DNA of 64,000 bases from Humisphaera borealis (GTDB lineage: Bacteria > Planctomycetota > Phycisphaerae > Tepidisphaerales > Tepidisphaeraceae), in the NCBI RefSeq assembly GCF_015169395.1, contig NZ_CP063458.1, positions 2,728,001 to 2,792,000 on the forward strand. The letters are read 5' to 3'. The translations under genes and the position numbers were made by a program. The notes under the pieces are model-generated. The model was not told the origin of the DNA. It made no database searches and was given only the letters and a program-made list of their open reading frames with translations. Below, one piece after another: positions 1-64,000 of the stretch (its first letter is position 1; every line of letters begins with the position of its first letter).

Positions 1-7
1 GGTTCCT

Positions 8-94
8 GTAGGGTCCGCCTTGGCGGACGCGTGTGGGTTTGTGGGTCTACGGTGCCGGGTCGTTGTGCATCGCGTCCGCCAAGGCGGACCCTAC
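8..94. repeat. REPIN-like inverted repeat pair (GTAGGGTCCGCC family)
   Basis: Two perfect inverted arms of 24 nt lie at 8-31 and 71-94, with a 39-nt spacer. Each arm contains its own palindrome (GTCCGCCTTGGCGGAC at 13-28 on the left). It lies just downstream of the stop codon of the minus-strand gene that ends at 99. A diverged copy of the family is at 34883-34971. Confidence 0.85.
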
Positions 95-98
95 CGGG

Positions 99-2726
99 CT
101 ACTTCGCGATATTGGAAAGCTCCTCGGCGGTCCACTGCTTCTCGCCGCGGCCGGCCGTCTCCTTGCGCACCTTCGCAACGAACGCCGGCTCGACCGGATC
201 GGCCTCGTGGCCCCACTCCCGACGGACGTACGTCAGGATCGAAGCGATCTGGTCGTCCGTCAGCACCTGCAGCCCGGGCATCTCGCCTTCGAAGGTCTTC
301 TTGCCCACCTTGATCGGACCGGTCAAGCCATGCAGCACGATGCGCACCGTGCGATTGGGCGTGCCCAGCGCCCATTCGCTATCGAGCAGCGGCGGCGCGA
401 GCCCTTCCTGGCCCATGCCGCTGGGCTGATGACATACCGCGCAAAGCTGCGTGAACAGTTCCTTGCCCGCCGTGAACCGCTGCGCCTGCTCACTGGTCAG
501 CGGCTTGAGCGGCGGGGTCTTGTCGCCGGGCTTGTTCGGCCAGCTCAGGCCGCCATCAATGCCCTTGGCCAGTTCGGCCACCTTCTTGTCGGTGCTTTTG
601 AGCAGGTCGGCCAGCCCGGACGGCTCCTTGGCGAGCCGGAGCTTTCGCCGGGGTGCCTTGGACTTGGGGTCCGGCGCGATCGCTTCGGCAACGCCCTGAA
701 CCAGTGCCAGCTTGTCGGCCTTCTGCTTGTCCGAGACGGTCGAGATCAGGGCGAACAGCGCATCGATTCGGTCTGCACTGCGTCCCCGGACCACGCACTC
801 GGCCAGATCGTTGAAGAAGCCCTGCTTGTCCTTCGCCGGGGCCGTCGCAAACGCCGCATCCGCCAGCAGTGATTGCAGCAGTTCCAGTTCACGTCCCGCC
901 GACGCACTGAGCGCCACCGACCGCACGATCGGATCGGACAGGTGCCTGGCGATGATCTTGTTCGCTGTCGGCTGAAGTTCACGGTTGGCCGGCGTCGAAT
1001 AGGCGACCACCTGAACCTGCACGGCCAGGTCAGGGTCGTTCGCCAGGTCAGGGAGCATGGAAATGGTCTCGATGCCCGTCAGCTTGCGGATGTGCTGCTC
1101 GCCGGCCCGCAGGGCTTGAAGGCGAACTTTCGGGTCGGCGTCTTTCAGGGCGGCGGCGACAACTTCGTCTTCCAGCTTGTCCATGCCCTGGAGCGTCCAG
1201 AGGGCGTGAATCTTGCCCAGCGTCGTCGTCCCGGGTTCTTTGCCGAGCGCGATCTTCTGGAGCGTGCCGACGACCTTAGCGTCGTTGCGTTCCACCAGCA
1301 GCCGCTGTGCCGTGTCGCGCCACCAGCCGTTGCCGTGCGACAATGCCGCCGCCAGTTCCGCCGAGGTGGCGGTCGACAGCTTCGGCTGCTTCGCCGGCTG
1401 CTTGTAGCCATCGGGAACGATGCGCCAGATACGGCCGCGATGGCCGTCGTTCTTGTCCAGATCGCGCTGCTTGACCTGGTCGGCCAGGTAGGCGCTCAGG
1501 TACGCCTTGTGCTGCAGGATGCCGTGGTAGAGATCGACCACGTACAGCGCACCGTCCGGCGCGTTGTAGAGGCTGACCGGGCGGAAACGCTCATCGGTGC
1601 TGACCAGGAAGTCGATCTTCGGGAAGCCGAGCGAGGTGCCGTCGTGCTGCACCGACGTGCCGACCACGTTCAGCCCTTTCTCTTCGAGCGTATGGCGGAT
1701 GATCATGTTGCCCGACGGCTCGCACACGAACGCGTTGCCCCGGTAGTCGGCTGGGAATGCGTCGCCGCGGTAGATCTGCGGTCCGCACGCGGCGGTCACG
1801 CTTTGCAGAACACCTTTGTCGTCGAGCACCTTGGTATAGCCGCGATTGACGCCGGGGTTCACGCGGCCGGGGAAGGTCTTGTTGCCGGCGACACTGGCGT
1901 TGACGCCCGTCGGATTGGCGACGAACGGGTTACCCGCCAGAAACTTGGCCGGCATCATGTCCGCGCGGAGCATCGCCGAGTTGCTGTTGTAGAAAAGCCG
2001 GCCGACATCATCCTGGGCAATACCCCACTGCCCGCGACTGATGGTGCCTTCGCGGACAAACTTGCCGCCGGCCATGCGGAACCGCGCCGACCAGTTGGCG
2101 CTGTAATTCCAGTTGTCCAGCATCCAGACCAACCCGTTGGCCATGTGCTCGGGGTTGGCATTCTTGCTGGCGTAGTCGGTCAGGAGCGTGGTCTTGCTGT
2201 CGGCGACACCGTCGCCATTGGTGTCTTTCACGAGATACAGGTTCGGTGGCTCGGACACGAGCAGGCCGTCACCCATAAAGCCGATCGCCCGGGGGATCGA
2301 CAGCTTGTCCATGAAGATGGTGGACTTGTCGAAGACACCATCGTTGTTGGTGTCTTCCAGCCGGCTGATGCGGCCGACGGGATCAAGCTCGCCGTTGCCG
2401 TCCATGTCGGGCATGTAGCCGCGCAGCTCGCAGACGTAGGCCCGGCCGTCAGGATCGAACGCCATCGCGATCGGCTCCTGGACCATGGGCTCGGCCGCGA
2501 CGAGCTCGATCTTAAAGCCCGGCGGCAGCTTAAAGCTCTTGATCGCCTCGGCCGGCGACAGGATCGGGGCATCGGGGATCTTGTCGATCTTCCAGGTGGG
2601 GCGCTGCTTTTCCAGTTCGCCCCCCGGGGCAGCGGCAAGCATCCCCGCCGCGACACCTGAAACCGCCCCGGCAAGAGCAAGAATTAATGAATACCGTTTG
2701 AACGAAGAGCGTTTGGGTGATGCCAT
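99..2726 (-). CDS. Secreted PVC-type heme-binding dehydrogenase-like protein with C-terminal cytochrome c domain
   Basis: An 875-residue protein that starts with a basic segment and a hydrophobic signal helix (about residues 11-30, LILALAGAVSGVAAG). Residues about 50-430 match the planctomycete putative membrane-bound dehydrogenase / beta-propeller domain (FKLPPGFKIELVAAEP, then GDGLLVSEPPNLY and LYVVDLYHG). A HEAT-like middle follows, and a mono-heme cytochrome c domain with CAVCH lies near residue 755. Such proteins are thought to be periplasmic oxidoreductases or electron carriers; the substrate is unknown. The ATG at 2726 was chosen because it directly precedes the signal peptide; an upstream in-frame start at 2804 would add 26 non-signal residues. 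It is transcribed divergently from the beta-helix gene. Confidence 0.85.
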   Translation of the reverse strand: MASPKRSSFKRYSLILALAGAVSGVAAGMLAAAPGGELEKQRPTWKIDKIPDAPILSPAEAIKSFKLPPGFKIELVAAEPMVQEPIAMAFDPDGRAYVCELRGYMPDMDGNGELDPVGRISRLEDTNNDGVFDKSTIFMDKLSIPRAIGFMGDGLLVSEPPNLYLVKDTNGDGVADSKTTLLTDYASKNANPEHMANGLVWMLDNWNYSANWSARFRMAGGKFVREGTISRGQWGIAQDDVGRLFYNSNSAMLRADMMPAKFLAGNPFVANPTGVNASVAGNKTFPGRVNPGVNRGYTKVLDDKGVLQSVTAACGPQIYRGDAFPADYRGNAFVCEPSGNMIIRHTLEEKGLNVVGTSVQHDGTSLGFPKIDFLVSTDERFRPVSLYNAPDGALYVVDLYHGILQHKAYLSAYLADQVKQRDLDKNDGHRGRIWRIVPDGYKQPAKQPKLSTATSAELAAALSHGNGWWRDTAQRLLVERNDAKVVGTLQKIALGKEPGTTTLGKIHALWTLQGMDKLEDEVVAAALKDADPKVRLQALRAGEQHIRKLTGIETISMLPDLANDPDLAVQVQVVAYSTPANRELQPTANKIIARHLSDPIVRSVALSASAGRELELLQSLLADAAFATAPAKDKQGFFNDLAECVVRGRSADRIDALFALISTVSDKQKADKLALVQGVAEAIAPDPKSKAPRRKLRLAKEPSGLADLLKSTDKKVAELAKGIDGGLSWPNKPGDKTPPLKPLTSEQAQRFTAGKELFTQLCAVCHQPSGMGQEGLAPPLLDSEWALGTPNRTVRIVLHGLTGPIKVGKKTFEGEMPGLQVLTDDQIASILTYVRREWGHEADPVEPAFVAKVRKETAGRGEKQWTAEELSNIAK

Positions 2727-2885
2727 ATCAGAAGACCTAAGCACGATACCAGCAAGGCAGGGTGGGTGTTGCGACAGCGCTTCCGCCCTCGTAGACCGAG
2801 GCAAAGACCTTTACCACGCAGGCGTGCTTTCGTGTAGTGAAATGTCTCGTCAAAAAGCGGTTAACGAGATGTGTCACGACCGACG

Positions 2886-2924
2886 CCCGCGGCGCTGCCG
2901 CGGGTCCCACCGCAGCGCGGTGGG
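2886..2924. repeat. Compact double hairpin in divergent intergenic region
   Basis: Two adjacent hairpins separated by one base: CCCGCGGC-GCT-GCCGCGGG (2886-2904) and CCCACCGC-AGC-GCGGTGGG (2906-2924), flanked by ACG/CGT. The second is an inverted variant of the first, with paired substitutions that keep both stems. It lies between the divergent starts at 2726 and 2995. Confidence 0.7.
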
Positions 2925-2994
2925 CGTGCTCTTGGTTCGCCACAGATTCCCGACCATACTTTCTCCCAACACAACTTTGCCGAGGAGCCCCACC

Positions 2995-4626
2995 ATGAAG
3001 ACCCCCCTCTTGTGCTGCGTCATGATGCTGCTTCTTTCGGCCACCGAAACCCGGGCCGACGATACAGCGCGCATCGCAGCGCTCTTCGCCGCCGCGACTG
3101 AGCGAGGTGGAGCCGTCGTCATTCCGCCCGGCGACTACCAACTGGACAGTGCCCAGCCGATTCCCCTCAGCTCCGGCATCGCCGTCACCGCCTACGGTGC
3201 CCGCTTCCACCTGCCCAAAACCCTCGGCGACAAGGCCCGTGTCGTCCTCTTCTCGGGTGAAAACATCTCCGACTTCCGCTGGTCTGGCGGACACTTCACC
3301 GGCAACGTCTTCGACCCATCGCGCGAACACAACACCTGGGAACCCAACGCCAATACCCGTGCGATCCTGATCACCACCACCAAGGACGGAAGAACGGAAA
3401 ACCTGACCTTCCGCGACATCTCGTCCGACGGTCTGGCCGGCGCGGCCGTCACCGTGCTGGGGGCCGAGAAGAAGGGGAGCGACCGCGAGATCGACACCTA
3501 TGCCAGGAACGTAACCGTCGAAAACTGCACGCTCGAGCGCACCGGAAAGTTCATGTGGGACTACGGCTACCTCTGGCAGATCACCGTCTGGCCGGAGGAC
3601 TACACGCCCCGCGAACGGGAGATGGCTGCGAAGTACTTCCGCAACGACACGATCCGCGGCACGGCGAAGATGGCCGCCGGCGACGACCGCGTCTTCTTCG
3701 ACAACGCCAAGCCGTTGCCGGTCTCGCAGCCACGCGTCGGCCAGGACGCCGTCCGCGGCAAGGACGCAGTCTGCTTCTTCGGCGATGTTTTGCCGACCAA
3801 TCTGGTGCGCGGGAAGCAGTACTTCGTCGTCGAGAGCACGCCGCAGTTCATCCGCATCGCCGAGAAGGTCGGCGGCGAGCCGATCCGTTTCGCCAGCGCC
3901 GCCGGCCCCAAGACCCAATTGATGACCAACCTTTTCGCCGCGTTCGCCGCGCTGTACGCCCCGGTGGGTAGCGGCCCCGGCAAAGGGGCGTTCGACCTGG
4001 TCGGCTGCAAGAATGTCATCGTCCGCGGTTGCCGCCTGAGCGCGCTCGGCGACACGATGCACATCCAGAAGTCCGACACGGTCCTGTTCTCCGGCAATCA
4101 CATCACCGGCTCGCGGATGGGCGCGTTCTTCCTCGCCGAGCACTGCAAGAACGCCACCATCACCGGCAACACGGTCGATGGCACGAATGGATCGCGCGTG
4201 ATCAGCGTCGAACGATCGTGCGAAGATGTGACGATCGTCGGCAACACCTTCCGCAACGGCGGACGCGGGTCATGGATCAACCAGCCGAAGAACTTTGTGC
4301 TGGCCGACAACGTGTTCGTGAACAACACGACGAAATGTGAGCAGGACCCCAATCGCGGCCGCCGAACGTTCCTGACCGGCGGTTACGAGCGTTACGCCGA
4401 GTTGTACTTCACGACCTACGAGCCCGACGGCAAGTACGTCAACGTGATCGTCCGCGGCAACATCTTCACCAGTGGTTCGAACGCCGAACACGCCATCACC
4501 TTCGCCCCCGGCGGCGATACGATCCTGGTCGCGGACAACGTTTTTGCAGGCGCAGTGCGGGATATTGTGGGGGCACCGGAATGTAAGAATGTGACGATTC
4601 GGGGGAATGTGGAACGGGGGGAATAG
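2995..4626 (+). CDS. Secreted right-handed parallel beta-helix protein
   Basis: A 543-residue protein with a short signal peptide (MKTPLLCCVMMLLLSATETRA). The body is rich in beta-helix rungs, for example NVIVRGCRLSALGD, NATITGNTVDGTNG, DVTIVGNTFRNGG and NFVLADNVFVNNT, ending with NVTIRGNVERGE. The fold is typical of polysaccharide lyases and other carbohydrate-active or surface proteins. No catalytic motif could be assigned, so the function is open. The start at 2995 has a GAGGAG ribosome-binding site at 2982-2987 and precedes the signal peptide. Confidence 0.85.
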   Translation: MKTPLLCCVMMLLLSATETRADDTARIAALFAAATERGGAVVIPPGDYQLDSAQPIPLSSGIAVTAYGARFHLPKTLGDKARVVLFSGENISDFRWSGGHFTGNVFDPSREHNTWEPNANTRAILITTTKDGRTENLTFRDISSDGLAGAAVTVLGAEKKGSDREIDTYARNVTVENCTLERTGKFMWDYGYLWQITVWPEDYTPREREMAAKYFRNDTIRGTAKMAAGDDRVFFDNAKPLPVSQPRVGQDAVRGKDAVCFFGDVLPTNLVRGKQYFVVESTPQFIRIAEKVGGEPIRFASAAGPKTQLMTNLFAAFAALYAPVGSGPGKGAFDLVGCKNVIVRGCRLSALGDTMHIQKSDTVLFSGNHITGSRMGAFFLAEHCKNATITGNTVDGTNGSRVISVERSCEDVTIVGNTFRNGGRGSWINQPKNFVLADNVFVNNTTKCEQDPNRGRRTFLTGGYERYAELYFTTYEPDGKYVNVIVRGNIFTSGSNAEHAITFAPGGDTILVADNVFAGAVRDIVGAPECKNVTIRGNVERGE

Positions 4627-4697
4627 CGTGGTAGACAGCTGCCACGTCCCGCAGATGATTCAGCGTACCGTCAATTGCCCAAGTGAAAGGAAGTCCA

Positions 4698-5357
4698 ATG
4701 TCTGTCCGACTGCTGGTCGTCATCACTTTGCTGGGACTTTTCACCGGGTGCGGGGCATCATCCTCGGTGCCGCCGGCGCCTCAGCCCCCCGCCAACCTAG
4801 CGCCCAAGCCGCAACCGCAGGTCAGCACACAGCCGGCTATGCCCGGCGAGAAGAAGCGAATCGTGTTCATCTGCGATGCATCCGGCACGATGATCAATCG
4901 CTTGAGTTTGCTCCATGAGGAGCTTCTACAACACGTTGCGGCGCTGCCGGAAGATCATTCTTACAACATCCTGTTTTTCGGAGACAGAGGCGACTTTCGC
5001 GCTCTGGATCGCTGGAAGATGGTCGCACCCGGCGCGGAAAGTCGCATCGCAACCAAGCAATTCCTCGAACGCATAACGCCATGGGGCACGACCAACCCGA
5101 TTCCGGCGATCGAACATGCGATCAAGTTCCGCCCGGATGTGATCCACTTCTTCAGCGACGGCGAGTTCAACAGTCAAGCCGAGTACGCTAGCGTCATCGA
5201 GGCGTTTGCCGCCGCGCACCGTGATCACGCCACGATCGTCAACACCTATCTTTTCGAGAGTTTGGATTTAGACGCCGAAACAACGATGAAGAAGATCGCG
5301 AAGGACAACAAAGGCACCCTCAAGTCCATCAGCCCCGCCGGCTTCCGCTCGCCGTGA
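4698..5357 (+). CDS. VWA-domain lipoprotein
   Basis: A 219-residue protein. Residues 1-20 form a lipoprotein-type signal ending in LFTGC, followed by a Pro/Gln-rich linker (about 24-52). Residues about 53-215 look like a von Willebrand factor A fold: IVFICDASGTM carries a MIDAS-like DxSGT sequence (Asp replaces the usual first DxS context), and VIHFFSDGEFN is the second acidic strand. It is probably an envelope-anchored metal-dependent binding protein; the partner is unknown. ATG 4698 is preceded by AAAGGAAG; the GTG at 4683 is a less likely start. It ends 16 bases from the converging gene at 5374. Confidence 0.75.
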   Translation: MSVRLLVVITLLGLFTGCGASSSVPPAPQPPANLAPKPQPQVSTQPAMPGEKKRIVFICDASGTMINRLSLLHEELLQHVAALPEDHSYNILFFGDRGDFRALDRWKMVAPGAESRIATKQFLERITPWGTTNPIPAIEHAIKFRPDVIHFFSDGEFNSQAEYASVIEAFAAAHRDHATIVNTYLFESLDLDAETTMKKIAKDNKGTLKSISPAGFRSP

Positions 5358-5373
5358 TTGCGGCACTGCGCTC

Positions 5374-6159
5374 TCACCACTCATCGTCACTCGTCTTCTG
5401 CAGATACGCGAAGAAGCACATCTTCTCCACCCCCTCCACCACGCCGCGCAGCGAGAACAGCTTGAAGAACCACGCCAGGTCCTTCTCGGTCGGCTCGTCC
5501 GGCGGGGCTGAGGCCTCGCCGACGATCTCGGCGGCGGGCACGCTCATGATGTAATCCGCGAGGTAGGCGATGTTCAGCTCGTCGGCCGACTGCGTGGACA
5601 GGACGAACAGGCCGTGCGTCTTGATCGGCTCGCGCAGGTATCGCTCGGCCATGTTGACCTCGACCTTGTCGAGTGCGGCCAGGTAAGCCTTGGTCGCCGG
5701 GTCGCTCTTCCACTCGTGGGCCTGGCGTTCGTCTTCACGGCACTGCTCGAGCGCGACGTCGAAGTGGGCCTGCAGCCGGGTGTAATACAGATCAACCTCG
5801 TCGCCGCTGAGCCAGCGGACGATCATCACCTCGCCCGGCCGGCGGTGGATGTGATAGTCGTTCGTCGGCAGTTCCTCCTTCTCGGCGAGCGTCAGCACCT
5901 CCGTTGCCTCGGCGACCGACTCGGGCGTCAGCACCGGCGTCTCGGGGATCTTCGACTTCTCCAGCTTGCCGATCGTCCGCTGAAGCTTGCGCGCCAGGTC
6001 GGCATCCAGCCCCGCACGCAGCTCGGCGTCAAACTTCCGCGGGCCTTCGAACACCGCGCACAACTCCGCGTGCATGCGGAACTCGTCGGCCTTGTCCTTG
6101 GCGCGGACGGCGGGATCGGTCGGGTTCTCGGCCTGGCTTTCTCCGGGTTCATCGAACAT
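5374..6159 (-). CDS. Hypothetical cytosolic protein
   Basis: I do not recognise the family. The 261-residue protein has no signal peptide or membrane segment and is strongly acidic. An alpha-helical, charged N-terminal half (about 1-90) precedes a region with NDYHIHRRPGEVMIVRWL and a long helical stretch with many Glu and Lys. The C-terminal part (VEGVEKMCFFAYLQKTSDDEW) is aromatic. Codon use matches the surrounding genes and no frameshift is visible. It lies immediately upstream of the minus-strand tRNA-Lys region in map order but is separated from it by a terminator-like hairpin. Confidence 0.7.
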   Translation of the reverse strand: MFDEPGESQAENPTDPAVRAKDKADEFRMHAELCAVFEGPRKFDAELRAGLDADLARKLQRTIGKLEKSKIPETPVLTPESVAEATEVLTLAEKEELPTNDYHIHRRPGEVMIVRWLSGDEVDLYYTRLQAHFDVALEQCREDERQAHEWKSDPATKAYLAALDKVEVNMAERYLREPIKTHGLFVLSTQSADELNIAYLADYIMSVPAAEIVGEASAPPDEPTEKDLAWFFKLFSLRGVVEGVEKMCFFAYLQKTSDDEW

Positions 6160-6319
6160 AGGCGATCAAAGATAACGTCAACCAGCCGGCCGGCCACCGT
6201 GGCAAAACAGGAGCAGACCGCGGAGGGTAAGGAACACGGCGATCGCGGAGGATTGCAAAGGGTCCGGAGGCGTCTTGGACTGCCAGGCAGAGGCGACAGC
6301 TAAACCCCAAAATGAAATA

Positions 6320-6343
6320 AGCCCTCGCGTTTGCGAAGGCTTA
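6320..6343 (-). terminator. Hairpin terminator downstream of tRNA-Lys
   Basis: On the minus strand AAGCC-TTCGC and GCGAG-GGCTT pair as a stem of about 10 bp with one G-U pair and a short A-rich loop, followed by TATTTCATTTT. It lies six bases beyond the tRNA 3' end. Confidence 0.6.
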
Positions 6344-6348
6344 TCTGA

Positions 6349-6421
<73 letters not shown>

Positions 6422-6558
6422 TGTGGGGAGGGGTATTAATAGCCGGTTCGAAGCGAATGTCAAGGTTTGAGAAGCGCCAACTCGCGCGGAACTGGTGGAG
6501 CGGTTGCGGTCCGCCTACCATCCGGCGGGAACGCTCGCGGCCGCCGCTCTTGCTTTGC

Positions 6559-7929
6559 ATGTCTCGTTACACCGCCACACTCGCCGGTAAGTCGTTCGCG
6601 TTTGCGGACCTGCGGACGGTACTGGCCCGGGCGTCGCCGGCGCGGGCGGGGGATCAGCTTGCCGGGGTGGCCGCCGAGTCGGCGCGGGAACGGGCGGCGG
6701 CGCAGGCGATCCTGGCCGATGTGCCGTTGGCCCGATTTCTTGAAGAGCCGGTCGTGCCCTACGAGACCGACGACGTCACCCGGCTGATTCTCGATTCCCA
6801 TGACGCCGCCGCGTTCGCGCCGCTGAAAGACTTCACCGTCGGGCGGTTTCGCGAATGGTTGCTGGAATACCAGACCACCGGCGACGCGATCGCCGCCGTG
6901 TCGCCGGGCGTGACGCCGGAGATGGCGGCGGCGGTGTCCAAGATCATGCGGAACCAGGACCTGGTGCTGGCGGCGAGCAAATGCCGGGTGACCACCCGGT
7001 TCCGCTGCACGCTCGGCCTGCCGGGCCGGCTGTCGGTGCGATTGCAGCCCAATCACCCCACCGACGATCCCGCCGCCATCACCGCCGCCATTATCGACGG
7101 GCTGATGTACGGCTGCGGCGATGCCTGCATCGGCATCAACCCCGCGACCGACAACGTCAACGCCGTCATCGCGTTGCTTAACGTCACGGCCGAGATCATC
7201 GACCGCTACGCCATCCCCACGCAAAGCTGCGTGCTGGCGCATGTGACGACATCGATCGCGGCGATAGAGCGGGGCGCGCCGGTTGACCTGGTCTTCCAGT
7301 CGATCGCCGGCACCGAGGCGGCGAACAAGAGTTTCGGCATCACGCTGGCGATGCTCGACGAAGCCTGGGCAGCGGCCAGGTCGCTCGGAAGGGCCGGGCC
7401 GGACGGCAATGTGATGTACTTCGAAACCGGGCAGGGCTCGTGCCTGTCGGCCGATGCGCACCATGGAGTGGACCAGCAGACGCTCGAAGCCCGCGCCTAC
7501 GCCGTCGCCCGGCGGTACGAGCCACTATTGGTGAACACGGTGGTCGGCTTCATCGGCCCGGAATACTTGTACGACGGCAAGCAGATCGCCCGGGCCGGCC
7601 TGGAAGATCACTTCTGCGGCAAGCTGCTCGGCCTGCCGATGGGGTGCGACGTCTGTTACACCAATCACGCCGAGGCCGACCAGAACGACATGGACACCCT
7701 GCTGACACTGCTCGGTGTCGCGGGTGTCAACTACATCATGGGCGTGCCGGGGGCGGATGACATCATGCTCGGCTACCAGAGCACGAGTTTTCATGACGCC
7801 CACTACATGCGCCAGACGCTGGGACTGAAAGCCGCGCCGGAGTTTGAAACGTGGCTCGAACGAATGAAGTTGACGGACAATACGGGTCGGCTGTTGACGC
7901 AGAGCGGAACGGTGCCCTTGCTGGCGTGA
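6559..7929 (+). CDS. eutB: Ethanolamine ammonia-lyase large subunit
   Basis: This is the catalytic (alpha) subunit of the coenzyme B12-dependent lyase that turns ethanolamine into acetaldehyde and ammonia. At 456 residues it is close to the usual length of about 453. Family sequences are clear throughout: MRNQDLVLAASKCRV, GLPGRLSVRLQPNHPTDDP, GCGDACIGINPATDNV, ETGQGSCLSADAHHG and MGCDVCYTNHAEADQNDMD. ATG 6559 fits the family N-terminus (RYTATLAGKSFAFADL); upstream in-frame sequence runs into the tRNA gene. The small subunit follows after 133 bases that contain an inverted repeat. No eutA reactivase, microcompartment shell genes or cobalamin riboswitch are seen nearby. Confidence 0.97.
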   Translation: MSRYTATLAGKSFAFADLRTVLARASPARAGDQLAGVAAESARERAAAQAILADVPLARFLEEPVVPYETDDVTRLILDSHDAAAFAPLKDFTVGRFREWLLEYQTTGDAIAAVSPGVTPEMAAAVSKIMRNQDLVLAASKCRVTTRFRCTLGLPGRLSVRLQPNHPTDDPAAITAAIIDGLMYGCGDACIGINPATDNVNAVIALLNVTAEIIDRYAIPTQSCVLAHVTTSIAAIERGAPVDLVFQSIAGTEAANKSFGITLAMLDEAWAAARSLGRAGPDGNVMYFETGQGSCLSADAHHGVDQQTLEARAYAVARRYEPLLVNTVVGFIGPEYLYDGKQIARAGLEDHFCGKLLGLPMGCDVCYTNHAEADQNDMDTLLTLLGVAGVNYIMGVPGADDIMLGYQSTSFHDAHYMRQTLGLKAAPEFETWLERMKLTDNTGRLLTQSGTVPLLA

Positions 7930-7954
7930 ACGGACTGCGGCTGGCGGCCCGGTC

Positions 7955-8061
7955 AGTGACACGGGCTTCCAGCCCGTGCGGAACAAATTGGAGTTTTGAA
8001 CTCGTTATCTGCCGTCTGTTTACTCCGACATCGCTCGCACGGGCTGGAAGCCCGTGTCACT
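7955..8061. repeat. REPIN-like inverted repeat pair between eutB and eutC
   Basis: Two perfectly matching inverted arms of 25 nt at 7955-7979 and 8037-8061 flank a 57-nt spacer. Each arm holds an ACGGGCT-TCC-AGCCCGT hairpin. The right arm ends one base before a possible eutC start codon at 8063. Confidence 0.9.
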
Positions 8062-8062
8062 G

Positions 8063-8947
8063 ATGGCGACTTTCGATTTCGAGATTCGATCGGAACTTAT
8101 GCCCGACCCCTGGCAGCATCTTCGCAAGCTGACGTCTGCCCGCATCGCGCTGGGCCGGACCGGCGGATCATTGCCGACGGGCGAGGTGCTGAAGTTTTCG
8201 ATGGATCACGCCCTGGCCCGCGACGCGGTCTGGGCGGAATTGGATCTGGATCGGCTCGAAGCGGAGGTGACGGACGCGTTGTCGCCCGCGCCACCAGACA
8301 CGGACCTCCGCAAGGATGCTGCGGTCTCGGCGTGCGGGGTGGTTCGCGTGACGACGCTTGCCGGCGATCGCGCGACCTATCTTCAGCGTCCAGACTGGGG
8401 ACGAAAACTGTCGCCCGATAGTGAGACAAAACTCACGGCCGTGGGCCCGCCGGAAGGCGTCGATGTCGTGATCATCGTCGCCGACGGGTTGTCGGCCCTG
8501 GCGGCACAGCGGCAGGCGCCGGAGGTGTTGCGGCCGTTGGTTCCCGCGCTTCTGGCCGGCGGATTGTCGATCGGGCCGGTCGTTCTCGCGACGCAAGCCC
8601 GCGTCGGCTTGCAGGACGAAATCGGCCACCGCCTTCGGGCAAGGTGCGCCGTGACGCTCATCGGCGAGCGGCCGGGACTTGGCACCGCCGACAGCCTGGG
8701 GGCGTACTTGGTGTTCGACCCCAAACCGGGCAACACCGACGCCGACCGCAACTGCGTCTCGAACATCCGCCCCGAAGGTCTCCCGCCCGCCGTCGCGGCC
8801 GAGACGCTGTTCCACCTGATCACGCAATCGCTGGTTCGGAAACTAAGCGGGGTGCGGTTGAAGGATGAACGCGTTCTAACGGGGCCGGCTGCCACGACGA
8901 TCCTGAACGAGACGCAGATCGACAGGAAGACTCTTGTCCACGAATGA
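8063..8947 (+). CDS. eutC: Ethanolamine ammonia-lyase small subunit
   Basis: This is the beta subunit, which completes the B12-binding site of the lyase with EutB. Recognisable family sequences include LTSARIALGRTGGSLPT, DVVIIVADGLSALA, IGERPGLGTADSLGAYLVF and DADRNCVSNIRPEGLP. Length from ATG 8063 is 294 residues. ATG 8099 (MPDPWQHLRKL) matches the start of short EutC proteins better and would leave the upstream repeat wholly non-coding; neither start has a strong ribosome-binding site. The last codons, LVHE and stop, lie inside an intergenic repeat arm (8937-8969), so the C-terminus may have been shaped by that element. Confidence 0.93.
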   Translation: MATFDFEIRSELMPDPWQHLRKLTSARIALGRTGGSLPTGEVLKFSMDHALARDAVWAELDLDRLEAEVTDALSPAPPDTDLRKDAAVSACGVVRVTTLAGDRATYLQRPDWGRKLSPDSETKLTAVGPPEGVDVVIIVADGLSALAAQRQAPEVLRPLVPALLAGGLSIGPVVLATQARVGLQDEIGHRLRARCAVTLIGERPGLGTADSLGAYLVFDPKPGNTDADRNCVSNIRPEGLPPAVAAETLFHLITQSLVRKLSGVRLKDERVLTGPAATTILNETQIDRKTLVHE

Positions 8948-9120
8948 ACACTAATGGGCACGAATGAAGAAGGGGATGATCAGACGATCTACGTACCTGG
9001 GACCGCCGAGCGCTTTCTCGGCATTTGCACGAAACTTAATCGAAGAGCCGAGCCGGCGCTCGGCGGTCCCAGGAGGAGCCCCATTGCCTTCATTCGTGAC
9101 CATTCGTGTTCATTCGTGGA
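8937..9120. repeat. Nested double inverted repeat after eutC
   Basis: The outer arms at 8937-8969 and 9088-9120 (built from CACGAATGAACAC-like units) match at about 31 of 33 positions. The inner arms at 8996-9022 and 9047-9073 begin CCTGGGACCGCCGAGCG, match at about 24 of 27 positions and each form a CCGAG/CTCGG hairpin. The same nested layout recurs at 29424-29656. The left outer arm covers the eutC stop codon. Confidence 0.85.
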
Positions 9121-9131
9121 CGAGATCCTTC

Positions 9132-10601
9132 TTACCCCCCGAGATTCATCTTCACCATGAACATCGCCCGGGCGCGGCCGGCGATGATTCTTGCCACCGT
9201 CGGCGATTCCCAAACCACCCGCGAGCCCGGCGGGGCCGCGTCGAATGTCGGGCCGACACCTTTGCCGTCGAGCGCCAACTGCCACTTGGTTTCGCCGGCA
9301 GGTAGTGCGTGGGCGAGCCAGGCGCCGTCGGGGGAGAAGGCAAAGAACGTGGCCGGGCCGACGCGCTTGTCTTCGAGGAACAGCATCCGCTGGGCACCGA
9401 TGATGACGACCGATGCGACCTTCGCCGAATCGGGGCTGAAGCCCGCTGTCGCGACGACATCGACCGGAGCGTACTCCTTGCCGTCGAGCACCAGGAACTG
9501 CCGTCCATCGCGGCCGGCGACGGTCGCCAGGCGTTTGCTGTCCGGGCTGAAGAGCATGCCGCCGGTGCCGTCGAACGAGCCGGCGGTTTTCCCGTCTACA
9601 TAGACGCTCCATTTCTTGTCGGTCATCGTCGTGATCGCGATCCGCCGCCCGTCGGGGCTGAAGACGATCGCGCCGATGCCGTCGAACGGCTGAAACTGCT
9701 TCTCGCCTTCGCCGCCGTTGTAAACCAGCGACTGCTTCCCGCCGGGCTTGCCGTCCGGGCCGGCGGGTTCGATCGCGTAGGCGTAGCGTTTGCCGTCGGT
9801 CGAAAACGCCAGCCCGGCGACGATCGCAAACTTCGCCGACGACTTGCCGTCGATGACGATCGCCGACTCGGCGCCGTCGCGGGCGATGTACCCCCAGCGG
9901 CCACCCTGGGTGCTGAAGGTCATCCGGGCGACGACATCGTGCTCGGGCTGGGCGGCACCGTCGATGACGTAATACTGTTTGCCGCCGGCCTTGGGGTTGG
10001 CGGGGTCTGGCTTTTCGGGGGCCTTGCGGGCGCGGTAGGCAAATTGCTTGCCGTCGGGGCTGAACTGCATGTCGGAGGCGAAGATTTCGTCGGCTTCCGG
10101 CTGTTCCTGGCCGTCGATGACGACCTGCATCTTGCCGTCTTTGGTCTTCTGGGCGAGGTAGGCGTATCGCTTGCCGTCGGTCGAAAAGACCACCCGTCCG
10201 ACCATGTAGTATGGCGGCTGCGTGGTGGCGGCCCACTGGGGTCCGGCCTGGCCGACGACGAGCATCATCTGGTTGCCCTTCTGAATCTCGTAGGCGAAGC
10301 GTCCGCCTTCAGGGCTGAACAGGAGGGAGCCGCGAACCACCCATTCTTCGACCGGCCCGCGTACGCCGTCGACGACGACAGTGAAAGATCCGTCCTTCGA
10401 TTCGACGACGCCGACGTGGAGGTTGTCAGGGCTGACGAGGGTGTCAATGATCTTGACGCCATCGGGAATCGTATAGATTGGGGTCTCGGTGACCTTCACC
10501 GCCGGCTGGGTGGATGGCGCGGCGGGCTGGGCGGCGAGTGGGCCTGCCAGCAGGAGACCAAGAATGGCAGAAGCAAACGACGGTACGCGTAGGGTGGACA
10601 T
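9132..10601 (-). CDS. Secreted WD40-like beta-propeller protein
   Basis: A 489-residue protein with a signal peptide (SFASAILGLLLAGPLAAQ) and a Pro/Thr linker. About ten repeats follow, built on the pattern FSPDGKRFAYxA...VIDG (for example FSTDGKRYAYLAQ, FSPDGRRIAITTM, FSPDSKRLATVAG). This is the PD40/WD40-like propeller seen in TolB-like and DPP-IV-like proteins. No peptidase domain is attached, so it is probably a binding or scaffold protein in the periplasm or on the surface. Its specific ligand cannot be told. ATG 10601 directly precedes the signal peptide. A small membrane protein gene is transcribed divergently 19 bases away. Confidence 0.82.
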   Translation of the reverse strand: MSTLRVPSFASAILGLLLAGPLAAQPAAPSTQPAVKVTETPIYTIPDGVKIIDTLVSPDNLHVGVVESKDGSFTVVVDGVRGPVEEWVVRGSLLFSPEGGRFAYEIQKGNQMMLVVGQAGPQWAATTQPPYYMVGRVVFSTDGKRYAYLAQKTKDGKMQVVIDGQEQPEADEIFASDMQFSPDGKQFAYRARKAPEKPDPANPKAGGKQYYVIDGAAQPEHDVVARMTFSTQGGRWGYIARDGAESAIVIDGKSSAKFAIVAGLAFSTDGKRYAYAIEPAGPDGKPGGKQSLVYNGGEGEKQFQPFDGIGAIVFSPDGRRIAITTMTDKKWSVYVDGKTAGSFDGTGGMLFSPDSKRLATVAGRDGRQFLVLDGKEYAPVDVVATAGFSPDSAKVASVVIIGAQRMLFLEDKRVGPATFFAFSPDGAWLAHALPAGETKWQLALDGKGVGPTFDAAPPGSRVVWESPTVARIIAGRARAMFMVKMNLGG

Positions 10602-10620
10602 TGGTTGCGGGAATGATCAC

Positions 10621-10968
10621 GTGACGAACATCAGCAATCAAGCGTCGCCCGATGGGGAAAACGTGCTGAGCAAGCCACAGGATCAACGAATCGCGCAAGT
10701 GATCAGCTATTCGACTTTGACTGAGCCAAAGCCGGGGCATTGGCTCGCACGACTTGCGTGCTGGTGTGGCGAAGGCCTGCTGGACCTCACGCTGATCGTG
10801 GTGGCCATCTACGGCACGATAGAGATCCACAAAACGATCGACGCTCCGCCGCCACTGACTTTCGCACTGTGGGCGCTATTCATCACTGCGCTGATCGGGA
10901 TCGACGTCTTCGTGTCGCAACGGATCTGGCGGTGGGTAGAGTCGGATGTGAAGAACGATGTGCTTTAA
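10621..10968 (+). CDS. Small membrane protein, unknown function
   Basis: A 115-residue protein if translated from GTG 10621. It has a polar N-terminus (about 40 residues) and two hydrophobic segments (LDLTLIVVAIYGTIEI and LTFALWALFITALIGIDVFV), then a short charged tail. I do not recognise the family. The start is uncertain: earlier in-frame codons would overlap the divergent propeller gene. The next gene, another small membrane protein, begins 12 bases downstream, which suggests co-transcription. Confidence 0.5.
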   Translation: MTNISNQASPDGENVLSKPQDQRIAQVISYSTLTEPKPGHWLARLACWCGEGLLDLTLIVVAIYGTIEIHKTIDAPPPLTFALWALFITALIGIDVFVSQRIWRWVESDVKNDVL

Positions 10969-10980
10969 CCAGGCTCGGTT

Positions 10981-11397
10981 ATGCAGCATGAGGGTGGCGA
11001 TTCTCGCGGGATGAAATCAGGAAAACAGGCGGGCGAAACCCCGGCAGGCGAGTCGCAACCTGAAAGCTCACCGCCAGCAGTCTTGCCCTACCACGCGTCC
11101 GGTCGCGACGACTACGTGGGCCCGATCGACGAGGTGTACGGGCAGATGGGTCGGGCGGCGCTGATACTGTCGTTGTTCGCTGCCAGCTATGTGATCGCGT
11201 TCAAGGTTGTCTCCGTGGGGTCGCTTTCGGTGTTTAACGGATTCGGGATTTGCTGTCTCGGACTGCTCCCGTGGATCGTCTCTCTGACGCTCGCCATACG
11301 CGTCTCGTTCCGGCAATCCGTTGGCCGGAGTTTCGCATTGGCTGCGCTCGCCATCGATCTGACGTTGATGTTTGCGGTCATTTGGCTGGCGCGATGA
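10981..11397 (+). CDS. Small membrane protein, unknown function
   Basis: A 138-residue protein with a polar, Pro/Ser/Glu-rich N-terminus (1-55) and three hydrophobic segments (AALILSLFAASYVIAF, GICCLGLLPWIVSLTLAI and FALAALAIDLTLMFAVIWL). No family was recognised. ATG 10981 is used; ATG 11011 (MKSGKQ) is also possible. It sits 12 bases after a similar small membrane gene and is followed by a long inverted repeat. Confidence 0.55.
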   Translation: MQHEGGDSRGMKSGKQAGETPAGESQPESSPPAVLPYHASGRDDYVGPIDEVYGQMGRAALILSLFAASYVIAFKVVSVGSLSVFNGFGICCLGLLPWIVSLTLAIRVSFRQSVGRSFALAALAIDLTLMFAVIWLAR

Positions 11398-11440
11398 ACC
11401 TTACCACGGGCTGGTACCACTCTATCGGCGTGGATTGGAC

Positions 11441-11534
11441 TTGGGTGGCATGGGCAACGGTACTCCGTTGCCCGTGGCGGACGTTGATTGGTGTTCGCCA
11501 CGGGCAAGCGAGTACGCTTGCCCATGCCACCCAA
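11441..11534. repeat. Inverted repeat pair with covarying arm hairpins
   Basis: Arms of 39 nt at 11441-11479 and 11496-11534 flank a 16-nt spacer and begin TTGGGTGGCATGGGCAA. The central hairpin is CAACGG-TAC-TCCGTTG on the left. On the right, in inverted reading, it is CAAGCG-TACT-CGCTTG. The differences are paired, so each arm keeps its own stem. Confidence 0.85.
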
Positions 11535-11673
11535 AACTTGCCTGCGGCTGAGTACCTGCATCTTCAATGAGCGATCGATGATCGCGGTGGCAAAATGAAT
11601 GCAACGTGATATACGCTTGCCTGCACCGACCGCCGGCGGTGACACGGACCCCTTACCCTCGATCCACCGCGCC

Positions 11674-12750
11674 ATGACCAAGCTCAAGATCCTCGACAAG
11701 ACCCCCGCCGAACTCGGCTACTCGTTTCCCGCCGAATGGCATCCGCACATCGGCACCTGGTTCAGTTGGCCGCGGCCGGAGGGAATTTCGTTCCCGGGCA
11801 AGTACCACACGGTGCCGGAGAACCTGGCCCGCATCTTCGCCGAGATCGCGAAACGTGAGCAGGTTCACGTCAACGTGCCCAACGACAACTGGGAGTACAT
11901 CGTCCGGCAGCAGTTGAAGGAGCACGGCTGCCCGACGAAGAACGTGTTCTTCCACCATATCCCGACGAACGAAAGCTGGTGCCGGGATCACGGCCCGGCG
12001 TTTGTGCTGAAGCCGGCGACAAAGAAGGGCGCGAAACCGCAGACGGCGATCGTCGACTGGGGCTTCAACGCCTGGGGCGGCAAGTATCCGCCTTACGATT
12101 CGGACGACGCCGTCCCGACCCGGATCGCCGAGGAACTGAAGCTGCCGATCTTCTATCCGAAGATCGTCATGGAAGGCGGCGCGATCGAGGTCAACGGCGC
12201 CGGCACACTCCTGACGACGACCGACTGCCTGCTCAACAAGAACCGCAACCCGACCCTGTCAAAACCGCAGATCGAGCAGTATCTCAAGGACTACTACGGC
12301 CAGAAGCACATCTGCTGGCTCACCGGCGGTATTGAGGGAGACGACACCGACGGCCATGTCGACGACCTGGCCCGGTTCATCTCGCCGACGAAGGTCGTCA
12401 TCGGCATGGAGCCCGATCCGAAGGACGCCAACTACAAGGTGCTCAGGTCCGCCCGACGGCAACTGGAGAAGTTGCGTGACCAGGACGGCAAGCCGTTCGA
12501 GATCATCGAGATCCCCATGCCAAAGGCGGTCGTTTACGACGGCCAGCGGCTGCCGGCGACCTATGTGAACTTTCTGTTCGTGAATGGGGCGTTATTGGTC
12601 CCCACTTTCCGCGACAAGAAGAACGACCGCCGGGCGATCGAGGTTCTTCAGAGCCATTTGCCGAAACACCAGGTCGTCGGCATCGACTGCACGGAGCTCA
12701 TCTGGGGCCTGGGCGCGATCCACTGCCTGAGCCAGCAGTGGCCGAAGTAG
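11674..12750 (+). CDS. aguA: Agmatine deiminase
   Basis: Hydrolyses agmatine to N-carbamoylputrescine and ammonia, the second step of polyamine synthesis from arginine. The 358 residues match the peptidyl-arginine/agmatine deiminase family. Key sequences are NESWCRDHGPAFVL (substrate Asp/Arg), MEGGAIEVNG, GDDTDGHVDDLARF (catalytic His/Asp) and the C-terminal nucleophile Cys351 in GLGAIHCLSQQ. ATG 11674 fits the family start (TPAELGYSFPAEWHPH). The stop codon TAG lies inside the left arm of an inverted repeat. Arginine decarboxylase follows 263 bases downstream on the same strand, so the two enzymes form a consecutive pathway; no N-carbamoylputrescine amidohydrolase is in the window. Confidence 0.93.
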   Translation: MTKLKILDKTPAELGYSFPAEWHPHIGTWFSWPRPEGISFPGKYHTVPENLARIFAEIAKREQVHVNVPNDNWEYIVRQQLKEHGCPTKNVFFHHIPTNESWCRDHGPAFVLKPATKKGAKPQTAIVDWGFNAWGGKYPPYDSDDAVPTRIAEELKLPIFYPKIVMEGGAIEVNGAGTLLTTTDCLLNKNRNPTLSKPQIEQYLKDYYGQKHICWLTGGIEGDDTDGHVDDLARFISPTKVVIGMEPDPKDANYKVLRSARRQLEKLRDQDGKPFEIIEIPMPKAVVYDGQRLPATYVNFLFVNGALLVPTFRDKKNDRRAIEVLQSHLPKHQVVGIDCTELIWGLGAIHCLSQQWPK

Positions 12751-12901
12751 GGTGGGGTTCACCCCACCGAAACGCACGATGGAAAAACTGTGTTCATTCG
12801 CGGGAAGGTAAACCCAATCGAGTTTCCGGACCGCATCACGCCACTTCCCAAGGAACACAACCGGTATCCGCTGGGGTTCGGTGGGGTGAACCCCACCCTA
12901 C
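12747..12901. repeat. Inverted repeat pair overlapping the aguA stop codon
   Basis: Perfect inverted arms of 25 nt lie at 12747-12771 and 12877-12901 with a 105-nt spacer. Each arm contains a GGTGGGGT-T-CACCCCACC-type palindrome. The TAG within the arm's initial GTAGGGT is the stop codon of aguA (12748-12750). Confidence 0.9.
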
Positions 12902-13013
12902 AAAAATTACGATCGCCTTTTCATTCCGCCGCCGCATGCGGATAAGATGTCGCCGCTTTCCCGTCGTGGCGTTGCACGCGGGAATGGCACCTCGGACGAA
13001 GGAACGACACCAG

Positions 13014-15152
13014 ATGGCCACTCCGGTCGATACCGCGACCCCACAGTCTTCTTCCCCCGCAACCCCCACGCCGGCGAACGACGCGCAGTCCGGCGTCAGC
13101 CCGTCGGCCCCCGGCGCGACGCTGTCGCCGTTCCCGGCGGCCGTCGGTGTCGCCGCGGCGATCGCGGAAAAGATGAACCGATCCGGCAACGGCGCCAACG
13201 GCAGCAATGGGAACTCAGGCATGACCGACCATCACAGCGCGCTGCCGCAACGCCCCTGGAGTGTCGAAGAATCCGCAAAGCTCTACAGCATCAAAAACTG
13301 GGGCCAGAGCTACTTTTCGATCAACAACGACGGCCACGTTGCCGTCCACCCCACGCAGGAGCCGGCGCGGAACATCGACCTTAAAAAGCTCGTCGACGAG
13401 CTCCGCGAGCGCGACATCCAGCTCCCCTGCCTCATTCGCTTCACCGACATTCTGCAGCACCGCGTCCGCCAGATTCACCAGGCGTTCGACCGGGCGATCA
13501 GGGACCACGAATACCGCGGCGAGTACCGCTGCGTCTACCCGATCAAGGTCAACCAGCAGCGCCACGTCGTCGAAGAAATCCACGCCTTCGGCAAGCCTTA
13601 CGGCTTCGGCCTGGAAGCCGGCAGCAAGCCGGAACTGCTGGCCGTGATGGCGATCGTTGACGACAATAACACCCCAATCATCTGCAACGGCTTCAAGGAC
13701 GACGAGTTCATCGAAGCCGTCATCCTGGCGACGAAAATCGGCCGGAACATCATCCCGGTGGTCGAGAAGTTCAGCGAGCTTGAACTGATCGTGAAGTACG
13801 CCAAGCTGCACAACGTCAAGCCGAGCATCGGCGTGCGGGTGAAGCTGTCGGCCAAGGGTGCCGGGCGGTGGGAACAATCCGGCGGCGTGCGGAGCAAGTT
13901 CGGCCTGTTCATCGCCGAGGTGATCGACGCGCTCGATTTCCTCCGCAAGCACGGCATGGGCGACTGCCTTAACCTGCTCCACTTCCACCTCGGCAGCCAG
14001 ATCAACAACATCCGCAACGTCAAAGCGGCGATCATCGAACTGGTCCGCGTCTACACCGAAATGCAGCGGCTCGGCGCCGGCTTAAAGTACATCGATGTCG
14101 GCGGCGGCCTGGGGGTCGATTACGACGGCTCCAAGACCGACTTCGGCTCGTCGATCAACTACGGCCTTCAGGAATACGCCAACGACGTGATCTTCCACGT
14201 CAAGGAAATCTGCGACCAGGCCAAGGTCGATCACCCGATCATCATCAGCGAGAGCGGCCGGGCGATGGTCGCGTACCACAGCGTGCTGGTGTTTAACGTG
14301 CTCGGCTGGAGCGGCTTTGCCCGGTTCGATCTGCCGCAGCAGATCACCGACGAAGATCGCCGAAGCATGCCCGCCCCGGTGGTCAACCTCTTCGACACCT
14401 GGCAGGGCATCAATGAATCCAACTTCATGGAGTATTACCACGACTCCCAAATCAGCAAAGACGCCGTGCTGAACCTGTTCAGTCTCGGCTACTGCTCGCT
14501 GGAACAGCGCAGCCTGGCCGAGCGGCTCTACTTCGGCATCTGCTCGAAGGTCCTGACGATCATCCGCAAGATGGACTATGTGCCGGACGAGTTCCAGGGC
14601 CTGGAATCGATGCTGTCCGATACGTACTTCTGCAACTACTCGATCTTCCAGTCGATGCCCGACAGCTGGGCGATCGACCAGTTGTTCCCGATCATGCCGA
14701 TTCATCGGCTGGCGGAAGAGCCGAATTGCCGGGGCATCATCGCCGACATCACGTGCGATTCCGACGGCAAGGTGGACCGCTTCATCGACCGCCGACAGGT
14801 CAAGCCGGTGCTCGAACTGCACCCCTACCGCGGCGACGACTACTTCCTGGCGGCGTTCCTGGTGGGGGCGTACCAGGAAATCCTGGGTGACCTGCACAAC
14901 CTGCTCGGCGACACCAACGCCGTCCATGTAACGCTCGACGAAGACGGGTTGGCGACGATCGACGAGGTGATCGAAGGCGACACGGTCCGCGAGGTGCTGC
15001 ACTACGTCCAGTTCAGTGCCGACGACCTGCTGCGATCGATGCGCAAGATGGTGGAACGGGCGCTGAAGGAGCAGAAACTGAGCCTGGACGAGAGCCGGGT
15101 ATTGTTAAAGTTCTATGAAAGTGGGCTGGAAGGGTACACGTATCTGGAGTAA
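13014..15152 (+). CDS. speA: Biosynthetic arginine decarboxylase
   Basis: A PLP enzyme that converts arginine to agmatine, feeding the agmatine deiminase encoded upstream. Family features are the PLP lysine Lys178 in YPIKVNQQR, GLEAGSKPEL, the HFHLGSQ strand, the phosphate-binding glycine run VGGGLGVDYDGS and SESGRAMVAYHS. From ATG 13014 (AAGGA about nine bases upstream) it has 712 residues, against about 660 in Escherichia coli. The extra length is a low-complexity Ala/Pro/Ser/Gly/Asn N-terminus of about 70 residues before MTDHHSALPQRPWS. ATG 13221 would give 643 residues without that extension but lacks a good ribosome-binding site. Confidence 0.95.
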   Translation: MATPVDTATPQSSSPATPTPANDAQSGVSPSAPGATLSPFPAAVGVAAAIAEKMNRSGNGANGSNGNSGMTDHHSALPQRPWSVEESAKLYSIKNWGQSYFSINNDGHVAVHPTQEPARNIDLKKLVDELRERDIQLPCLIRFTDILQHRVRQIHQAFDRAIRDHEYRGEYRCVYPIKVNQQRHVVEEIHAFGKPYGFGLEAGSKPELLAVMAIVDDNNTPIICNGFKDDEFIEAVILATKIGRNIIPVVEKFSELELIVKYAKLHNVKPSIGVRVKLSAKGAGRWEQSGGVRSKFGLFIAEVIDALDFLRKHGMGDCLNLLHFHLGSQINNIRNVKAAIIELVRVYTEMQRLGAGLKYIDVGGGLGVDYDGSKTDFGSSINYGLQEYANDVIFHVKEICDQAKVDHPIIISESGRAMVAYHSVLVFNVLGWSGFARFDLPQQITDEDRRSMPAPVVNLFDTWQGINESNFMEYYHDSQISKDAVLNLFSLGYCSLEQRSLAERLYFGICSKVLTIIRKMDYVPDEFQGLESMLSDTYFCNYSIFQSMPDSWAIDQLFPIMPIHRLAEEPNCRGIIADITCDSDGKVDRFIDRRQVKPVLELHPYRGDDYFLAAFLVGAYQEILGDLHNLLGDTNAVHVTLDEDGLATIDEVIEGDTVREVLHYVQFSADDLLRSMRKMVERALKEQKLSLDESRVLLKFYESGLEGYTYLE

Positions 15153-15237
15153 TCAGGTCTCTCCAACCGACCCGGTGCGGCCTTTTGTGTGGTTCGTGCC
15201 ATTGAGCCTCACGGTTACTGAATTCAATTGGGGCAGC

Positions 15238-15957
15238 ATGATCGCCAGCGGAATAGTCCGTTTAATACGTTCTCTTTCTGCACAGCGCTGGTGCGCGATT
15301 TCCGCATGCATTGCGGCTTCGGGATTCTTCAGTCCAGTTGCGCCGGCCGCTGTGGTGATCAACGAGATCTATGGGGGAGGAGGCCTCGCCGGTTCCCCGC
15401 TTCGGAACGACTACGTCGAGATCGTCAATAACGGCGCAACCGCTTTCATTCTCGATAATTATCGACTCGAAGGCGCAGGGGCGGCGCTCACGGATTGGGA
15501 TGGCATTACGTTCCCTGCGGGGACTTCGCTGGCGCCGGGGGAAGTCCTGTTGGTCCAGTTCGGCTCCAGTGGAAGCATCGGCACTTTGCTGACGGGGACC
15601 TTCGGGACTCCAGCGAGCAAGAACATCAGTGCCACTGCCGGCAAGGTGCGTCTGCACGATGGCACCGTCGGGCTTACTGCCGCCGCCGATGCCGCCGGGA
15701 TACTGGATTTCGTCGGGTATGCCACCACGGCAAACCAGTTCGAGGTCACGCGGGCACCTGCGGGAAGCAACCAGCTTTCCATCAGTCGCAAGGTGGACGG
15801 CGTCGATTCGAACAACAACGGCAACGACTTCACGACCACACTAAGCCGATCGCCGGGAGCAGCTAACGTGCCGGAGCCAGGGGTGCTAGGGTTGGCGGGG
15901 CTGCTTGCCGGACTTAGGGCTCTCGCACGTCCCTCCCGCCGAAATAGCTCGAAGTAG
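15238..15957 (+). CDS. Secreted lamin-tail domain protein with PEP-CTERM-like end
   Basis: A 239-residue protein with an N-terminal signal region (SACIAASGFFSPVAPA). A lamin-tail domain follows: VVINEIYGGGG, NDYVEIVNNGATAFILDNYRL, GEVLLVQFGSSGS and GILDFVGYA. The C-terminus is a sorting-like signal: VPEPG, a hydrophobic stretch (VLGLAGLLAGLRAL), then ARPSRR. Such tails are processed by exosortase systems; none is present in the window. The role is unknown, probably structural or adhesive outside the cell. ATG 15238 precedes the signal; an in-frame upstream start would overlap speA. Confidence 0.8.
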   Translation: MIASGIVRLIRSLSAQRWCAISACIAASGFFSPVAPAAVVINEIYGGGGLAGSPLRNDYVEIVNNGATAFILDNYRLEGAGAALTDWDGITFPAGTSLAPGEVLLVQFGSSGSIGTLLTGTFGTPASKNISATAGKVRLHDGTVGLTAAADAAGILDFVGYATTANQFEVTRAPAGSNQLSISRKVDGVDSNNNGNDFTTTLSRSPGAANVPEPGVLGLAGLLAGLRALARPSRRNSSK

Positions 15958-16234
15958 AATCGCCTCAGGGGTTTACAGAGAGTCGCTGATCTGCAACTCA
16001 AGCGACGTCACGCCACCCACACATATGGTCTAAGCTACCCAAGGTCGCAGTCTCGCCCCACCTTCCGTGTAAGAGTTCAATAGATGCCCTTACTGATCAG
16101 AAATTCCAACACGGCTTAGTATTTTCTTTATAGTCCAGCCGTACCCTGTCCCAAGAGCCCAAGATTGCTGCTTCGGGCGAATTGCGACGCTGTAATGCTC
16201 TGAGCAGCCTCGCTCTTTCGGGAAGGTTGAGATT

Positions 16235-16939
16235 ATGGATTGCTTAAAGAAAGTTGTCGTCGGGTCAGTGGCGGTCATGGCTTCGGCCGTTTTGATCCCT
16301 TCGATCGCCAACGCCGCTTCGATTCTGGAGTGGAACACGGCAGGCAATCTTGGAACGGAGACGACGGAGCCCAGCACGCTGAATGACCCCGGCGTGGCCA
16401 CTTCCAATCTCACTTTGGGTGCTGGCGTAACTCCGGCCGCGAATGGCAACCGGTTCGGCGGAAGTAACTGGTTTGATACCGGCGATTCCCAGCCCCAAAC
16501 GCTGGCACAAGCGGTCACCGGCAATGACTATATCCAGTTTGTCCTCACTCCTCAGGCCGGTAACACCGTGAGCCTCACCGGGTTTTCATTCATCTGGGGT
16601 CGTTCTGGCACTGGTCCCGACGCCCTCACCTTGCGGTCGTCGGCCGACTCTTTCACCGCCGACTTGGCGACGGCCACAGGGTTGGTCGATACGACTACTG
16701 TCGTCACAAATCTGACTTTTACCTTGAACAACATCACCACCGCCACAACATTCCGCCTTTACGGTTACGGCGGAACCGCGACGGCCGCCACCGGTGGTAC
16801 CGGCGGCTTCGACACTGCGACGGCCGCTACCACGCCCAACGTCATCCTGAGCGGCACCGTCGTTCCGGAACCCAGCGCGTTGGCCCTTATCGGCGTCGCT
16901 GGTCTGCTGGCTGGTCGGCGTCGTCTGCGTAACGCTTAA
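16235..16939 (+). CDS. PEP-CTERM sorting-signal protein
   Basis: A 234-residue secreted protein. The signal peptide is residues 1-28 (VVVGSVAVMASAVLIPSIANA). The body is Thr/Ala/Gly-rich with predicted beta strands (FVLTPQAGNTVSLTGFSF, FTLNNITTATTFRLYGYGG). The C-terminus is a classic PEP-CTERM tail: VPEPSALALIGVAGLLAGRRR. A GGAAGG ribosome-binding site lies at 16221-16226. A strong terminator follows at 16992. It is probably an exported surface or matrix protein; nothing identifies its ligand. Confidence 0.85.
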   Translation: MDCLKKVVVGSVAVMASAVLIPSIANAASILEWNTAGNLGTETTEPSTLNDPGVATSNLTLGAGVTPAANGNRFGGSNWFDTGDSQPQTLAQAVTGNDYIQFVLTPQAGNTVSLTGFSFIWGRSGTGPDALTLRSSADSFTADLATATGLVDTTTVVTNLTFTLNNITTATTFRLYGYGGTATAATGGTGGFDTATAATTPNVILSGTVVPEPSALALIGVAGLLAGRRRLRNA

Positions 16940-16991
16940 TGGATCCGCCAAGGCGACTCGCTGCAACCATTACACACTGATCAAACGAATG

Positions 16992-17027
16992 AAGGCCACC
17001 GGTTTCGACCGGTGGCCTTTCCGTTTT
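16992..17027 (+). terminator. Rho-independent terminator after PEP-CTERM gene
   Basis: A perfect 11-bp stem AAGGCCACCGG (16992-17002) and CCGGTGGCCTT (17009-17019) with loop TTTCGA is followed by TTCCGTTTT. Confidence 0.85.
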
Positions 17028-17068
17028 CGTACGCTCGGTAATCCTCGTGGCAAAGGCCGTTCCGACAC

Positions 17069-18319
17069 TTACTTCGCCTTGTTCCAGTAAATCACCACAT
17101 TCTTCGTCGCCCGTCCCACGCCGACGATGTCGATCTTTCCGTCCCCGTCGAAGTCGGCGCACGCGACGTCTTCACACGCCACACCGCCCTTCTCCAGTTG
17201 CATCATCGACCAGGTCACTGCGCCATCCTTCTCGCCGGCGACCTTGAAAATGCGAATTCCCACCGGCGGTTTGCCGGCCAGCACGTCGCGCCAGCCGATC
17301 ACGATCTCGTCAGTGCCGTCGCCGTCGAAGTCGGCGCACCAGACCGCGTGGCCGCCGGTCAGCGTCTCGTCCAGGACCGTGCGCGGCCAGAGCTTGTCGG
17401 CGTTGAACGTGTTGGTCGGCTGCACGTAGACGACCGCCTGGTTGCCGTGGAACGGCTCGGTCGTCGCGAGAATTTTGCGGCCGTCTTTCAGCTTGCCCAC
17501 CTTGATTTCACTCGACCCGCGGTTGCCCGTGGGCGTTGTCTGGTTCCCTTCGCCCAGGTGGTACGTGGTCCACTTGCCCTCGGCCATCGGCACCAAAAGG
17601 TTGACGCCTTCGTAACTCGCGGTCAGCACCTGGTCGGGCTTGGACAGACCCCACTGCACGGGCAGAAAGTTGTGCATCACGTGGAACTTGTCATTGATCA
17701 GGTACTGTTTCCACGGCTCCTTCGCCGGGTTGGCGGGAATGGTGTACGCCGTCAGGGCGACGGCGGCATCGGCCCACTGCGCCTTGGCTGTCGAGCCGAC
17801 GCCTTTCAGCGGGCCGACGACCAGTTCCATCTTCCCATCGCCGTCGAGATCGCCGAAATGAATCCGATGCAGCGTCGGCTCTGATTGCTTGATCGGAAAC
17901 ACCTGCCACGGCTTGCTCAGGTCGTCCGGCTGCTTGAGCCACTGCAGCGAACCGGCACCGGTGGTGTTGTTCGGCAGCCAGTCGGCCCCCAGTGCGATGT
18001 CCACCTTCCCGTCGCCGTCGATGTCGTGCGCGGCGATACAGACGTTGTCGGCCTTCACGCCGGCTTTGTCGTTCTCGATGACCGTGTGCAACTTCCAATC
18101 GGGGTTGCTGAACCAGATCACCCGATTGGCGTCGCAGACCAGGATGTCCGGCTTCTTGTCGCCGTTGATATCGACCACGCGAACGGCGTAACCGATCTTG
18201 AGCGTCTTATCGATCTCCTGGGACTTAAAGGCCAGCGCCGGGACATCCTGCGCGAGCGCGGACGACGCGAAGGCGCCAATCGCGAGACCGACGGCGGCAT
18301 GGGTGAGTTTCGAGATCAA
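17069..18319 (-). CDS. Secreted FG-GAP/VCBS repeat protein
   Basis: A 416-residue protein with a signal peptide (HAAVGLAIGAFASSALA). It is built of propeller-type repeats with calcium-binding-like loops: VVDINGDKKPDILV, AHDIDGDGKVDIALG, GDLDGDGKMELVVG, CADFDGDGTDEIVIG and CADFDGDGKIDIVGVG. FG-GAP propellers usually bind ligands at the cell surface; planctomycetes encode many. The start is TTG 18319, preceded by GGAGGACCGC, the best ribosome-binding site available. It runs in the same direction as the two hydrolase-like genes upstream. Confidence 0.83.
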   Translation of the reverse strand: MISKLTHAAVGLAIGAFASSALAQDVPALAFKSQEIDKTLKIGYAVRVVDINGDKKPDILVCDANRVIWFSNPDWKLHTVIENDKAGVKADNVCIAAHDIDGDGKVDIALGADWLPNNTTGAGSLQWLKQPDDLSKPWQVFPIKQSEPTLHRIHFGDLDGDGKMELVVGPLKGVGSTAKAQWADAAVALTAYTIPANPAKEPWKQYLINDKFHVMHNFLPVQWGLSKPDQVLTASYEGVNLLVPMAEGKWTTYHLGEGNQTTPTGNRGSSEIKVGKLKDGRKILATTEPFHGNQAVVYVQPTNTFNADKLWPRTVLDETLTGGHAVWCADFDGDGTDEIVIGWRDVLAGKPPVGIRIFKVAGEKDGAVTWSMMQLEKGGVACEDVACADFDGDGKIDIVGVGRATKNVVIYWNKAK

Positions 18320-18388
18320 GCGGTCCTCCGAAGACAGACGGTGTGGAAAAGAACGACATGTGCAGCGGACTACAAAATCGGCAGGCTG

Positions 18389-19120
18389 TTACTTTTTCGG
18401 TCGCGACTGCTTGAGCAGCCAGCCGTAGAACCCGGGATCGGTATACGTCTTGGTGCCGACCTCGCGGCCGGCGGAATCCGGATACACGGTGAGTTCGACC
18501 GATTTCGCGCCTGCCTTCTTCAGCCCTTCGACCATCGCTTTGCCCTTCTCAAGGCTGATGTCCTTGTCGCCTTCGAAGGCCCGGATGGGCAGGTGCTTGA
18601 TCGGCTCGATGTACGCGTCGAGACCGCCTGCGCAAACCGGCGCGACGGCGGCGAACAAATCGGGGTTTCGAGCGGCCAGGCTCCAGCAGGTGAAGCCGCC
18701 CATCTCGGTGCCGGTCAGATAGACGCGGTCGGCGTCGGCATTCTTAAGTTGGGCCAGTGCATCAAGCAGCAGGCCCCGAACCGGCTTGGGATCCCAAAAC
18801 TTTCGTGGCGGCGACTGCGGCGCGATGACGATGAAGTCTTTCGTCTCTTTGCCGACCAGCTTGGGCGGGCCGTGCTTCTTCAGCTTTTCCAGGTCGGCAA
18901 CGCCATCGCCGCGCTCGGTCGCGCTATGTAGAAAGAGGATGACCGGCCATTTCTTGTCGCCGCCGTCCTTGTAGTCGGCCGGCAAGTACAGAAGGTATCC
19001 CATCTTTTCGCCGTCGCGGTCGTACATCTCCGGCGTCTGCTGTCCCGGCGAAGGGGCCGCCACGGCAGGCGCGCACAGGACGAGAGCCGAGATCATGAAC
19101 GAACAAAGTACAACGCGCAT
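18389..19120 (-). CDS. Secreted alpha/beta-hydrolase-fold protein, probably catalytically dead
   Basis: A 243-residue protein with a signal peptide (FMISALVLCAPAVAA). It is closely similar along its length to the next gene (19178-19918), for example PGQQTPEMYDRDGEKMGYLL against PGQQTAEMYEGQGKKLGYLL. In the active paralogue the nucleophile motif is GLSMGG and the catalytic His is in GVGHDSW. Here the equivalents are GTEMGG (Glu139; codon at 18704-18706) and SAGREVG (Arg219), while the Asp of GDKD is kept. Loss of both Ser and His argues for a non-catalytic binding role. ATG 19120 precedes the signal peptide. Confidence 0.8.
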   Translation of the reverse strand: MRVVLCSFMISALVLCAPAVAAPSPGQQTPEMYDRDGEKMGYLLYLPADYKDGGDKKWPVILFLHSATERGDGVADLEKLKKHGPPKLVGKETKDFIVIAPQSPPRKFWDPKPVRGLLLDALAQLKNADADRVYLTGTEMGGFTCWSLAARNPDLFAAVAPVCAGGLDAYIEPIKHLPIRAFEGDKDISLEKGKAMVEGLKKAGAKSVELTVYPDSAGREVGTKTYTDPGFYGWLLKQSRPKK

Positions 19121-19177
19121 GCGAACGCTCCAGAATGACAACCGAGCGACAAAAGCCCCCTCTGACGCAGCCGGGTG

Positions 19178-19918
19178 CTACCTCTTCTGCCGCGTGTGCT
19201 TCAGCAACCACTCGTACAGTTTCGGGTTCGCGTACGACTGCGTCCACGAATCATGCCCGACGCCGGGGTAGATGGTGAACTCCACTTCTTTCGCACCGGC
19301 GGCTTTCAAGGCATCGACCATGGCCTGGCTCATCGCGATCTTGACAGCAGTGTCCTTGTCGCCGTGGAAGACCCAGATCGGCAGGTTCTTCAGCTTGGCG
19401 GCGGTCGAAGGGTTGCCGCCGCCGCAGATGGGAACGACCGCCGCGAACACCTCGGGGTATTCCGCCGCCAGCATCCACGACCCGAATCCGCCCATGCTCA
19501 GACCGGTCAGGTAGATGCGGTCGGTGTCGGCGTTCTTAAGCTTTCCGGTGACTACATCCAGCAGCCCCTTGAGCGATTTGGCTTCCCACCGGTCGTCCTT
19601 CGGACACTGCGGCGAGATGACGATGAAATCCTTCGTCAGGCCTTCGACCAGTTTCGGCGGGCCGTGCTTCTTGTTCTTCTCCAGTTCGGTGGTGCCGTTG
19701 CCCCGCTCGCCGGAACCGTGCAGGAAGAAAATCACCGGCCATTTCTTGTCGCCGGCGTCCTTATAGCCCGCCGGCACGTAGAGCAGGTAGCCGAGCTTCT
19801 TGCCCTGGCCTTCGTACATCTCGGCGGTCTGCTGGCCGGGCGTCGGGGCGGCGGCAGCAACACCGGCGGCGAACAGGACGGCCAGCGTGGCAAAAGTGTG
19901 AACGAAAGCGCGTCGCAT
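19178..19918 (-). CDS. Secreted serine hydrolase (PHB depolymerase / dienelactone hydrolase-like)
   Basis: A 246-residue protein with a signal peptide (FATLAVLFAAGVAAAA) and one alpha/beta-hydrolase domain. The triad is visible: Ser141 in TGLSMGGF, Asp189 in HGDKDT and His222 in GVGHDSW; the oxyanion region is FFLHGSGERG. The family cleaves esters of polymers or plant-derived compounds; the substrate here is unknown. The ribosome-binding site GGAGGAAATGA directly precedes ATG 19918. A degenerate paralogue follows 57 bases downstream, so the pair arose by tandem duplication. Confidence 0.85.
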   Translation of the reverse strand: MRRAFVHTFATLAVLFAAGVAAAAPTPGQQTAEMYEGQGKKLGYLLYVPAGYKDAGDKKWPVIFFLHGSGERGNGTTELEKNKKHGPPKLVEGLTKDFIVISPQCPKDDRWEAKSLKGLLDVVTGKLKNADTDRIYLTGLSMGGFGSWMLAAEYPEVFAAVVPICGGGNPSTAAKLKNLPIWVFHGDKDTAVKIAMSQAMVDALKAAGAKEVEFTIYPGVGHDSWTQSYANPKLYEWLLKHTRQKR

Positions 19919-20027
19919 TCATTTCCTCCGCGAGATGACGAGTGACATGGGCGTGAAGGGATGCCACGCCGTTCCCATTGGTATGCCCGGGAGGACCGTG
20001 TGTTGTAAACGCCCGAAAGGTGACTGC

Positions 20028-20939
20028 TCAGGATTGTGCTTCGATCGCGGCTCGTAGGCTTCCACTAACGGCGATGAGGATCGCACGTGCGTCGTCCGCG
20101 TTGACGCCGCGTTTGTGCATGACGACCGCAACCTTCACATGGCCGTCGGCACGTTGGAGCAGCGCCTGCGCTTCGTCGCGGGGAAGTTGTGTCAGCGTCG
20201 CGACGATGCGCGTGGCCCGGTCGACCAGCTTCTGGTTCGTCGCCTTCAGGTCGACCATCAGGTTTTCGTACACCTTGCCCAGGCGGACCATCGCGACCGT
20301 GGTCAGGGTGTTGAGGACCAGCTTGGTGGCGGTGCCCGCCTTGAGCCGGGTGGAGCCGGTGACGACCTCCGGGCCGACGAGCGGACGGATCACCACATCG
20401 ACCGGCGGCTCGCTGGGCACCGGCTGCACGCAGGAGAGGAAGATCGTCTTTGCGCCCCGTTCCGTCGCCCGCCGAAGCGCCCCGTGCACGAAAGGCGTGG
20501 TGCCGCCGGCGGCGATGCCGCAGATGACATCATTGGCACCGACGGATTTGCCATCCATTGCTGCCGCCCCGTCGGTGGCGCTGTCCTCGGCGCCTTCCTT
20601 CGCCCGGAACATCGCCGATTCACCGCCGGCGATGATGCCCTGCACCTGGTCGGGGTCGGACCGGAAGGTGGGCGGGCACTCAGAGGCATCGAGAACGCCG
20701 AGCCTGCCGCTCGTGCCGGCACCGACGTAGATCAGCCGCCCCCCCGCCGACAGCGAAGCGACCACGATGTCGACCGCCCGAGCGATCGATTCTTGCTCCG
20801 CCGCGACCGCCTCCACCGCGCGCAAATCCTGGCGGTTCATCAGCGCGACGGCGTCGGCAATGCTCATCGCATCCAGCGCCATCGACTCCGGCAATCGCTG
20901 TTCAGACAAAAGGTGTGAGCGGTCGTGCATGGCGGTCAT
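20028..20939 (-). CDS. murQ: N-acetylmuramic acid 6-phosphate etherase
   Basis: Cleaves the D-lactyl ether of MurNAc-6-phosphate to GlcNAc-6-phosphate in cell-wall recycling. The 303 residues carry a SIS domain with the family signatures GRLIYVGAGTSGRLGVLDASECPPTF, GGESAMFRAKEGAEDS (catalytic Glu region), GIAAGGTTPFV and GSTRLKAGTATKLVLNTLTT. The C-terminal helical extension (LLQRADGHVKVAVVMHKRGV) is also typical. Length is near the normal 300. No anmK, nagZ or PTS gene lies beside it. ATG 20939 is used; ATG 20930 is possible. Confidence 0.95.
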   Translation of the reverse strand: MTAMHDRSHLLSEQRLPESMALDAMSIADAVALMNRQDLRAVEAVAAEQESIARAVDIVVASLSAGGRLIYVGAGTSGRLGVLDASECPPTFRSDPDQVQGIIAGGESAMFRAKEGAEDSATDGAAAMDGKSVGANDVICGIAAGGTTPFVHGALRRATERGAKTIFLSCVQPVPSEPPVDVVIRPLVGPEVVTGSTRLKAGTATKLVLNTLTTVAMVRLGKVYENLMVDLKATNQKLVDRATRIVATLTQLPRDEAQALLQRADGHVKVAVVMHKRGVNADDARAILIAVSGSLRAAIEAQS

Positions 20940-20957
20940 TATCAGTAGGCCGTACGC

Positions 20958-21092
20958 AGTAGGCAGTACGCAGGGAAGAAAATGCGGCAGAACGATTCAT
21001 CGATCTGGAACCCCATGGGTTCTACTGTATCCTGACCATGGCGTCCTGTTCAGTGCCGCTGGTGCATGGCACTCTACTGCGTACTGCCTACT
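20958..21092. repeat. Inverted repeat in murQ/ABC-ATPase divergent region
   Basis: AGTAGGCAGTACGCAG at 20958-20973 is repeated in perfect inversion at 21077-21092. The unit AGTAGGC/AGTACGCAGT is also partly duplicated on the left side. The spacer is 103 bases. The right arm ends five bases before the ABC ATPase start codon. Confidence 0.75.
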
Positions 21093-21096
21093 TCTC

Positions 21097-21891
21097 ATGA
21101 GCAACGTCGCCGTCGTCGAAAACCTCAGCAAGGTCTACCGCAAGCCGGGCACCAACATTGAGGTCCATGCCCTGCGCTCGATCAACATCGAGTTCAAAAC
21201 AGGCGAGTATACCGCGATCATGGGTGCCAGCGGCTCGGGCAAAAGCACACTGATGAACATCATCGGCTGCCTCGACCTGCCGACCAGCGGCCGGTACCTG
21301 CTCGGGGATATCAACATCGGCGAACTGCCCGACGACCAGCTCAGCGAGATCCGCAGCAAGCGGATCGGCTTCATCTTCCAGAACTTCAACCTGATCCAGC
21401 AGCTGACGGTGCTCGAGAATCTCGAAGTGCCGATGTTCTACCTGGGCGTCCCCCCCGCCGAGCGGCGTCGCCGGGCGATCGCACTGGCGGAAAAGGTCGG
21501 CCTGGGGCAGCGGCTGGACCACCGGCCGATGCAGCTTTCCGGCGGGCAGCAGCAGCGCGTCTGCATCGCCCGCGGCCTGGTCAACGATCCCCTAATCCTC
21601 CTCGCCGACGAACCCACCGGCGCACTCGACAGCAAGACCGGCCAGCAGATCCTGGCGTTGTTCGACGAACTGGTCGCGCAAGGCCGAACCATTCTGATCG
21701 TCACGCACGACCCGACGGTGGCACACCGGTGCCAGCGTGTGATCTCGCTGCATGATGGATCGATCCAGAAGGACATCCGCAACCCCGGCCCGGCAATTCA
21801 GGTGGAGAGTGGCCAGTTCGCCCCCGAAGTCGCCGAAGGCTCCGAGCAACCGGGACCGATCCCGTACGCGCAGGAATCGGGCCAGCACTGA
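21097..21891 (+). CDS. ABC transporter ATP-binding protein, MacB/LolD type
   Basis: A 264-residue ATPase of the type that powers MacB-like efflux or LolCDE-like lipoprotein export permeases. Walker A is GASGSGKST, the Q-loop is FIFQNFNLIQQLTVLEN, the signature motif is LSGGQQQR, and Walker B plus D-loop is LILLADEPTGALDSKTG; the switch His is in IVTHD. The family's extended signature region is clear. The C-terminal ~40 residues (from NPGPAIQVES) are low-complexity. No permease gene is adjacent, which is unusual. ATG 21097 was chosen because it fits the family start; there is no obvious ribosome-binding site because an inverted repeat runs up to it. Confidence 0.92.
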   Translation: MSNVAVVENLSKVYRKPGTNIEVHALRSINIEFKTGEYTAIMGASGSGKSTLMNIIGCLDLPTSGRYLLGDINIGELPDDQLSEIRSKRIGFIFQNFNLIQQLTVLENLEVPMFYLGVPPAERRRRAIALAEKVGLGQRLDHRPMQLSGGQQQRVCIARGLVNDPLILLADEPTGALDSKTGQQILALFDELVAQGRTILIVTHDPTVAHRCQRVISLHDGSIQKDIRNPGPAIQVESGQFAPEVAEGSEQPGPIPYAQESGQH

Positions 21892-21913
21892 AACACGTCT
21901 GGCTCTGCCGCGG

Positions 21914-22102
21914 CAGAAGAATCGCCATGGAGACGCGGAGACACGGAGGGGTGCCGGGCGACCCACGATGCCCGCGAGATGTGATGCGCGGGTTTCAAGC
22001 GTATCTATTCTCCTTCCATGTGCCCCAGCATTCGCCATCACCACTGAAACGCAGAGGATTCGAGTTGCCCTCCGTGTCTCCGTGCCTCCGTGGTGTTCTG
22101 CT
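21914..22102. repeat. Imperfect inverted repeat (GGAGACACGGAGG family)
   Basis: The left region 21914-21951, containing GCGGAGACACGGAGGG, is inverted at about 22068-22102 (CCCTCCGTGTCTCCGTGCC), with GCAGAA/TTCTGC at the ends. The arms differ by small indels. The 299-base gap holding it shows no gene. Confidence 0.6.
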
Positions 22103-22190
22103 CTTTTGGAAGCGCAAGACGCGTATCACCCTCGAATGTTGCCCCGACGCAAACTTGCTCCGGCCGACAGGAACGGGATAGGCTGTGAGC

Positions 22191-23123
22191 ATGCACACTC
22201 GAGCCCACCGCCCGGCAGTCTGTCTCTTCATTCTTCTCTGCCTCACCGCCACCACCCGCGCCGCCGAACCAGCGAGACTCGCGACCATGGACGAGCTTCG
22301 GCAGATGTACGATGCCGGTAGCTTTCAGGTCTGCCTCCAGCAGATCTCGCGCGTGTCCCGCCTGACCGGCGATGCCGCCAAGCCTTATGACAAGTGGGCG
22401 CTCCTGCTGCTCAAGGCCGACTGCCTGCTGCGGATGGAAGATACGTCGGAGGCACTTCGCACCTACCGCGCGGCCGAATCTTCGCCCGTCGCCAAACAGG
22501 CCGCCGAGGCTCGTGCGACGGAGTTCCTGATCAAGAAGAGCCAGAACCTCGCGTACAAGCCCAAGACCGTCCAGACGCCAGAGCCCCTGGCGATCACCGT
22601 TCCGCAGAGTCGCAAGAAGGCATTGGTCGCGTTGCTCGACGACGAACTGGCGGCCGACCGTGCCAAGATCAACCAGGCGCTGGAGGCCAAAACGCTCACG
22701 CCGATGTTCGATATCGTCCCCGACCTGCTCACGCTCTGGGCGGTTGAAGTCACCGGCACCGGGCAGGAGAGCAAGACCGGCCCCATCCTGACCGGTCTGG
22801 GCGAGCGGGCGCGAACACTGATCGACCGCGACCTGCAGGTCCGCCGCGAGCAACTCGACGGCATTCGCCAGAAGGCGAACCAGATCGTGGAGAATCGCGG
22901 CAACTTCTGGTGGCAGGACGGCACCACCCGCCGCGGCCTCTACACACCCGACCGCAAAGAGCTGCGCGACCTCATGACGTACCTACAAAAGGTCGAAGAG
23001 GTCGGCGTTTTGGCCCAGAAGTATGCCTGGCAACTGGGCCGCGACGGCAAGAAGTGGGACGCCGTCATCACCGAGTGCCTTGTCATCATCGCCGATGCCG
23101 AGAAGGTGATGGAGGCGAATTGA
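22191..23123 (+). CDS. Secreted TPR-like protein, unknown function
   Basis: A 310-residue protein with a signal peptide (RPAVCLFILLCLTATTRAA). Residues about 35-120 are helical with a TPR-like pattern (MDELRQMYDAGSFQVCLQQI and WALLLLKADCLLRMEDTSEA), followed by a long helical region and QIVENRGNFWWQDGTTRRGL. No enzymatic motif was seen and no named family was recognised. ATG 22191 was preferred over GTG 22185. A 36-nt inverted repeat follows directly after the stop codon. Confidence 0.7.
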   Translation: MHTRAHRPAVCLFILLCLTATTRAAEPARLATMDELRQMYDAGSFQVCLQQISRVSRLTGDAAKPYDKWALLLLKADCLLRMEDTSEALRTYRAAESSPVAKQAAEARATEFLIKKSQNLAYKPKTVQTPEPLAITVPQSRKKALVALLDDELAADRAKINQALEAKTLTPMFDIVPDLLTLWAVEVTGTGQESKTGPILTGLGERARTLIDRDLQVRREQLDGIRQKANQIVENRGNFWWQDGTTRRGLYTPDRKELRDLMTYLQKVEEVGVLAQKYAWQLGRDGKKWDAVITECLVIIADAEKVMEAN

Positions 23124-23136
23124 CGGGAGCGATTCC

Positions 23137-23224
23137 GGTGCCACGGGTCGGCGGTACCCCGCAGACCCGTGCGGGCGCTGCATCCTCGGCACGGGTCTCC
23201 GGAGTACCGGCGACCCGTGGCACC
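23137..23224. repeat. Inverted repeat pair with covarying hairpins
   Basis: Arms of 36 nt at 23137-23172 and 23189-23224 start GGTGCCACGGGTCG and have a 16-nt spacer. Each arm folds on GGGTC/GACCC. The inner stem is GCGG/CCGC on the left and CCGG/CCGG on the right, so pairing is kept in both. Confidence 0.8.
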
Positions 23225-23246
23225 AATTCGCATAGGACAAGCCGCG

Positions 23247-24593
23247 TCATTCCTCCGCCGCGACGAGTTCCTGCTTCGGGCGAATGAGCAGAACCAGCAC
23301 GATCGAGATGATCGCCGTGCTGGCGAAGACGCCGAAGATCACGTTCAGCGGCACATGGCGATCTCGGAGCAGGCCGAAGCCCCAGTCGGCCAGACCGCCG
23401 CAACTGATGCTCACCAGGTTCATGATGCCGTAGCCCGTGGCGCGGAGCCGGGGCCGTGCGATCTGGCAGAGGATCGGCATGTTGTTGCTGTCGAAGAACC
23501 CCCAGCCGAGCCCGAAGAGAACCAGGAACGAAATTGCGACGGCGAGACTGCTGGCGTTTCCGACGCCGAACATCGCGGGGATGATCAGACACATGCCGAT
23601 CGCACTGGTGTAGATGCGGCCTCGGATGTTGGTTCGCGTCCAGCGGTCGGCGAGCACGCCGCCGGCAACCGCGCCGATGATCGCCGCCGCCTGCCAGGGC
23701 AGCGTCGCGGCGACGCCTGACGGACCCTGCCCGATAATGAACTCCTTCTTCAGGATCGCCGGCATCCAGTCGCGGACAACCCAGCCGGCCAGGGCGGGCA
23801 GCGTGAAGTACAGAACAAGCAGAATGAACGATGGATTGAGCAGCAATCCGGAAAGGACGGTCTCGGGCTTCCGCGGCGAAGGGGTTTCGTATGCCAGCAC
23901 CGGCGCCCCTGAAGGACTGACTCCCGCCGATCCGGGAGGCAGTGCCGGAGAATCGGTCGCGGCCTCCGCCTTCTCGCTCCGATTGCGGCCCACCGGATCA
24001 CGCAAAGCGATCGCCAGCGGGATGGCATAGAGCATGCCGAACACACCGCACACGTCGAACGCCAGTCGCCAGCCGAGGTTGGGCGCGTCGGCGACATACC
24101 CGCCGAACCCGCCGATGATGACGCCGATGTAGATCGCCATCTGGTGCATCCCGACGGCCCGCGAGCGGGTCGGGCCGGTGTGGTAGTCGGTGATCAGCGC
24201 CAGCGCCGCGGGGATGTAAAACGCCTCGCTGATGCCCATCATCGATCGGGCCCAAAGGAGCTGCGTGTAGGTCTCGACATGCCCCGTCCACCAGGTAACG
24301 GCCGACCAGACGAACAGGCTGCCGCAGATGGTCAGTCGTCGGCCGAACCGATCGGCGACGAACCCTCCGACGGGACTGAGAAAGGCATAGACCCACTTGA
24401 ACTGCCCGAGCATGAAGCCCCAGTTGGTCTCGTTGCCGATCGAGGTGATGTCGGTCATCACCGAGTACTTCATCGACGCCAGCATCTGCCGGTCGAGGTA
24501 GTTGAGCGTCGCCACCGGCATGAGCAGGAGAACGACGATCCAGGCCAGGCGATGGAGGGAGGGGCGCGGCGATGGGTTTTCGAGCGTCATCAC
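23247..24593 (-). CDS. MFS transporter
   Basis: A 448-residue major facilitator with about 12 hydrophobic segments. The loop 2-3 signature is degenerate but present as GGFVADRFGRRLTICGS. The second-half loop reads GGVLADRWTRTNIRGR. Conserved acidic and arginine residues sit in TM1 (LNYLDRQMLAS) and TM4-5 (ARSMMGISEAFYIPAALALI). The pattern resembles the anion:cation symporter group (hexuronate or related acids), but the substrate cannot be fixed. A central loop of about 50 residues is Pro/Ala/Ser-rich. It is on the same strand as the WD40 gene upstream, with a terminator-like hairpin between them. Confidence 0.88.
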   Translation of the reverse strand: MMTLENPSPRPSLHRLAWIVVLLLMPVATLNYLDRQMLASMKYSVMTDITSIGNETNWGFMLGQFKWVYAFLSPVGGFVADRFGRRLTICGSLFVWSAVTWWTGHVETYTQLLWARSMMGISEAFYIPAALALITDYHTGPTRSRAVGMHQMAIYIGVIIGGFGGYVADAPNLGWRLAFDVCGVFGMLYAIPLAIALRDPVGRNRSEKAEAATDSPALPPGSAGVSPSGAPVLAYETPSPRKPETVLSGLLLNPSFILLVLYFTLPALAGWVVRDWMPAILKKEFIIGQGPSGVAATLPWQAAAIIGAVAGGVLADRWTRTNIRGRIYTSAIGMCLIIPAMFGVGNASSLAVAISFLVLFGLGWGFFDSNNMPILCQIARPRLRATGYGIMNLVSISCGGLADWGFGLLRDRHVPLNVIFGVFASTAIISIVLVLLIRPKQELVAAEE

Positions 24594-24660
24594 GGGTGGG
24601 TTGTTCCTCCGATTCCGACACAGGCGAGGGATTTGCAGGCGACAGACGCCCGATCGCCCC

Positions 24661-24694
24661 CATTACAAAGAAGGGCCTCCCGCATGGGAAGCCC
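24661..24694 (-). terminator. Terminator after the WD40 gene
   Basis: On the minus strand GGGCTTCCC and GGGAGGCCC form a 9-bp stem with one G-U pair and loop ATGC, followed by TTCTTTGT. It separates the WD40 gene from the MFS gene. Confidence 0.7.
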
Positions 24695-24720
24695 GCGACG
24701 CGGCAAATCGGTCCGCTTCT

Positions 24721-25914
24721 TCAGGCACCGACGGCGGCGGTATCAAACAGCATGACCCGGCCGACCAGCCCGCCGTACTCGCCGTCTTTCGACAGCCGTC
24801 GCCCGTTGCCGGAACCGCCGCCCGGCTTCAGAAGGACCTGCGTGACGGCGACGCGTTTGCCGTCGGGGTGGACGGCAACCGTGCGGCAGTGCGTGAGCAG
24901 CTTGTTGAGGTAGACCGAAGCCTCCTGCCCCGGCTTCCAGCCGGCCACGGCGCCCTTGGCAGGCTGGCCGCTCGCCGCCGCAAGCACGTAACCGCCGGGA
25001 TGCCAGTCGAGACCCAGGATCAGTCCTTCGGACGGATCGACCTTCTCCCATTGCCAGGTATGGATTGCCTTGCCGGTGGCAAAGTCGAAGCAGACCGCCG
25101 TCGGTTTGCCGGTGAGAAAACCACTGGTTGCCGGCTGCGTTCCGCCGGCGATCAGCCACTGACCCTTCGGGTCGTTGGTCATGCAGCGGACACCGCCGAC
25201 GTCATTAATCTCCTTCACCCCCTGCGACATCGGACGGCTGTAAAGCACCGAGGCATCGAGCGTGCGAACGGCCTTCTTTTTTGCGATGTCGAACTGGTGG
25301 ATGACCCCCTTCAGGTCACCGATCAGCAGCGAGCCGTCCGGATGAAAATGCGCCGACATCAGGTCGTCCGGAACCGTTGCCAGGTCGGCGATCGGCTTGC
25401 CGTCGGCGGACGACCAGAGACGGACGACTCGATCCGCGCCGCAGGTCGCAAGCGCGTGGCCGTCGGGACTGAGCGTCATCGAGCGCATCCACTGGCTGTG
25501 GCAGTCCTCGCGCTTCCAGAGCGGCTTTGGGTTCGCGGCGGCGTAGTCCCATGCGAGCAACTGGCCCCACGAATCGCCGGTGAACATCCGCTTACGGTCG
25601 CGGTGAAACGCCAATCCCTGCATCCACCCGCCATGGCCTTCGAACGTCGCGATCGTGTCGGCATCGTCTTGGATCGACCAGCGATAGACCCGTCCGTCGT
25701 AACCGCCGGCGAAAATGAACTTGCCGCAAGGCGAGAACCGGGCGAAGACGAACTCGCGGTCGTGTTCGAGCGTGCGCGGCCGCACGAGGGCAAAACCGTC
25801 CGGCCCGACAAACGCGGCGCTGGGATCGGGCTTGGCACCCTTCTTCGGCACCGGCGGCATCGGCAAGATGCGCGGGACGGGTACGACGTCGGGTTGTTCG
25901 GTCGTCTCAGGCAT
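24721..25914 (-). CDS. WD40 repeat protein
   Basis: A 397-residue protein without a signal peptide. After a Pro-rich N-terminus (1-35) it carries WD40 repeats: FVFARFSPCGKFIFAGGYDG, RVYRWSIQ, MTLSPDGHALATCGADRVVRLWS and AHFHPDGSLLIGDLKG, then less regular ones to the end. WD40 proteins encoded beside DUF1501 and DUF1549 genes are common in planctomycetes, and this one follows that order (DUF1549, DUF1501, WD40) on one strand. It is likely a scaffold or binding partner of those proteins, though it appears cytosolic by sequence. Confidence 0.82.
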   Translation of the reverse strand: MPETTEQPDVVPVPRILPMPPVPKKGAKPDPSAAFVGPDGFALVRPRTLEHDREFVFARFSPCGKFIFAGGYDGRVYRWSIQDDADTIATFEGHGGWMQGLAFHRDRKRMFTGDSWGQLLAWDYAAANPKPLWKREDCHSQWMRSMTLSPDGHALATCGADRVVRLWSSADGKPIADLATVPDDLMSAHFHPDGSLLIGDLKGVIHQFDIAKKKAVRTLDASVLYSRPMSQGVKEINDVGGVRCMTNDPKGQWLIAGGTQPATSGFLTGKPTAVCFDFATGKAIHTWQWEKVDPSEGLILGLDWHPGGYVLAAASGQPAKGAVAGWKPGQEASVYLNKLLTHCRTVAVHPDGKRVAVTQVLLKPGGGSGNGRRLSKDGEYGGLVGRVMLFDTAAVGA

Positions 25915-25944
25915 GTTGCATTCCGATCAAAGCACTCCGAAGCT

Positions 25945-26120
25945 CGGATTCTTTTTAGCGCCATCCCCGCAGGGGTGGGCTTTCGCGCGGTGAACTGCGG
26001 AACTACGGTCGATTTCGATCAAGCAAGGGTCCCGAGGGCACTTCAAGGTTCACCGGTCTGCTCCATGCGCTTATCGCGCGACGAGCCCACCCCTTCGGGG
26101 ATGGCGCTAAAAGGAATCCG
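25945..26120. repeat. Long inverted repeat pair between WD40 and DUF1501 genes
   Basis: Arms of 37 nt at 25945-25981 and 26084-26120 match at about 35 of 37 positions and contain TTTTAGCGCCATCCCCG. Each arm also has a CCCC/GGGG hairpin. The spacer is 102 bases. The 257-base gap holds nothing else recognisable. Confidence 0.85.
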
Positions 26121-26171
26121 AATTCCGCGCCTGCGTGAAGAACGCAAACTTCGTCTTTCCTTCCATCAACT

Positions 26172-27494
26172 TCACGTCAGTATCTTCTCAATCGCCTTCG
26201 TCTCTTCATTCGCCACCGGCAGCGGCTGCCCGTGGTTGTCGTACTCGATCTTTGTCGTATCGACGCCGATCGCCCGGAACCAGGTGTGGAACAGGTGGCC
26301 GACATCCACCTCGTCTTCCGTCACCCAGGTGCCCTTGTCGTTGGTCTTGCCGATCACCGCGCCCTGCTGCAAACCGCAGCCGGACATTGCCACGCTCCAC
26401 GCCTCCGGCCAGTGGTCGCGGCCGACGTGACCGTTGATCCTCGGCGTTCGGCCGAACTCGCTCATTGCGATCACCAGCACGTTCTCCGCCATCCCGCTGG
26501 CGTGCAGGTCTTCAATCAGTGCGGCGAAGGGTTGATCGAACTGCGGCACCAGGCATTGGCTCAGATTGAAGTTGTCGCCGTGCGTGTCCCAGTGATAACT
26601 GGTCACCTTCACGAACGTCACGCCGGCCTGGATCAGGTGCTTCGCTTGCAGGATATGCCGGCCGAGATCATGCCGGCCGTAGCGTTCGATATCCCGCTTG
26701 GAATACTGCGAGTCGTCGAACAATTCCTGCCGCGACATGAGCTGTGCCGCCATGTCGTAGGCATAGGTATTGGCGTCGTTCTCGGCGGTGCTGCGGCCGC
26801 GGGCGAAGCGTTCGTTGGCCTTGCGGCGGAGTTGATTCCGCGCCGCATCGACGTCCGCCGGGATGGCGGGATTGCGGAGAAGATTCTCCGGCGGCTTGCC
26901 GTCGCCCAGCGCCAGGCAGCCGTATCTGGCCCCCAGGAATCCGCCGTCCTGGTGCTTGAATCCCCCGCTGTAAGGTTTGATCCAGACGTAAGGCGGCAGC
27001 TTCGGATTGGCCGAGCCGAGAAAGTGAGTGACGGCGGCACCGAGGTACGGGTACTGCACGCCACGGTTCTTCGGATCGCCGCGCTCGATACGCAGCACAC
27101 CTGACGAATGCGCGTCGTCCTTCGTGTGCATGCCGCGGACGATCGACAGTCGATGGGCCTGCTTGGCGCTGTGCGGCAACAGCTCGCTGAAGCGCACGCC
27201 GGGAATCGTCGTCGGGATCGACCGGAACGGCCCGCCGAACTGCGTGCCGGGTTTCGGATCCCACGATTCGAGCTGGCTGATGCCGCCGTCGAGCCAGATG
27301 AACAGGACCTGTCGCTTCTTCTTCGACAGCTCGGCGGCAAAAGCCGGCTGCGCGAGCGAACCCAGACCCAATGGCCCGAACGCCCCGCCGCTGGCGGCGG
27401 CGGCGAACGCGCCGGCGATGCCGCCTTTGAGCAACGACCGGCGCGATGTCAGGTGCTCGGCGCTCTGGCAGGCGTAGGGATGGCGATTGGACAC
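26172..27494 (-). CDS. DUF1501 family protein (Tat-exported)
   Basis: A 440-residue protein of the DUF1501 family, which is abundant in planctomycetes and has a sulfatase/alkaline-phosphatase-like fold. A twin-arginine signal is present (TSRRSLLKGGIAGAFAAAAS). Family sequences include VLFIWLDGGISQLESWDPKPG, SIVRGMHTKDDAHSSG, TSYHWDTHGDNF, VIAMSEFGRTPRINGHVGRDHWPEAWS and a metal-ligand-like DG and HWP set. It is paired with the DUF1549 gene upstream, as usual for this family; the complex is periplasmic and its substrate is undefined. Confidence 0.92.
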   Translation of the reverse strand: MSNRHPYACQSAEHLTSRRSLLKGGIAGAFAAAASGGAFGPLGLGSLAQPAFAAELSKKKRQVLFIWLDGGISQLESWDPKPGTQFGGPFRSIPTTIPGVRFSELLPHSAKQAHRLSIVRGMHTKDDAHSSGVLRIERGDPKNRGVQYPYLGAAVTHFLGSANPKLPPYVWIKPYSGGFKHQDGGFLGARYGCLALGDGKPPENLLRNPAIPADVDAARNQLRRKANERFARGRSTAENDANTYAYDMAAQLMSRQELFDDSQYSKRDIERYGRHDLGRHILQAKHLIQAGVTFVKVTSYHWDTHGDNFNLSQCLVPQFDQPFAALIEDLHASGMAENVLVIAMSEFGRTPRINGHVGRDHWPEAWSVAMSGCGLQQGAVIGKTNDKGTWVTEDEVDVGHLFHTWFRAIGVDTTKIEYDNHGQPLPVANEETKAIEKILT

Positions 27495-27527
27495 GGTCGG
27501 CCTCCACGAATCTTCACTGCCCCGATG

Positions 27528-27600
27528 AGCGGTCGCACCGAAGGTGCACTTCCGCTCTTCATTTCATACCGGCAAAGAGTGCACCTTCGGTGCGACCGCT
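27528..27600. repeat. REPIN-like inverted repeat pair (GCACCGAAGGTGC family)
   Basis: Perfect 23-nt inverted arms lie at 27528-27550 and 27578-27600 with a 27-nt spacer. Each arm contains GCACC-GAA-GGTGC. A second copy of the family is at 46371-46439. It sits between the DUF1549 stop and the DUF1501 start. Confidence 0.9.
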
Positions 27601-27613
27601 AATCAACCGCTAA

Positions 27614-29353
27614 TCAATGATTCACCGCAAACTCCGTAGACGCGAGCAGCGACCAGACCAGTTCGCCGATCGCGCGGTCACGATTTCCCGCGGCCGAGCC
27701 GCCGGGCTCCTGTTTTGCGGTCAGATGGCCCGCGACATCGGCGCGTTCCTCGTCCGTCGGCATTCGCGTCAGCACGCTCAGGTACAACTCCTCGGCGACC
27801 TTTGCCGAATCATCAATCTTCGCCAGTCGGTCGATCAGATTGCCGTCCCGGCGTGTCAGCCATTCCAGTGTGCTGTCGTCGTTCAGCACGAACAGCGCCG
27901 CGGCGACCGTCGGGCTGAACTCGATTTCCGGTTCACCCGCCGGCGCTGCAAACGCCGTGACGAACTTCTTGCGGAGTTCTTTCAGCGTCAGCGGCTTGCC
28001 CTGCCCCTTCTTTGCCGGCGATTCGGTCTCTTCAACATCTGCGTCGGCGGCCGCAACGGGCTTGGTGGCCGCAGGCTCGGCCCTGCGCGACGACACCTTC
28101 TCCCAATCACCCGTTGCCATCAGCGAGGCATGCAGCAATTGTTCCGGCGACAGGCGCTTGAGCGGCGCGACCGCAAAGCTGCCCGGCTGCGGCATCTGAC
28201 CCGACGCCGCTTCCGGCAGCCGGCTTGACCGCTGATAGGTCCTGCTGAGCGCGATCTCTCGCACATACCGCTTTATATCAAACCCCGATGACGCGAAGTC
28301 TTCCGCCAGCACATCCAGCAGCGCCGCCACGCTCGGCGGGTTGTCCTTGTGGTGCAGGTCCAGCGGGTGCACGACGCCGCGGCCCACCATCAGGTACCAG
28401 AGGCGGTTGGCCATGTTCCGCTTGAACAGTGGGTTCTGAGCCGTCGGGAGCTGCTGCGACAGCACTTTCAGCGGGCTGAACTTCGGCACGCCGAGCGATT
28501 TCTTCGCCTTGTCAGGCGGCGTCTGCCATTCCTGGCCCTTGTCGAAGACAGGAATCGACACCTCTTCCATCGCCGGCAACCGCGGGCCGATCTCTCGCTT
28601 CTCGCCGGCGAAGACCGATGCGAACTCGATCTTCTTATCGACCAGTTTCTCGCCGACCGCCGGATAACTGACGTCTTTGCGCAGGTAGCTATGGCCGACA
28701 AAGGCAAAGAGCCCCTGGAAGTCTGACTGCTTGTATTCGCGAACCGTGAGGTGATTGTGGCACTGGGCACATTGCAGATCGACGCCCAGGAACATTCGGC
28801 CGACGTCGCGCGTCAGCATGGGATAGTCGACCGGGTTCTGCCCGTAGTTCTCGAGCCGCTTGGCCAGGAAGATCGTCGCCCCGCGGGTCGCCTCGTCATC
28901 GGGCGTTGGGGACAGCATCTCGGCGACGATCTGGTCCGCCGGCTTGTTCGCGGCAAGCGCGCCGCGCAAGTAGCTCTCGAACTGCTCGATCTCAGGCTTG
29001 TCCGGCGCCAGCCGCCGCTCCATGAACATGACCGTCATCGCCTCGGCCATTCGCCGAGGGAAGCGGTCGTCGGCAAGCAGCTTGTCGATCAGTTTCTGCC
29101 GTTTGGCCGGGTCCTTGTCGGCGAGGAACGCGCGAGCCTCGTCGACGGTCGGAAGCGTCCCGGTCAGGTCGAGGTAAAGTCGGCGGAGAAACTCGGCGTC
29201 GTCGGCCGGCGGAGCGACCGCGATCTTGTTCGCCGCGGCATGACTTTCGACCGCGGCATCGATCCGCTCGTGCAGCGGCGCTTCGGCGCGCACATCGAGC
29301 GCGAGGGCCGCGACCAGCAGGCAGAGCGTCAGATGCAAAGGCGACCGTGACAT
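27614..29353 (-). CDS. DUF1549/DUF1553 family protein with heme-type CxxCH
   Basis: A 579-residue secreted protein. The signal peptide is LHLTLCLLVAALALDVRA. The DUF1549 part (about 30-240) has DDAEFLRRLYLDLTGTLPT and contains CAQCHNHL, a c-type heme attachment motif. The DUF1553 part (about 290-560) has NPLFKRNMANRLWYLMVGRGVV and LASSTEFAVNH at the very end. These proteins pair with DUF1501 partners in planctomycetes. ATG 29353 was chosen (GAGG about nine bases upstream); ATG 29374 is also in frame. Confidence 0.92.
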   Translation of the reverse strand: MSRSPLHLTLCLLVAALALDVRAEAPLHERIDAAVESHAAANKIAVAPPADDAEFLRRLYLDLTGTLPTVDEARAFLADKDPAKRQKLIDKLLADDRFPRRMAEAMTVMFMERRLAPDKPEIEQFESYLRGALAANKPADQIVAEMLSPTPDDEATRGATIFLAKRLENYGQNPVDYPMLTRDVGRMFLGVDLQCAQCHNHLTVREYKQSDFQGLFAFVGHSYLRKDVSYPAVGEKLVDKKIEFASVFAGEKREIGPRLPAMEEVSIPVFDKGQEWQTPPDKAKKSLGVPKFSPLKVLSQQLPTAQNPLFKRNMANRLWYLMVGRGVVHPLDLHHKDNPPSVAALLDVLAEDFASSGFDIKRYVREIALSRTYQRSSRLPEAASGQMPQPGSFAVAPLKRLSPEQLLHASLMATGDWEKVSSRRAEPAATKPVAAADADVEETESPAKKGQGKPLTLKELRKKFVTAFAAPAGEPEIEFSPTVAAALFVLNDDSTLEWLTRRDGNLIDRLAKIDDSAKVAEELYLSVLTRMPTDEERADVAGHLTAKQEPGGSAAGNRDRAIGELVWSLLASTEFAVNH

Positions 29354-29770
29354 GGCGTTCCACCTCGAAGACATGAAGCCGTATTGGTTACCGCGGTATA
29401 TCAGAGGTGTTGCGGCCGAGGCGAGCCACGAATCTCACGAATGAACACGAAAAGGCGGCATTGAAGTCGAATACGGACGAATGACGCACGACTTTGGAAC
29501 CGTCCTCGGTTCGCGCCCCTTCGCAACCTGGGACCGCCGAGCGCCTGCTCGGCATGTCGAAGAGCCGATCAGGCGCTCGGCGGTCCCAGGGCGCGAATCG
29601 CGATCGGCCAGTTAGAAGCCTCCCTGTTCGTGTTCACATTCGTGAGATTCGTGGCTGCCTTCGAACACGGCCGGCGCAACAAAACGCCGGGACGACCCTC
29701 CCCTCGGAGCGTCATCCCGGCGAGTTACAACAGTGTCGTGCGACCGGCCGATCGGCCAGCCATTGTTACG
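29354..29770. other. 417-base intergenic region holding a nested inverted repeat
   Basis: Nothing coding was recognised. The middle (29424-29656) is a nested double inverted repeat, listed separately. The remaining sequence on the right, before 29771, is the end of the neighbouring gene's trailer with no clear terminator. Confidence 0.6.
29424..29656. repeat. Nested double inverted repeat (second copy)
   Basis: Outer arms at 29424-29451 and 29627-29656 (AGCCACGAATCTCACGAATG) match apart from a 2-base insertion. Inner arms at 29527-29553 and 29564-29590 begin CCTGGGACCGCCGAGCGCC, with only 10 bases between them. Both layers are related to those at 8937-9120. Confidence 0.85.
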
Positions 29771-31357
29771 TCAGTTCGACTTGGGCGCCGGCACTGCTTC
29801 GCCTCTGGCGTCCAGGTAAAGTTCCTGCTGGCGGCCGGCGGCGTCGGTCCAGACGGTGTGGTAAACGGCCCGCCCGGCGCGATCGTGCTTCATGTTGATC
29901 ACGTCCTTCGAACCGGTCGTTTCCTTCAGCACCTTTTCCTTCACCGGTGCCGGCAGTTCGGAGAAGTTCAGCCGATCCTGCAACATCGCCGGCGAAACGC
30001 GGGCTGCAGCCTTGGCGGGCTCGCTGGTGTCGATCGGCTTGCCGGTCTGAGCCGAGACGGGATTAACGATCGTTTCGCCGGCTTCGTCGACCCGCACCCA
30101 CATCTCGTGACCGTTGCTATGGTAGATCGATCCGTACGAGATCTTGTTGTCGCGCGACTGCTTGAAGTATCGCGCCTTTGCGTCGGCGCGGGTCAGCGGT
30201 TCGAGCGTCTTGCGGACGCGGTCCGGAAGATCGGTCCAGCTGACCGCGACGCCATTCTCCTGAGCGCCCGGCGCGGCCGCGGGTTGATACATCGACAGCT
30301 TGGCCGCCTGCCGCAGATCGCCATTCTCGGCGACCGTCAGGAAGTAGCGCCGGCTGTTGTCCGTCTGAATCCAGTGCGCCGTGTAGCCCACGCTCCCGTC
30401 GGCGAAGGTGTCCTTGCGGTAGCGGACGTCGGACCCGGTCTTTACATATTTGCTGATCGCATCCATCGCGCGGGCGGGGATCTCGGAAGGCTCGACGCGG
30501 GCGGAGGTCGCGACTTTCAGGTTGTCGGGCCCGTCCATCTGCAGCGACCGGTCGTCGATCTGAGCCGTCATCACCAGCGGTCCCGACATCAGCGAGCCGT
30601 TGTCGGCGACCGTTACTTCCTGTCGCGAGCCGTCGGCGGCGGTGAACATTGCCTGATAGCGGGCGCGGTCTTCAACGGTGACACGGTAGTAGTTGACGTG
30701 CTTGCCGCCGTTGGTGAAACGATCCAGCGACTTCAGTGCCGGGGCCGGCAAATCGGCGGCGCGGATCTCTGTGCTCAGCGGCCTGGCGGCGGGCGCGGCA
30801 ACCGCGCCGGGCGTCGTGGGCGGAGCCGGAACCTGTCCGGGGACGGCCACCGGCGGGGTCGGCGTCGGCACGTTCGGCGGCACGGCGGGCGGCGGTGTGG
30901 CAGCGGCCGCGGCGGCTGTCGCCTGCGCGTTGCGAACTCGGGCAATCCAGTCGCCGAGCAAACGCTCACGGTCACCGGCCGCGGGCCCACCCGCGACCTG
31001 CGTTGGGGCCAGCCGTGGACCGGCGACAAGCTCGCCTTCCTTATTGATGATCAGTTGCAGGCGAAGATTCGCTGGCGTGGTGAAGTTCACCTGGTAGCGC
31101 CCGGTTTCGTCGAACTTGCGATAATCGACGTCGCGAGAATCGAGGGCGTTGGCTCGCGCAGTTGCACGAACCGGGGCGGGAACCTTTTCGTCGGCGATAC
31201 GTTCAGAATCCTGCGCGAAGGCCGGGCTCGCTGCAAAGGGGGCGATGCCGCTCCCCAGCAAAGCAGCAAGCACAACAGCGGCGAGTCGGCGTTTGAGCAG
31301 CGGATTTGAGTCAGAAATGTTGCCAGAGATAGGGGTCTTATGCGGGTCGGGGCACAT
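29771..31357 (-). CDS. Secreted protein of five PepSY-like repeats
   Basis: A 528-residue protein with a long n-region and a signal peptide ending near residue 49 (LLGSGIAPFAASPAFAQ). I count five diverged repeats of about 60 residues: near 57-113, 205-270, 290-352, 372-435 and 465-525. Each begins with a proline-rich helix start (LPAPVKEKV, IPARAMDAI, LPDRVRKTL) and ends with a strand and a turn such as VAENGDL or LDARGEAV. A Pro/Ala/Thr linker of about 60 residues separates repeats 1 and 2. The pattern resembles PepSY-like domains, but this is a visual assignment. AAGGAG lies six bases before ATG 31357. Confidence 0.7.
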   Translation of the reverse strand: MCPDPHKTPISGNISDSNPLLKRRLAAVVLAALLGSGIAPFAASPAFAQDSERIADEKVPAPVRATARANALDSRDVDYRKFDETGRYQVNFTTPANLRLQLIINKEGELVAGPRLAPTQVAGGPAAGDRERLLGDWIARVRNAQATAAAAAATPPPAVPPNVPTPTPPVAVPGQVPAPPTTPGAVAAPAARPLSTEIRAADLPAPALKSLDRFTNGGKHVNYYRVTVEDRARYQAMFTAADGSRQEVTVADNGSLMSGPLVMTAQIDDRSLQMDGPDNLKVATSARVEPSEIPARAMDAISKYVKTGSDVRYRKDTFADGSVGYTAHWIQTDNSRRYFLTVAENGDLRQAAKLSMYQPAAAPGAQENGVAVSWTDLPDRVRKTLEPLTRADAKARYFKQSRDNKISYGSIYHSNGHEMWVRVDEAGETIVNPVSAQTGKPIDTSEPAKAAARVSPAMLQDRLNFSELPAPVKEKVLKETTGSKDVINMKHDRAGRAVYHTVWTDAAGRQQELYLDARGEAVPAPKSN

Positions 31358-32366
31358 GGGTCGCTCCTTCGTTCAATGGATGTCTGATTGCACTCCGCAA
31401 CGGTGCAGAGCATCAGCATTGAAGGCCCCGCAACATTCCATCTTCCTGAATACGGAGTGATTCGTGGTTCATCTTCGACTGTTCGACCCGCTATTGAGCC
31501 CGGTGCAGATTTGCTTCCGCGAAGAACCGACCGCTAGCCGCGGCGGTGAATCTTCGCCGTGGTTATGGATTTGAGGCCCGACGGGCCGTGATCCCATAGC
31601 CCAGCCCGAAGGGCTGGGTGCTGGCGAGACAGTGACGCAAGGCCTGAAGGGCCGGAATAATCGACCGCGAGATGCCATTGCCGTTACCACGCCCTTTCAG
31701 GGCTTCCGAGGGGAAGCAACCGCAACCCAGCCCTTCGGGCTGGGCTATGGAATCCCGGCCCGTCGAGCCTGCGAAACGGACTCACAAAACCGTTGCAACG
31801 ATCAAGCGACACACCAATTGCCAATCGCCGAAGGGGCCAGAAGAAAAGCTTGCACTTCGATGCGAACCTAATAAAATACGAACTATTGGGCCGCAGGGGT
31901 CATCGCGCGGAACGTGATAGCAAAGTAGAACGACCGACGGCGTGTGTGAGTCGCCAAGCCGAGGGCCTGGGCCTTCCCGGTGAACACGCGCACGACGCGG
32001 CCTGGCTCACTGCGACTTGCCGCGCGTGGTCCTTCGTACACGCCAACGCGGAGCCGGACGCGCATGACGCTGAAACATCGAATTTCCCAAATCAAAGCCA
32101 TTGGAAACTCGTTGTTCGTTGGATTTGACGTCCTGAAGCGGTTCAGGGATGTCGGGAGCGGTGGCTTTGCTTCGAACAGTGGCATCTGACGTGGGATCTT
32201 GGTGGCTTTCCGCGGGTTTAGTCGCCAGCACCGGCACCGGATTGTGATCGCCGCGCAATGCGATGGCCGTTTTTGAACCCGAGCACCGGTCTTTGTCGTA
32301 TGTAGTGCAGCGGGTGGCCCGCTATGATGCGGTGCACGAACTTTCACTGACCGGACAAAAGGTGGC
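31358..32366. other. 1-kb intergenic region without a supported gene
   Basis: Both strands were read. Short open frames exist but none has a ribosome-binding site, a family match or consistent codon use. It contains the long inverted repeat at 31575-31769, listed separately, and otherwise nothing I can name. Confidence 0.55.
31575..31769. repeat. Long nested inverted repeat
   Basis: Arms of 45 nt at 31575-31619 and 31725-31769 match at about 41 of 45 positions. Each arm carries two hairpins: GGCCCG-ACGGGCC-type and CCCAGCCC-GAA-GGGCTGGG. Inside the spacer AAGGCCTGAAGGGCC (near 31640) and GCCCTTTCAGGGCTT (near 31691) form a second, inner inverted pair. Confidence 0.85.
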
Positions 32367-34859
32367 ATGCAACGTTTCCAACTGATTTCCGCCCGAGGAC
32401 TGTTCTTCGCGAACCCCCGCCGTCTGACGGTGTCTGCGGTCGCGGCCGCCGTCGTTGTCGCGGCATTTGTGCCGCAATGGTTTAAAGGCGGTCGGACGAC
32501 GGACACCGCCTTGGCCCAGGCCGCGCCGAAGGCGGCACCCACGGCACCGCTGTCCACCGCCAGCCTGCAAGCGCGCTTTAAGACCGACATCCAGCCGTTT
32601 CTCGCCAAGCACTGCACGGACTGCCACGCCAACGGCAAGGCGAAGGGGGATTTCTCCCTCGATCCCTACAAAACCCTGCTCACGATTCAGGCCGCCAAGG
32701 AAAAGTGGAATCACGTCGGCGACGTGCTTCGGCAGAAGCTGATGCCGCCGGAGGAGAAACCCCAGCCGTCGCAGGCGGAGTTTGACCGTGTCATTCAGTG
32801 GATCAGCGACGCCACGACCTTCTGCGACTGCTCCGGCCCGCCGGACCCCGGTCGCGTGGCCATCCATCGGCTGAACCGCAATGAATACAACAACACGGTC
32901 CGCGACCTGCTCGGCGTCGACTTCAAACCTGCCGCCGACTTTCCCGCCGACGATACGGGCTACGGTTTCGACAACATTGCCGACGTGCTGACGATGTCGC
33001 CTCTGCTCGCCGAGAAGTATCTCGCGGCGGCTGAGGCGATCATGGAGTCGGTCATTCCGACCGACAACCCGTATCGATCGCGGGTCGCCCGGTACGGCGA
33101 GACCAGTTTCAAGCCGACCGGCGACAGCAACGCCGGCTCGCTTTTCGGCAGGGGCGATACTTCGATCACGCACAACTTCATCGTCGCCGGCAGCTACGAG
33201 GTCCGCCTGACGGGATGGCACCGCAAGATCGACGGCGAAAACCCCAAGGTGCAGGTGAAGATCGCGGGGCAGGATATGGGGGTTGTCGAACTCCCCGGCT
33301 CGCGCGACAAGACCGTGACGACCAAGCTCAAGATCACGGCACCGCGTGGCGATCAGAAGATCACCTTTACACTGATCAACCCGAAGTCGATCGACATCAA
33401 GGAAAAGAACCGCAAGGCGGTGCGGTCGGCGGTGATTGAGAACATTGAAGTCGAAGGCCCCATCGGGGTCGCGGCTCCGCCGCCGTCGTCAGGATATCGC
33501 AGGATCTTTGTCGCCAAGCCCGGCCAGGGCGGCGTGACGGAAGAAGCGGCGGCCAAGATGGTGCTGCAGCGTTTCCTCGGCCGGGCCTACCGCCGGCCGG
33601 CGGCAAACGACGAAGTCGAGTCGCTTCTGAAGCTCTACAAGTCGGCCCGGGCCGACAAGGAGACCTTCGAGAACAGCATCCGTCTGTGCCTGACGGCAGT
33701 GCTCGTCTCGCCGCACTTCCTGTTCCGGGTGGAAGTCGATCCGGCACAGGCGCTGGCCGGCGATCCGAACAATCCCAAGCCGTACGCGATCAGCGACTAC
33801 GAGCTGGCGACGCGTTTGAGCTACTTCCTGTGGAGCAGCGCGCCGGACGATGAGCTGATGGCCGCCGCCGGCAGCGGAAAACTTCGCGACCCCGCGCAGC
33901 TTGAGGCGCAGGTCCGCCGGCTGCTGACCGACGCGCGGGCGATGTCGATGGTGGAGAACTTCGCCGGCCAGTGGCTGGAACTTCGAAACCTGGAGGACTA
34001 CTCGCCGGACCCGGCGTTTTACCCGACCTTCGATTCCGATCTGCGCGCGGCGATGAAGCGCGAAACCGAGCTGTTCTTCGAAACCATCATGAAGGAGGAC
34101 CGCAGCATCCTCGAACTGCTGACCGGCGAGTACACCTACGTGAATGAACGGCTCGCAAAACACTACGGAATGAGCGGAATCGCCGGGGATCAATTCCGGC
34201 GCGTCAGCTTGGCCGGTAGCAAACGGGCGGGGTTCCTGACGCAGGCCAGCATTCTGACCGTCACCGCGATGCCGACCCGCACCAGCCCGGTGAAGCGCGG
34301 CAAGTACATCTTGGAGAACGTCCTTGGCACGCCTCCCCCGCCCGCACCGGCCGACGTGCCGCCGCTGTCGGACAAGCCCAAGGATGTGTCGTCGGCGACC
34401 CTGAAAATCCGCCTTGAGGAGCACCGCAAAGACCCCAACTGCGCGGTCTGCCACATCCGGATGGATGGTATCGGCTTCACGCTGGAGAACTTCGATGCCA
34501 TCGGCCGCTGGCGTGACAAGGACGGAATCTTCCCGATCGATTCGTCCGGCAAAATGCCTGAAGGCACGGTACTGGCCGGCCCCGACGGGCTTCGCCGCAT
34601 GCTGCTGGCCCGTCAGTCGGATTTCACCAGCACGATGATCCGCAAGATGTTGACCTACTCCCTGGGGCGTGGCTTGGAGCACAACGACCAGTGCGCGGTC
34701 AAGGCGATCGACGCCGAGGTGCGAGCCAAGGGCTACAAGTTCTCGTCGCTCGTGCTGGCGATCGTGAAGAGCGCGCCGTTCCAGCAGCGTCGGCTCCTGC
34801 GGCCGGAGGAGGTCCGGATTCGAACCGAGAAGAGCCTCGACCTGCAGGAGAAGAAGTAA
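32367..34859 (+). CDS. Planctomycete cytochrome protein (DUF1587-DUF1595-DUF1592-DUF1588-DUF1585)
   Basis: An 830-residue exported protein. After an N-terminal membrane segment (VSAVAAAVVVAAFVPQW) it has a planctomycete-type cytochrome motif, CTDCH (about residue 88). Next come DUF1587 (HRLNRNEYNNTVRDLLGVD), a carbohydrate-binding-like region (about 265-365), DUF1595, DUF1592 (SDYELATRLSYFLWSSAPDD), DUF1588 (KRAGFLTQASILTVTAMPTR) with CAVCHIRMD, and DUF1585 at the end (SDFTSTMIRKMLTYSLGRGL). The family usually pairs with a DUF1552 protein; none is adjacent here. ATG 32367 gives the expected N-terminus. It is probably a periplasmic redox protein. Confidence 0.92.
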   Translation: MQRFQLISARGLFFANPRRLTVSAVAAAVVVAAFVPQWFKGGRTTDTALAQAAPKAAPTAPLSTASLQARFKTDIQPFLAKHCTDCHANGKAKGDFSLDPYKTLLTIQAAKEKWNHVGDVLRQKLMPPEEKPQPSQAEFDRVIQWISDATTFCDCSGPPDPGRVAIHRLNRNEYNNTVRDLLGVDFKPAADFPADDTGYGFDNIADVLTMSPLLAEKYLAAAEAIMESVIPTDNPYRSRVARYGETSFKPTGDSNAGSLFGRGDTSITHNFIVAGSYEVRLTGWHRKIDGENPKVQVKIAGQDMGVVELPGSRDKTVTTKLKITAPRGDQKITFTLINPKSIDIKEKNRKAVRSAVIENIEVEGPIGVAAPPPSSGYRRIFVAKPGQGGVTEEAAAKMVLQRFLGRAYRRPAANDEVESLLKLYKSARADKETFENSIRLCLTAVLVSPHFLFRVEVDPAQALAGDPNNPKPYAISDYELATRLSYFLWSSAPDDELMAAAGSGKLRDPAQLEAQVRRLLTDARAMSMVENFAGQWLELRNLEDYSPDPAFYPTFDSDLRAAMKRETELFFETIMKEDRSILELLTGEYTYVNERLAKHYGMSGIAGDQFRRVSLAGSKRAGFLTQASILTVTAMPTRTSPVKRGKYILENVLGTPPPPAPADVPPLSDKPKDVSSATLKIRLEEHRKDPNCAVCHIRMDGIGFTLENFDAIGRWRDKDGIFPIDSSGKMPEGTVLAGPDGLRRMLLARQSDFTSTMIRKMLTYSLGRGLEHNDQCAVKAIDAEVRAKGYKFSSLVLAIVKSAPFQQRRLLRPEEVRIRTEKSLDLQEKK

Positions 34860-34882
34860 CCCGATTGAAGAGTGTTGCGTCC

Positions 34883-34971
34883 GTAGGGACCGCTTTGGCG
34901 GACGCCGGAAGCGAGATTGGCGTGCATCGCGAAAGATTGACGTGCATCGCGTCCGCCAGGGCGGACCCTAC
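34883..34971. repeat. Inverted repeat pair overlapping the rnc stop codon
   Basis: Arms of 23 nt at 34883-34905 and 34949-34971 match at about 20 of 23 positions and belong to the family at 8-94 (GTAGGG then CCGCC...GGCGG). The spacer contains CGTGCATCGC twice. The right arm supplies the TAG stop codon of rnc (minus strand, 34968-34970). Confidence 0.85.
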
Positions 34972-35708
34972 AGCTCTCCGGCCGTCTCGGCGACTTCGTC
35001 CATTGCCTTGTCGACTTCCTTGGCGTCCATGACGCCGAGCTCTTCCAGCGCTACGAGTGCCGCTTTCTGCTCGGCCATCTTCTTGTTGGGGCCCCAGGCG
35101 CTCTCGAACCGGCGATGACCGATGAAGACCGCGACCTCGAAACACTTGCTGTGATCCGGGCCCTTCTCGTCGAGCAGTTCGTAGACCGGCGTGGCACCGA
35201 GGATCTTCTGAGCGTGCTGCTGCAGGACCGCCTTGTAGTTGTTGAGATGGCTGTTGGCGACAATCTGCTCGAGCTTGGGCGTCATCGTCCGCAGGACGTA
35301 CTTTTTGACGACGTCGAAGCCGCCGTCGAGGTAAACCGCCGCCACGATCGACTCGTACACCGCCGCCGCAAGACTGCTGGGCATCTGCGAGCGACTGCTG
35401 ATGCCCTTACCGATGATGAGCAGGTCGGCCAAGCCGGTCTCGATCGCGACCTCGGCGCAGGTCCGCCGGCTGACGACGGCCGACTTGATCTTGGTGAGGT
35501 CGCCCTCGTTGTACTGCGGGAACTTGAGGTACAGCGCCTCGCAGATGATCAGATCGAGGACGGCGTCGCCGAGGAACTCCATCCGCTCGTTGCTGTCGAG
35601 GCGGTTGTCGGCGATCGACGCGTGGGTCAGTGACTCTTCGAGAAGGTCGGGGTCATTGAACGTGTGCCCCAAGACCTTCTCGGCTTTTTCTTTGATCTCT
35701 GGACTCAA
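34968..35708 (-). CDS. rnc: Ribonuclease III
   Basis: Cleaves double-stranded RNA in rRNA and mRNA processing. The 246 residues have a nuclease domain with the signature NERMEFLGDAVLD (Glu44 and Asp48 of the active site) and a dsRNA-binding domain (about 155-228, NNYKAVLQQHAQKILGATP to KAALVALEELG). The second active-site block reads LAAAVYESIVAAVYLDGG: Glu119 is kept, but the residue that aligns with the catalytic Asp of Aquifex RNase III (D107) is Ala116. The start is TTG 35708 with GGTGAG five bases upstream; a stop codon precedes it in frame. Confidence 0.95.
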   Translation of the reverse strand: MSPEIKEKAEKVLGHTFNDPDLLEESLTHASIADNRLDSNERMEFLGDAVLDLIICEALYLKFPQYNEGDLTKIKSAVVSRRTCAEVAIETGLADLLIIGKGISSRSQMPSSLAAAVYESIVAAVYLDGGFDVVKKYVLRTMTPKLEQIVANSHLNNYKAVLQQHAQKILGATPVYELLDEKGPDHSKCFEVAVFIGHRRFESAWGPNKKMAEQKAALVALEELGVMDAKEVDKAMDEVAETAGEL

Positions 35709-36540
35709 GTGAACTCACCAGGGCATGTGACAGGTCGGCGGTGCGGCCGATAGCAACGAGCATTTGCAACCGAAGCGACAGCGAACGGGCCGGCAAACTT
35801 CACAGCCAAACGTCCGCCGCGAGGCGAAAAGCTCGTGACAAAACGGCGATCAAGGCGGCAGGGAGTGCGGGTTTGGCGGATCGGATGGGTGGTCGGTGCC
35901 CGGATCCGCGAAACCTGAACGCCCGGTTGTGCCGCTGCGGGACAAACGGCCCGCCAGCAACCACCGGCAATCCCTCGCGGCATAAGGTCAAGCCAGCCGC
36001 GGACAGGATCGCAGGGAGCGACGCCGCGTAAACTACGGGTGAGGCGTGGCAGTGTCAACGAAATCTGCCATTCCCAATCCGCCGGGGCATGACCATCTTG
36101 TCGGGCGGCAAGCGTGCTGCGGGTTGCTGCCGGGACTTCCGAAGGACGGACACTGTTCACGGAAGAACGGTCGCGACCGTCCGCCGGGCTGATCTGGTGC
36201 CGGGACCAGCCCTGACTGCCGGGGCAGGCTGTCCCGGACCTGCCAACCGCCAGCGGAAGGCCGGTTCGCCCCGCTGCCGGAATGGCAGTTGTTCTTTCGG
36301 TGCCCGTGCGGATTGGCAGACCGCAAGGCATCATCGCCCGCAGACGGCTCGCGGGCGGGCAGGCGACCGTTCTGATTAATCATTTTAAGGCAAGGACTTA
36401 GGAACTACGCCGCCTTCGCCGCCCACGCGTTCTGCTTCGGCACGCCAGTTGTTTAAGGGCAGGGCACAGGGAAGGACCGCGAGGAGCGTTGACGATATCC
36501 CAGGTGAGGTTCCCCGGGTAACGCTTCGGGGTAGACGCCG
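35709..36540. other. 832-base gap without a recognised gene
   Basis: Both strands were read for coding sequence and for conserved cores of RNase P RNA, tmRNA, SRP RNA and tRNA; none was found. The stretch 36100-36300 is dense in short GC palindromes (for example GTCGCGAC and CCGGGAC), so a structured RNA is possible but unsupported. Confidence 0.5.
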
Positions 36541-36969
36541 ATGATGGATGTCATCTCAACTTCGCGCCTGACGGTCCTTCTTCCTGATGAACAGGAGGAG
36601 TGGCATCGGACCGTTCGTGGCCTGCTCGAGCCGCAGGGGGTTTACACCCTGACGGCCCGTACCGGTCGGGAAGCGGTTGAGATGATCGAGGCGAACGCGG
36701 TCCATGTGGCCGTGCTCGACACCCAGATGCCTCAGCTCGGCGGATTGCAGGTGGTGAAGCGGATTCGGGAACTCCATAAGAGCAACCCGGGCCGCGTGTT
36801 GCCGCCGGCGATCCTTGTCGCCAACGATCTGACGAGCCACCTGCTTCGCGAGGCGCTGATGAACCATGTGTTCTCGGTGCTGAGCAAGCCGGTCGACTAC
36901 GCCCTCCTGCTGGATGCCTTGGCCCGCGTGATCAAACGGCACTACGAGAGCCGCTGGCCGAGGCAATAA
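36541..36969 (+). CDS. Response-regulator receiver domain protein
   Basis: A 142-residue single-domain response regulator. The phospho-acceptor Asp is in HVAVLDTQMPQLGG (about residue 60), and the conserved Lys is in SVLSKPVD (about 120). The acidic pocket is VLLPDEQ, with one Asp instead of the usual pair. There is no output domain, so it may act by protein contact (CheY-like). No histidine kinase is adjacent. Translation could start at ATG 36541 or 36544. The upstream 832 bases hold no gene. Confidence 0.85.
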   Translation: MMDVISTSRLTVLLPDEQEEWHRTVRGLLEPQGVYTLTARTGREAVEMIEANAVHVAVLDTQMPQLGGLQVVKRIRELHKSNPGRVLPPAILVANDLTSHLLREALMNHVFSVLSKPVDYALLLDALARVIKRHYESRWPRQ

Positions 36970-36976
36970 AGATCAT

Positions 36977-37080
36977 TCAAGAGTGCTGAGTACGAAGTGC
37001 TGAGTGCTGAGTTTTAAGAGTGTGAAGCCGTCGCGCGTAAGGAGTTCTTACGTATTGGGCTTTACTCATTGAGTGCTGCA
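36977..37080 (+). promoter_or_regulatory. Repeated CIRCE-half-site-like sequence upstream of groES
   Basis: GAGTGCTGAG occurs at 36981-36990 and 37002-37011, with AAGTGCTGAG at 36995-37004 and GAGTGCTGCA at 37071-37080. These resemble the right half of the CIRCE operator (GAGTGCTAA), but the inverted left half (TTAGCACTC) is absent. A hairpin CGTAAG-GAGTT-CTTACG lies at 37036-37052. Confidence 0.35.
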
Positions 37081-37114
37081 AACTGACTGTTTTTCTTCGA
37101 AGGAGTAACGAATC

Positions 37115-37405
37115 ATGGCGAAGCTGCGTCCCCTCGGCGACAAGATCCTCATCAAGCGCGTTGAAGCGGAAACCAAGACCAAGAGCGGTATCGTCCTCCC
37201 GGACGCCGCCAAGGAAAAGCCCAAGCGCGGCAAGGTTCTGAGCGTCGGCGAAGGCCGTCGCACCGACAAGGGCGAGCGCGTCGCGCTGAGCGTGAAGAAG
37301 GGCGACGAGGTCATCTTCGCCAGCTACGCCGGCACCGAAATCAAGCTCGACGGCGAAGAGCTGATGATCATGAGCGAGGACGATGTCCTGGCGATCGTCG
37401 AGTAG
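37115..37405 (+). CDS. groES: Co-chaperonin GroES
   Basis: The 96-residue lid of the GroEL folding chamber. It begins MAKLRPLGDKILIKRVEAE, contains the mobile loop (TKSGIVLPDAAKEKPKRGKVL) and ends EELMIMSEDDVLAIVE, all standard. AAGGAG is 9 bases before ATG 37115. GroEL follows 133 bases downstream on the same strand; the spacer contains an imperfect inverted repeat (37413-37429 against 37482-37500, AGGCACGAAG-like). Confidence 0.98.
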   Translation: MAKLRPLGDKILIKRVEAETKTKSGIVLPDAAKEKPKRGKVLSVGEGRRTDKGERVALSVKKGDEVIFASYAGTEIKLDGEELMIMSEDDVLAIVE

Positions 37406-37538
37406 TTGAGGAAGGCACGAAGATTGAGGCACGGCCGCACCAAGCGCTGCCGTGCCCGCCGATCCCTTTCGTGCCTGCGAACCTCAATGCCTTCGTGCCT
37501 CTCTTTTCTTAACCCCATCAACACTCGGAGATACTTCC

Positions 37539-39170
37539 ATGGCTGCCAAGCGAATCGCATTTGATCAGGAGGCCCGTGAGGCCATCCGCCGCGGCGTCAC
37601 CCAGCTGGCCCGCGCCGTCAAGGTCACCCTCGGCCCCTCCGGCCGCAACGTCGTGCTCGAGAAGTCCTTCGGCTCCCCCACCGTCACCAAGGACGGCGTG
37701 ACGGTCGCGAAGGAAATCGAACTCGAAGACTCCTACGAAAACATGGGCGCCCAGATGGTGAAGGAGGTCGCCAGCAAGACCTCCACCGTCGCCGGCGACG
37801 GCACCACCACCGCCACGGTGTACGCCGAAGCGATCTTCACCGAAGGCCTCAAGAACGTGACCGCCGGCGCTAACGCCACGCAGATCCAGCGCGGCATTCA
37901 GCTCGCCGTCGACGCGATCGTCGAAGAGCTCAAGTCGATGAGCAAGAAGGTCACTTCGTCGAAGGAAGTCGCCCAGGTCGGCACCAGCTCGGCCAACCAG
38001 GACGAAGTCATCGGCAAGATGATCGCCGAGGCGATGGATAAGGTTGGCAAGGACGGCGTGATCACGGTTGAAGAAGGCAAGAGCCTCGAGACCGAAGTCA
38101 AGACCGTCGACGGCATGCAGTTCGACAAGGGCTACCTCAGCCCGCACTTCGTGACCGACACCACCACGATGGAAGCCGTCTTCGAAGACGCCTACATCCT
38201 GATCCACGAGAAGAAGATCAGCAGCGCCCGTGACCTGGTCCCGGTGCTGAGCAAGGTCGCCGAGGCCGGCAAGTCGCTGGTCATCATCGCCGAAGAAGTC
38301 GAAGGCGAAGCCCTCGCGACGCTGGTCGTCAACAAGCTCCGCGGCACGATCAAGGCCGCCGCCGTCAAGGCCCCCGGCTTCGGCGATCGCCGCAAGGCGA
38401 TGCTGGAAGACATCGCGATCACCACGGGTGGCACGGCGATCTTTGAAGAACTGGGCATCAAGCTCGAGAACGTCGAACTGTCGAACCTCGGCCGGGCCAA
38501 GAAGATCAAGATCGACAAGGACAACACCACGATCATCGAAGGCGCGGGTGACAACAAGCAGATCAAGGGCCGCATGGAGCAGCTCAAGAACGAGATCGAG
38601 CGCACCACCAGCGACTACGACCGCGAGAAGCTCCAGGAACGCCTCGCGAAGCTGTCCGGCGGCGTGGCGCAGATCCAGGTCGGCGCTGCGACCGAAGTCG
38701 CGATGAAGGAAAAGAAGGCCCGCGTGGAAGACGCCCTTCACGCCTGCCGCGCCGCGGTCGAAGAAGGCATCCTGCCGGGTGGCGGCGTTGCCGTCATCCG
38801 CGCCGCTGCCAAGGTGCTCGATGGCGCCAAGAAGAAGGCTGCCAACGAAGACCAGGCGATCGGCGTCGAGATCATCCGTCGGGCGGTCGAAGCCCCGATC
38901 AAGCAGATCGCCGAGAACGCCGGCGTGGACGGCTCGGTCGTCGCGCAGAAGATCAAGGAAAACAAGGAAACCAACTTCGGCTACAACGCACTCACGCACG
39001 AGTACGGCGACATGCTGAAGATGGGCGTCATCGTGCCGACCAAGGTCGAACGATCCGCCCTCCAGAACGCCGCCAGCATCAGCGGCCTGCTCCTGACGAC
39101 CGACGCGATCGTCAGCGAGATCAAGGAAGAGAAGGAACCCGCCGGCGGCGGTGGTGGGCATCACCACTGA
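37539..39170 (+). CDS. groEL: Chaperonin GroEL
   Basis: The 543-residue ATP-dependent folding chaperonin. Standard sequences: [21 protein letters not shown], the nucleotide-binding [21 protein letters not shown], and the equatorial [17 protein letters not shown]. The C-terminal tail is unusual: after EEKEPA it ends in a run of glycines and three histidines rather than GGM repeats. The start at ATG 37539 fits family alignment ([20 protein letters not shown]). A strong terminator follows at 39198. Confidence 0.98.
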
Positions 39171-39197
39171 TCGGCAGTGAAATCAAGGTAAGCAACC

Positions 39198-39236
39198 GGG
39201 CCTCTTGCGGCATTCGCAAGAGGCCCTCTTTGTTTT
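39198..39236 (+). terminator. Rho-independent terminator of groESL
   Basis: A 12-bp perfect stem GGGCCTCTTGCG (39198-39209) and CGCAAGAGGCCC (39215-39226) with loop GCATT is followed by TCTTTGTTTT. Confidence 0.92.
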
Positions 39237-39311
39237 GGCGAGATGAATTGTCCAGCGTTGGCGGCCGGCGCAAGATGGCCGCACCGCCCACACCGCAGGC
39301 CCCAGGGCCAT

Positions 39312-40316
39312 TCAAGCGGCTCTTGCCGCGGCCGGTGCAAGGCCGATGTGTCGGTCCAGCAAATCCAGGATCTGCCCGTCGCTTCGTGCATCGATCTTAC
39401 GGGCGAAGAACGCATCGGATGCGACCATCTTTTCGAAGTGTTCTACGCCCAATATGTCCGGATGGCCGGTCTCGGCGTGGCTCCAGCGGATGAATCGCTT
39501 TTCGTTGTCACGCACGAAGTTCAGGTGCGGGACGTTGCAGAGCAATGTTTGAAACATCGACTCGTTCGATGCGAACTGTGTACGCCTGTAATAGCGTGCC
39601 ACGTCAGGGCGGGCTTCGAGTGTCGAAAGCAGGTATTCGACCGATCGGCGGTTGATCGTCCACCAGGTCGATCCTTTGTACACACCAAGCCCTTTACCAA
39701 GTGGCCCGCGATGCGATCGTATCCCCACTCGAAACGCCTTCTCGCGCGACACCCACGCCCACGGCATCTTTCCGGCGTCGAGCCGTCGCCGGGCATGCGC
39801 GTCGATCAGTGATCGCAACCGGGACCACCCCGTGAACTTCGGAAGCTCGTAGTACTGATAGAGGTACCGCATCGGGCCGACCTCCCACGGCAGGTCCTCC
39901 ACCCGGTCGCAGCGCACCCAGCCGTCATGCCCGCAGGTGGCCAGCTCGCGTTCGATCTCACCGAGCGGGCGAACGGGGTAGCACTGGCCGCTCAGGTGCA
40001 CGACCCAGTCAAAGTCGCGATTCTCCACGAGCCATTTGAGACATCGGATCGCCAGGGCACAGTTGGCGAAACCGCCCCACCCCACGGCCGACTCTGCCGG
40101 AAGCAGGTCCACATTGCCGATGTCCTTCAGCAGGGCCGGGTCCAGATTCGAAACCGCATAGTCGTGGTGCAGCAGCACCCGCGACTCGGGTGATCCGCTG
40201 CGGCAGGCGCGCACGAGCCGCACGATCTGTTCGGGGTTCACGTGGGAAGCAACGAAATACACCACCCGCGGCCGAGCGATCCTTCGTTGCGACATCCTGG
40301 AGTTCGGCAATTGCAT
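39312..40316 (-). CDS. Core-2/I-branching-type glycosyltransferase (GT14-like)
   Basis: A 334-residue protein matching the Core-2/I-branching beta-1,6-N-acetylglucosaminyltransferase family in layout: RVVYFVASHVNPEQIVRLV, WVVHLSGQCYPVRPLGEIE, YKGSTWWTINRRSVEYLL, NESMFQTLLCN and RFIRW..GHPDIL. Bacterial members modify exopolysaccharides or surface glycans; the acceptor is unknown. There is no signal peptide, and the protein is likely cytosolic or membrane-associated. ATG 40316 has GGAG eight bases upstream; ATG 40295 is an alternative. It converges with groEL. Confidence 0.8.
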   Translation of the reverse strand: MQLPNSRMSQRRIARPRVVYFVASHVNPEQIVRLVRACRSGSPESRVLLHHDYAVSNLDPALLKDIGNVDLLPAESAVGWGGFANCALAIRCLKWLVENRDFDWVVHLSGQCYPVRPLGEIERELATCGHDGWVRCDRVEDLPWEVGPMRYLYQYYELPKFTGWSRLRSLIDAHARRRLDAGKMPWAWVSREKAFRVGIRSHRGPLGKGLGVYKGSTWWTINRRSVEYLLSTLEARPDVARYYRRTQFASNESMFQTLLCNVPHLNFVRDNEKRFIRWSHAETGHPDILGVEHFEKMVASDAFFARKIDARSDGQILDLLDRHIGLAPAAARAA

Positions 40317-40521
40317 CAACTGAACTCCGCGTCTCCGGTCACTCGGCTGAAACCTGTAGGCATGACAGCACCGTAGGCCCTGTGACCTCCTTCATCGGCC
40401 GCAATTTCACCCTGTTTCATCCCCGTTCCCGGCCAATTAGGCGGCCCCCGGTGCCCGCCGCCGCACGACCGATATTCCGTGTGCCGGAATGCCAGCTCAC
40501 GCGGAATTGCGGGCAATCGAT

Positions 40522-41496
40522 TCACCTCATCGGGTGCCGCTGGAAGAACTCCCACATGAGATCGTTCGCGATCACGTTCTTCCCTGACTTGCCGATGAAG
40601 CCCACGATCGGCTCGCGACCGGGCCAGGTATGACCGGCGTTATCCACCACCACCAGGACGACTTCGGAGCCAGCCTTTCCCGGGCCGAAGGTCTTGATGG
40701 TTCCCGGCATGCCGTCGCCGGCGTTGTCGGCGACCTGTGTTACCTTCGGCTCCGCTGGACACCCGTTAACCCTAATCCAGGTCGCAATCGTCTCGTCGAC
40801 ACCTTTGAACTGCATCGTCGGCGGCACGCGACCCCTCGGGCCGCCGTACGGCACGATCGCATCAGCCTTGCCGTGAAAGTGCATCACCGGCACCGGGCGA
40901 CCCGGTTTGACCTCGCTGACCGCCAACGTGCCCGCGACCGGCGCGATGGCCGCGATTCGGTCCGACAGCTCTGCCGCGAGGCGGTGCGACATCATCCCGC
41001 CATTGGACATGCCCGTCGCGAAGACGCGCTTCTCGTCGACCCGGACCACCGTGGCAAGGTCGTCCAGAATGGCCGCGGTAAACCCGACATCATCAGGCGG
41101 CCCCTTGCCGGGGATTCCTGACGGTTTGGCACTAGCGTTGAAAAAAAGAATGGCCTCGCCGATTCCGGTGCCATTGGGATACACGACTACAAACTTGGCT
41201 TCATCAGACTTCTTGTTGAGGCCCGAGAAGAGGTTCATCCCGGCCGCGTTCATCATCGCCCCGTGAAACGCCAGCACTACAGGCGTGGGGCGTGCCGGAT
41301 CGTGGCCCGGGGGAACATGAACCAGGTACGAACGATCCCAACCGTCGTGTTTCAACAATCGCTTATGGTCGCCGGGCTTGAGAGCAACGGCCCGGGATGC
41401 CGGCGTCGTCGCCGGGACGTCGGCCGCCCGAACGCCTGAGGATAGAATGAGGCTCGCCGAGACAGTGAGAACCAAGCGATACCAGGAGAGTCGCAT
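40522..41496 (-). CDS. Secreted LpqC/PHB depolymerase-type esterase
   Basis: A 324-residue protein with a signal peptide (YRLVLTVSASLILSSGVRA). The alpha/beta-hydrolase domain is of the LpqC / PHB depolymerase / feruloyl esterase type: PVVLAFHGAMMNAAGM (oxyanion), Ser in ATGMSNGGMMSHRLA, Asp in MHFHGKADAIVPY, and His in VDNAGHTWPGRE, a family hallmark. The substrate could be a polyester or plant phenolic ester. It differs clearly from the two hydrolases at 18-20 kb. ATG 41496 was chosen because it begins the signal peptide; longer in-frame starts lack support. Confidence 0.87.
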   Translation of the reverse strand: MRLSWYRLVLTVSASLILSSGVRAADVPATTPASRAVALKPGDHKRLLKHDGWDRSYLVHVPPGHDPARPTPVVLAFHGAMMNAAGMNLFSGLNKKSDEAKFVVVYPNGTGIGEAILFFNASAKPSGIPGKGPPDDVGFTAAILDDLATVVRVDEKRVFATGMSNGGMMSHRLAAELSDRIAAIAPVAGTLAVSEVKPGRPVPVMHFHGKADAIVPYGGPRGRVPPTMQFKGVDETIATWIRVNGCPAEPKVTQVADNAGDGMPGTIKTFGPGKAGSEVVLVVVDNAGHTWPGREPIVGFIGKSGKNVIANDLMWEFFQRHPMR

Positions 41497-41681
41497 GGGG
41501 CGACATGATACCGAGCGGGCCGCCAAAACCCGCTGCGTTTTGGCCTTGCGAATCATTCTCAGCAAAGCCGATATGAGCAAGACATCGCGTACAACGGATT
41601 GGTGACGTCGCGCGGCAACCGCGATCGACGGTTAGGGTAGATCAATCGGTCGCTGACAACATGGCTCGTGGAGGACTCTGC

Positions 41682-42752
41682 ATGTCGCTGCTATCACGTA
41701 GAACCCTTCTGACGACCGCCATCGGCGGGTTTGCAGGCGTCGGCCTATGGCACGCCCGGTCCCGGTTCCTGCCGACGGGCGGTCTGGAGCCTGCAGCACA
41801 GGCAAACCCTTCGCCGAACGGGGAACTGGCTGCATTCCACCGAACCTCCAGAGCCCTGGGCACCAATGTTTCGATCACCATCGCCCACACCGACGAATCC
41901 GTCGCCAATCGCGCGGCGGCAGCAGCATTCGACGAGCTCGAACGCGTCGAGCAATCCCTGAGTGTCTACCGCAACGACAGCCAGCTCGGCATGCTGAACT
42001 CGGCTCAGTCGTTGGCGTCGGCCGACGAACGGATGAGAGCGGTGTTGGCGGCTTCACTGGAGATGTCGCGGCGGACTGCCGGCGCATTCGATGTCACCGT
42101 ACAACCGCTCTGGGAAGTTCATTCCCGTGCCGCCAGGGAGCTTCGATCGCCTACAGAAGCCGAGCTCGCGGCTGTCCGAGAGCGGATCGGCTGGCAGCAC
42201 GTTCTGGTCGCCGGCACCGAGGTCCGGTTCGCCAGGCCGGACATGTCCATCACCTTCAACGGCATCGCACAGGGTTACGCCACCGACCGGGTGAAGCTGG
42301 TGCTTCAGAGTGTCGGCGTGCAGCATGCACTGATCGACATCGGCGAACTGGCCCCGCTTGGGCATAAAGCTCTGGGAACACCGTGGCAGGCAGGCATCCA
42401 GCACCCTCGCCAGGCCGACGCTTATGTCGCCGTCGCGAAGCTGGACGGTCGATCGCTCGCCACCAGTGGCGATTACGCCACCACGTTTACCGACACGGCC
42501 AAAGCAGGTCGAGGCGACAACCATATCTTCGACCCGGCGACGGGGCATTCCCCCACCGCGTTCTCCAGTGTTTCGGTCGTGGCCCCGACAGCCATGGAAG
42601 CCGATGCCCTTTCAACAGCGCTCTTCGTCCTCGGACCCAAACGAGGGCTGAAACTGATCGAATCGTCGGAAGGGGTGGATGCATTGTTTGTCACGCGAGA
42701 AGGCAGGGTCTCTCAGACGGCCGGCTTCCCGACAGTGCGCGATGCCGGATAA
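41682..42752 (+). CDS. apbE: FAD:protein FMN transferase (ApbE family)
   Basis: Transfers FMN from FAD to a Thr/Ser of extracytosolic FMN-binding domains. The 356-residue protein starts with a twin-arginine signal (SRRTLLTTAIGGFAG). Family sequences follow: TSRALGTNVSITI, VEQSLSVYRNDSQLGMLN, GAFDVTVQPLW, ITFNGIAQGYATDRV, ALIDIGELAPLG, ATSGDYATTF, HIFDPATGHSP and PTAMEADALSTALFVLG. ATG 41682 has GGAGG seven bases upstream and was preferred over ATG 41661. A protein with an FMN_bind-like domain follows after 70 bases, the probable substrate. Confidence 0.93.
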   Translation: MSLLSRRTLLTTAIGGFAGVGLWHARSRFLPTGGLEPAAQANPSPNGELAAFHRTSRALGTNVSITIAHTDESVANRAAAAAFDELERVEQSLSVYRNDSQLGMLNSAQSLASADERMRAVLAASLEMSRRTAGAFDVTVQPLWEVHSRAARELRSPTEAELAAVRERIGWQHVLVAGTEVRFARPDMSITFNGIAQGYATDRVKLVLQSVGVQHALIDIGELAPLGHKALGTPWQAGIQHPRQADAYVAVAKLDGRSLATSGDYATTFTDTAKAGRGDNHIFDPATGHSPTAFSSVSVVAPTAMEADALSTALFVLGPKRGLKLIESSEGVDALFVTREGRVSQTAGFPTVRDAG

Positions 42753-42822
42753 GACGCCCCTTTCTGTGCCCTCGTCAACGCCACCGGTAGTTCACCATTC
42801 TCCAGCCGCCCGGGTGCGAAAC

Positions 42823-44088
42823 ATGAACCAATACCGACGTATACGGCCCCTCTACGTTTGCCTGTTAATGGCTGCCCTGCTGTCGTTCGACGTTCGTGCC
42901 GATTCCCTCGAAGGCACCAACGGCACCACCATGACCGGCAAGATCGTCGCGCGCGACGATAAGTTTGTGACCATCGAGATTCTGGTAAGTGGTAAGCCGA
43001 CACAGCGCAAGATCCCGGTCAATCTCGTCAAGGCGATCACCGTTGACGGCAAGCGCGAAGTTCTCGGCCCCGGGGGCGTCGCCAAGCCTGGTGCGCCAGC
43101 GGGCAACACCGGCGTTCAGCGATCGCGTCCGGAGATTGAAGCCCTCATCGCTTCGGCGGCGACGCCTCCCGACTGGCTCGATGCCGTCCAGCTCAACCTG
43201 CCCAAGTCGCTCGACCTCTCCTGGCCGGAGAAAGCGGAAGGCCCCTGGAACAACCAGAAGAACATGGGGCAATACATCTGGGACGTGATCAACACCAACC
43301 CGAGTAAATGGCGGGAGGGTGTAAGGCTGATGCATCACGTCATGGATCAAAACAAGGCCGACCGCGAGATGCAGATGCGGGCATCGGCCGCGCTCGCGGG
43401 GATGTACCACCACCTCTTCCAAGACTACCCGCACGCCGCCTACTGGTTCCGAAAAGCCGGCACACGGCAGGATCCCGTCGGCCTGGCCGAGTGCTATTGG
43501 AAGCTGGGAAACAAAGCCATGGCGGTCGAGTTGCTGACCGGCCTGCGATCCATTCCGCCGACGGCGATCAAGCTCTGGGCCGACATGGGCGAAACCGCCA
43601 AGGCGATCCAAACGGGTGAACTCTTTGCCAAGAGCGGCTCAGCCGACCTGGGCTACCTCTACTCCGCCGACGCCCTGCGTCTGGCTGGCCGCTACAAAGA
43701 AGCGCTGGCGTACTACAACAAAGTGCTCGCGGTACCGGACGACAAGCGCAACAAGCGGAGCAAGGACCGCGCCAAGGGCGCCATCGAGGCGATCCAGCTC
43801 TTCGATACCCTCGACATTGCCAAGGTCGCCGACGGGACGTACACATCAAGCAGCCTTGGCTACGAGGCGCCGGTCGAGATCGAAGTGAAAGTAGCCGGCG
43901 GAAAGATCGAAGCCCTGAAGGTGACCAAGCACCGGGAGAAACAGTACTACGCCTCGATCACCGATACGCCGGCTCGGATCATCGCCAAGCAGTCGGTGAA
44001 AGGAATCGATGCCACGAGCCGGGCGACGATTACGTCCGAAGCGATCATCACCGCAACGGCCAAGGCGCTGCAATCGGGGCAGAAGTGA
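42823..44088 (+). CDS. Secreted TPR-like protein with C-terminal FMN-binding domain
   Basis: A 421-residue protein. Signal peptide at 1-26 (PLYVCLLMAALLSFDVRA). Residues about 28-70 form a small SHD1-like strand domain. Residues about 110-340 are helical with TPR-like units (AGMYHHLFQDYPHAAYWFRK, YSADALRLAGRYKEALAYYN). Residues about 343-415 are an FMN_bind-like domain (VADGTYTSSSLGYEAPVEIE). The flavin attachment region reads D396-ATSRAT402, close to the ApbE consensus Dxx(S/T)GAT, with Arg for Gly. Thr402 is the predicted attachment residue. It lies between apbE and a membrane polyferredoxin, so it likely carries covalent FMN in electron transfer. Confidence 0.82.
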   Translation: MNQYRRIRPLYVCLLMAALLSFDVRADSLEGTNGTTMTGKIVARDDKFVTIEILVSGKPTQRKIPVNLVKAITVDGKREVLGPGGVAKPGAPAGNTGVQRSRPEIEALIASAATPPDWLDAVQLNLPKSLDLSWPEKAEGPWNNQKNMGQYIWDVINTNPSKWREGVRLMHHVMDQNKADREMQMRASAALAGMYHHLFQDYPHAAYWFRKAGTRQDPVGLAECYWKLGNKAMAVELLTGLRSIPPTAIKLWADMGETAKAIQTGELFAKSGSADLGYLYSADALRLAGRYKEALAYYNKVLAVPDDKRNKRSKDRAKGAIEAIQLFDTLDIAKVADGTYTSSSLGYEAPVEIEVKVAGGKIEALKVTKHREKQYYASITDTPARIIAKQSVKGIDATSRATITSEAIITATAKALQSGQK

Positions 44089-44101
44089 CTGAGAGAGCTT
44101 T

Positions 44102-44203
44102 GCCACAAATCCCACAAATGAGGACACGAATGAAGAGCTTCATTTGGCGCATGACTCGGTCGATCTGATCCCCATTTGTGTTTTCATTCGTGAGATTCGT
44201 GGC
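44102..44203. repeat. Inverted repeat upstream of the polyferredoxin gene
   Basis: Arms of 31 nt at 44102-44132 and 44173-44203 (GCCAC-AATC-CAC-AATGA pattern) match at about 24 of 31 positions, and all differences are transitions. They resemble the outer arms of the nested repeats at 8937 and 29424. Confidence 0.7.
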
Positions 44204-44238
44204 TAAGCCCTCGCCTGCTCCGCCAAAAGGGATCCAAT

Positions 44239-46365
44239 TTGCGACTCGACTGGTTCCTACCCTTCCACCGGCGCACGACGGCGACCTATTCGCCGCCGGT
44301 TTACAACCTGCCGATGCGGCTGCTGCGCGGCATCCTGCCTGCGTCGCTGCGATCGCAGGAGAACACCGTGAAACCCGGGCCGGTTCGAAGGCTGCTCAGG
44401 CGCATCGGGCCGAGCCTCGCCGCCTCCCCCTTTCGGCGGCTCTCTCAGACGCTCTGCTTCGTCCTGTTTGCCATACTTTTCTTCTACGTCGCGTTTCCGT
44501 ACACCGCCAAGCCCGCGAAAGTCTGGCCGGGCTGGGTGGCGGCGAACGTAAACGCCGAGACCGGCGTGGTCGAAGTTGAAGCTCCCGCCGGCGCGACCGA
44601 CCGCCCACCGGCTGGGGCAACGGTCTACGCCGCCGAGCCTCCCCCCGCCGACGCCGCGGCGTCGTCCACCGGTCCACAGCATTTCGGCCAATTCACCGTC
44701 GCGGCTGCGGCGACGCCAAATCTGCTCACCCTGACGCCGACCTCAAAGCCGACCGAAGACGCGCTCGGTCGGATGTCGTTCAGCACCGCCAAGTGGACGC
44801 TTTCCGAAAAAGCCCCCGGCGACTGGCCCAGCCATTACGCCGACGACCTGGCGAAGAAGGAAAAGATCGCCGCCGAGGGCATTCTGATCATCGATCCCCT
44901 GGTCAGCCTCTCGACAGCCGTCGCGGCAAAATCTTGGGTTTGGTCGCTCACCTTTGCCGGCATCATCCTGGCGATCAGTGTTTTCATCCCGCGCGGGTTC
45001 TGTGGCTACATCTGCCCGTTGGGGACGCTCATCGATCTCTTCGACTGGCTGATCGGCAAACGCGTCACCCGCTTCCGCGTCGCCGACGACGGGTGGTGGG
45101 TGCACATCAAGTATTACACGCTGCTGACCGTGATGATCGCGGCGATGTTCGGCGTGCTGCTGAGCGGGTTCGTCGCCGCGATTCCGGTCATCACGCGCGG
45201 ATTCCTGTTCATCTTTAAACCGTTCCACGACGCCTCGGCCCGCGGCTGGCACAATGTGCCGCCGATGAACGGCGGGCAGATCCTGTCGATCGTGCTCTTC
45301 TTCGGCGTTTTGGCGATGGGGTTCTGGAAGCCGCGGTTCTGGTGCAAGTACGTCTGCCCGAGCGGCGCGGTCTTCTCCGTCGGCAACTTGCTGCGTGCGA
45401 CCGAACGTAAGGTGGAGAGTAGTTGCATCAAGTGCAACAAGTGTGTCGAGATCTGCCCGTTCGACGCGATCAAGCCCGACTTCACCACCCGCGGCACCGA
45501 TTGCACGCTCTGCCAAAGCTGCGGCGGCGTTTGCCCGACGCACGCGATCAAATTCGTATCGCGCTGGAACCGGATCGAGTTGAAAGTCATCAACGACCCG
45601 CCGACACACGAGACACCGATTGGCCGGCGCGGCTTTCTGTCGGCAGGGGTCGGTGTCGCGGCGGCGGCGGCGGTGGGTATTGGCTCGGCCGTCGGCATTC
45701 GCAAGACCGGCGCAAAGCTCGCCGACGGCACCGTGCCGCTGCCCGTCCGCCCGCCCGGAAGCGTTCCGGAAGAGGACTTTCTGCAACTGTGCATCCGTTG
45801 TGGCGAGTGCTTCCGCGCCTGCCCGAACGACGTCCTGCAACCGCTTGGCTTTCAACAGGGCCTCGAAGGTTTATGGACTCCCGCTGTCAAAGCCGATTGG
45901 GCCGGCTGCGAACCCAGTTGCAACGGCTGCGGCCAGGTCTGCCCGACCGGTGCCATCCGCGCCCTGTCGCTCGCAGAGAAGAAGTCCGCCCGCATGGGCC
46001 TGGCGATCGTCAACGAAAAGACGTGTCTTCCCTTCGCCGGCAAGGAAGAGTGCCAGCTCTGCGTTGATGAATGCAACTCGGCCGGCTATCACGCGATCGA
46101 GTTCATCCGCCACGGCACCAAGGCCGACGAGGAAGGCAACCCCGTCGACGGCACCGGCATGCTCGCCCCGGTCGTGCGGGCCGATCTGTGTGTCGGCTGC
46201 GGCCTGTGTCAGACACGGTGCTATGCGATCAACGTGGCGGAAAAGAAGCTGCTCACCAAGTCGGCGATCATCATCGAAGCCGGAGAGGGGAAAGAAGACC
46301 GGTTGATGTCGGGGTCGTATGTGGAGCTGCGGATCAAGGGGAAGAAGGTGGAGAACGCGACCTGA
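44239..46365 (+). CDS. Membrane polyferredoxin, fused NapH/NosR-like and NapG-like parts
   Basis: A 708-residue protein with about four membrane helices (LCFVLFAILFFYVAF near 75, WVWSLTFAGIILAISVFI near 240, LLTVMIAAMFGVLLSGFVAA near 300, ILSIVLFFGVLAMGFW near 355). The NapH/NosR-like part carries CGYICPLG and CKYVCPSG, then two 4Fe-4S motifs, CIKCNKCVEICP and CTLCQSCGGVCP. At residues 463-475 lies an internal twin-arginine-like segment (GRRGFLSAGVG), followed by a NapG/MauM-like part with CIRCGECFRACP, CEPSCNGCGQVCP, CQLCVDEC and CVGCGLCQTRC. It would pass electrons between the quinone pool or cytosol and the flavinylated neighbour. The start is TTG 44239, with AAAAGGGA upstream. Confidence 0.88.
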   Translation: MRLDWFLPFHRRTTATYSPPVYNLPMRLLRGILPASLRSQENTVKPGPVRRLLRRIGPSLAASPFRRLSQTLCFVLFAILFFYVAFPYTAKPAKVWPGWVAANVNAETGVVEVEAPAGATDRPPAGATVYAAEPPPADAAASSTGPQHFGQFTVAAAATPNLLTLTPTSKPTEDALGRMSFSTAKWTLSEKAPGDWPSHYADDLAKKEKIAAEGILIIDPLVSLSTAVAAKSWVWSLTFAGIILAISVFIPRGFCGYICPLGTLIDLFDWLIGKRVTRFRVADDGWWVHIKYYTLLTVMIAAMFGVLLSGFVAAIPVITRGFLFIFKPFHDASARGWHNVPPMNGGQILSIVLFFGVLAMGFWKPRFWCKYVCPSGAVFSVGNLLRATERKVESSCIKCNKCVEICPFDAIKPDFTTRGTDCTLCQSCGGVCPTHAIKFVSRWNRIELKVINDPPTHETPIGRRGFLSAGVGVAAAAAVGIGSAVGIRKTGAKLADGTVPLPVRPPGSVPEEDFLQLCIRCGECFRACPNDVLQPLGFQQGLEGLWTPAVKADWAGCEPSCNGCGQVCPTGAIRALSLAEKKSARMGLAIVNEKTCLPFAGKEECQLCVDECNSAGYHAIEFIRHGTKADEEGNPVDGTGMLAPVVRADLCVGCGLCQTRCYAINVAEKKLLTKSAIIIEAGEGKEDRLMSGSYVELRIKGKKVENAT

Positions 46366-46370
46366 TTAGA

Positions 46371-46439
46371 GGTCGCACCGCAGGTGCACTCTTACTTTTG
46401 ATTGGGATGCGAAGACAAGAGTGCACCTACGGTGCAACC
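46371..46439. repeat. REPIN-like inverted repeat pair (second copy of 27.5-kb family)
   Basis: Arms of 23 nt at 46371-46393 and 46417-46439 match at 21 of 23 positions. The core GCACC-GCA-GGTGC palindrome corresponds to GCACC-GAA-GGTGC at 27528. The spacer is 23 bases. It separates the polyferredoxin gene from the converging ffh gene. Confidence 0.85.
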
Positions 46440-46464
46440 GCTAAGCGGGCTTACAGTCCTGTTG

Positions 46465-47934
46465 TCACCGTTTCTTCTTCTTATTCCGATCCTTCTTCTC
46501 CATGAACCCCGACTTCTTCGCCTTGAGCTGCGCTCCGCCGGGCATGCCGAGCGTATTGAGCTTCCCGCTCATCAGCCCCTTCATCAGGTTCATCTTGCCG
46601 GCCATTCCCATTCCGCCGACGGCTTTCATCATGTCGCGGGTCTGCTCGAACTGCTTCATGAACTGGCCGACTTCGTTCAGCTCCACGCCGGCGCCGCGGG
46701 CAATTCGGCGGCGGCGGGTGCCGTCGAGAAGGTCGGGGTTCTTTCGCTCCCTTTTGTTCATCGAATTGTAGATCGCCTTCATGCGGCCCATCTGCCGCTC
46801 GACATCCCCGTCGCCCATGTTCATCTGCTTGGTCAACTGGCTCATGCCGGGAATCATCTTCATGATCCGGTCCATGCTGCCGAGCTTCTGAACCTGCCCC
46901 ATCTGCGCCATGAAATCGTCGAGGGTGAAGTTCCCCTGCTCCATCTTCTCCTGGAGCTTCTGCGCCTCTTCCTGGCTGAACTTCTGCTGCGCCTCGGTAA
47001 CGAGCTGCAGAATGTCGCCCATGCCCAGAATGCGCTGGGCCATGCCCTCCGGTCGGAACTCTTCCAGCGCGTCCAGCTTTTCGCCGGTACCGATGAACTT
47101 CACCGGCTTGCCGGTAATCATCTTGGCGCTCAGCAGCGCGCCGCCGCGGGTATCGGAATCGAACTTCGTCAGGATCAGCCCGTCGACTTCGAGCTGCTCG
47201 TTGAACGCCTTGGCGGAGTTGACTGCGTCCTGACCGCTCATCGCATCCAGCACCAGGAACACCTGGTGCGGCTTGAGCTGGGTATTCACCTCGCGCAGCT
47301 CGCCCATCAGGGCATCGTCGATGTGCAAGCGGCCGGCGGTGTCGAGGATGACCACGTCGCGGCCGGTCTGCTTCGCCTGGGCGATCGCCGCCCGGCAGAC
47401 CGATACCGCCGCGCCCTTGGCGACTTCGCCGTGGGGGGCAACCTTGCTGTCGTCGGTGTAGACCGGGATGCCGAGCTGCGCGCCCAGTGTCCGCAACTGC
47501 TCGACGGCGGCCGGTCGCTGCAAGTCGGCGGCGCACAGCAGCGGGTGATGCCCCTTGGCGACCAAGTACTTCGCGAGCTTGCCGCAGGTCGTCGTCTTAC
47601 CGGCACCCTGCAGGCCGGCCATCATGATGACCGTCGGCGGCGGCTGGACGTAGTAGATCCGCGTGTCCACCGGGCCCATCAGGTTGACGAGCTCTTCGTA
47701 GACAATCTGCACCATCAGCTCGCCGGGCCGCAGCAACTTGATGACTTCCCGCCCGATCGCCTTCTGCACCACCGCTTCGGTGAAGTCCTTGACGATTTTG
47801 AAGCTGACGTCGGCTTCCAGCAGCGCGGTGCGAACCTCGCGCATCGCCTCGCGGATGTTCTCCTCGCTGATCCGGCCCCGGCCGGACAGGGTGCGGAAAA
47901 CGTTATTAAACTTGTCTGTCAGGGCATCAAGCAT
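46465..47934 (-). CDS. ffh: Signal recognition particle GTPase Ffh
   Basis: Binds signal sequences on nascent chains and delivers ribosomes to the FtsY receptor. The 489 residues comprise an N domain (1-90), a GTPase domain with GLQGAGKTTTCGKLA, DLQRPAAVEQL, ILDTAGRLHID, LTKFDSDTRGGALLS, and a Met-rich M domain from about 300 (GMSQLTKQMNMGDGDVERQM) to the basic tail NKKKKR. No 4.5S/SRP RNA gene was found next to it. Confidence 0.97.
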   Translation of the reverse strand: MLDALTDKFNNVFRTLSGRGRISEENIREAMREVRTALLEADVSFKIVKDFTEAVVQKAIGREVIKLLRPGELMVQIVYEELVNLMGPVDTRIYYVQPPPTVIMMAGLQGAGKTTTCGKLAKYLVAKGHHPLLCAADLQRPAAVEQLRTLGAQLGIPVYTDDSKVAPHGEVAKGAAVSVCRAAIAQAKQTGRDVVILDTAGRLHIDDALMGELREVNTQLKPHQVFLVLDAMSGQDAVNSAKAFNEQLEVDGLILTKFDSDTRGGALLSAKMITGKPVKFIGTGEKLDALEEFRPEGMAQRILGMGDILQLVTEAQQKFSQEEAQKLQEKMEQGNFTLDDFMAQMGQVQKLGSMDRIMKMIPGMSQLTKQMNMGDGDVERQMGRMKAIYNSMNKRERKNPDLLDGTRRRRIARGAGVELNEVGQFMKQFEQTRDMMKAVGGMGMAGKMNLMKGLMSGKLNTLGMPGGAQLKAKKSGFMEKKDRNKKKKR

Positions 47935-48239
47935 CGGGAGATCCGTGGAATCCTGGAATCAGTCGTCGACCGAGGCGGGCCGCGAAAGCCGCCGCCCGGG
48001 TCGGCTATTGTAGATGACTTGGGACCTCCGGCGAAGGGGCAGATGCCCTTGATTCTGAGGTTTGGCCGGCCGTCGTCGGGCGCTGCGTCCCAGAATGCCC
48101 GCCGTATTCGCGCTGCAACCCCTCACGGCGGCCCTTTGCCTAAGTGCGGCGCCGGCCGGTCCGATGTTGAGGTCAGGATCGGCGTTCAACCCATGCCGCG
48201 AGTCAACTCGGACCCGTACTCACGCCGACCCGCCGCGCC
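47935..48239. other. 305-base divergent intergenic region
   Basis: It lies between the divergent starts of ffh and the HD-GYP-like gene and presumably carries both promoters. I see no clear promoter pair, hairpin or short gene. Confidence 0.5.
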
Positions 48240-49508
48240 ATGCCACTGATCGTACCCTGCCTTGACGTCGCCGCCGGCATGCGCCTTGCCGAGGCGTTCA
48301 TGCTGCGCGGGCGCGTCATGTTGCCCGGCGGCAAAGTCCTGGTCGACGAGGACGTCGACATCCTCCGCCGCAAGTACCCTGATGCCATTCTCAAGATCGG
48401 CGACCCGATCCTCGACAGCCTTGTCGAGTTCGAAGACGACTCCAGGGATCGGGAAGTCGCCACCACCGCCCGGTCGCGTATCACGACGGCGGTTGCCGAT
48501 GTTCATCAGCGGCTGGCGACGCAAAGCTCACACGGGGGCATCGACTACAACAAGGCACGCTCGGTCGTCTCCGACGTGATGGAGTTCCTTGCGCAAAACC
48601 CGGTCTCGTCGGCGCTGCTCGACCGGAACATGGATTCCGGCAGCCCGCTCGCCGAGCACGCCGGGACAACCTTCTACCTCGCGATGGTCCTCGGGTCGGC
48701 GGTCCGCGACTACGTGGCCCGCGAGCGACAGCGACAGACATCCGCCAGCCGCCTTTCGGGAAGTATCGCGATGGACCTGCTGCCGCTGGGCCTGGGTGCG
48801 ATGTTCCTGGACATTGGCATGATGCCATTGAGCCACATCTTCGCCGACGGGTACAAGCTGACGGAGGAAGACCGCAAGCTCATCCGCAATCACCCACTGG
48901 TCGGTGCCGATCTCCTTCCGGAGTATCTGCCGACCGGCGTGAAGATGATCGTTCGCACGCATCACGAGAACTACGACGGCAGCGGCTACCCCAACGCGAT
49001 GGCCGGGCCGACGCTGCACGTCTTCACGCGGATCGCGCGCATCTGCGACGCATTCGCCGCAGCCACGGCCACTAGGGCGTACAGGGGGCGCAAAAGCCCG
49101 GCGCGGGCGATCTGGGAGATGTCAGTCGGGCCGTTCCAGAAGTTTTACGACCCGGTGCTGATGAAGGTGTTCTCGAGCCTGATCCAACCCTTCCCAATCG
49201 GCGCCAAGATCAAGCTTGCCGACGACAGCGCGGCGGTGGTCGTCCGCTACAACCGCAAGGACCCTTTCAAGCCGATGATGGTGCTGGCGTTCGCCGAGGA
49301 CGGCACGCGCCTGCCCAAAGAGGCGCTACGGCCGATGCAGCCGGAGGAACTGACGCCCGATGCACCCACCCGCATCGCGATGTACGCGGGGGAGGACCTG
49401 GAGTACCTGCACGAACAGCCAATGCCGCTGCCGATTGCCCCGGAAGAACCCAAGGGCAAATCGCCCCCGCTGACGATCGACTCGGTGCTGGAAGCGGCAT
49501 ATCCCTGA
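48240..49508 (+). CDS. Degenerate HD-GYP-like protein
   Basis: A 422-residue protein. An N-terminal domain of about 70 residues (GRVMLPGGKVLVDEDVDILR) resembles the DUF3391-like region found before HD-GYP domains. The HD-GYP domain spans about 135-290. It keeps the first His (PLAEHAG), His of IRNHPLVGADLL, the signature THHENYDGSGYP, and the late Asp of ARICDAFAA. The central HD pair is changed: FLDIGM replaces LLHDIGK, with Leu190 (codon 48807-48809) before Asp191. HD-GYP proteins hydrolyse cyclic-di-GMP; loss of this metal ligand suggests weak or lost activity. The C-terminus is a PilZ-like or linker region. Confidence 0.8.
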   Translation: MPLIVPCLDVAAGMRLAEAFMLRGRVMLPGGKVLVDEDVDILRRKYPDAILKIGDPILDSLVEFEDDSRDREVATTARSRITTAVADVHQRLATQSSHGGIDYNKARSVVSDVMEFLAQNPVSSALLDRNMDSGSPLAEHAGTTFYLAMVLGSAVRDYVARERQRQTSASRLSGSIAMDLLPLGLGAMFLDIGMMPLSHIFADGYKLTEEDRKLIRNHPLVGADLLPEYLPTGVKMIVRTHHENYDGSGYPNAMAGPTLHVFTRIARICDAFAAATATRAYRGRKSPARAIWEMSVGPFQKFYDPVLMKVFSSLIQPFPIGAKIKLADDSAAVVVRYNRKDPFKPMMVLAFAEDGTRLPKEALRPMQPEELTPDAPTRIAMYAGEDLEYLHEQPMPLPIAPEEPKGKSPPLTIDSVLEAAYP

Positions 49509-49638
49509 CGGAAGGTGCCGGGGGACTACTCGGAGGGGCGCCGTGTTCAGGGCGCTTTGCTCCAAGCACGTACAGCGGCACCTGAACACAGCTTTCATTC
49601 ACTTGGCGACCCCTCGACAGCTCGCTTCAATGGCGCTA

Positions 49639-50643
49639 TCACAATCGCGCCGCTTCGGCCGCCGCACCCCGTAAGGCGCAATGCTCGTCAAGAATCACCG
49701 TCACCGGAACGGTGTTCAACAGTCGATGCCGCATCGGCCCCTTGTCCAGGAACGCATTGAGAAACGCAGGCCCCTGCAGGCGGCTGAGGATCTTGGGCGC
49801 GATGCCTCCGCCGATGTACAGACCGTTGATCGCCGTGTACTGGATCGCGACGTTTCCCGCGGCCGCTCCGTAGAGCGAGACGAACAGGTCCAGCGCCATC
49901 GAAGACCGCTCGCACTGTCCTGTCATCGCGGCCTTGGAGACCAGTGTCGCGGCGTCGCCGGCGGGCAGGCTGTCGGGAATCCGGATCGACTGAGTTCCCA
50001 GGTTCCGCGCGACGTGAAACAGGAACAGGTTGTACAACCCGGGACCCGACAGCACGCGCTCCCAACTGACGTAACCGGCGAAGGTCTGCGTTTCTCTTTC
50101 GGCCAGGAACGCCAATAGGTCGCATTCCTGCGGGTTGCGCGGCCCGAAAGAGTAGTGGCCACCTTCGGACGGGCAGGGGATGTGCCGCTTGCCGTCCCAA
50201 ACCGCCCCGCCGACACCCAGGCCGGTCCCGGCCGAGATGATTCCACGCCCGCCGGGCTGCGCCTTGCCGGCCTGCAGCGTCAGCAGTTTGTCGGGCGCCA
50301 GGACGTCAATGCCGGCGGCGTTGGCGGCCAGGTCGTTGATGACCTCCACGCGCTGGGCCGGAACGTTCAGCACACCGGCGAGGGTCGCCTGTTCGACCGT
50401 CCATTTCAGATTGGTGATCGGCGAGTATCGATTGCCCATTTCGCCGTGCACCGGACCGGCAACGCCGAAACAGGCGCGATCGATGGGGCTTGTCGGCCGG
50501 GCCTCCTGAAGGTACTTGCGAACGATGGATCCCAGGTCGGGGTATTCGGCGCTGCGGAATTCGCGAAGCTCGAACAGTTGCCGGGGAGAATCACACCACG
50601 CCAGCCGGGTGTTCGTTCCGCCGATGTCGCCTGCAAGAATCAT
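49639..50643 (-). CDS. glk: Glucokinase
   Basis: Phosphorylates glucose to glucose-6-phosphate. The 334-residue protein has the ROK-independent Glk layout: DIGGTNTRLAWCD (phosphate 1), ACFGVAGPVHGE, VINDLAANAAGID (catalytic Asp), GIISAGTGLGVGGAVW, CPSEGGHYSFGP with the Glk family EGGH motif, and INGLYIGGGIAPKIL. ATG 50643 matches the family start MILAGDIGGTN; upstream in-frame sequence does not. Confidence 0.93.
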   Translation of the reverse strand: MILAGDIGGTNTRLAWCDSPRQLFELREFRSAEYPDLGSIVRKYLQEARPTSPIDRACFGVAGPVHGEMGNRYSPITNLKWTVEQATLAGVLNVPAQRVEVINDLAANAAGIDVLAPDKLLTLQAGKAQPGGRGIISAGTGLGVGGAVWDGKRHIPCPSEGGHYSFGPRNPQECDLLAFLAERETQTFAGYVSWERVLSGPGLYNLFLFHVARNLGTQSIRIPDSLPAGDAATLVSKAAMTGQCERSSMALDLFVSLYGAAAGNVAIQYTAINGLYIGGGIAPKILSRLQGPAFLNAFLDKGPMRHRLLNTVPVTVILDEHCALRGAAAEAARL

Positions 50644-50831
50644 GTTGCCGGTTCCGAAAAGTAGTGGCCTGGTGTTATGTCGACCGAACGTCGCCGGTCG
50701 TCCAAGGCGTCTGGAGTGTAGCAAATATGAAAGGGACCGACCGTCGGGCTCCAGTGCCTGTCGTGGCGAACAAAATCGGTTCGCCCGGATCGCACTATTC
50801 CGTTACGCTATCGGCAAAGAAGGAGGACGCG

Positions 50832-51035
50832 ATGATTTACTACAAGATTCAGCGTGGCTACGTGATGCAGCACTTCGACAGCGAGACGGGGGACTGCACC
50901 CAACAGGAATTCTTCCCCGACGAATCGCTCCCGCCCGAACGCCAGGACGAACAGGGCAATATCATTTCCGAGGGCGACCAGGTGGAACTGGCGAACGTCG
51001 AGAAGGAGTGCCCGATGGACATGGTGCAGCCATAG
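50832..51035 (+). CDS. Small acidic protein, unknown function
   Basis: A 67-residue protein from ATG 50832, which has a strong ribosome-binding site AGGAGG at 50821-50826. The sequence is acidic and polar (MIYYKIQRGYVMQHFDSETG, then several Glu/Asp-rich stretches) with one Cys near each end of the second half. No signal peptide or membrane segment is present. I do not recognise it. The clear Shine-Dalgarno sequence is the main reason for calling it real. Confidence 0.6.
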   Translation: MIYYKIQRGYVMQHFDSETGDCTQQEFFPDESLPPERQDEQGNIISEGDQVELANVEKECPMDMVQP

Positions 51036-51148
51036 GGGAGGTGGTGGGGTAGCGGTGTTGCTGGGTGATGAGGTCGTCGATTGGGATCCGATGCTGGTCA
51101 CCGGTTGGCGACCACGACACCCCTCCACTCAACCACCCTGATACTTCT

Positions 51149-51901
51149 TTACAGCCGGTATCCGGCCGCCTTGGCGTCGTTGTAGAACATCGACACCGTC
51201 TCCAGCGAGTACTGGCCGAGATCCTTGCCGACCAGTTCCAGCTTTTTGAGCACATCGTTGGTCACGGTGATGATGTGGCAGCCGATCTGGTCGGCCTGAA
51301 AAATGTTGAGCAACTCCCGTGGGCTGGCCCAGATGAGTTCCTGGTTGGGTGTCGGCTTCATGAGGCGGACGGCTTCGGTCATCATGGGCAGCGGGTCGCG
51401 GCCGGTGTCGGCGATGCGGCCGGCGAAGACCGAGATGTACGATGCCGGGCCGTTGCCCAGCGCCTCATGCACCGCCTGGACCTGCTCCAGGGTCATCAAC
51501 GCGGTGACATTCTGCTTCACACCCGCCTTGGCGAGCCGACGGATCAACGCGTAGGCCGGCTCGGCGGCAGTGTTGGTGACGGGAATCTTCACATGTACAT
51601 TCGCGCCCCACGACGCGATTTCGTTCGCCTGCCGCTCCATCTCGACGAAATCGTCGCAGAACACTTCGAAGCTCAGCGGCTTGTCCTTGATCGCCGACAG
51701 GATGTCCTTCGCGAATGCGCGGTAATCGCTGATGCCGGCTTTGCGCATCAGGGTGGGGTTGGTGGTCAGCCCGGCGATGTGCCGCTTGGAAGCCATCTCC
51801 AGCATGCCCGCCTTGTCAGCACCGTCGGCAAAGATCTTCACCTTGAGTGCGGAAATGGTGGGGATGTAGGTCGCATCGGCGGTCATTCGGACTCCATCCA
51901 T
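51149..51901 (-). CDS. Transaldolase / fructose-6-phosphate aldolase family protein
   Basis: A 250-residue TIM-barrel aldolase. Family features: VKIFADGADKAGMLEM, HIAGLTTNPTLMRKAGI, the Schiff-base Lys in VHVKIPVTNT, VKQNVTALMTLEQV, ISVFAGRIADTGRDP and IITVTNDVLKKLELVGKDL. The length matches the short transaldolase / TalC group, which transfers dihydroxyacetone units in the pentose phosphate pathway. ATG 51901 has GGAG six bases upstream; ATG 51886 has a similar site. No tkt or zwf gene is nearby. Confidence 0.92.
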   Translation of the reverse strand: MDGVRMTADATYIPTISALKVKIFADGADKAGMLEMASKRHIAGLTTNPTLMRKAGISDYRAFAKDILSAIKDKPLSFEVFCDDFVEMERQANEIASWGANVHVKIPVTNTAAEPAYALIRRLAKAGVKQNVTALMTLEQVQAVHEALGNGPASYISVFAGRIADTGRDPLPMMTEAVRLMKPTPNQELIWASPRELLNIFQADQIGCHIITVTNDVLKKLELVGKDLGQYSLETVSMFYNDAKAAGYRL

Positions 51902-52056
51902 GGTTACTCCGGGAAGGACGCAAGGGTCGGGTCACGCTGTTCAAGGCGATCGTCAGGATTAACGTCGCCCGAGCGAGCGGGACTACAAAAGCCCGGGCGC
52001 TTGTATCTGGATCGGCACAATGGACCCATAATCCTGAAATCCACGCGCCGGCCCGC

Positions 52057-52599
52057 TTACCTGGATGCACTTATAAGTATCTTCCCCGCGGCCTCAAGGA
52101 GGCTGGCGACACGAAAGTCCGGTTCGCAGCGGTCTCCCTTGCTGTACGGAAGGTCTATGAGAAGGGTCGTGCAGCCCGCGGCGGCGCCTGCGAGGATATC
52201 GCCGGAGCGGTCGCCGACCATGTAGCTGGAACCTAAGTCCAGGTGGAGGTCCTCGGCGGCGCGGATCAGCATGCCAGGGCGTGGTTTACGGCAGTCGCAG
52301 TCGTCGGCCGTGTCGTGATAGCAGACGTAGACGGCGTCGATCGGGAGCAACAGCCGCAGGTGCTGGTTGATGCGTTCGACCTCGTCACGCGTTTGCGCGC
52401 CGCGGGCCACATCGGGCTGATTCGTCACGACGATCAGTGGAAACCCCGCCGCCTTAAGCTTGCCGCACGCCTCGGCGACGCCCGGCAGAATCTCGCATTC
52501 GGCAACGCTCTGTGGCGGATGAGGAACGCCGTTGCTGACGACGGTTCGATTAATCACCCCGTCGCGATCGAGAAAGACGGCTGGTCGGCGTGGATTCAT
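52057..52599 (-). CDS. gmhB: D-glycero-D-manno-heptose 1,7-bisphosphate phosphatase
   Basis: A HAD phosphatase of 180 residues that removes the 7-phosphate from heptose 1,7-bisphosphate. HAD motif I is VFLDRDGVIN, motif II VVTNQPDVARG, and motif III/IV KPRPGMLIRAAED and MVGDRSGDILAGAAAG. The family zinc-binding Cys/His loop is CYHDTADDCDCRKPRPG. It shares a 4-base overlap (ATGA) with the zinc-ribbon gene upstream, which suggests coupled translation. With GmhA, HddC and HddA nearby it completes GDP-heptose synthesis. Confidence 0.93.
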   Translation of the reverse strand: MNPRRPAVFLDRDGVINRTVVSNGVPHPPQSVAECEILPGVAEACGKLKAAGFPLIVVTNQPDVARGAQTRDEVERINQHLRLLLPIDAVYVCYHDTADDCDCRKPRPGMLIRAAEDLHLDLGSSYMVGDRSGDILAGAAAGCTTLLIDLPYSKGDRCEPDFRVASLLEAAGKILISASR

Positions 52600-53600
52600 G
52601 GCTTGCCAATGGACCTGGCGTTGCGGATTCGGATGCCCGTTCGTGCCAGCCAGATGGCAGGAAGGACTCCAAATACTCCAACGATCCACCAGACGGAAAG
52701 GTTCAACTCCGTGCGGGATTCGAGCACCACGGACGCCCCATCCGACCGCCCCTGGTACGCGTAGTAGAGCCCTGGAACCCTGAACCGCCTGGCGTCGGCA
52801 TCGGTGACAAACGTGCCCGGCTCGGCGAACGCCAGTGGCGCCACGACGTTGCTTTCAGGCAAGCCGTTTCCGCGCACGACCAGTTCCTGCCGTTCACGCT
52901 GCAGAACCCATTGCATTCCGATTCTTGCAAAGCGGGTGGTGGTCACCGACTGTGTCGGTACGCTAACGCCGGCAACGTCCTGAGTCCGCACGGCCGAAGT
53001 CACCGACCGGGGCGCTCGCACCAATGTAGGCTTGACGATACCGATCACCCCCAGAACCAGCACCAGGGCAGACACCGCCGTCGCGGCGGGGAGCAGCGGC
53101 AATCGCCGACCAAGGGCCACGGATCGCCGAACACCCGCCATCAGGGCCTTCGACCGGTTCGTCGTCTTTTTCGGCACGGCCGCGGGCTCGACGGATGTTT
53201 CAGTTTGCTGCGCGACAGGCGTGTGATCCGCGTGCGACGCGCGGCTCGAGTGGTCCGAGTCGATCGCGGATTCGCGCGATCCGGGCGGAGCCTGGTCGAA
53301 CGGTTCGTCCTGAAGCTCCGGAGCCGCGACAGACCGATTGACTTCGGTCCGCGTTGGTACGACGTGTGAAACAGGGGCGCCGATGGATGACGGGGCGCTT
53401 GCGGCGACGGGGGCACTAGCTGCCAGTGGGGGTTCAACCGGTGCAGACGCATGGGCGGCTGGTTGCACCGTCGCCGTCGGCCCGGCAGGCGACGGTATTA
53501 ACAGGATCTGCTGGCACGCGGGACATTTGACCCGTCGCCCGGCTGCTTCGTCTTTCGCCTGCAGTCGCTTGCCGCAGGTGCAAGTCACTACGATCGCCAT
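52596..53600 (-). CDS. Zinc-ribbon membrane protein, unknown function
   Basis: A 334-residue protein. It begins with a zinc ribbon (VTCTCGKRLQ and VKCPACQQILLIP). A Pro/Ala/Ser-rich linker (about 40-150) precedes a membrane helix (LLPAATAVSALVLVLGVIGI, about 175-195), an extracytosolic domain, and a second helix at the end (VWWIVGVFGVLPAIWLA). The layout resembles zinc-ribbon regulators or sensors in planctomycetes. Its role beside heptose genes is unknown. The stop codon overlaps the gmhB start by four bases. Confidence 0.7.
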   Translation of the reverse strand: MAIVVTCTCGKRLQAKDEAAGRRVKCPACQQILLIPSPAGPTATVQPAAHASAPVEPPLAASAPVAASAPSSIGAPVSHVVPTRTEVNRSVAAPELQDEPFDQAPPGSRESAIDSDHSSRASHADHTPVAQQTETSVEPAAVPKKTTNRSKALMAGVRRSVALGRRLPLLPAATAVSALVLVLGVIGIVKPTLVRAPRSVTSAVRTQDVAGVSVPTQSVTTTRFARIGMQWVLQRERQELVVRGNGLPESNVVAPLAFAEPGTFVTDADARRFRVPGLYYAYQGRSDGASVVLESRTELNLSVWWIVGVFGVLPAIWLARTGIRIRNARSIGKP

Positions 53601-53869
53601 GGTCGTCGCCTCGTCAGGGGGAATCCACCAGTCTCAGCGTCGTCGCAACAGCGTGGGCACTTTGGATCAAAGCCAACGATGCGGAACTACGTTGGCCACA
53701 GGCGAGGGGTTATCGGCCCTTGCGCGGGGAGGCTCCACGACCATCAATGAATCCCTCTATGTCCGTCCATGCCCGAACTGCCGCACGAGCGACGATACCA
53801 CGCTACCAGAAGGTCGCGACCCAAACGATGCCGACGGCAAACCCTAATACATCCTGCAATGCATGGCCT

Positions 53870-54469
53870 TCATTTGACCGCGGACTCCCACTTGGTCTGC
53901 GCAGCCTTGATCGCCGGGTGAGAGACGATCAGGTGCCAGACGACCGCCTGGAATGCTTCGGAGTGCGGCGTGATGTGGTCGGGGTTGACAGTCGGAATGA
54001 TCACGCAGGCATCGGCGGCGATCGCGGTGTATCCGCCGTCGCGACCGACAACACCCGTGACGGCCGCGCCGACCTGCTTGGCATACTGGACCGCCTTCAC
54101 GAGGTTCGGGCTGATGTTCTTTTCGACGTTACCACCGCCGACGGAGAACACGACGATCCCGTCGCCTTTGCGAAGCCGGCTCCCCTTGAGCCAATTCACG
54201 AAAACATCGGCCCAGCTTTCGTCGTTCACGCGGGCGGTCAGCTCGGAAACGTTGTCGGTCGGGGCGTAAGCCTCGAAACCGGCGATCTTGCGGAAATCGT
54301 TGACGGCGTGCGACGCATTCGCCGCCGACCCGCCGACCCCGAGAAAGAACAACCGGCCGCCGGCCTCCCGGACTTTGACGAGTTGTTCCACCATGCGCTC
54401 GATCGCGCCGGAGTCGAGCTTTTCGATCACCTGGACGGCTTCGGCGAGAAATGTTTGGCTGAATGACAT
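53870..54469 (-). CDS. gmhA: Phosphoheptose isomerase (SIS domain)
   Basis: Converts sedoheptulose-7-phosphate to D-glycero-D-manno-heptose-7-phosphate, the first step of the heptose pathway. The 199-residue SIS protein has RLFFLGVGGSAANASHAVNDF, DESWADVFVNWLKGSRLRKGD, VFSVGGGNVEKN, and HSEAFQAVVWHLIVSHP. ATG 54469 fits the family; a longer in-frame start at 54520 is less likely. It runs toward gmhB and follows hddC on the same strand. Confidence 0.88.
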   Translation of the reverse strand: MSFSQTFLAEAVQVIEKLDSGAIERMVEQLVKVREAGGRLFFLGVGGSAANASHAVNDFRKIAGFEAYAPTDNVSELTARVNDESWADVFVNWLKGSRLRKGDGIVVFSVGGGNVEKNISPNLVKAVQYAKQVGAAVTGVVGRDGGYTAIAADACVIIPTVNPDHITPHSEAFQAVVWHLIVSHPAIKAAQTKWESAVK

Positions 54470-54550
54470 AACGGAGATCGGCTCAAAGAAGGGACAGGGC
54501 CTTTGCCATGGGTTCGTCATCGCCCGGCCTGGCGAGTCCGGGTTCGAAGG

Positions 54551-55288
54551 TCATTTTGATTTCCCGGCCCTGCTTTGCAAGTACTGACGGGCTTCTTCGA
54601 GCGATTCCGGCGTGCCGATTTCGTAGAACCGCTCGAAGACTTCGAAGCCGATCATCGCACCCTCGGTCACCAACGCGGTGTAAAGTTCGGCGAGATCGAA
54701 CGGTCGGTCGGTCGCGATGCGCTCGACGGCCTGCATCCGAAGGAGCGCCACGCCGTAGTCGATGTAGTCCATCTCGGGCGTGCGATTTTTCTTGTCGTAC
54801 CTGATCAGACGGCCGTCCTTGAACACGACATTGCTCTTGTCCCAGCGATTCCCGTTTTTCAGGACCGTCATGAGCCCGAGCGGGTGTGAAGGATTGGCGA
54901 GGAAGGCATCGAGCACGGCGACGTAGTCGATGTCCATGTACGAATCGCCGTACATCACCCACAGCACGTCGTCGGGCTTGCTGCCGAGCAGTCGTTTGGC
55001 ACCGGCTATTGCCCCGCCGGTCCCCATGAGCTTCTCGCCGTCGAACGCGTAGGACAGGTTCATGCCGTAGCGGGAGCCGTCGCCGCAATGCTCGGCGACC
55101 ATCTCCCCTCGATAGCCCAGACACATCACAACTTTCCGGATGCCGTTCCGATGCAGCAGCGCGACCTGGTGATCGATGAACGGCGCGCCAGCGATCTCCA
55201 CCAGCGCCTTGGGAATTTTTTCCGTGATGGGGCGCAGTCGCGTCGCCAGTCCACCTGCGAGAAGGGCGACGGGGATGGTACCGATCAT
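54551..55288 (-). CDS. hddC: Nucleotidyltransferase, HddC-like heptose-1-phosphate guanylyltransferase
   Basis: A 245-residue sugar-nucleotidyltransferase. The signature is ALLAGGLATRLRPITEKIPKAL, and further motifs are VVMCLGYRGEMVAEH, LMGTGGAIAGAKRLLG, WVMYGDSYMDIDY, DYGVALLRMQAV and RFYEIGTPESL. HddC forms GDP-D-glycero-D-manno-heptose; the cluster with GmhA, GmhB and HddA supports this over glucose- or mannose-1-phosphate use. GGAGGG about seven bases before ATG 55288 decides the start. Confidence 0.85.
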   Translation of the reverse strand: MIGTIPVALLAGGLATRLRPITEKIPKALVEIAGAPFIDHQVALLHRNGIRKVVMCLGYRGEMVAEHCGDGSRYGMNLSYAFDGEKLMGTGGAIAGAKRLLGSKPDDVLWVMYGDSYMDIDYVAVLDAFLANPSHPLGLMTVLKNGNRWDKSNVVFKDGRLIRYDKKNRTPEMDYIDYGVALLRMQAVERIATDRPFDLAELYTALVTEGAMIGFEVFERFYEIGTPESLEEARQYLQSRAGKSK

Positions 55289-55792
55289 CTTTCGCCCTCC
55301 GGTCATGAGTTCGAGTTGTCGCGCGACGGTGTCACGGTCCTGTGTACTTCGGATCGAGAGTAACATTGGCACGGTGATGATCGTCGTGCTGGCATCGATA
55401 GCAATATACCGGGTGTCGCCGAACTTGCAGATCGGACCGCTCACCGGCCGAGCGAAAGTTAACGCAAACATGACAATAAAAAGCTGCGTGCCTGCCGAAC
55501 GATTTGGAGGCGGCGTCGGCGAGGCAATCCGACCAAGTATCCTAGTTGTGGAAGCTCACACGATGTTCCTCGTGGTACGGCGACGGTTCAGACCTTGGCT
55601 CACTGCAATAGTTAGGGCTACACCAAGTTGTCGCAGACATGCTCATGGACGATACTCTTTAAAGACTGACGGACTCGGCGCGTTCCGGTAGGTGTGATAG
55701 CCTCCGTGACGGCGGAACTTTAGCTCGGCCGCCCATGACCCTTCGTGGTTAAACGCCTCATCCCGGCCTGCCGCGTCCGAAACTTTCTTCCC
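55289..55792. other. 504-base divergent intergenic region
   Basis: It lies between hddC (minus) and the GT9 gene (plus). The sequence is somewhat less GC-rich than the genes. I see no tRNA, hairpin pair or convincing short gene. Promoters for both flanking genes are expected here but not recognisable. Confidence 0.5.
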
Positions 55793-56968
55793 ATGGTCCC
55801 ACCCGCCAGCCGAATCGCCGCGAGCCCCAAGCTCAACGACCCGCGCAAGCGCCGCATCGTGATCCTGCTCGACGCGCTGGTCCGCCCATTTCGGGGCCTC
55901 CTGACAATGCTTTCCCCCAAGCCTCGAGGCGGGCGGCCTCGCCGCATTCTCCTGATTCGCATGGACGGGATCGGCGACCTGATGATGTCTACCGCGATCT
56001 TCTCGGCATTGCGAGATCAGTATCCGGGCGCGCGGATCGATCTCCTGTGCAGCACACTCGTTAAGCCGCTTGCATCAGTGCTCGTCGATACCGGACGGGT
56101 CGACCGCCTGCACCTGCTTCCACTTTACGGCGTCACCTTCGCAATGTGGCGCCGAACGATCGCGACGCTGCGCGCGGCCCGGTACGACGTGGCCGCCGAC
56201 CTGCGGGGCGACTTTCGCAACATCGCCCTCGCGTGGCTGGCTAAGATCCCCCGGCGAATCGGCATTCCCTATAGCGGCTGGGAATTTCTCGCGACCGAAA
56301 CACTGCCATTCGAAATAGTCCACACCGCCGAGGAAGTCGGCCGCATAGCCGAACGTCTAGGTGTGCCCGACGCCCCAAGACAGCCGCAATTCGAGTTGCC
56401 GCCAACGTTCCATCAATGGGCCGAACAATGGCTCGCGCAATCCGATGCCAATACCGTAGAAAATCCGCGGCGGCCGCTGATTGCGCTGCACCTGTCGGCT
56501 GGCCAGCCGGCGCGCATCTGGCCCATTGCGAACTTCATCTCAATTTGCCGAACACTCGCGAAGGACTGCAACGCCCGCTTCGTAGTGATCGGCGGGCCGG
56601 GCATGGATGTCGATTTCGCACGGGAACTCAATCGTCATCTGGACGAACCCGCGGTGGTCGCAGCCGCCGTCGCAAACCTGCCGCGCACGGCGGCAATCAT
56701 GAGCCGCTGCGCCCTGTTTATCGGGACCGATTCGGGTCCCGCGCATATTGCTGCCGCGGTCGGCTGCCCGGTGGTGGTGTTCTTCGGTCCGGGAAATGAA
56801 TCGGTCATGCGGCCCTTTGCCCGGCAGCTTCGCATCGTCCGCGCAAAACACGCATGCGAACCGCTCTGCGCCAACAAGGTTTGCGTGACCCCGGACCACC
56901 ATTGCCTAGCATCGATCACACCCGGTGAAGTGGCTGCAGCGTCAAAGGAGTTACTCGCAGGCACGTAG
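55793..56968 (+). CDS. Glycosyltransferase family 9 (heptosyltransferase-like)
   Basis: A 391-residue GT9 protein from ATG 55793 (GTG 55745 would give 407). Typical sequences are RRILLIRMDGIGDLMMSTAIF near residue 50, VAADLRGDFRNIALAWL, LIALHLSAGQPARIWPIANF, FVVIGGPGMDVDFA and FIGTDSGPAHIAAAVGCPVVVFFGPG. GT9 enzymes transfer heptose or related sugars from nucleotide donors to lipid A core or glycans. Placement among GDP-heptose genes suggests it uses that donor. A Cys-rich end (ACEPLCANKVC) is seen. Confidence 0.88.
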   Translation: MVPPASRIAASPKLNDPRKRRIVILLDALVRPFRGLLTMLSPKPRGGRPRRILLIRMDGIGDLMMSTAIFSALRDQYPGARIDLLCSTLVKPLASVLVDTGRVDRLHLLPLYGVTFAMWRRTIATLRAARYDVAADLRGDFRNIALAWLAKIPRRIGIPYSGWEFLATETLPFEIVHTAEEVGRIAERLGVPDAPRQPQFELPPTFHQWAEQWLAQSDANTVENPRRPLIALHLSAGQPARIWPIANFISICRTLAKDCNARFVVIGGPGMDVDFARELNRHLDEPAVVAAAVANLPRTAAIMSRCALFIGTDSGPAHIAAAVGCPVVVFFGPGNESVMRPFARQLRIVRAKHACEPLCANKVCVTPDHHCLASITPGEVAAASKELLAGT

Positions 56969-56986
56969 TTCCCTGGCAGAACGTCC

Positions 56987-57976
56987 CTACGAAATCACGG
57001 TCCGCGTTCCTTCGAAGTCGAACCGGAACCGCACCTCGCGAAGCCCTGCCTGCGTCAGGGCGTGTCGGAGCTTGGTCTTGTCGTCGGCGTAGAACATCAG
57101 GAACCCGCCGCCGCCGGCACCGATCACCTTCCCGCCGACCGCGCCGTTCTCCATCGCCAGCGTGTACCAGCGGTCGATGTCGGGGTTGCTCATGCCGCCG
57201 GACCGCTTCTTCTTGTGCTCCCAGTGGACGTTCATCAGGTCGCCGAACTTGTGAAGGTCGCCAATCTCCAGGGCCTCCTGGCTCTGGTAGCCCAGCTCTT
57301 TGACGAAGTGCAGGTTGTCGATCATGTCCTTGTCGCTGACGCGCGACTTCTGGTCCTGGTCCTTCAGGATGTGGCTCGCGGAGCGGCTGTAACCGGTGAA
57401 GAACAAGAGCAGGTTGTCTTCCAGGTTGTAGAGGGTCTCGTTGTCCACCTTGAGCGGGGTCGCCTCGACGTGCCCGTTGGGGAGAAACTGAAAGCACGTC
57501 AGTCCGCCGTATGCGGCGATGTACTGGTCCTGTTTCCCGATGGGCTCGCCGAGCTTTTCGATCTCGATGTGGCAAGCCTGCTCGGCCAGCGCCTGGGGCG
57601 GGACAATATTCTTTTTGTACGAGTGCAACGCCTTCAGCAGCGCGGTGGTGAAGGACCCGCTCGATCCAAGGCCCGTGCCGGCCGGGATGTCGGCCATGCT
57701 GGTGAGTTCGATGTGCGGCTCGCCGTCCCCGCCAACACCGACCAGCTTCAAGGCCTCGCGAATGATCGGGTGCTGGATCTCCTCGACGGAGTTGGCGTGC
57801 TCCAGCTTGGAATACTTGATGATCAAACCCTTCTGGAAGGTTTGGTGCAGCGTGATGTAGACGTACTTGTCGATCGCGGCGGCGATAAGGAAACCGCTGT
57901 GTTTGCGGTAATAGCTGGGCAGATCGGTGCCGCCCCCGCCGAGGCTGATTCGCAGCGGGCTTCGAGTGATGATCAT
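56987..57976 (-). CDS. hddA: GHMP kinase, D-glycero-alpha-D-manno-heptose-7-phosphate kinase
   Basis: Phosphorylates heptose-7-phosphate at C1. The 329-residue protein has GHMP motifs: TRSPLRISLGGGGTDLPSYY (family start), DIPAGTGLGSSGSFTTALL (ATP-binding glycine loop), GKQDQYIAAYGG, and KVIGAGGGGFLMFY. These are the HddA features. ATG 57976 has GGGAG six bases upstream. It is convergent with the GT9 gene, 18 bases apart. Confidence 0.9.
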   Translation of the reverse strand: MIITRSPLRISLGGGGTDLPSYYRKHSGFLIAAAIDKYVYITLHQTFQKGLIIKYSKLEHANSVEEIQHPIIREALKLVGVGGDGEPHIELTSMADIPAGTGLGSSGSFTTALLKALHSYKKNIVPPQALAEQACHIEIEKLGEPIGKQDQYIAAYGGLTCFQFLPNGHVEATPLKVDNETLYNLEDNLLLFFTGYSRSASHILKDQDQKSRVSDKDMIDNLHFVKELGYQSQEALEIGDLHKFGDLMNVHWEHKKKRSGGMSNPDIDRWYTLAMENGAVGGKVIGAGGGGFLMFYADDKTKLRHALTQAGLREVRFRFDFEGTRTVIS

Positions 57977-58463
57977 GCGTTCTCCCGGAAACTCCTTAAA
58001 GCAATCCGGACGATACAACAACCCGATTCGCTTTGCGAAGGTTCCCCGCCTGCAGAAGGACACCGGCTCAACTTCCGGGAAGTACCTGAGCCGCCGGGGG
58101 AACCCATTTCGTGCAGGTTGTCCGTTGTGCGCCGGGCGACATCTGCGGTATACGGCCTACGGTGGCGTTCGGTGTAATGCCACGATCCGTGGTGGCGTCT
58201 GAACCTGTGAAGACGGTCGGTACTTCTTGAACGATCCAGCAAATCCCATACAATCGTGCCAACCACCCGACCTTAAAGTCGTACTTCCGACCTATTGGAA
58301 TCATTCAGGAATCCAGCACGCGAGAAGATCGGTCCGATAAGGAGATAGGATCGGGCGACTCCAGGACGTGCTGGGACGTTTCGGTGCGACGCCTTTTACT
58401 GCCCGCGAAGAACCCGCAGGCACCCGCGCTGCAAGGCTACAACCCGCCGAAGGAGCAAGCTTT
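57977..58463. other. 487-base divergent intergenic region
   Basis: It lies between hddA (minus) and the GT2 gene (plus). No gene or repeat pair was recognised. Short in-frame extensions of both neighbours run into it but lack ribosome-binding sites. Confidence 0.5.
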
Positions 58464-59264
58464 ATGTCAGGTCCGCTGGGCCACCCCTTACTCAGCATCG
58501 TCGTTCCCGCTTACAACGAGGTACAGCGGATTCGGCAGACGCTTCGAGACATGCAATCCTATCTGGACGCCAAGGGTTACGACTACGAGATCATCGTTTC
58601 CGCCGACGGCACCGACGGCACCCGCGAGGCCGTCGCCGAAATGGCGTTGACCGATTCGCGGCTTAGCGTCATCGGTTCGCCGGAACGCCGTGGCAAGGGT
58701 CGTGGCGTTCGCGAAGGGATGCTGCGTGCCAGGGGTCTGTACGTGGGCAATGTCGATGCGGATTACAAAACCCCCATCGACCAGCTCGAACGGATGATGC
58801 CCTTCCTGAAGCAGGGTTACGACGTTGTCATCGGGTCGCGACGCGCCGAAGGCACCCTGATCGAAAAGCAGCAGCCGCTCTACCGCCGCATGGGATCCAA
58901 GGGCTTTGCGATCGTTATGCGTGGACTGGTAGGGCTTTACGGCATTAACGACACGCAGTGCGGCTTCAAGTTTTTCAGCCGTCGGGCGGCGATCTCGCTG
59001 TTCAGCAAGCAAAAAATTGACGGCTACATGTTCGATGTCGAAATCCTTCGACTCGCCCGTCAGCAGGGAATGCGTATCCGCGAGGTTGGCGTCCGCTGGG
59101 CAGACGACGGCGACACCCGGTACAACCCCATCGGCGGAACGATCAAGAACGCGAAAGAGCTCCTACGCATCCGGTTTATGCGGTATGATGACGCCGTCGA
59201 TCAGACGCCCGCCGCTCAACCAGCACTCGCCGGATCGCCTTCCAGTGCCAAGGTCGTTCACTGA
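58464..59264 (+). CDS. Glycosyltransferase family 2 (dolichyl-phosphate glucosyltransferase-like)
   Basis: A 266-residue GT2 enzyme. Key sequences are LSIVVPAYNEVQRIRQTLRDM, YEIIVSADGTDGTREAV, RRGKGRGVREGMLRARGLYV, NVDADYKTPIDQLERM (the DxD-type metal site), and GINDTQCGFKFFSRRAAISLF. This is the ALG5/DPM1 pattern, so it likely makes a polyprenyl-phosphate sugar or adds one to a lipid-linked glycan. AGGAG (58451-58455) precedes ATG 58464. A methyltransferase gene follows 79 bases later. Confidence 0.88.
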   Translation: MSGPLGHPLLSIVVPAYNEVQRIRQTLRDMQSYLDAKGYDYEIIVSADGTDGTREAVAEMALTDSRLSVIGSPERRGKGRGVREGMLRARGLYVGNVDADYKTPIDQLERMMPFLKQGYDVVIGSRRAEGTLIEKQQPLYRRMGSKGFAIVMRGLVGLYGINDTQCGFKFFSRRAAISLFSKQKIDGYMFDVEILRLARQQGMRIREVGVRWADDGDTRYNPIGGTIKNAKELLRIRFMRYDDAVDQTPAAQPALAGSPSSAKVVH

Positions 59265-59343
59265 ACGGCTGGGACGGTGTGTCACCAGAGTGAGTGTCAC
59301 CAGATGGTCCGGTTCAGGGGCGATCACAGAACTCCCGTGACCG

Positions 59344-60261
59344 ATGCAATCCAGTTCAGCAGTGAGTAATCCTATACCACTCTCCACCCTCCAAACCTCC
59401 GACGAAATCACCGGCTCGATCTCTCCGGAAAACGACTCCCCCGCTTTATCGCCGGTGAAGCCTCTTGCACCGGCTAGGCTTCTGAATGGCAACGTGATCC
59501 ACCGAGAGATTGCCGATACCAACACCCGCCCGGCTGCCGTCGCATCCAAGTGGCCCAAAACCTTTCCGCCCCTAACGCCTGAGCAGCAGGTCATCAGCGA
59601 TGACTTCATGAAGGCCTGGCATGAGGTGCTGCCCAGCAAGTATGGCGTCGTCGAACGGTTCAACCACGGCTACGCCGTCTGGCACGCACCAAAGCAATTC
59701 ACGCGTACGCTCGAAATCGGCGCCGGCCTCGGCGAACACCTGGAGCACGAGCAGCTCACGCCGGAACAGCGCAAAAACTACTACGCCTTGGAACTCCGGC
59801 AGAATATGTCGGCCGAGATCGCCCGCAAATACCCCGACATCCAGTCGATCACCGGCGACTGCCAGGAACGCCTCGATTTTGACGACGGCTACTTCGACCG
59901 CATCCTCGCGGTCCACGTTCTGGAGCATCTACCGAACCTGCCCGCCGCCATCCGCGAGGCGTACCGCCTTTGCAACAAGCAGACCGGTGTGTTTCAGATC
60001 GTCATCCCCTGTGAAGGCAGCCTGGCATACTCCGTGTGCCGCAAGATCTCAGCGCAGCGGATCTTCGAGAAACGGTACCCCGGCCAGAAGTATAAGTGGT
60101 TCATCGAACGGGAACACATCAATCTTCCGGACGAAATTCAAGCCGAACTCGCGCCCTACTTTGAGCCTCAACAGCGCAGCTTTTTCCCGCTGAAGGTCCC
60201 CTTCAAGTTCTGCAATCTCTGCATCGGCCTGACATTACGGCCCCGGGCCAGCGTCGGCTGA
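59344..60261 (+). CDS. SAM-dependent methyltransferase
   Basis: A 305-residue protein with a class I methyltransferase core at about 120-230. Motif I is TLEIGAGLGEHLEHE, motif II ALELRQNMSAEIA followed by ITGDCQERLDF, and motif III FDRILAVHVLEHLPNLPAAI and FQIVIPCEGSL. The N-terminal ~70 residues are polar and low-complexity. The C-terminal region (QIFEKRYPGQKYKWFIEREH-like) is charged. It sits after a GT2 gene in a glycan locus, so a sugar or lipid-linked glycan is the likely acceptor. Confidence 0.82.
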   Translation: MQSSSAVSNPIPLSTLQTSDEITGSISPENDSPALSPVKPLAPARLLNGNVIHREIADTNTRPAAVASKWPKTFPPLTPEQQVISDDFMKAWHEVLPSKYGVVERFNHGYAVWHAPKQFTRTLEIGAGLGEHLEHEQLTPEQRKNYYALELRQNMSAEIARKYPDIQSITGDCQERLDFDDGYFDRILAVHVLEHLPNLPAAIREAYRLCNKQTGVFQIVIPCEGSLAYSVCRKISAQRIFEKRYPGQKYKWFIEREHINLPDEIQAELAPYFEPQQRSFFPLKVPFKFCNLCIGLTLRPRASVG

Positions 60262-60326
60262 TAGGGATTCTGCGCTCTGGCTTTCGCTCCCCCACCATCT
60301 ACCGCCGTCATACGCCCGGAACGCGC

Positions 60327-60370
60327 GGCAAAAGAGAGCCAGCCCAGTTGGCGACGCCGACTGGGCTGGC
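60327..60370 (-). terminator. Terminator for the lipoprotein gene
   Basis: A long stem GCCAGCCCAGT (60338-60348) pairs with ACTGGGCTGGC (60360-60370), extended inward by GGC/GCC. On the minus strand it is followed by TCTCTTTTGCCG. Confidence 0.75.
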
Positions 60371-60378
60371 AGCCATGA

Positions 60379-60861
60379 TTACCGGTGGTGCGCCGGCAAC
60401 CCGAAAACGGTAATCACTGAACTGCCGCCCGAGACGGACCGGTAGTGAACGCGAACGCGTTTGACGTCGCGATCGTTGCCCGGGAGGTCGATCAGCCGGG
60501 TCTGTTCGCCGTCGCGAAACCGCGACGACGTCTGCGGCTCGAACGCCGAGTCGTCCTCAAACGTCACGCGAATCTTCTCGACGATCACTTCGCCGCGATC
60601 GACTTCAAACAGAATGCCCTTAAAGCGCTGCTTCCCGCGGATTTCCAGGAGCTGGTTCTTCTCTTTCTTGTCGTTCGCCTGGAACGTACCGATGCGAACC
60701 AGATCACTTTCCCTGTAGTAGCGTGTCGGCTGGCCGGAGTTATAGCTGCCGTTGTAGCGGTCGTCGTAGCGGCCGCTCGAGCTGCCGCCGGACTTGGTAT
60801 CGAAACAGCCGGCAACAGGGAGGGTGGAGAGGGCGAGAATGAAAGCCAGAGCGCGATTCAT
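60379..60861 (-). CDS. Lipoprotein, paralogue of the next envelope protein
   Basis: A 160-residue protein with a lipoprotein signal (LAFILALSTLPVAGC). A Gly/Ser/Tyr-rich linker follows (about 22-50). The C-terminal domain of about 105 residues is beta-rich: RGEVIVEKIRVTFEDDSAF, LIDLPGNDRDVKRVRVHYRS. It is closely similar to the domain of the protein at 61143-61631, for example FKVERGAVAIDRIRVTFGDD. I do not recognise a named family. Lipid-anchored, probably in the periplasm. Confidence 0.75.
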   Translation of the reverse strand: MNRALAFILALSTLPVAGCFDTKSGGSSSGRYDDRYNGSYNSGQPTRYYRESDLVRIGTFQANDKKEKNQLLEIRGKQRFKGILFEVDRGEVIVEKIRVTFEDDSAFEPQTSSRFRDGEQTRLIDLPGNDRDVKRVRVHYRSVSGGSSVITVFGLPAHHR

Positions 60862-61064
60862 CGGTTTTACTCCGCAAGTTGGTTGGGTCTTCCGTCCGGA
60901 AGTTTAACGACGGCGACCGAACATGGAATGAAAAATTTCGTCGCTGGAAGCCACCGGGTGTGGCCATTTCTCCAGACGGCCATTGTGGTGCGGGCTTTCA
61001 GCCTGCATCTCCGCTGCACAAACATCGTTTGTTCGATACCGCCCGGAAAAATGGTCACGCCCAA

Positions 61065-61103
61065 GCCACCCGGAGGAGACGGGCATCTTCTTCTCCGGGT
61101 GGC
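61065..61103. repeat. Hairpin downstream of the envelope protein gene
   Basis: GCCACCCGGAG (61065-61075) pairs perfectly with CTCCGGGTGGC (61093-61103) around a 17-nt loop. The flanks CACGCCCAA and GTGGC add partial pairing. It lies between the two paralogous envelope genes. Confidence 0.65.
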
Positions 61104-61142
61104 GTGGCAACAAGTGCTGTATGAAGATCCGACGGCCGGCGA

Positions 61143-61631
61143 TCAGTTCGCCGGAACGCCATACGCCTCGATGATCGAAACGCCACGGGTCAGCGACTGG
61201 TAGCGGATGCGAATCCGCTTGATCTCCCGGGCGTAACCGGGAAGGTCGATGCGGCAGGTTCGGTCGCCTTCGTTGAATACGACCTTTGTCTCCGGCAGGA
61301 ACGAAGAGTCGTCACCAAACGTGACACGGATCCGGTCGATCGCCACAGCTCCGCGTTCCACCTTGAACACGACAGCGGTGTAACGCTGCCGATCGCAAAC
61401 TTCGAAGACGTCGTTCTGGTATTCGTCCCCGCAGGTGGATACCGCGCCAAGACGGAACATCCGCGGTGCATAACGGCTGTCGCGACCATAGTCCTGACGG
61501 TAGTCCTCCCGCGGCGAAGGGCCGCGATCTGTGAAACGCGGAGTACCGTAGCTGTAGCCGGCCTGCAGCGGGACGGCGGACATAAGGGTCGAAGCGGCCA
61601 GGGCGGCGGCGATAAGGGTCTTGATACGCAT
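61143..61631 (-). CDS. Secreted envelope protein, paralogue of the lipoprotein at 60379
   Basis: A 162-residue protein with a cleavable signal (IAAALAASTLMSAVPLQAG) and no lipobox, so it is likely secreted or periplasmic rather than lipid-anchored. A Tyr/Arg/Asp-rich linker precedes a beta-rich domain (about 60-162) with GDEYQNDVFEVCDRQRYTAV, RIRVTFGDDSSF and CRIDLPGYAREIKRIRIRYQ. The domain is shared with the next gene. The function is unknown. ATG 61631 begins the signal peptide. Confidence 0.75.
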   Translation of the reverse strand: MRIKTLIAAALAASTLMSAVPLQAGYSYGTPRFTDRGPSPREDYRQDYGRDSRYAPRMFRLGAVSTCGDEYQNDVFEVCDRQRYTAVVFKVERGAVAIDRIRVTFGDDSSFLPETKVVFNEGDRTCRIDLPGYAREIKRIRIRYQSLTRGVSIIEAYGVPAN

Positions 61632-61744
61632 GGTCCAAACCAGTTCTTTCTCGTCCGATAACGGACGGCCTGCCGGTGTCAGGACGACGTTTCGACAGGC
61701 GCGAGCTTGAGTCGGAAGGGTTCGGGACATACAAGGCGTCACGC

Positions 61745-62899
61745 ATGACGCCGGTTTCCGATGTTCCCGTCCGCTATCAGCTCATCCGTAAAGACACTCT
61801 TTCCGGGGCGCGGTTGGGGCGCGTGACCACCCCGAATGGGGCATTCGATACCCCCGCCTTCATGCCCGTCGGCACGCAAGGAACGATCAAAGGCCTGTTA
61901 CCGGACCACGTCGCCGCCACCGGCAGCCAGTGCATCCTGGCCAACACCTATCACCTGATGCTTCGCCCGGGCGAGAAGACCGTCGCCGCCCTCGGCGACC
62001 TACACAGGTTCATGGCCTGGCCGGGGCCGATCCTGACCGACTCCGGCGGTTTCCAGGTCTTCTCGCTGGCCGACATCAACAAGGTCACCGACGAGATGGT
62101 GGTCTTCAAAAGCCACATCGACGGCGCGATGGTCGAGCTGACGCCGAAGCGCAGCATCCACGTACAAAACGACTTAGGCGCCGATATCATCATGGCGTTC
62201 GACGAATGCCCGCCCGGCGACGCCCCGTGGGAAGTCCAGCGCCGCGCCGTCGATCGCACCCTCCGCTGGGCCGAAAAGTGCAAGGTCGCCCACCAGCGGC
62301 CGACCGAACAGGGGCTCTTTGGCATCGTCCAGGGTGGCGTCAACGAAGACCTTCGCGGGGAATGCGCTCAGAAGCTGATCGAAATGGACTTCCCCGGATA
62401 CGCCGTCGGCGGACTGGCGGTCGGCGAGGGGTTCGACGCGATGAAGAAGGTCCTCGGGTTCGTCACCCCGATGCTGCCGGAAAACAAGCCCCGCTACCTC
62501 ATGGGCGTCGGTTTCCCGAGGGATATCGTGACGGCGGTGCTGACGGGGATCGACATGTTCGATTGCACCATCCCCACGCGCAACGGCCGCAACGCCTACG
62601 CCTTCACCGCCGCCGGCGCCATCCGCATCCGCAACAGCCGTTTCACGAAGGATACCGGCCCGATCGAGGAGGGCTGCGACTGCTACGCCTGCCGCACCTT
62701 CACCCGCGGCGCGATCCGCCACTATTTTTTCGCGGGCGAGATGCTTGGCCCCATGCTGGTAAGTCTGCATAATATTCGGTTCTACCAACGGCTGATGGCA
62801 GACCTGAGGCAATCCCTTGCCGACGGAACCTTCACCCGGTTTGTAGAAAACGACCCACGCTGCCGGCTCGGACCGGCAGCCCCGGCGGAGGACGTGTAA
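61745..62899 (+). CDS. tgt: Queuine tRNA-ribosyltransferase
   Basis: Exchanges guanine-34 for preQ1 in GUN-anticodon tRNAs. The 384-residue protein has TPAFMPVGTQGTIKGL, LANTYHLMLRPGEK, LTDSGGFQVFSLADIN (nucleophile region), GIVQGGVNEDLRGECA, FDCTIPTRNGRNAYAF, and the zinc site CDCYACRTFTRGAIRHYF. It forms the common tgt-yajC-secD order with the next two genes. ATG 61745 fits the family; a longer in-frame start at 61676 is unlikely. Confidence 0.97.
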   Translation: MTPVSDVPVRYQLIRKDTLSGARLGRVTTPNGAFDTPAFMPVGTQGTIKGLLPDHVAATGSQCILANTYHLMLRPGEKTVAALGDLHRFMAWPGPILTDSGGFQVFSLADINKVTDEMVVFKSHIDGAMVELTPKRSIHVQNDLGADIIMAFDECPPGDAPWEVQRRAVDRTLRWAEKCKVAHQRPTEQGLFGIVQGGVNEDLRGECAQKLIEMDFPGYAVGGLAVGEGFDAMKKVLGFVTPMLPENKPRYLMGVGFPRDIVTAVLTGIDMFDCTIPTRNGRNAYAFTAAGAIRIRNSRFTKDTGPIEEGCDCYACRTFTRGAIRHYFFAGEMLGPMLVSLHNIRFYQRLMADLRQSLADGTFTRFVENDPRCRLGPAAPAEDV

Positions 62900-62958
62900 A
62901 CGATCGAGCCCCCGATGACATCGGGCGCCGTTGCACAGGTCACCTGGTCCTGTGTCCA

Positions 62959-62977
62959 CCACAGACACGATGTCTGT
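62959..62977. repeat. Short hairpin between tgt and yajC
   Basis: CACAGACACGATGTCTGTG folds into a 7-bp stem (CACAGAC/GTCTGTG). It resembles a single arm of the paired repeats found elsewhere; no matching inverted partner was seen nearby. Confidence 0.5.
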
Positions 62978-63110
62978 GCCACGGCGCTTTCGTCTCGGGC
63001 TCGATCGTTTTTGTCCCCACACAGTTTGATTGTCCCAGACCGTCGCACGCGCGGCACGGCGTCCGCGCCGACCCGCCCGGCGAGGTCTGCAAGAAACGGA
63101 GAGTCTGTCG

Positions 63111-63524
63111 GTGAACGGTTTGATCGCTACGGATGCTGTCGTCTCCTTTACCAGCCTGTTCGGCAATTCGCCTTGGGGCGTTGTCGCGCAGGCCACCGGC
63201 CCGTCCACCAAGCCCTTCCTGGTGGGCCTGCTCGAAACGCCGATGTTCCCGATCTTCGTGATCATCCTGCTGTTGTGGGTGTTCATGTTCCGCTCCAAGC
63301 GCAAGGAGGACGCCAAGAAAAAGGATCTTCTCAATGCCATCAAGCGCGGCGACCGGGTGCAGACCATTGGCGGCATCCTTGGCAAGGTCGTCGAAGTCGA
63401 GAAGGAAAAGATCCTGCTGAAGGTGGACGAAAGCTCCAACACCAAGATCTGGTTCAGCCGTAACGCCATCTTCCGCGTCGTCGGCGAGGAAAAGGCCGAG
63501 GCCGCACCGGCGGCCAAGCTGTAG
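63111..63524 (+). CDS. yajC: Preprotein translocase subunit YajC
   Basis: A 137-residue single-span protein of the SecDF-YajC complex. The membrane helix is MFPIFVIILLLWVFMF (about 48-63), followed by the family RSKRKEDAKKKDLLNAIKRG and GDRVQTIGGILGKVVEV. The N-terminus before the helix is longer than in Escherichia coli YajC. The start is GTG 63111 with GGAGAG upstream. It lies between tgt and secD. Confidence 0.94.
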   Translation: MNGLIATDAVVSFTSLFGNSPWGVVAQATGPSTKPFLVGLLETPMFPIFVIILLLWVFMFRSKRKEDAKKKDLLNAIKRGDRVQTIGGILGKVVEVEKEKILLKVDESSNTKIWFSRNAIFRVVGEEKAEAAPAAKL

Positions 63525-63647
63525 TCCCGGAGGCGTAACGAGGAAGGTGGCAGACGGAATCCGGGCACGGCCTTCACGCCCGCCTCGTCCCACCTGTTCG
63601 TCCTTCGACCCTGATTTCCGCATCCTAGTTCTTCAAGTTGAGTGGTT

Positions 63648-64000
63648 ATGTCGCAGAATTACTCCGGCCGCATTTCGCTGATCCTCTTCGTCCTGCTGGC
63701 GGCGCTGGTGGCGATCTTCTGGCCGTCACTGGCCAATCCGTCAGGGGTTGCGTTCAACGGCAACGTCCCGTTGTCGCAGAAGCTCAACCTCAAGCCCGGC
63801 ATCGATATCGTCGGCGGCACCAGCCTGCTGTACGAGATCAAGGTCCCCGAAGGCGGCTCGCCGTCGCCGACGCTCGCCGAGGACGTCACCAAGGCGCTCA
63901 AGAAGCGTGTCGACCCCAACGGCGTGCTCAACCTGATCTGGCGTCCGCAGAACCCCAACAAGCTGGAAATCCAGATGCCGCTCAGCGGCGCCAGCAGCGA
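63648..64000 (+). CDS. secD: Protein translocase subunit SecD (partial)
   Basis: The N-terminal 117 codons of SecD, cut by the window edge. It starts MSQNYSGRISLILFVLLAAL (first membrane helix), then KPGIDIVGGTSLLYEI, the conserved SecD sequence after TM1, and a region ALKKRVDPNGV that begins the periplasmic domain. SecD with SecF and YajC helps drive protein export. It follows yajC directly, as in most bacteria. Confidence 0.93.
   Translation, partial: MSQNYSGRISLILFVLLAALVAIFWPSLANPSGVAFNGNVPLSQKLNLKPGIDIVGGTSLLYEIKVPEGGSPSPTLAEDVTKALKKRVDPNGVLNLIWRPQNPNKLEIQMPLSGASS

Follow-up and report, generated by a model that had tools for sequence, protein, structure and literature searches.

A TPR-FMN_bind protein and a NapH-NapG fusion polyferredoxin: a candidate extracytosolic flavin module of Planctomycetota and Verrucomicrobiota

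The window analysed here, a stretch of 64,000 nucleotides from Humisphaera borealis (contig NZ_CP063458.1, positions 2,728,001 to 2,792,000), carries three consecutive genes for an ApbE, an exported protein joining a TPR-like solenoid to an FMN_bind domain (TPR-FMN), and a NapH-NapG fusion polyferredoxin (NapHG); their features are collected in Table 1. An earlier note on this DNA had described the first product as a Tat-signal ApbE, and this was borne out: a Pfam profile search matched it to PF02424 (E 5.3e-72, 243 bits, cut-off 25.6), and the Tat signal SRRTLL occupies residues 5-10 of its N-terminus, MSLLSRRTLL. The divergent neighbour of this gene (40522-41580) scored above the NF050058 cut-off and encodes an exported PHA-depolymerase/LpqC-type esterase; it is not conserved at the other module loci. 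A second ApbE of the genome, apparently a lipoprotein, is found elsewhere (G000:C1:467364-468578, L034:9365-10579) amid genes for Tat-signal Gfo/Idh/MocA-like oxidoreductases, with no FMN_bind gene nearby. Positions 31574-31618 of the window match the Acido-Lenti-1 RNA, barely over the Rfam gathering score.

Table 1. Features of the three-gene module, in positions of the window.
Feature	Position	Strand	Basis
ApbE (FAD:protein FMN transferase), 356 aa	41682..42752	+	PF02424 match; GGAGG precedes start
TPR-FMN carrier, 421 aa, exported	42823..44088	+	Pfam; AlphaFold; 29-row family alignment
TPR-like alpha-solenoid, residues 102-329	43126..43809	+	model helices; TPR matches
FMN_bind domain, residues 338-420	43834..44082	+	PF04205; profile and Foldseek matches to 8p2b
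DATSRAT, putative flavinylation motif, residues 396-402	44008..44028	+	Thr402 aligned with Thr67 of 8p2b
NapH-NapG fusion polyferredoxin, 708 aa, TTG start	44239..46365	+	NCBIfam napH/napG; family alignment
NapHG first transmembrane helix, residues about 62-86	44422..44496	+	hydrophobicity; model helix 64-85
NapHG extra beta-domain, ~95 aa, between TM1 and TM2	44521..44808	+	pLDDT mostly about 90 at 100-190
NapHG NapH CX3CP motif no. 1 (C255, C259)	45001..45018	+	kept 24/24
NapHG NapH CX3CP motif no. 2 (C369, C373)	45343..45360	+	kept 24/24
NapHG cytosolic-side [4Fe-4S] sites, two (C396-C432)	45424..45534	+	8 Cys, 24/24
NapHG internal Tat signal RRGFL and weakly hydrophobic TM5	45625..45708	+	RR 24/24
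NapHG NapG-like part, four [4Fe-4S] sites, predicted extracytosolic	45751..46221	+	napG model; 16 Cys 24/24

The second gene had been read as a secreted protein of TPR-like helices with a C-terminal FMN_bind-type domain bearing DATSRAT, and both Pfam and the AlphaFold model agree. The C-terminus matched FMN_bind PF04205 above the curated cut-off (40.2 bits, cut-off 22), and several TPR models hit the helical part, TPR_14 above its own cut-off. In the model, built from a 29-row alignment (mean pLDDT 88.2), a signal helix is followed by a small beta-domain (28-80), the solenoid and the C-terminal domain, which has an FMN_bind-type fold of three strands and two helices. Searched whole with Foldseek, the model returned chiefly generic TPR matches; its FMN_bind part matched domain 1 of CbFMN4 (PDB 8p2b) both by profile (E 7e-14) and by Foldseek (TMt 0.80, rmsd 2.2 A). 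In the pairwise alignment Thr402 of DATSRAT, the residue the earlier note had named as the FMN site, faces Thr67 of 8p2b, the residue to which FMN is covalently attached in the crystal (PMC10339131). The window protein has a variant of the ApbE-substrate motif Dxx[ST]GA[TS], with Arg400 at the Gly position. Among 29 homologues D396 is kept in 28, A401 in all and T402 in 28 (Ser in the remaining one), while position 400 varies (15 Gly, 8 Ser, 2 Arg); we therefore take Arg400 as a tolerated variant. A phosphoester-linked FMN on Thr402, put there by ApbE, is thus predicted from the sequence. A homologue at L027:3745-5394, adjoining an ApbE gene, has two FMN_bind-like repeats.

The third product matched the NCBIfam models napH (E 3e-18, residues 215-439) and napG (E 2e-32, residues 461-667) as well as Fer4_5 (PF12801; 46.8 bits, cut-off 22, two stretches). 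In the Pfam search no FMN_bind was found on this chain; that domain sits on the separate TPR protein. The TTG start at 44239 is supported by homologues sharing the N-terminus MRLDxFLP. An alignment of 24 homologues keeps all 28 cluster-type cysteines (those of both CX3CP motifs, eight of the ferredoxin sites and sixteen of NapG) without exception, along with the pair R463-R464, which in most of them is followed by xFL; together with the napH/napG matches this upholds the fusion with an internal twin-arginine-like segment that had been proposed. Hydrophobicity and charges indicate a positively charged N-terminus ahead of TM1, four Sec-type helices and a fifth helix less hydrophobic than TM1 and TM2 (summed scale 4.8 vs about 0.1; the weak TM3 is similar at 4.6), with positive residues downstream of it in most of the 24 homologues. 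TatC is encoded in the genome, and the layout around the arginine pair predicts Tat-dependent export of the NapG half. The AlphaFold model of NapHG is of low confidence (pLDDT 71.6) and holds no cofactors. Its extra beta-domain (residues about 95-190) is shared with the homologues at L009 and L010; the others are mostly without it. Most relatives lack the 150-bp gap between the TPR-FMN and NapHG genes (44089-44238), which contains repeat sequence of the CACGAATGA type; six more partial copies of it occur in the genome.

Both Planctomycetota and Verrucomicrobiota have relatives of TPR-FMN, adjoined by NapHG and often with ApbE upstream; the profile E-values together with conservation across two phyla rule out chance as the origin of the module. 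We scanned 244 evenly drawn planctomycete genomes, assigning proteins to the NapHG clade above 640 bits and to TPR-FMN above 100 bits. The NapHG scores were bimodal, with 15 copies at 646-1009 bits and the next at 318 bits. These 15 copies were spread over 12 genomes, all 12 of which also held TPR-FMN, vs 1 of the 232 others, which has TPR-FMN alone. For fourteen of the copies the distance to a TPR-FMN gene is no more than about 3 kb; the remaining one sits at the edge of its contig. As a rule the two genes are neighbours with short spacing, and several pairs overlap by 1-4 bp; ApbE adjoins the pair in 11 of about 25 loci. The co-occurrence of three genes that the earlier note had claimed thus holds nearly without exception for TPR-FMN and NapHG, while ApbE is adjacent in about half of the loci only. 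Of 195 genomes drawn from the phylum of a verrucomicrobial carrier, 2 have the NapHG clade; in the second of them (L119) a TPR-FMN gene, FMN_bind included, likewise lies immediately upstream. A divergent second sub-family of both proteins also exists and lies beside ApbE in two loci (L068, L073).

Within about 6 kb of other planctomycete NapH-NapG fusions, ApbE or a recognised FMN gene was found at 0 of 19 loci, as judged by a motif scan, the ApbE profile and an FMN profile that was built from the TPR-FMN family alone and overlooked the distant FMN_bind of L033; the FMN link is therefore specific to this NapHG clade. Some of the other fusions (L114, L115, L106, L113) carry a C-terminal DUF6599 and have no flavin gene nearby; they are a separate polyferredoxin type. 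The FMN_bind gene of L033, the only other one in the genome (L033:11720-13195, G000:C1:866719-868194), encodes a NosR/PceC-like protein of 491 aa (FMN_bind and Fer4_5) and immediately follows a gene for a large, exported, oxidoreductase-like product; no ApbE lies close by.

The co-phylogeny of TPR-FMN and NapHG was moderate (r 0.51, with 4 of 5000 permutations as high). A maximum-likelihood tree groups NapHG of the window with four verrucomicrobial proteins and one from another planctomycete, as a starred set of six. This mixed set points to transfer of NapHG between phyla, although some rows, several of them from metagenome assemblies, could be contaminants; the genome of the window, for its part, consists of one contig of 7.19 Mb.

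A conserved terminal enzyme was sought by clustering all open reading frames of about 30 module loci, and none was found beside the module. TPR-FMN, NapHG and ApbE recurred; a minority of loci had GH62, a Vgb-like propeller or ECF-sigma/FecR-type genes. In two lineages (L026, and the genus to which L008 and L067 belong) the TPR-FMN and NapHG genes flank a gene of GH62, an arabinofuranosidase family. A gene for a Vgb-lyase-like beta-propeller (L067:5045-6217, L008:2615-3643) stands in the operon alongside GH62 in that one genus. Across genomes, GH62 was present in 6 of the 12 with the module vs 10 of the 232 others (p 2e-5, genomes unmatched for size). As a specific partner GH62 was rejected: without the window genome and the L008/L067 genus the p-value weakens to 0.009, the control family GH43 is likewise enriched (5/12 vs 31/232, p 0.02), and the GH62 proteins of module genomes do not form one clade. 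The association is kept as suggestive of a lifestyle link to polymer degradation rather than as proof of a partner.

We consider that the module is probably a quinone-coupled transmembrane Fe-S relay to an exported docking protein with covalent FMN, belonging to the NapH-like flavinylated class. On this reading ApbE would move FMN, taken from FAD, to Thr402 of the exported carrier. The NapH half of NapHG would sit in the membrane and trade electrons with quinol, and the NapG half, bearing four [4Fe-4S] clusters, would be exported behind TM5 by Tat, already folded. Electrons may then cross the membrane via the cytosolic-side ferredoxin sites and the NapG half. The solenoid of TPR-FMN, judging from its model, is a probable docking surface, through which the protein could bind NapHG or a separate terminal redox enzyme and relay electrons. 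By analogy, movement between quinone and the exported FMN carrier is expected, most likely with quinol as donor and, as acceptor, a molecule outside the cytosol that is encoded elsewhere. Both the acceptor and the direction rest on this analogy, since the module has no terminal oxidoreductase conserved next to it. Arg400 in place of the usual Gly, the loci where ApbE is not adjacent, the low-confidence NapHG model and the only moderate co-phylogeny count against this relay.

Electrons might also run the other way. A midpoint of -184 mV lies below menaquinone, so that flow from an FMN at this potential to quinone would be downhill and favoured, which also counts against the relay as oriented above. 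This is the value for a related FMN_bind protein (PMC10339131). An extracytosolic dehydrogenase, acting for instance on released sugars or alcohols, would then reduce the TPR-bound FMN, and NapHG would pass the electrons to the quinone pool. An alcohol oxidase accompanies NapH-like clusters in 172 genomes according to the main text of Meheust 2021 (PMC8238504), and the GH62 genes within the operon in two lineages, like the enrichment of GH62 among module genomes, would fit this direction. However, GH62 is a hydrolase and not a redox enzyme, its link to the module is partly one of lifestyle, as the GH43 control indicates, and a dehydrogenase gene conserved beside the module was not found. We regard this direction as possible, if rather unlikely.

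It is less probable still that the electrons serve to assemble or protect exported proteins (thiols, methionine sulfoxide, metal centres) that the TPR domain binds as clients. The solenoid does suggest protein clients, some loci adjoin ECF sigma/FecR-type genes, and no small-molecule enzyme is linked to the module; yet no Dsb, Msr or metal-chaperone gene was seen adjoining it, and nothing supports the idea directly, which leaves it improbable. That the module is an electron donor for polysaccharide monooxygenases (LPMOs), as the context of polysaccharide genes might suggest, can be practically dismissed for AA10, the family searched, which occurs in 6 of the 244 planctomycete genomes and in none of the 12 with the module, so that an AA10 LPMO is ruled out as the acceptor.

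Returning to the quinone-coupled relay, a broader and distinctly doubtful extension would see the module as a horizontally shared, separate respiratory outlet or inlet of PVC bacteria, connecting the quinone pool with the chemistry by which plant polysaccharides are broken down outside the cytosol; its TPR domain would recruit an exported redox partner. Both Planctomycetota and Verrucomicrobiota rank as major degraders of polymers, and the electron routes from their inner membrane to exported enzymes are poorly known. The module offers a compact, testable case, in which a predicted flavinylated docking protein and a membrane polyferredoxin travel together across two phyla.

Several known systems resemble parts of this arrangement. 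Linkage of ApbE flavinylation to membrane Fe-S partners, which the earlier note had described as known in bacteria, is indeed on record: the main text of Meheust 2021 describes NapH-like proteins with FMN domains as a broad class, with substrates mostly unknown, and a sub-class of 539 clusters in which the FMN domain is a separate gene (PMC8238504). Like that class, the window clusters ApbE, an FMN_bind protein and a NapH-like membrane Fe-S protein. By its sequence features the module is a member, as every feature that could be checked was found: NapHG is a PF12801 (Fer4_5) membrane protein with several TM helices, and the adjoining genes carry PF04205 (FMN_bind) and PF02424 (ApbE). Two fusions set it apart from the class as described there, one joining the FMN domain to a TPR solenoid and one joining NapH to NapG; the main text mentions neither TPR nor Planctomycetota (PMC8238504).

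In NosR/PceC an FMN_bind domain is likewise combined with a NapH-like Fe-S membrane protein, but there the FMN domain is on the chain of the NapH part and a partner enzyme is linked, neither of which applies to the window module. The FMN_bind domains of CbFMN4 and SaFMN3 (8p2b) share their fold and the aligned FMN-bearing Thr with TPR-FMN; unlike it, they form multi-FMN repeats and have no TPR domain (PMC10339131). NapGH of E. coli and Wolinella, a quinol dehydrogenase as cited in Tooke 2017 (PMC5449189), resembles NapHG in the CX3CP motifs and two cytosolic clusters of NapH and in the Tat export and four clusters of NapG; its parts, however, are separate proteins, without flavin and linked to nitrate reductase.

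The closest counterpart of NapHG is the polyferredoxin PFD (Q1NSB0) of the delta-proteobacterium MLMS-1, a NapH-NapG fusion needing Sec and Tat, whose dual insertion was tested (Tooke 2017, PMC5449189). As that account describes it, PFD has five predicted TM segments with a twin arginine just ahead of the fifth and [4Fe-4S] parts on the cytosolic and exported sides, and so has NapHG, where NapH and NapG likewise share one chain and a conserved arginine pair precedes a weakly hydrophobic last TM segment. Unlike NapHG, PFD is not reported there with an FMN protein or ApbE (PMC5449189). The novelty supposed earlier therefore does not extend to the joining of NapH and NapG on one chain around a Tat signal. 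Searches of the main texts of openly accessible papers returned nothing relevant on a protein combining TPR with FMN_bind, on NapHG in either phylum or on the three-gene module. What appears to be new is the TPR-FMN carrier, together with the fact that it pairs exclusively with one clade of NapHG. The module connects ApbE flavinylation with dual Sec/Tat polyferredoxins, two themes that have been published separately.
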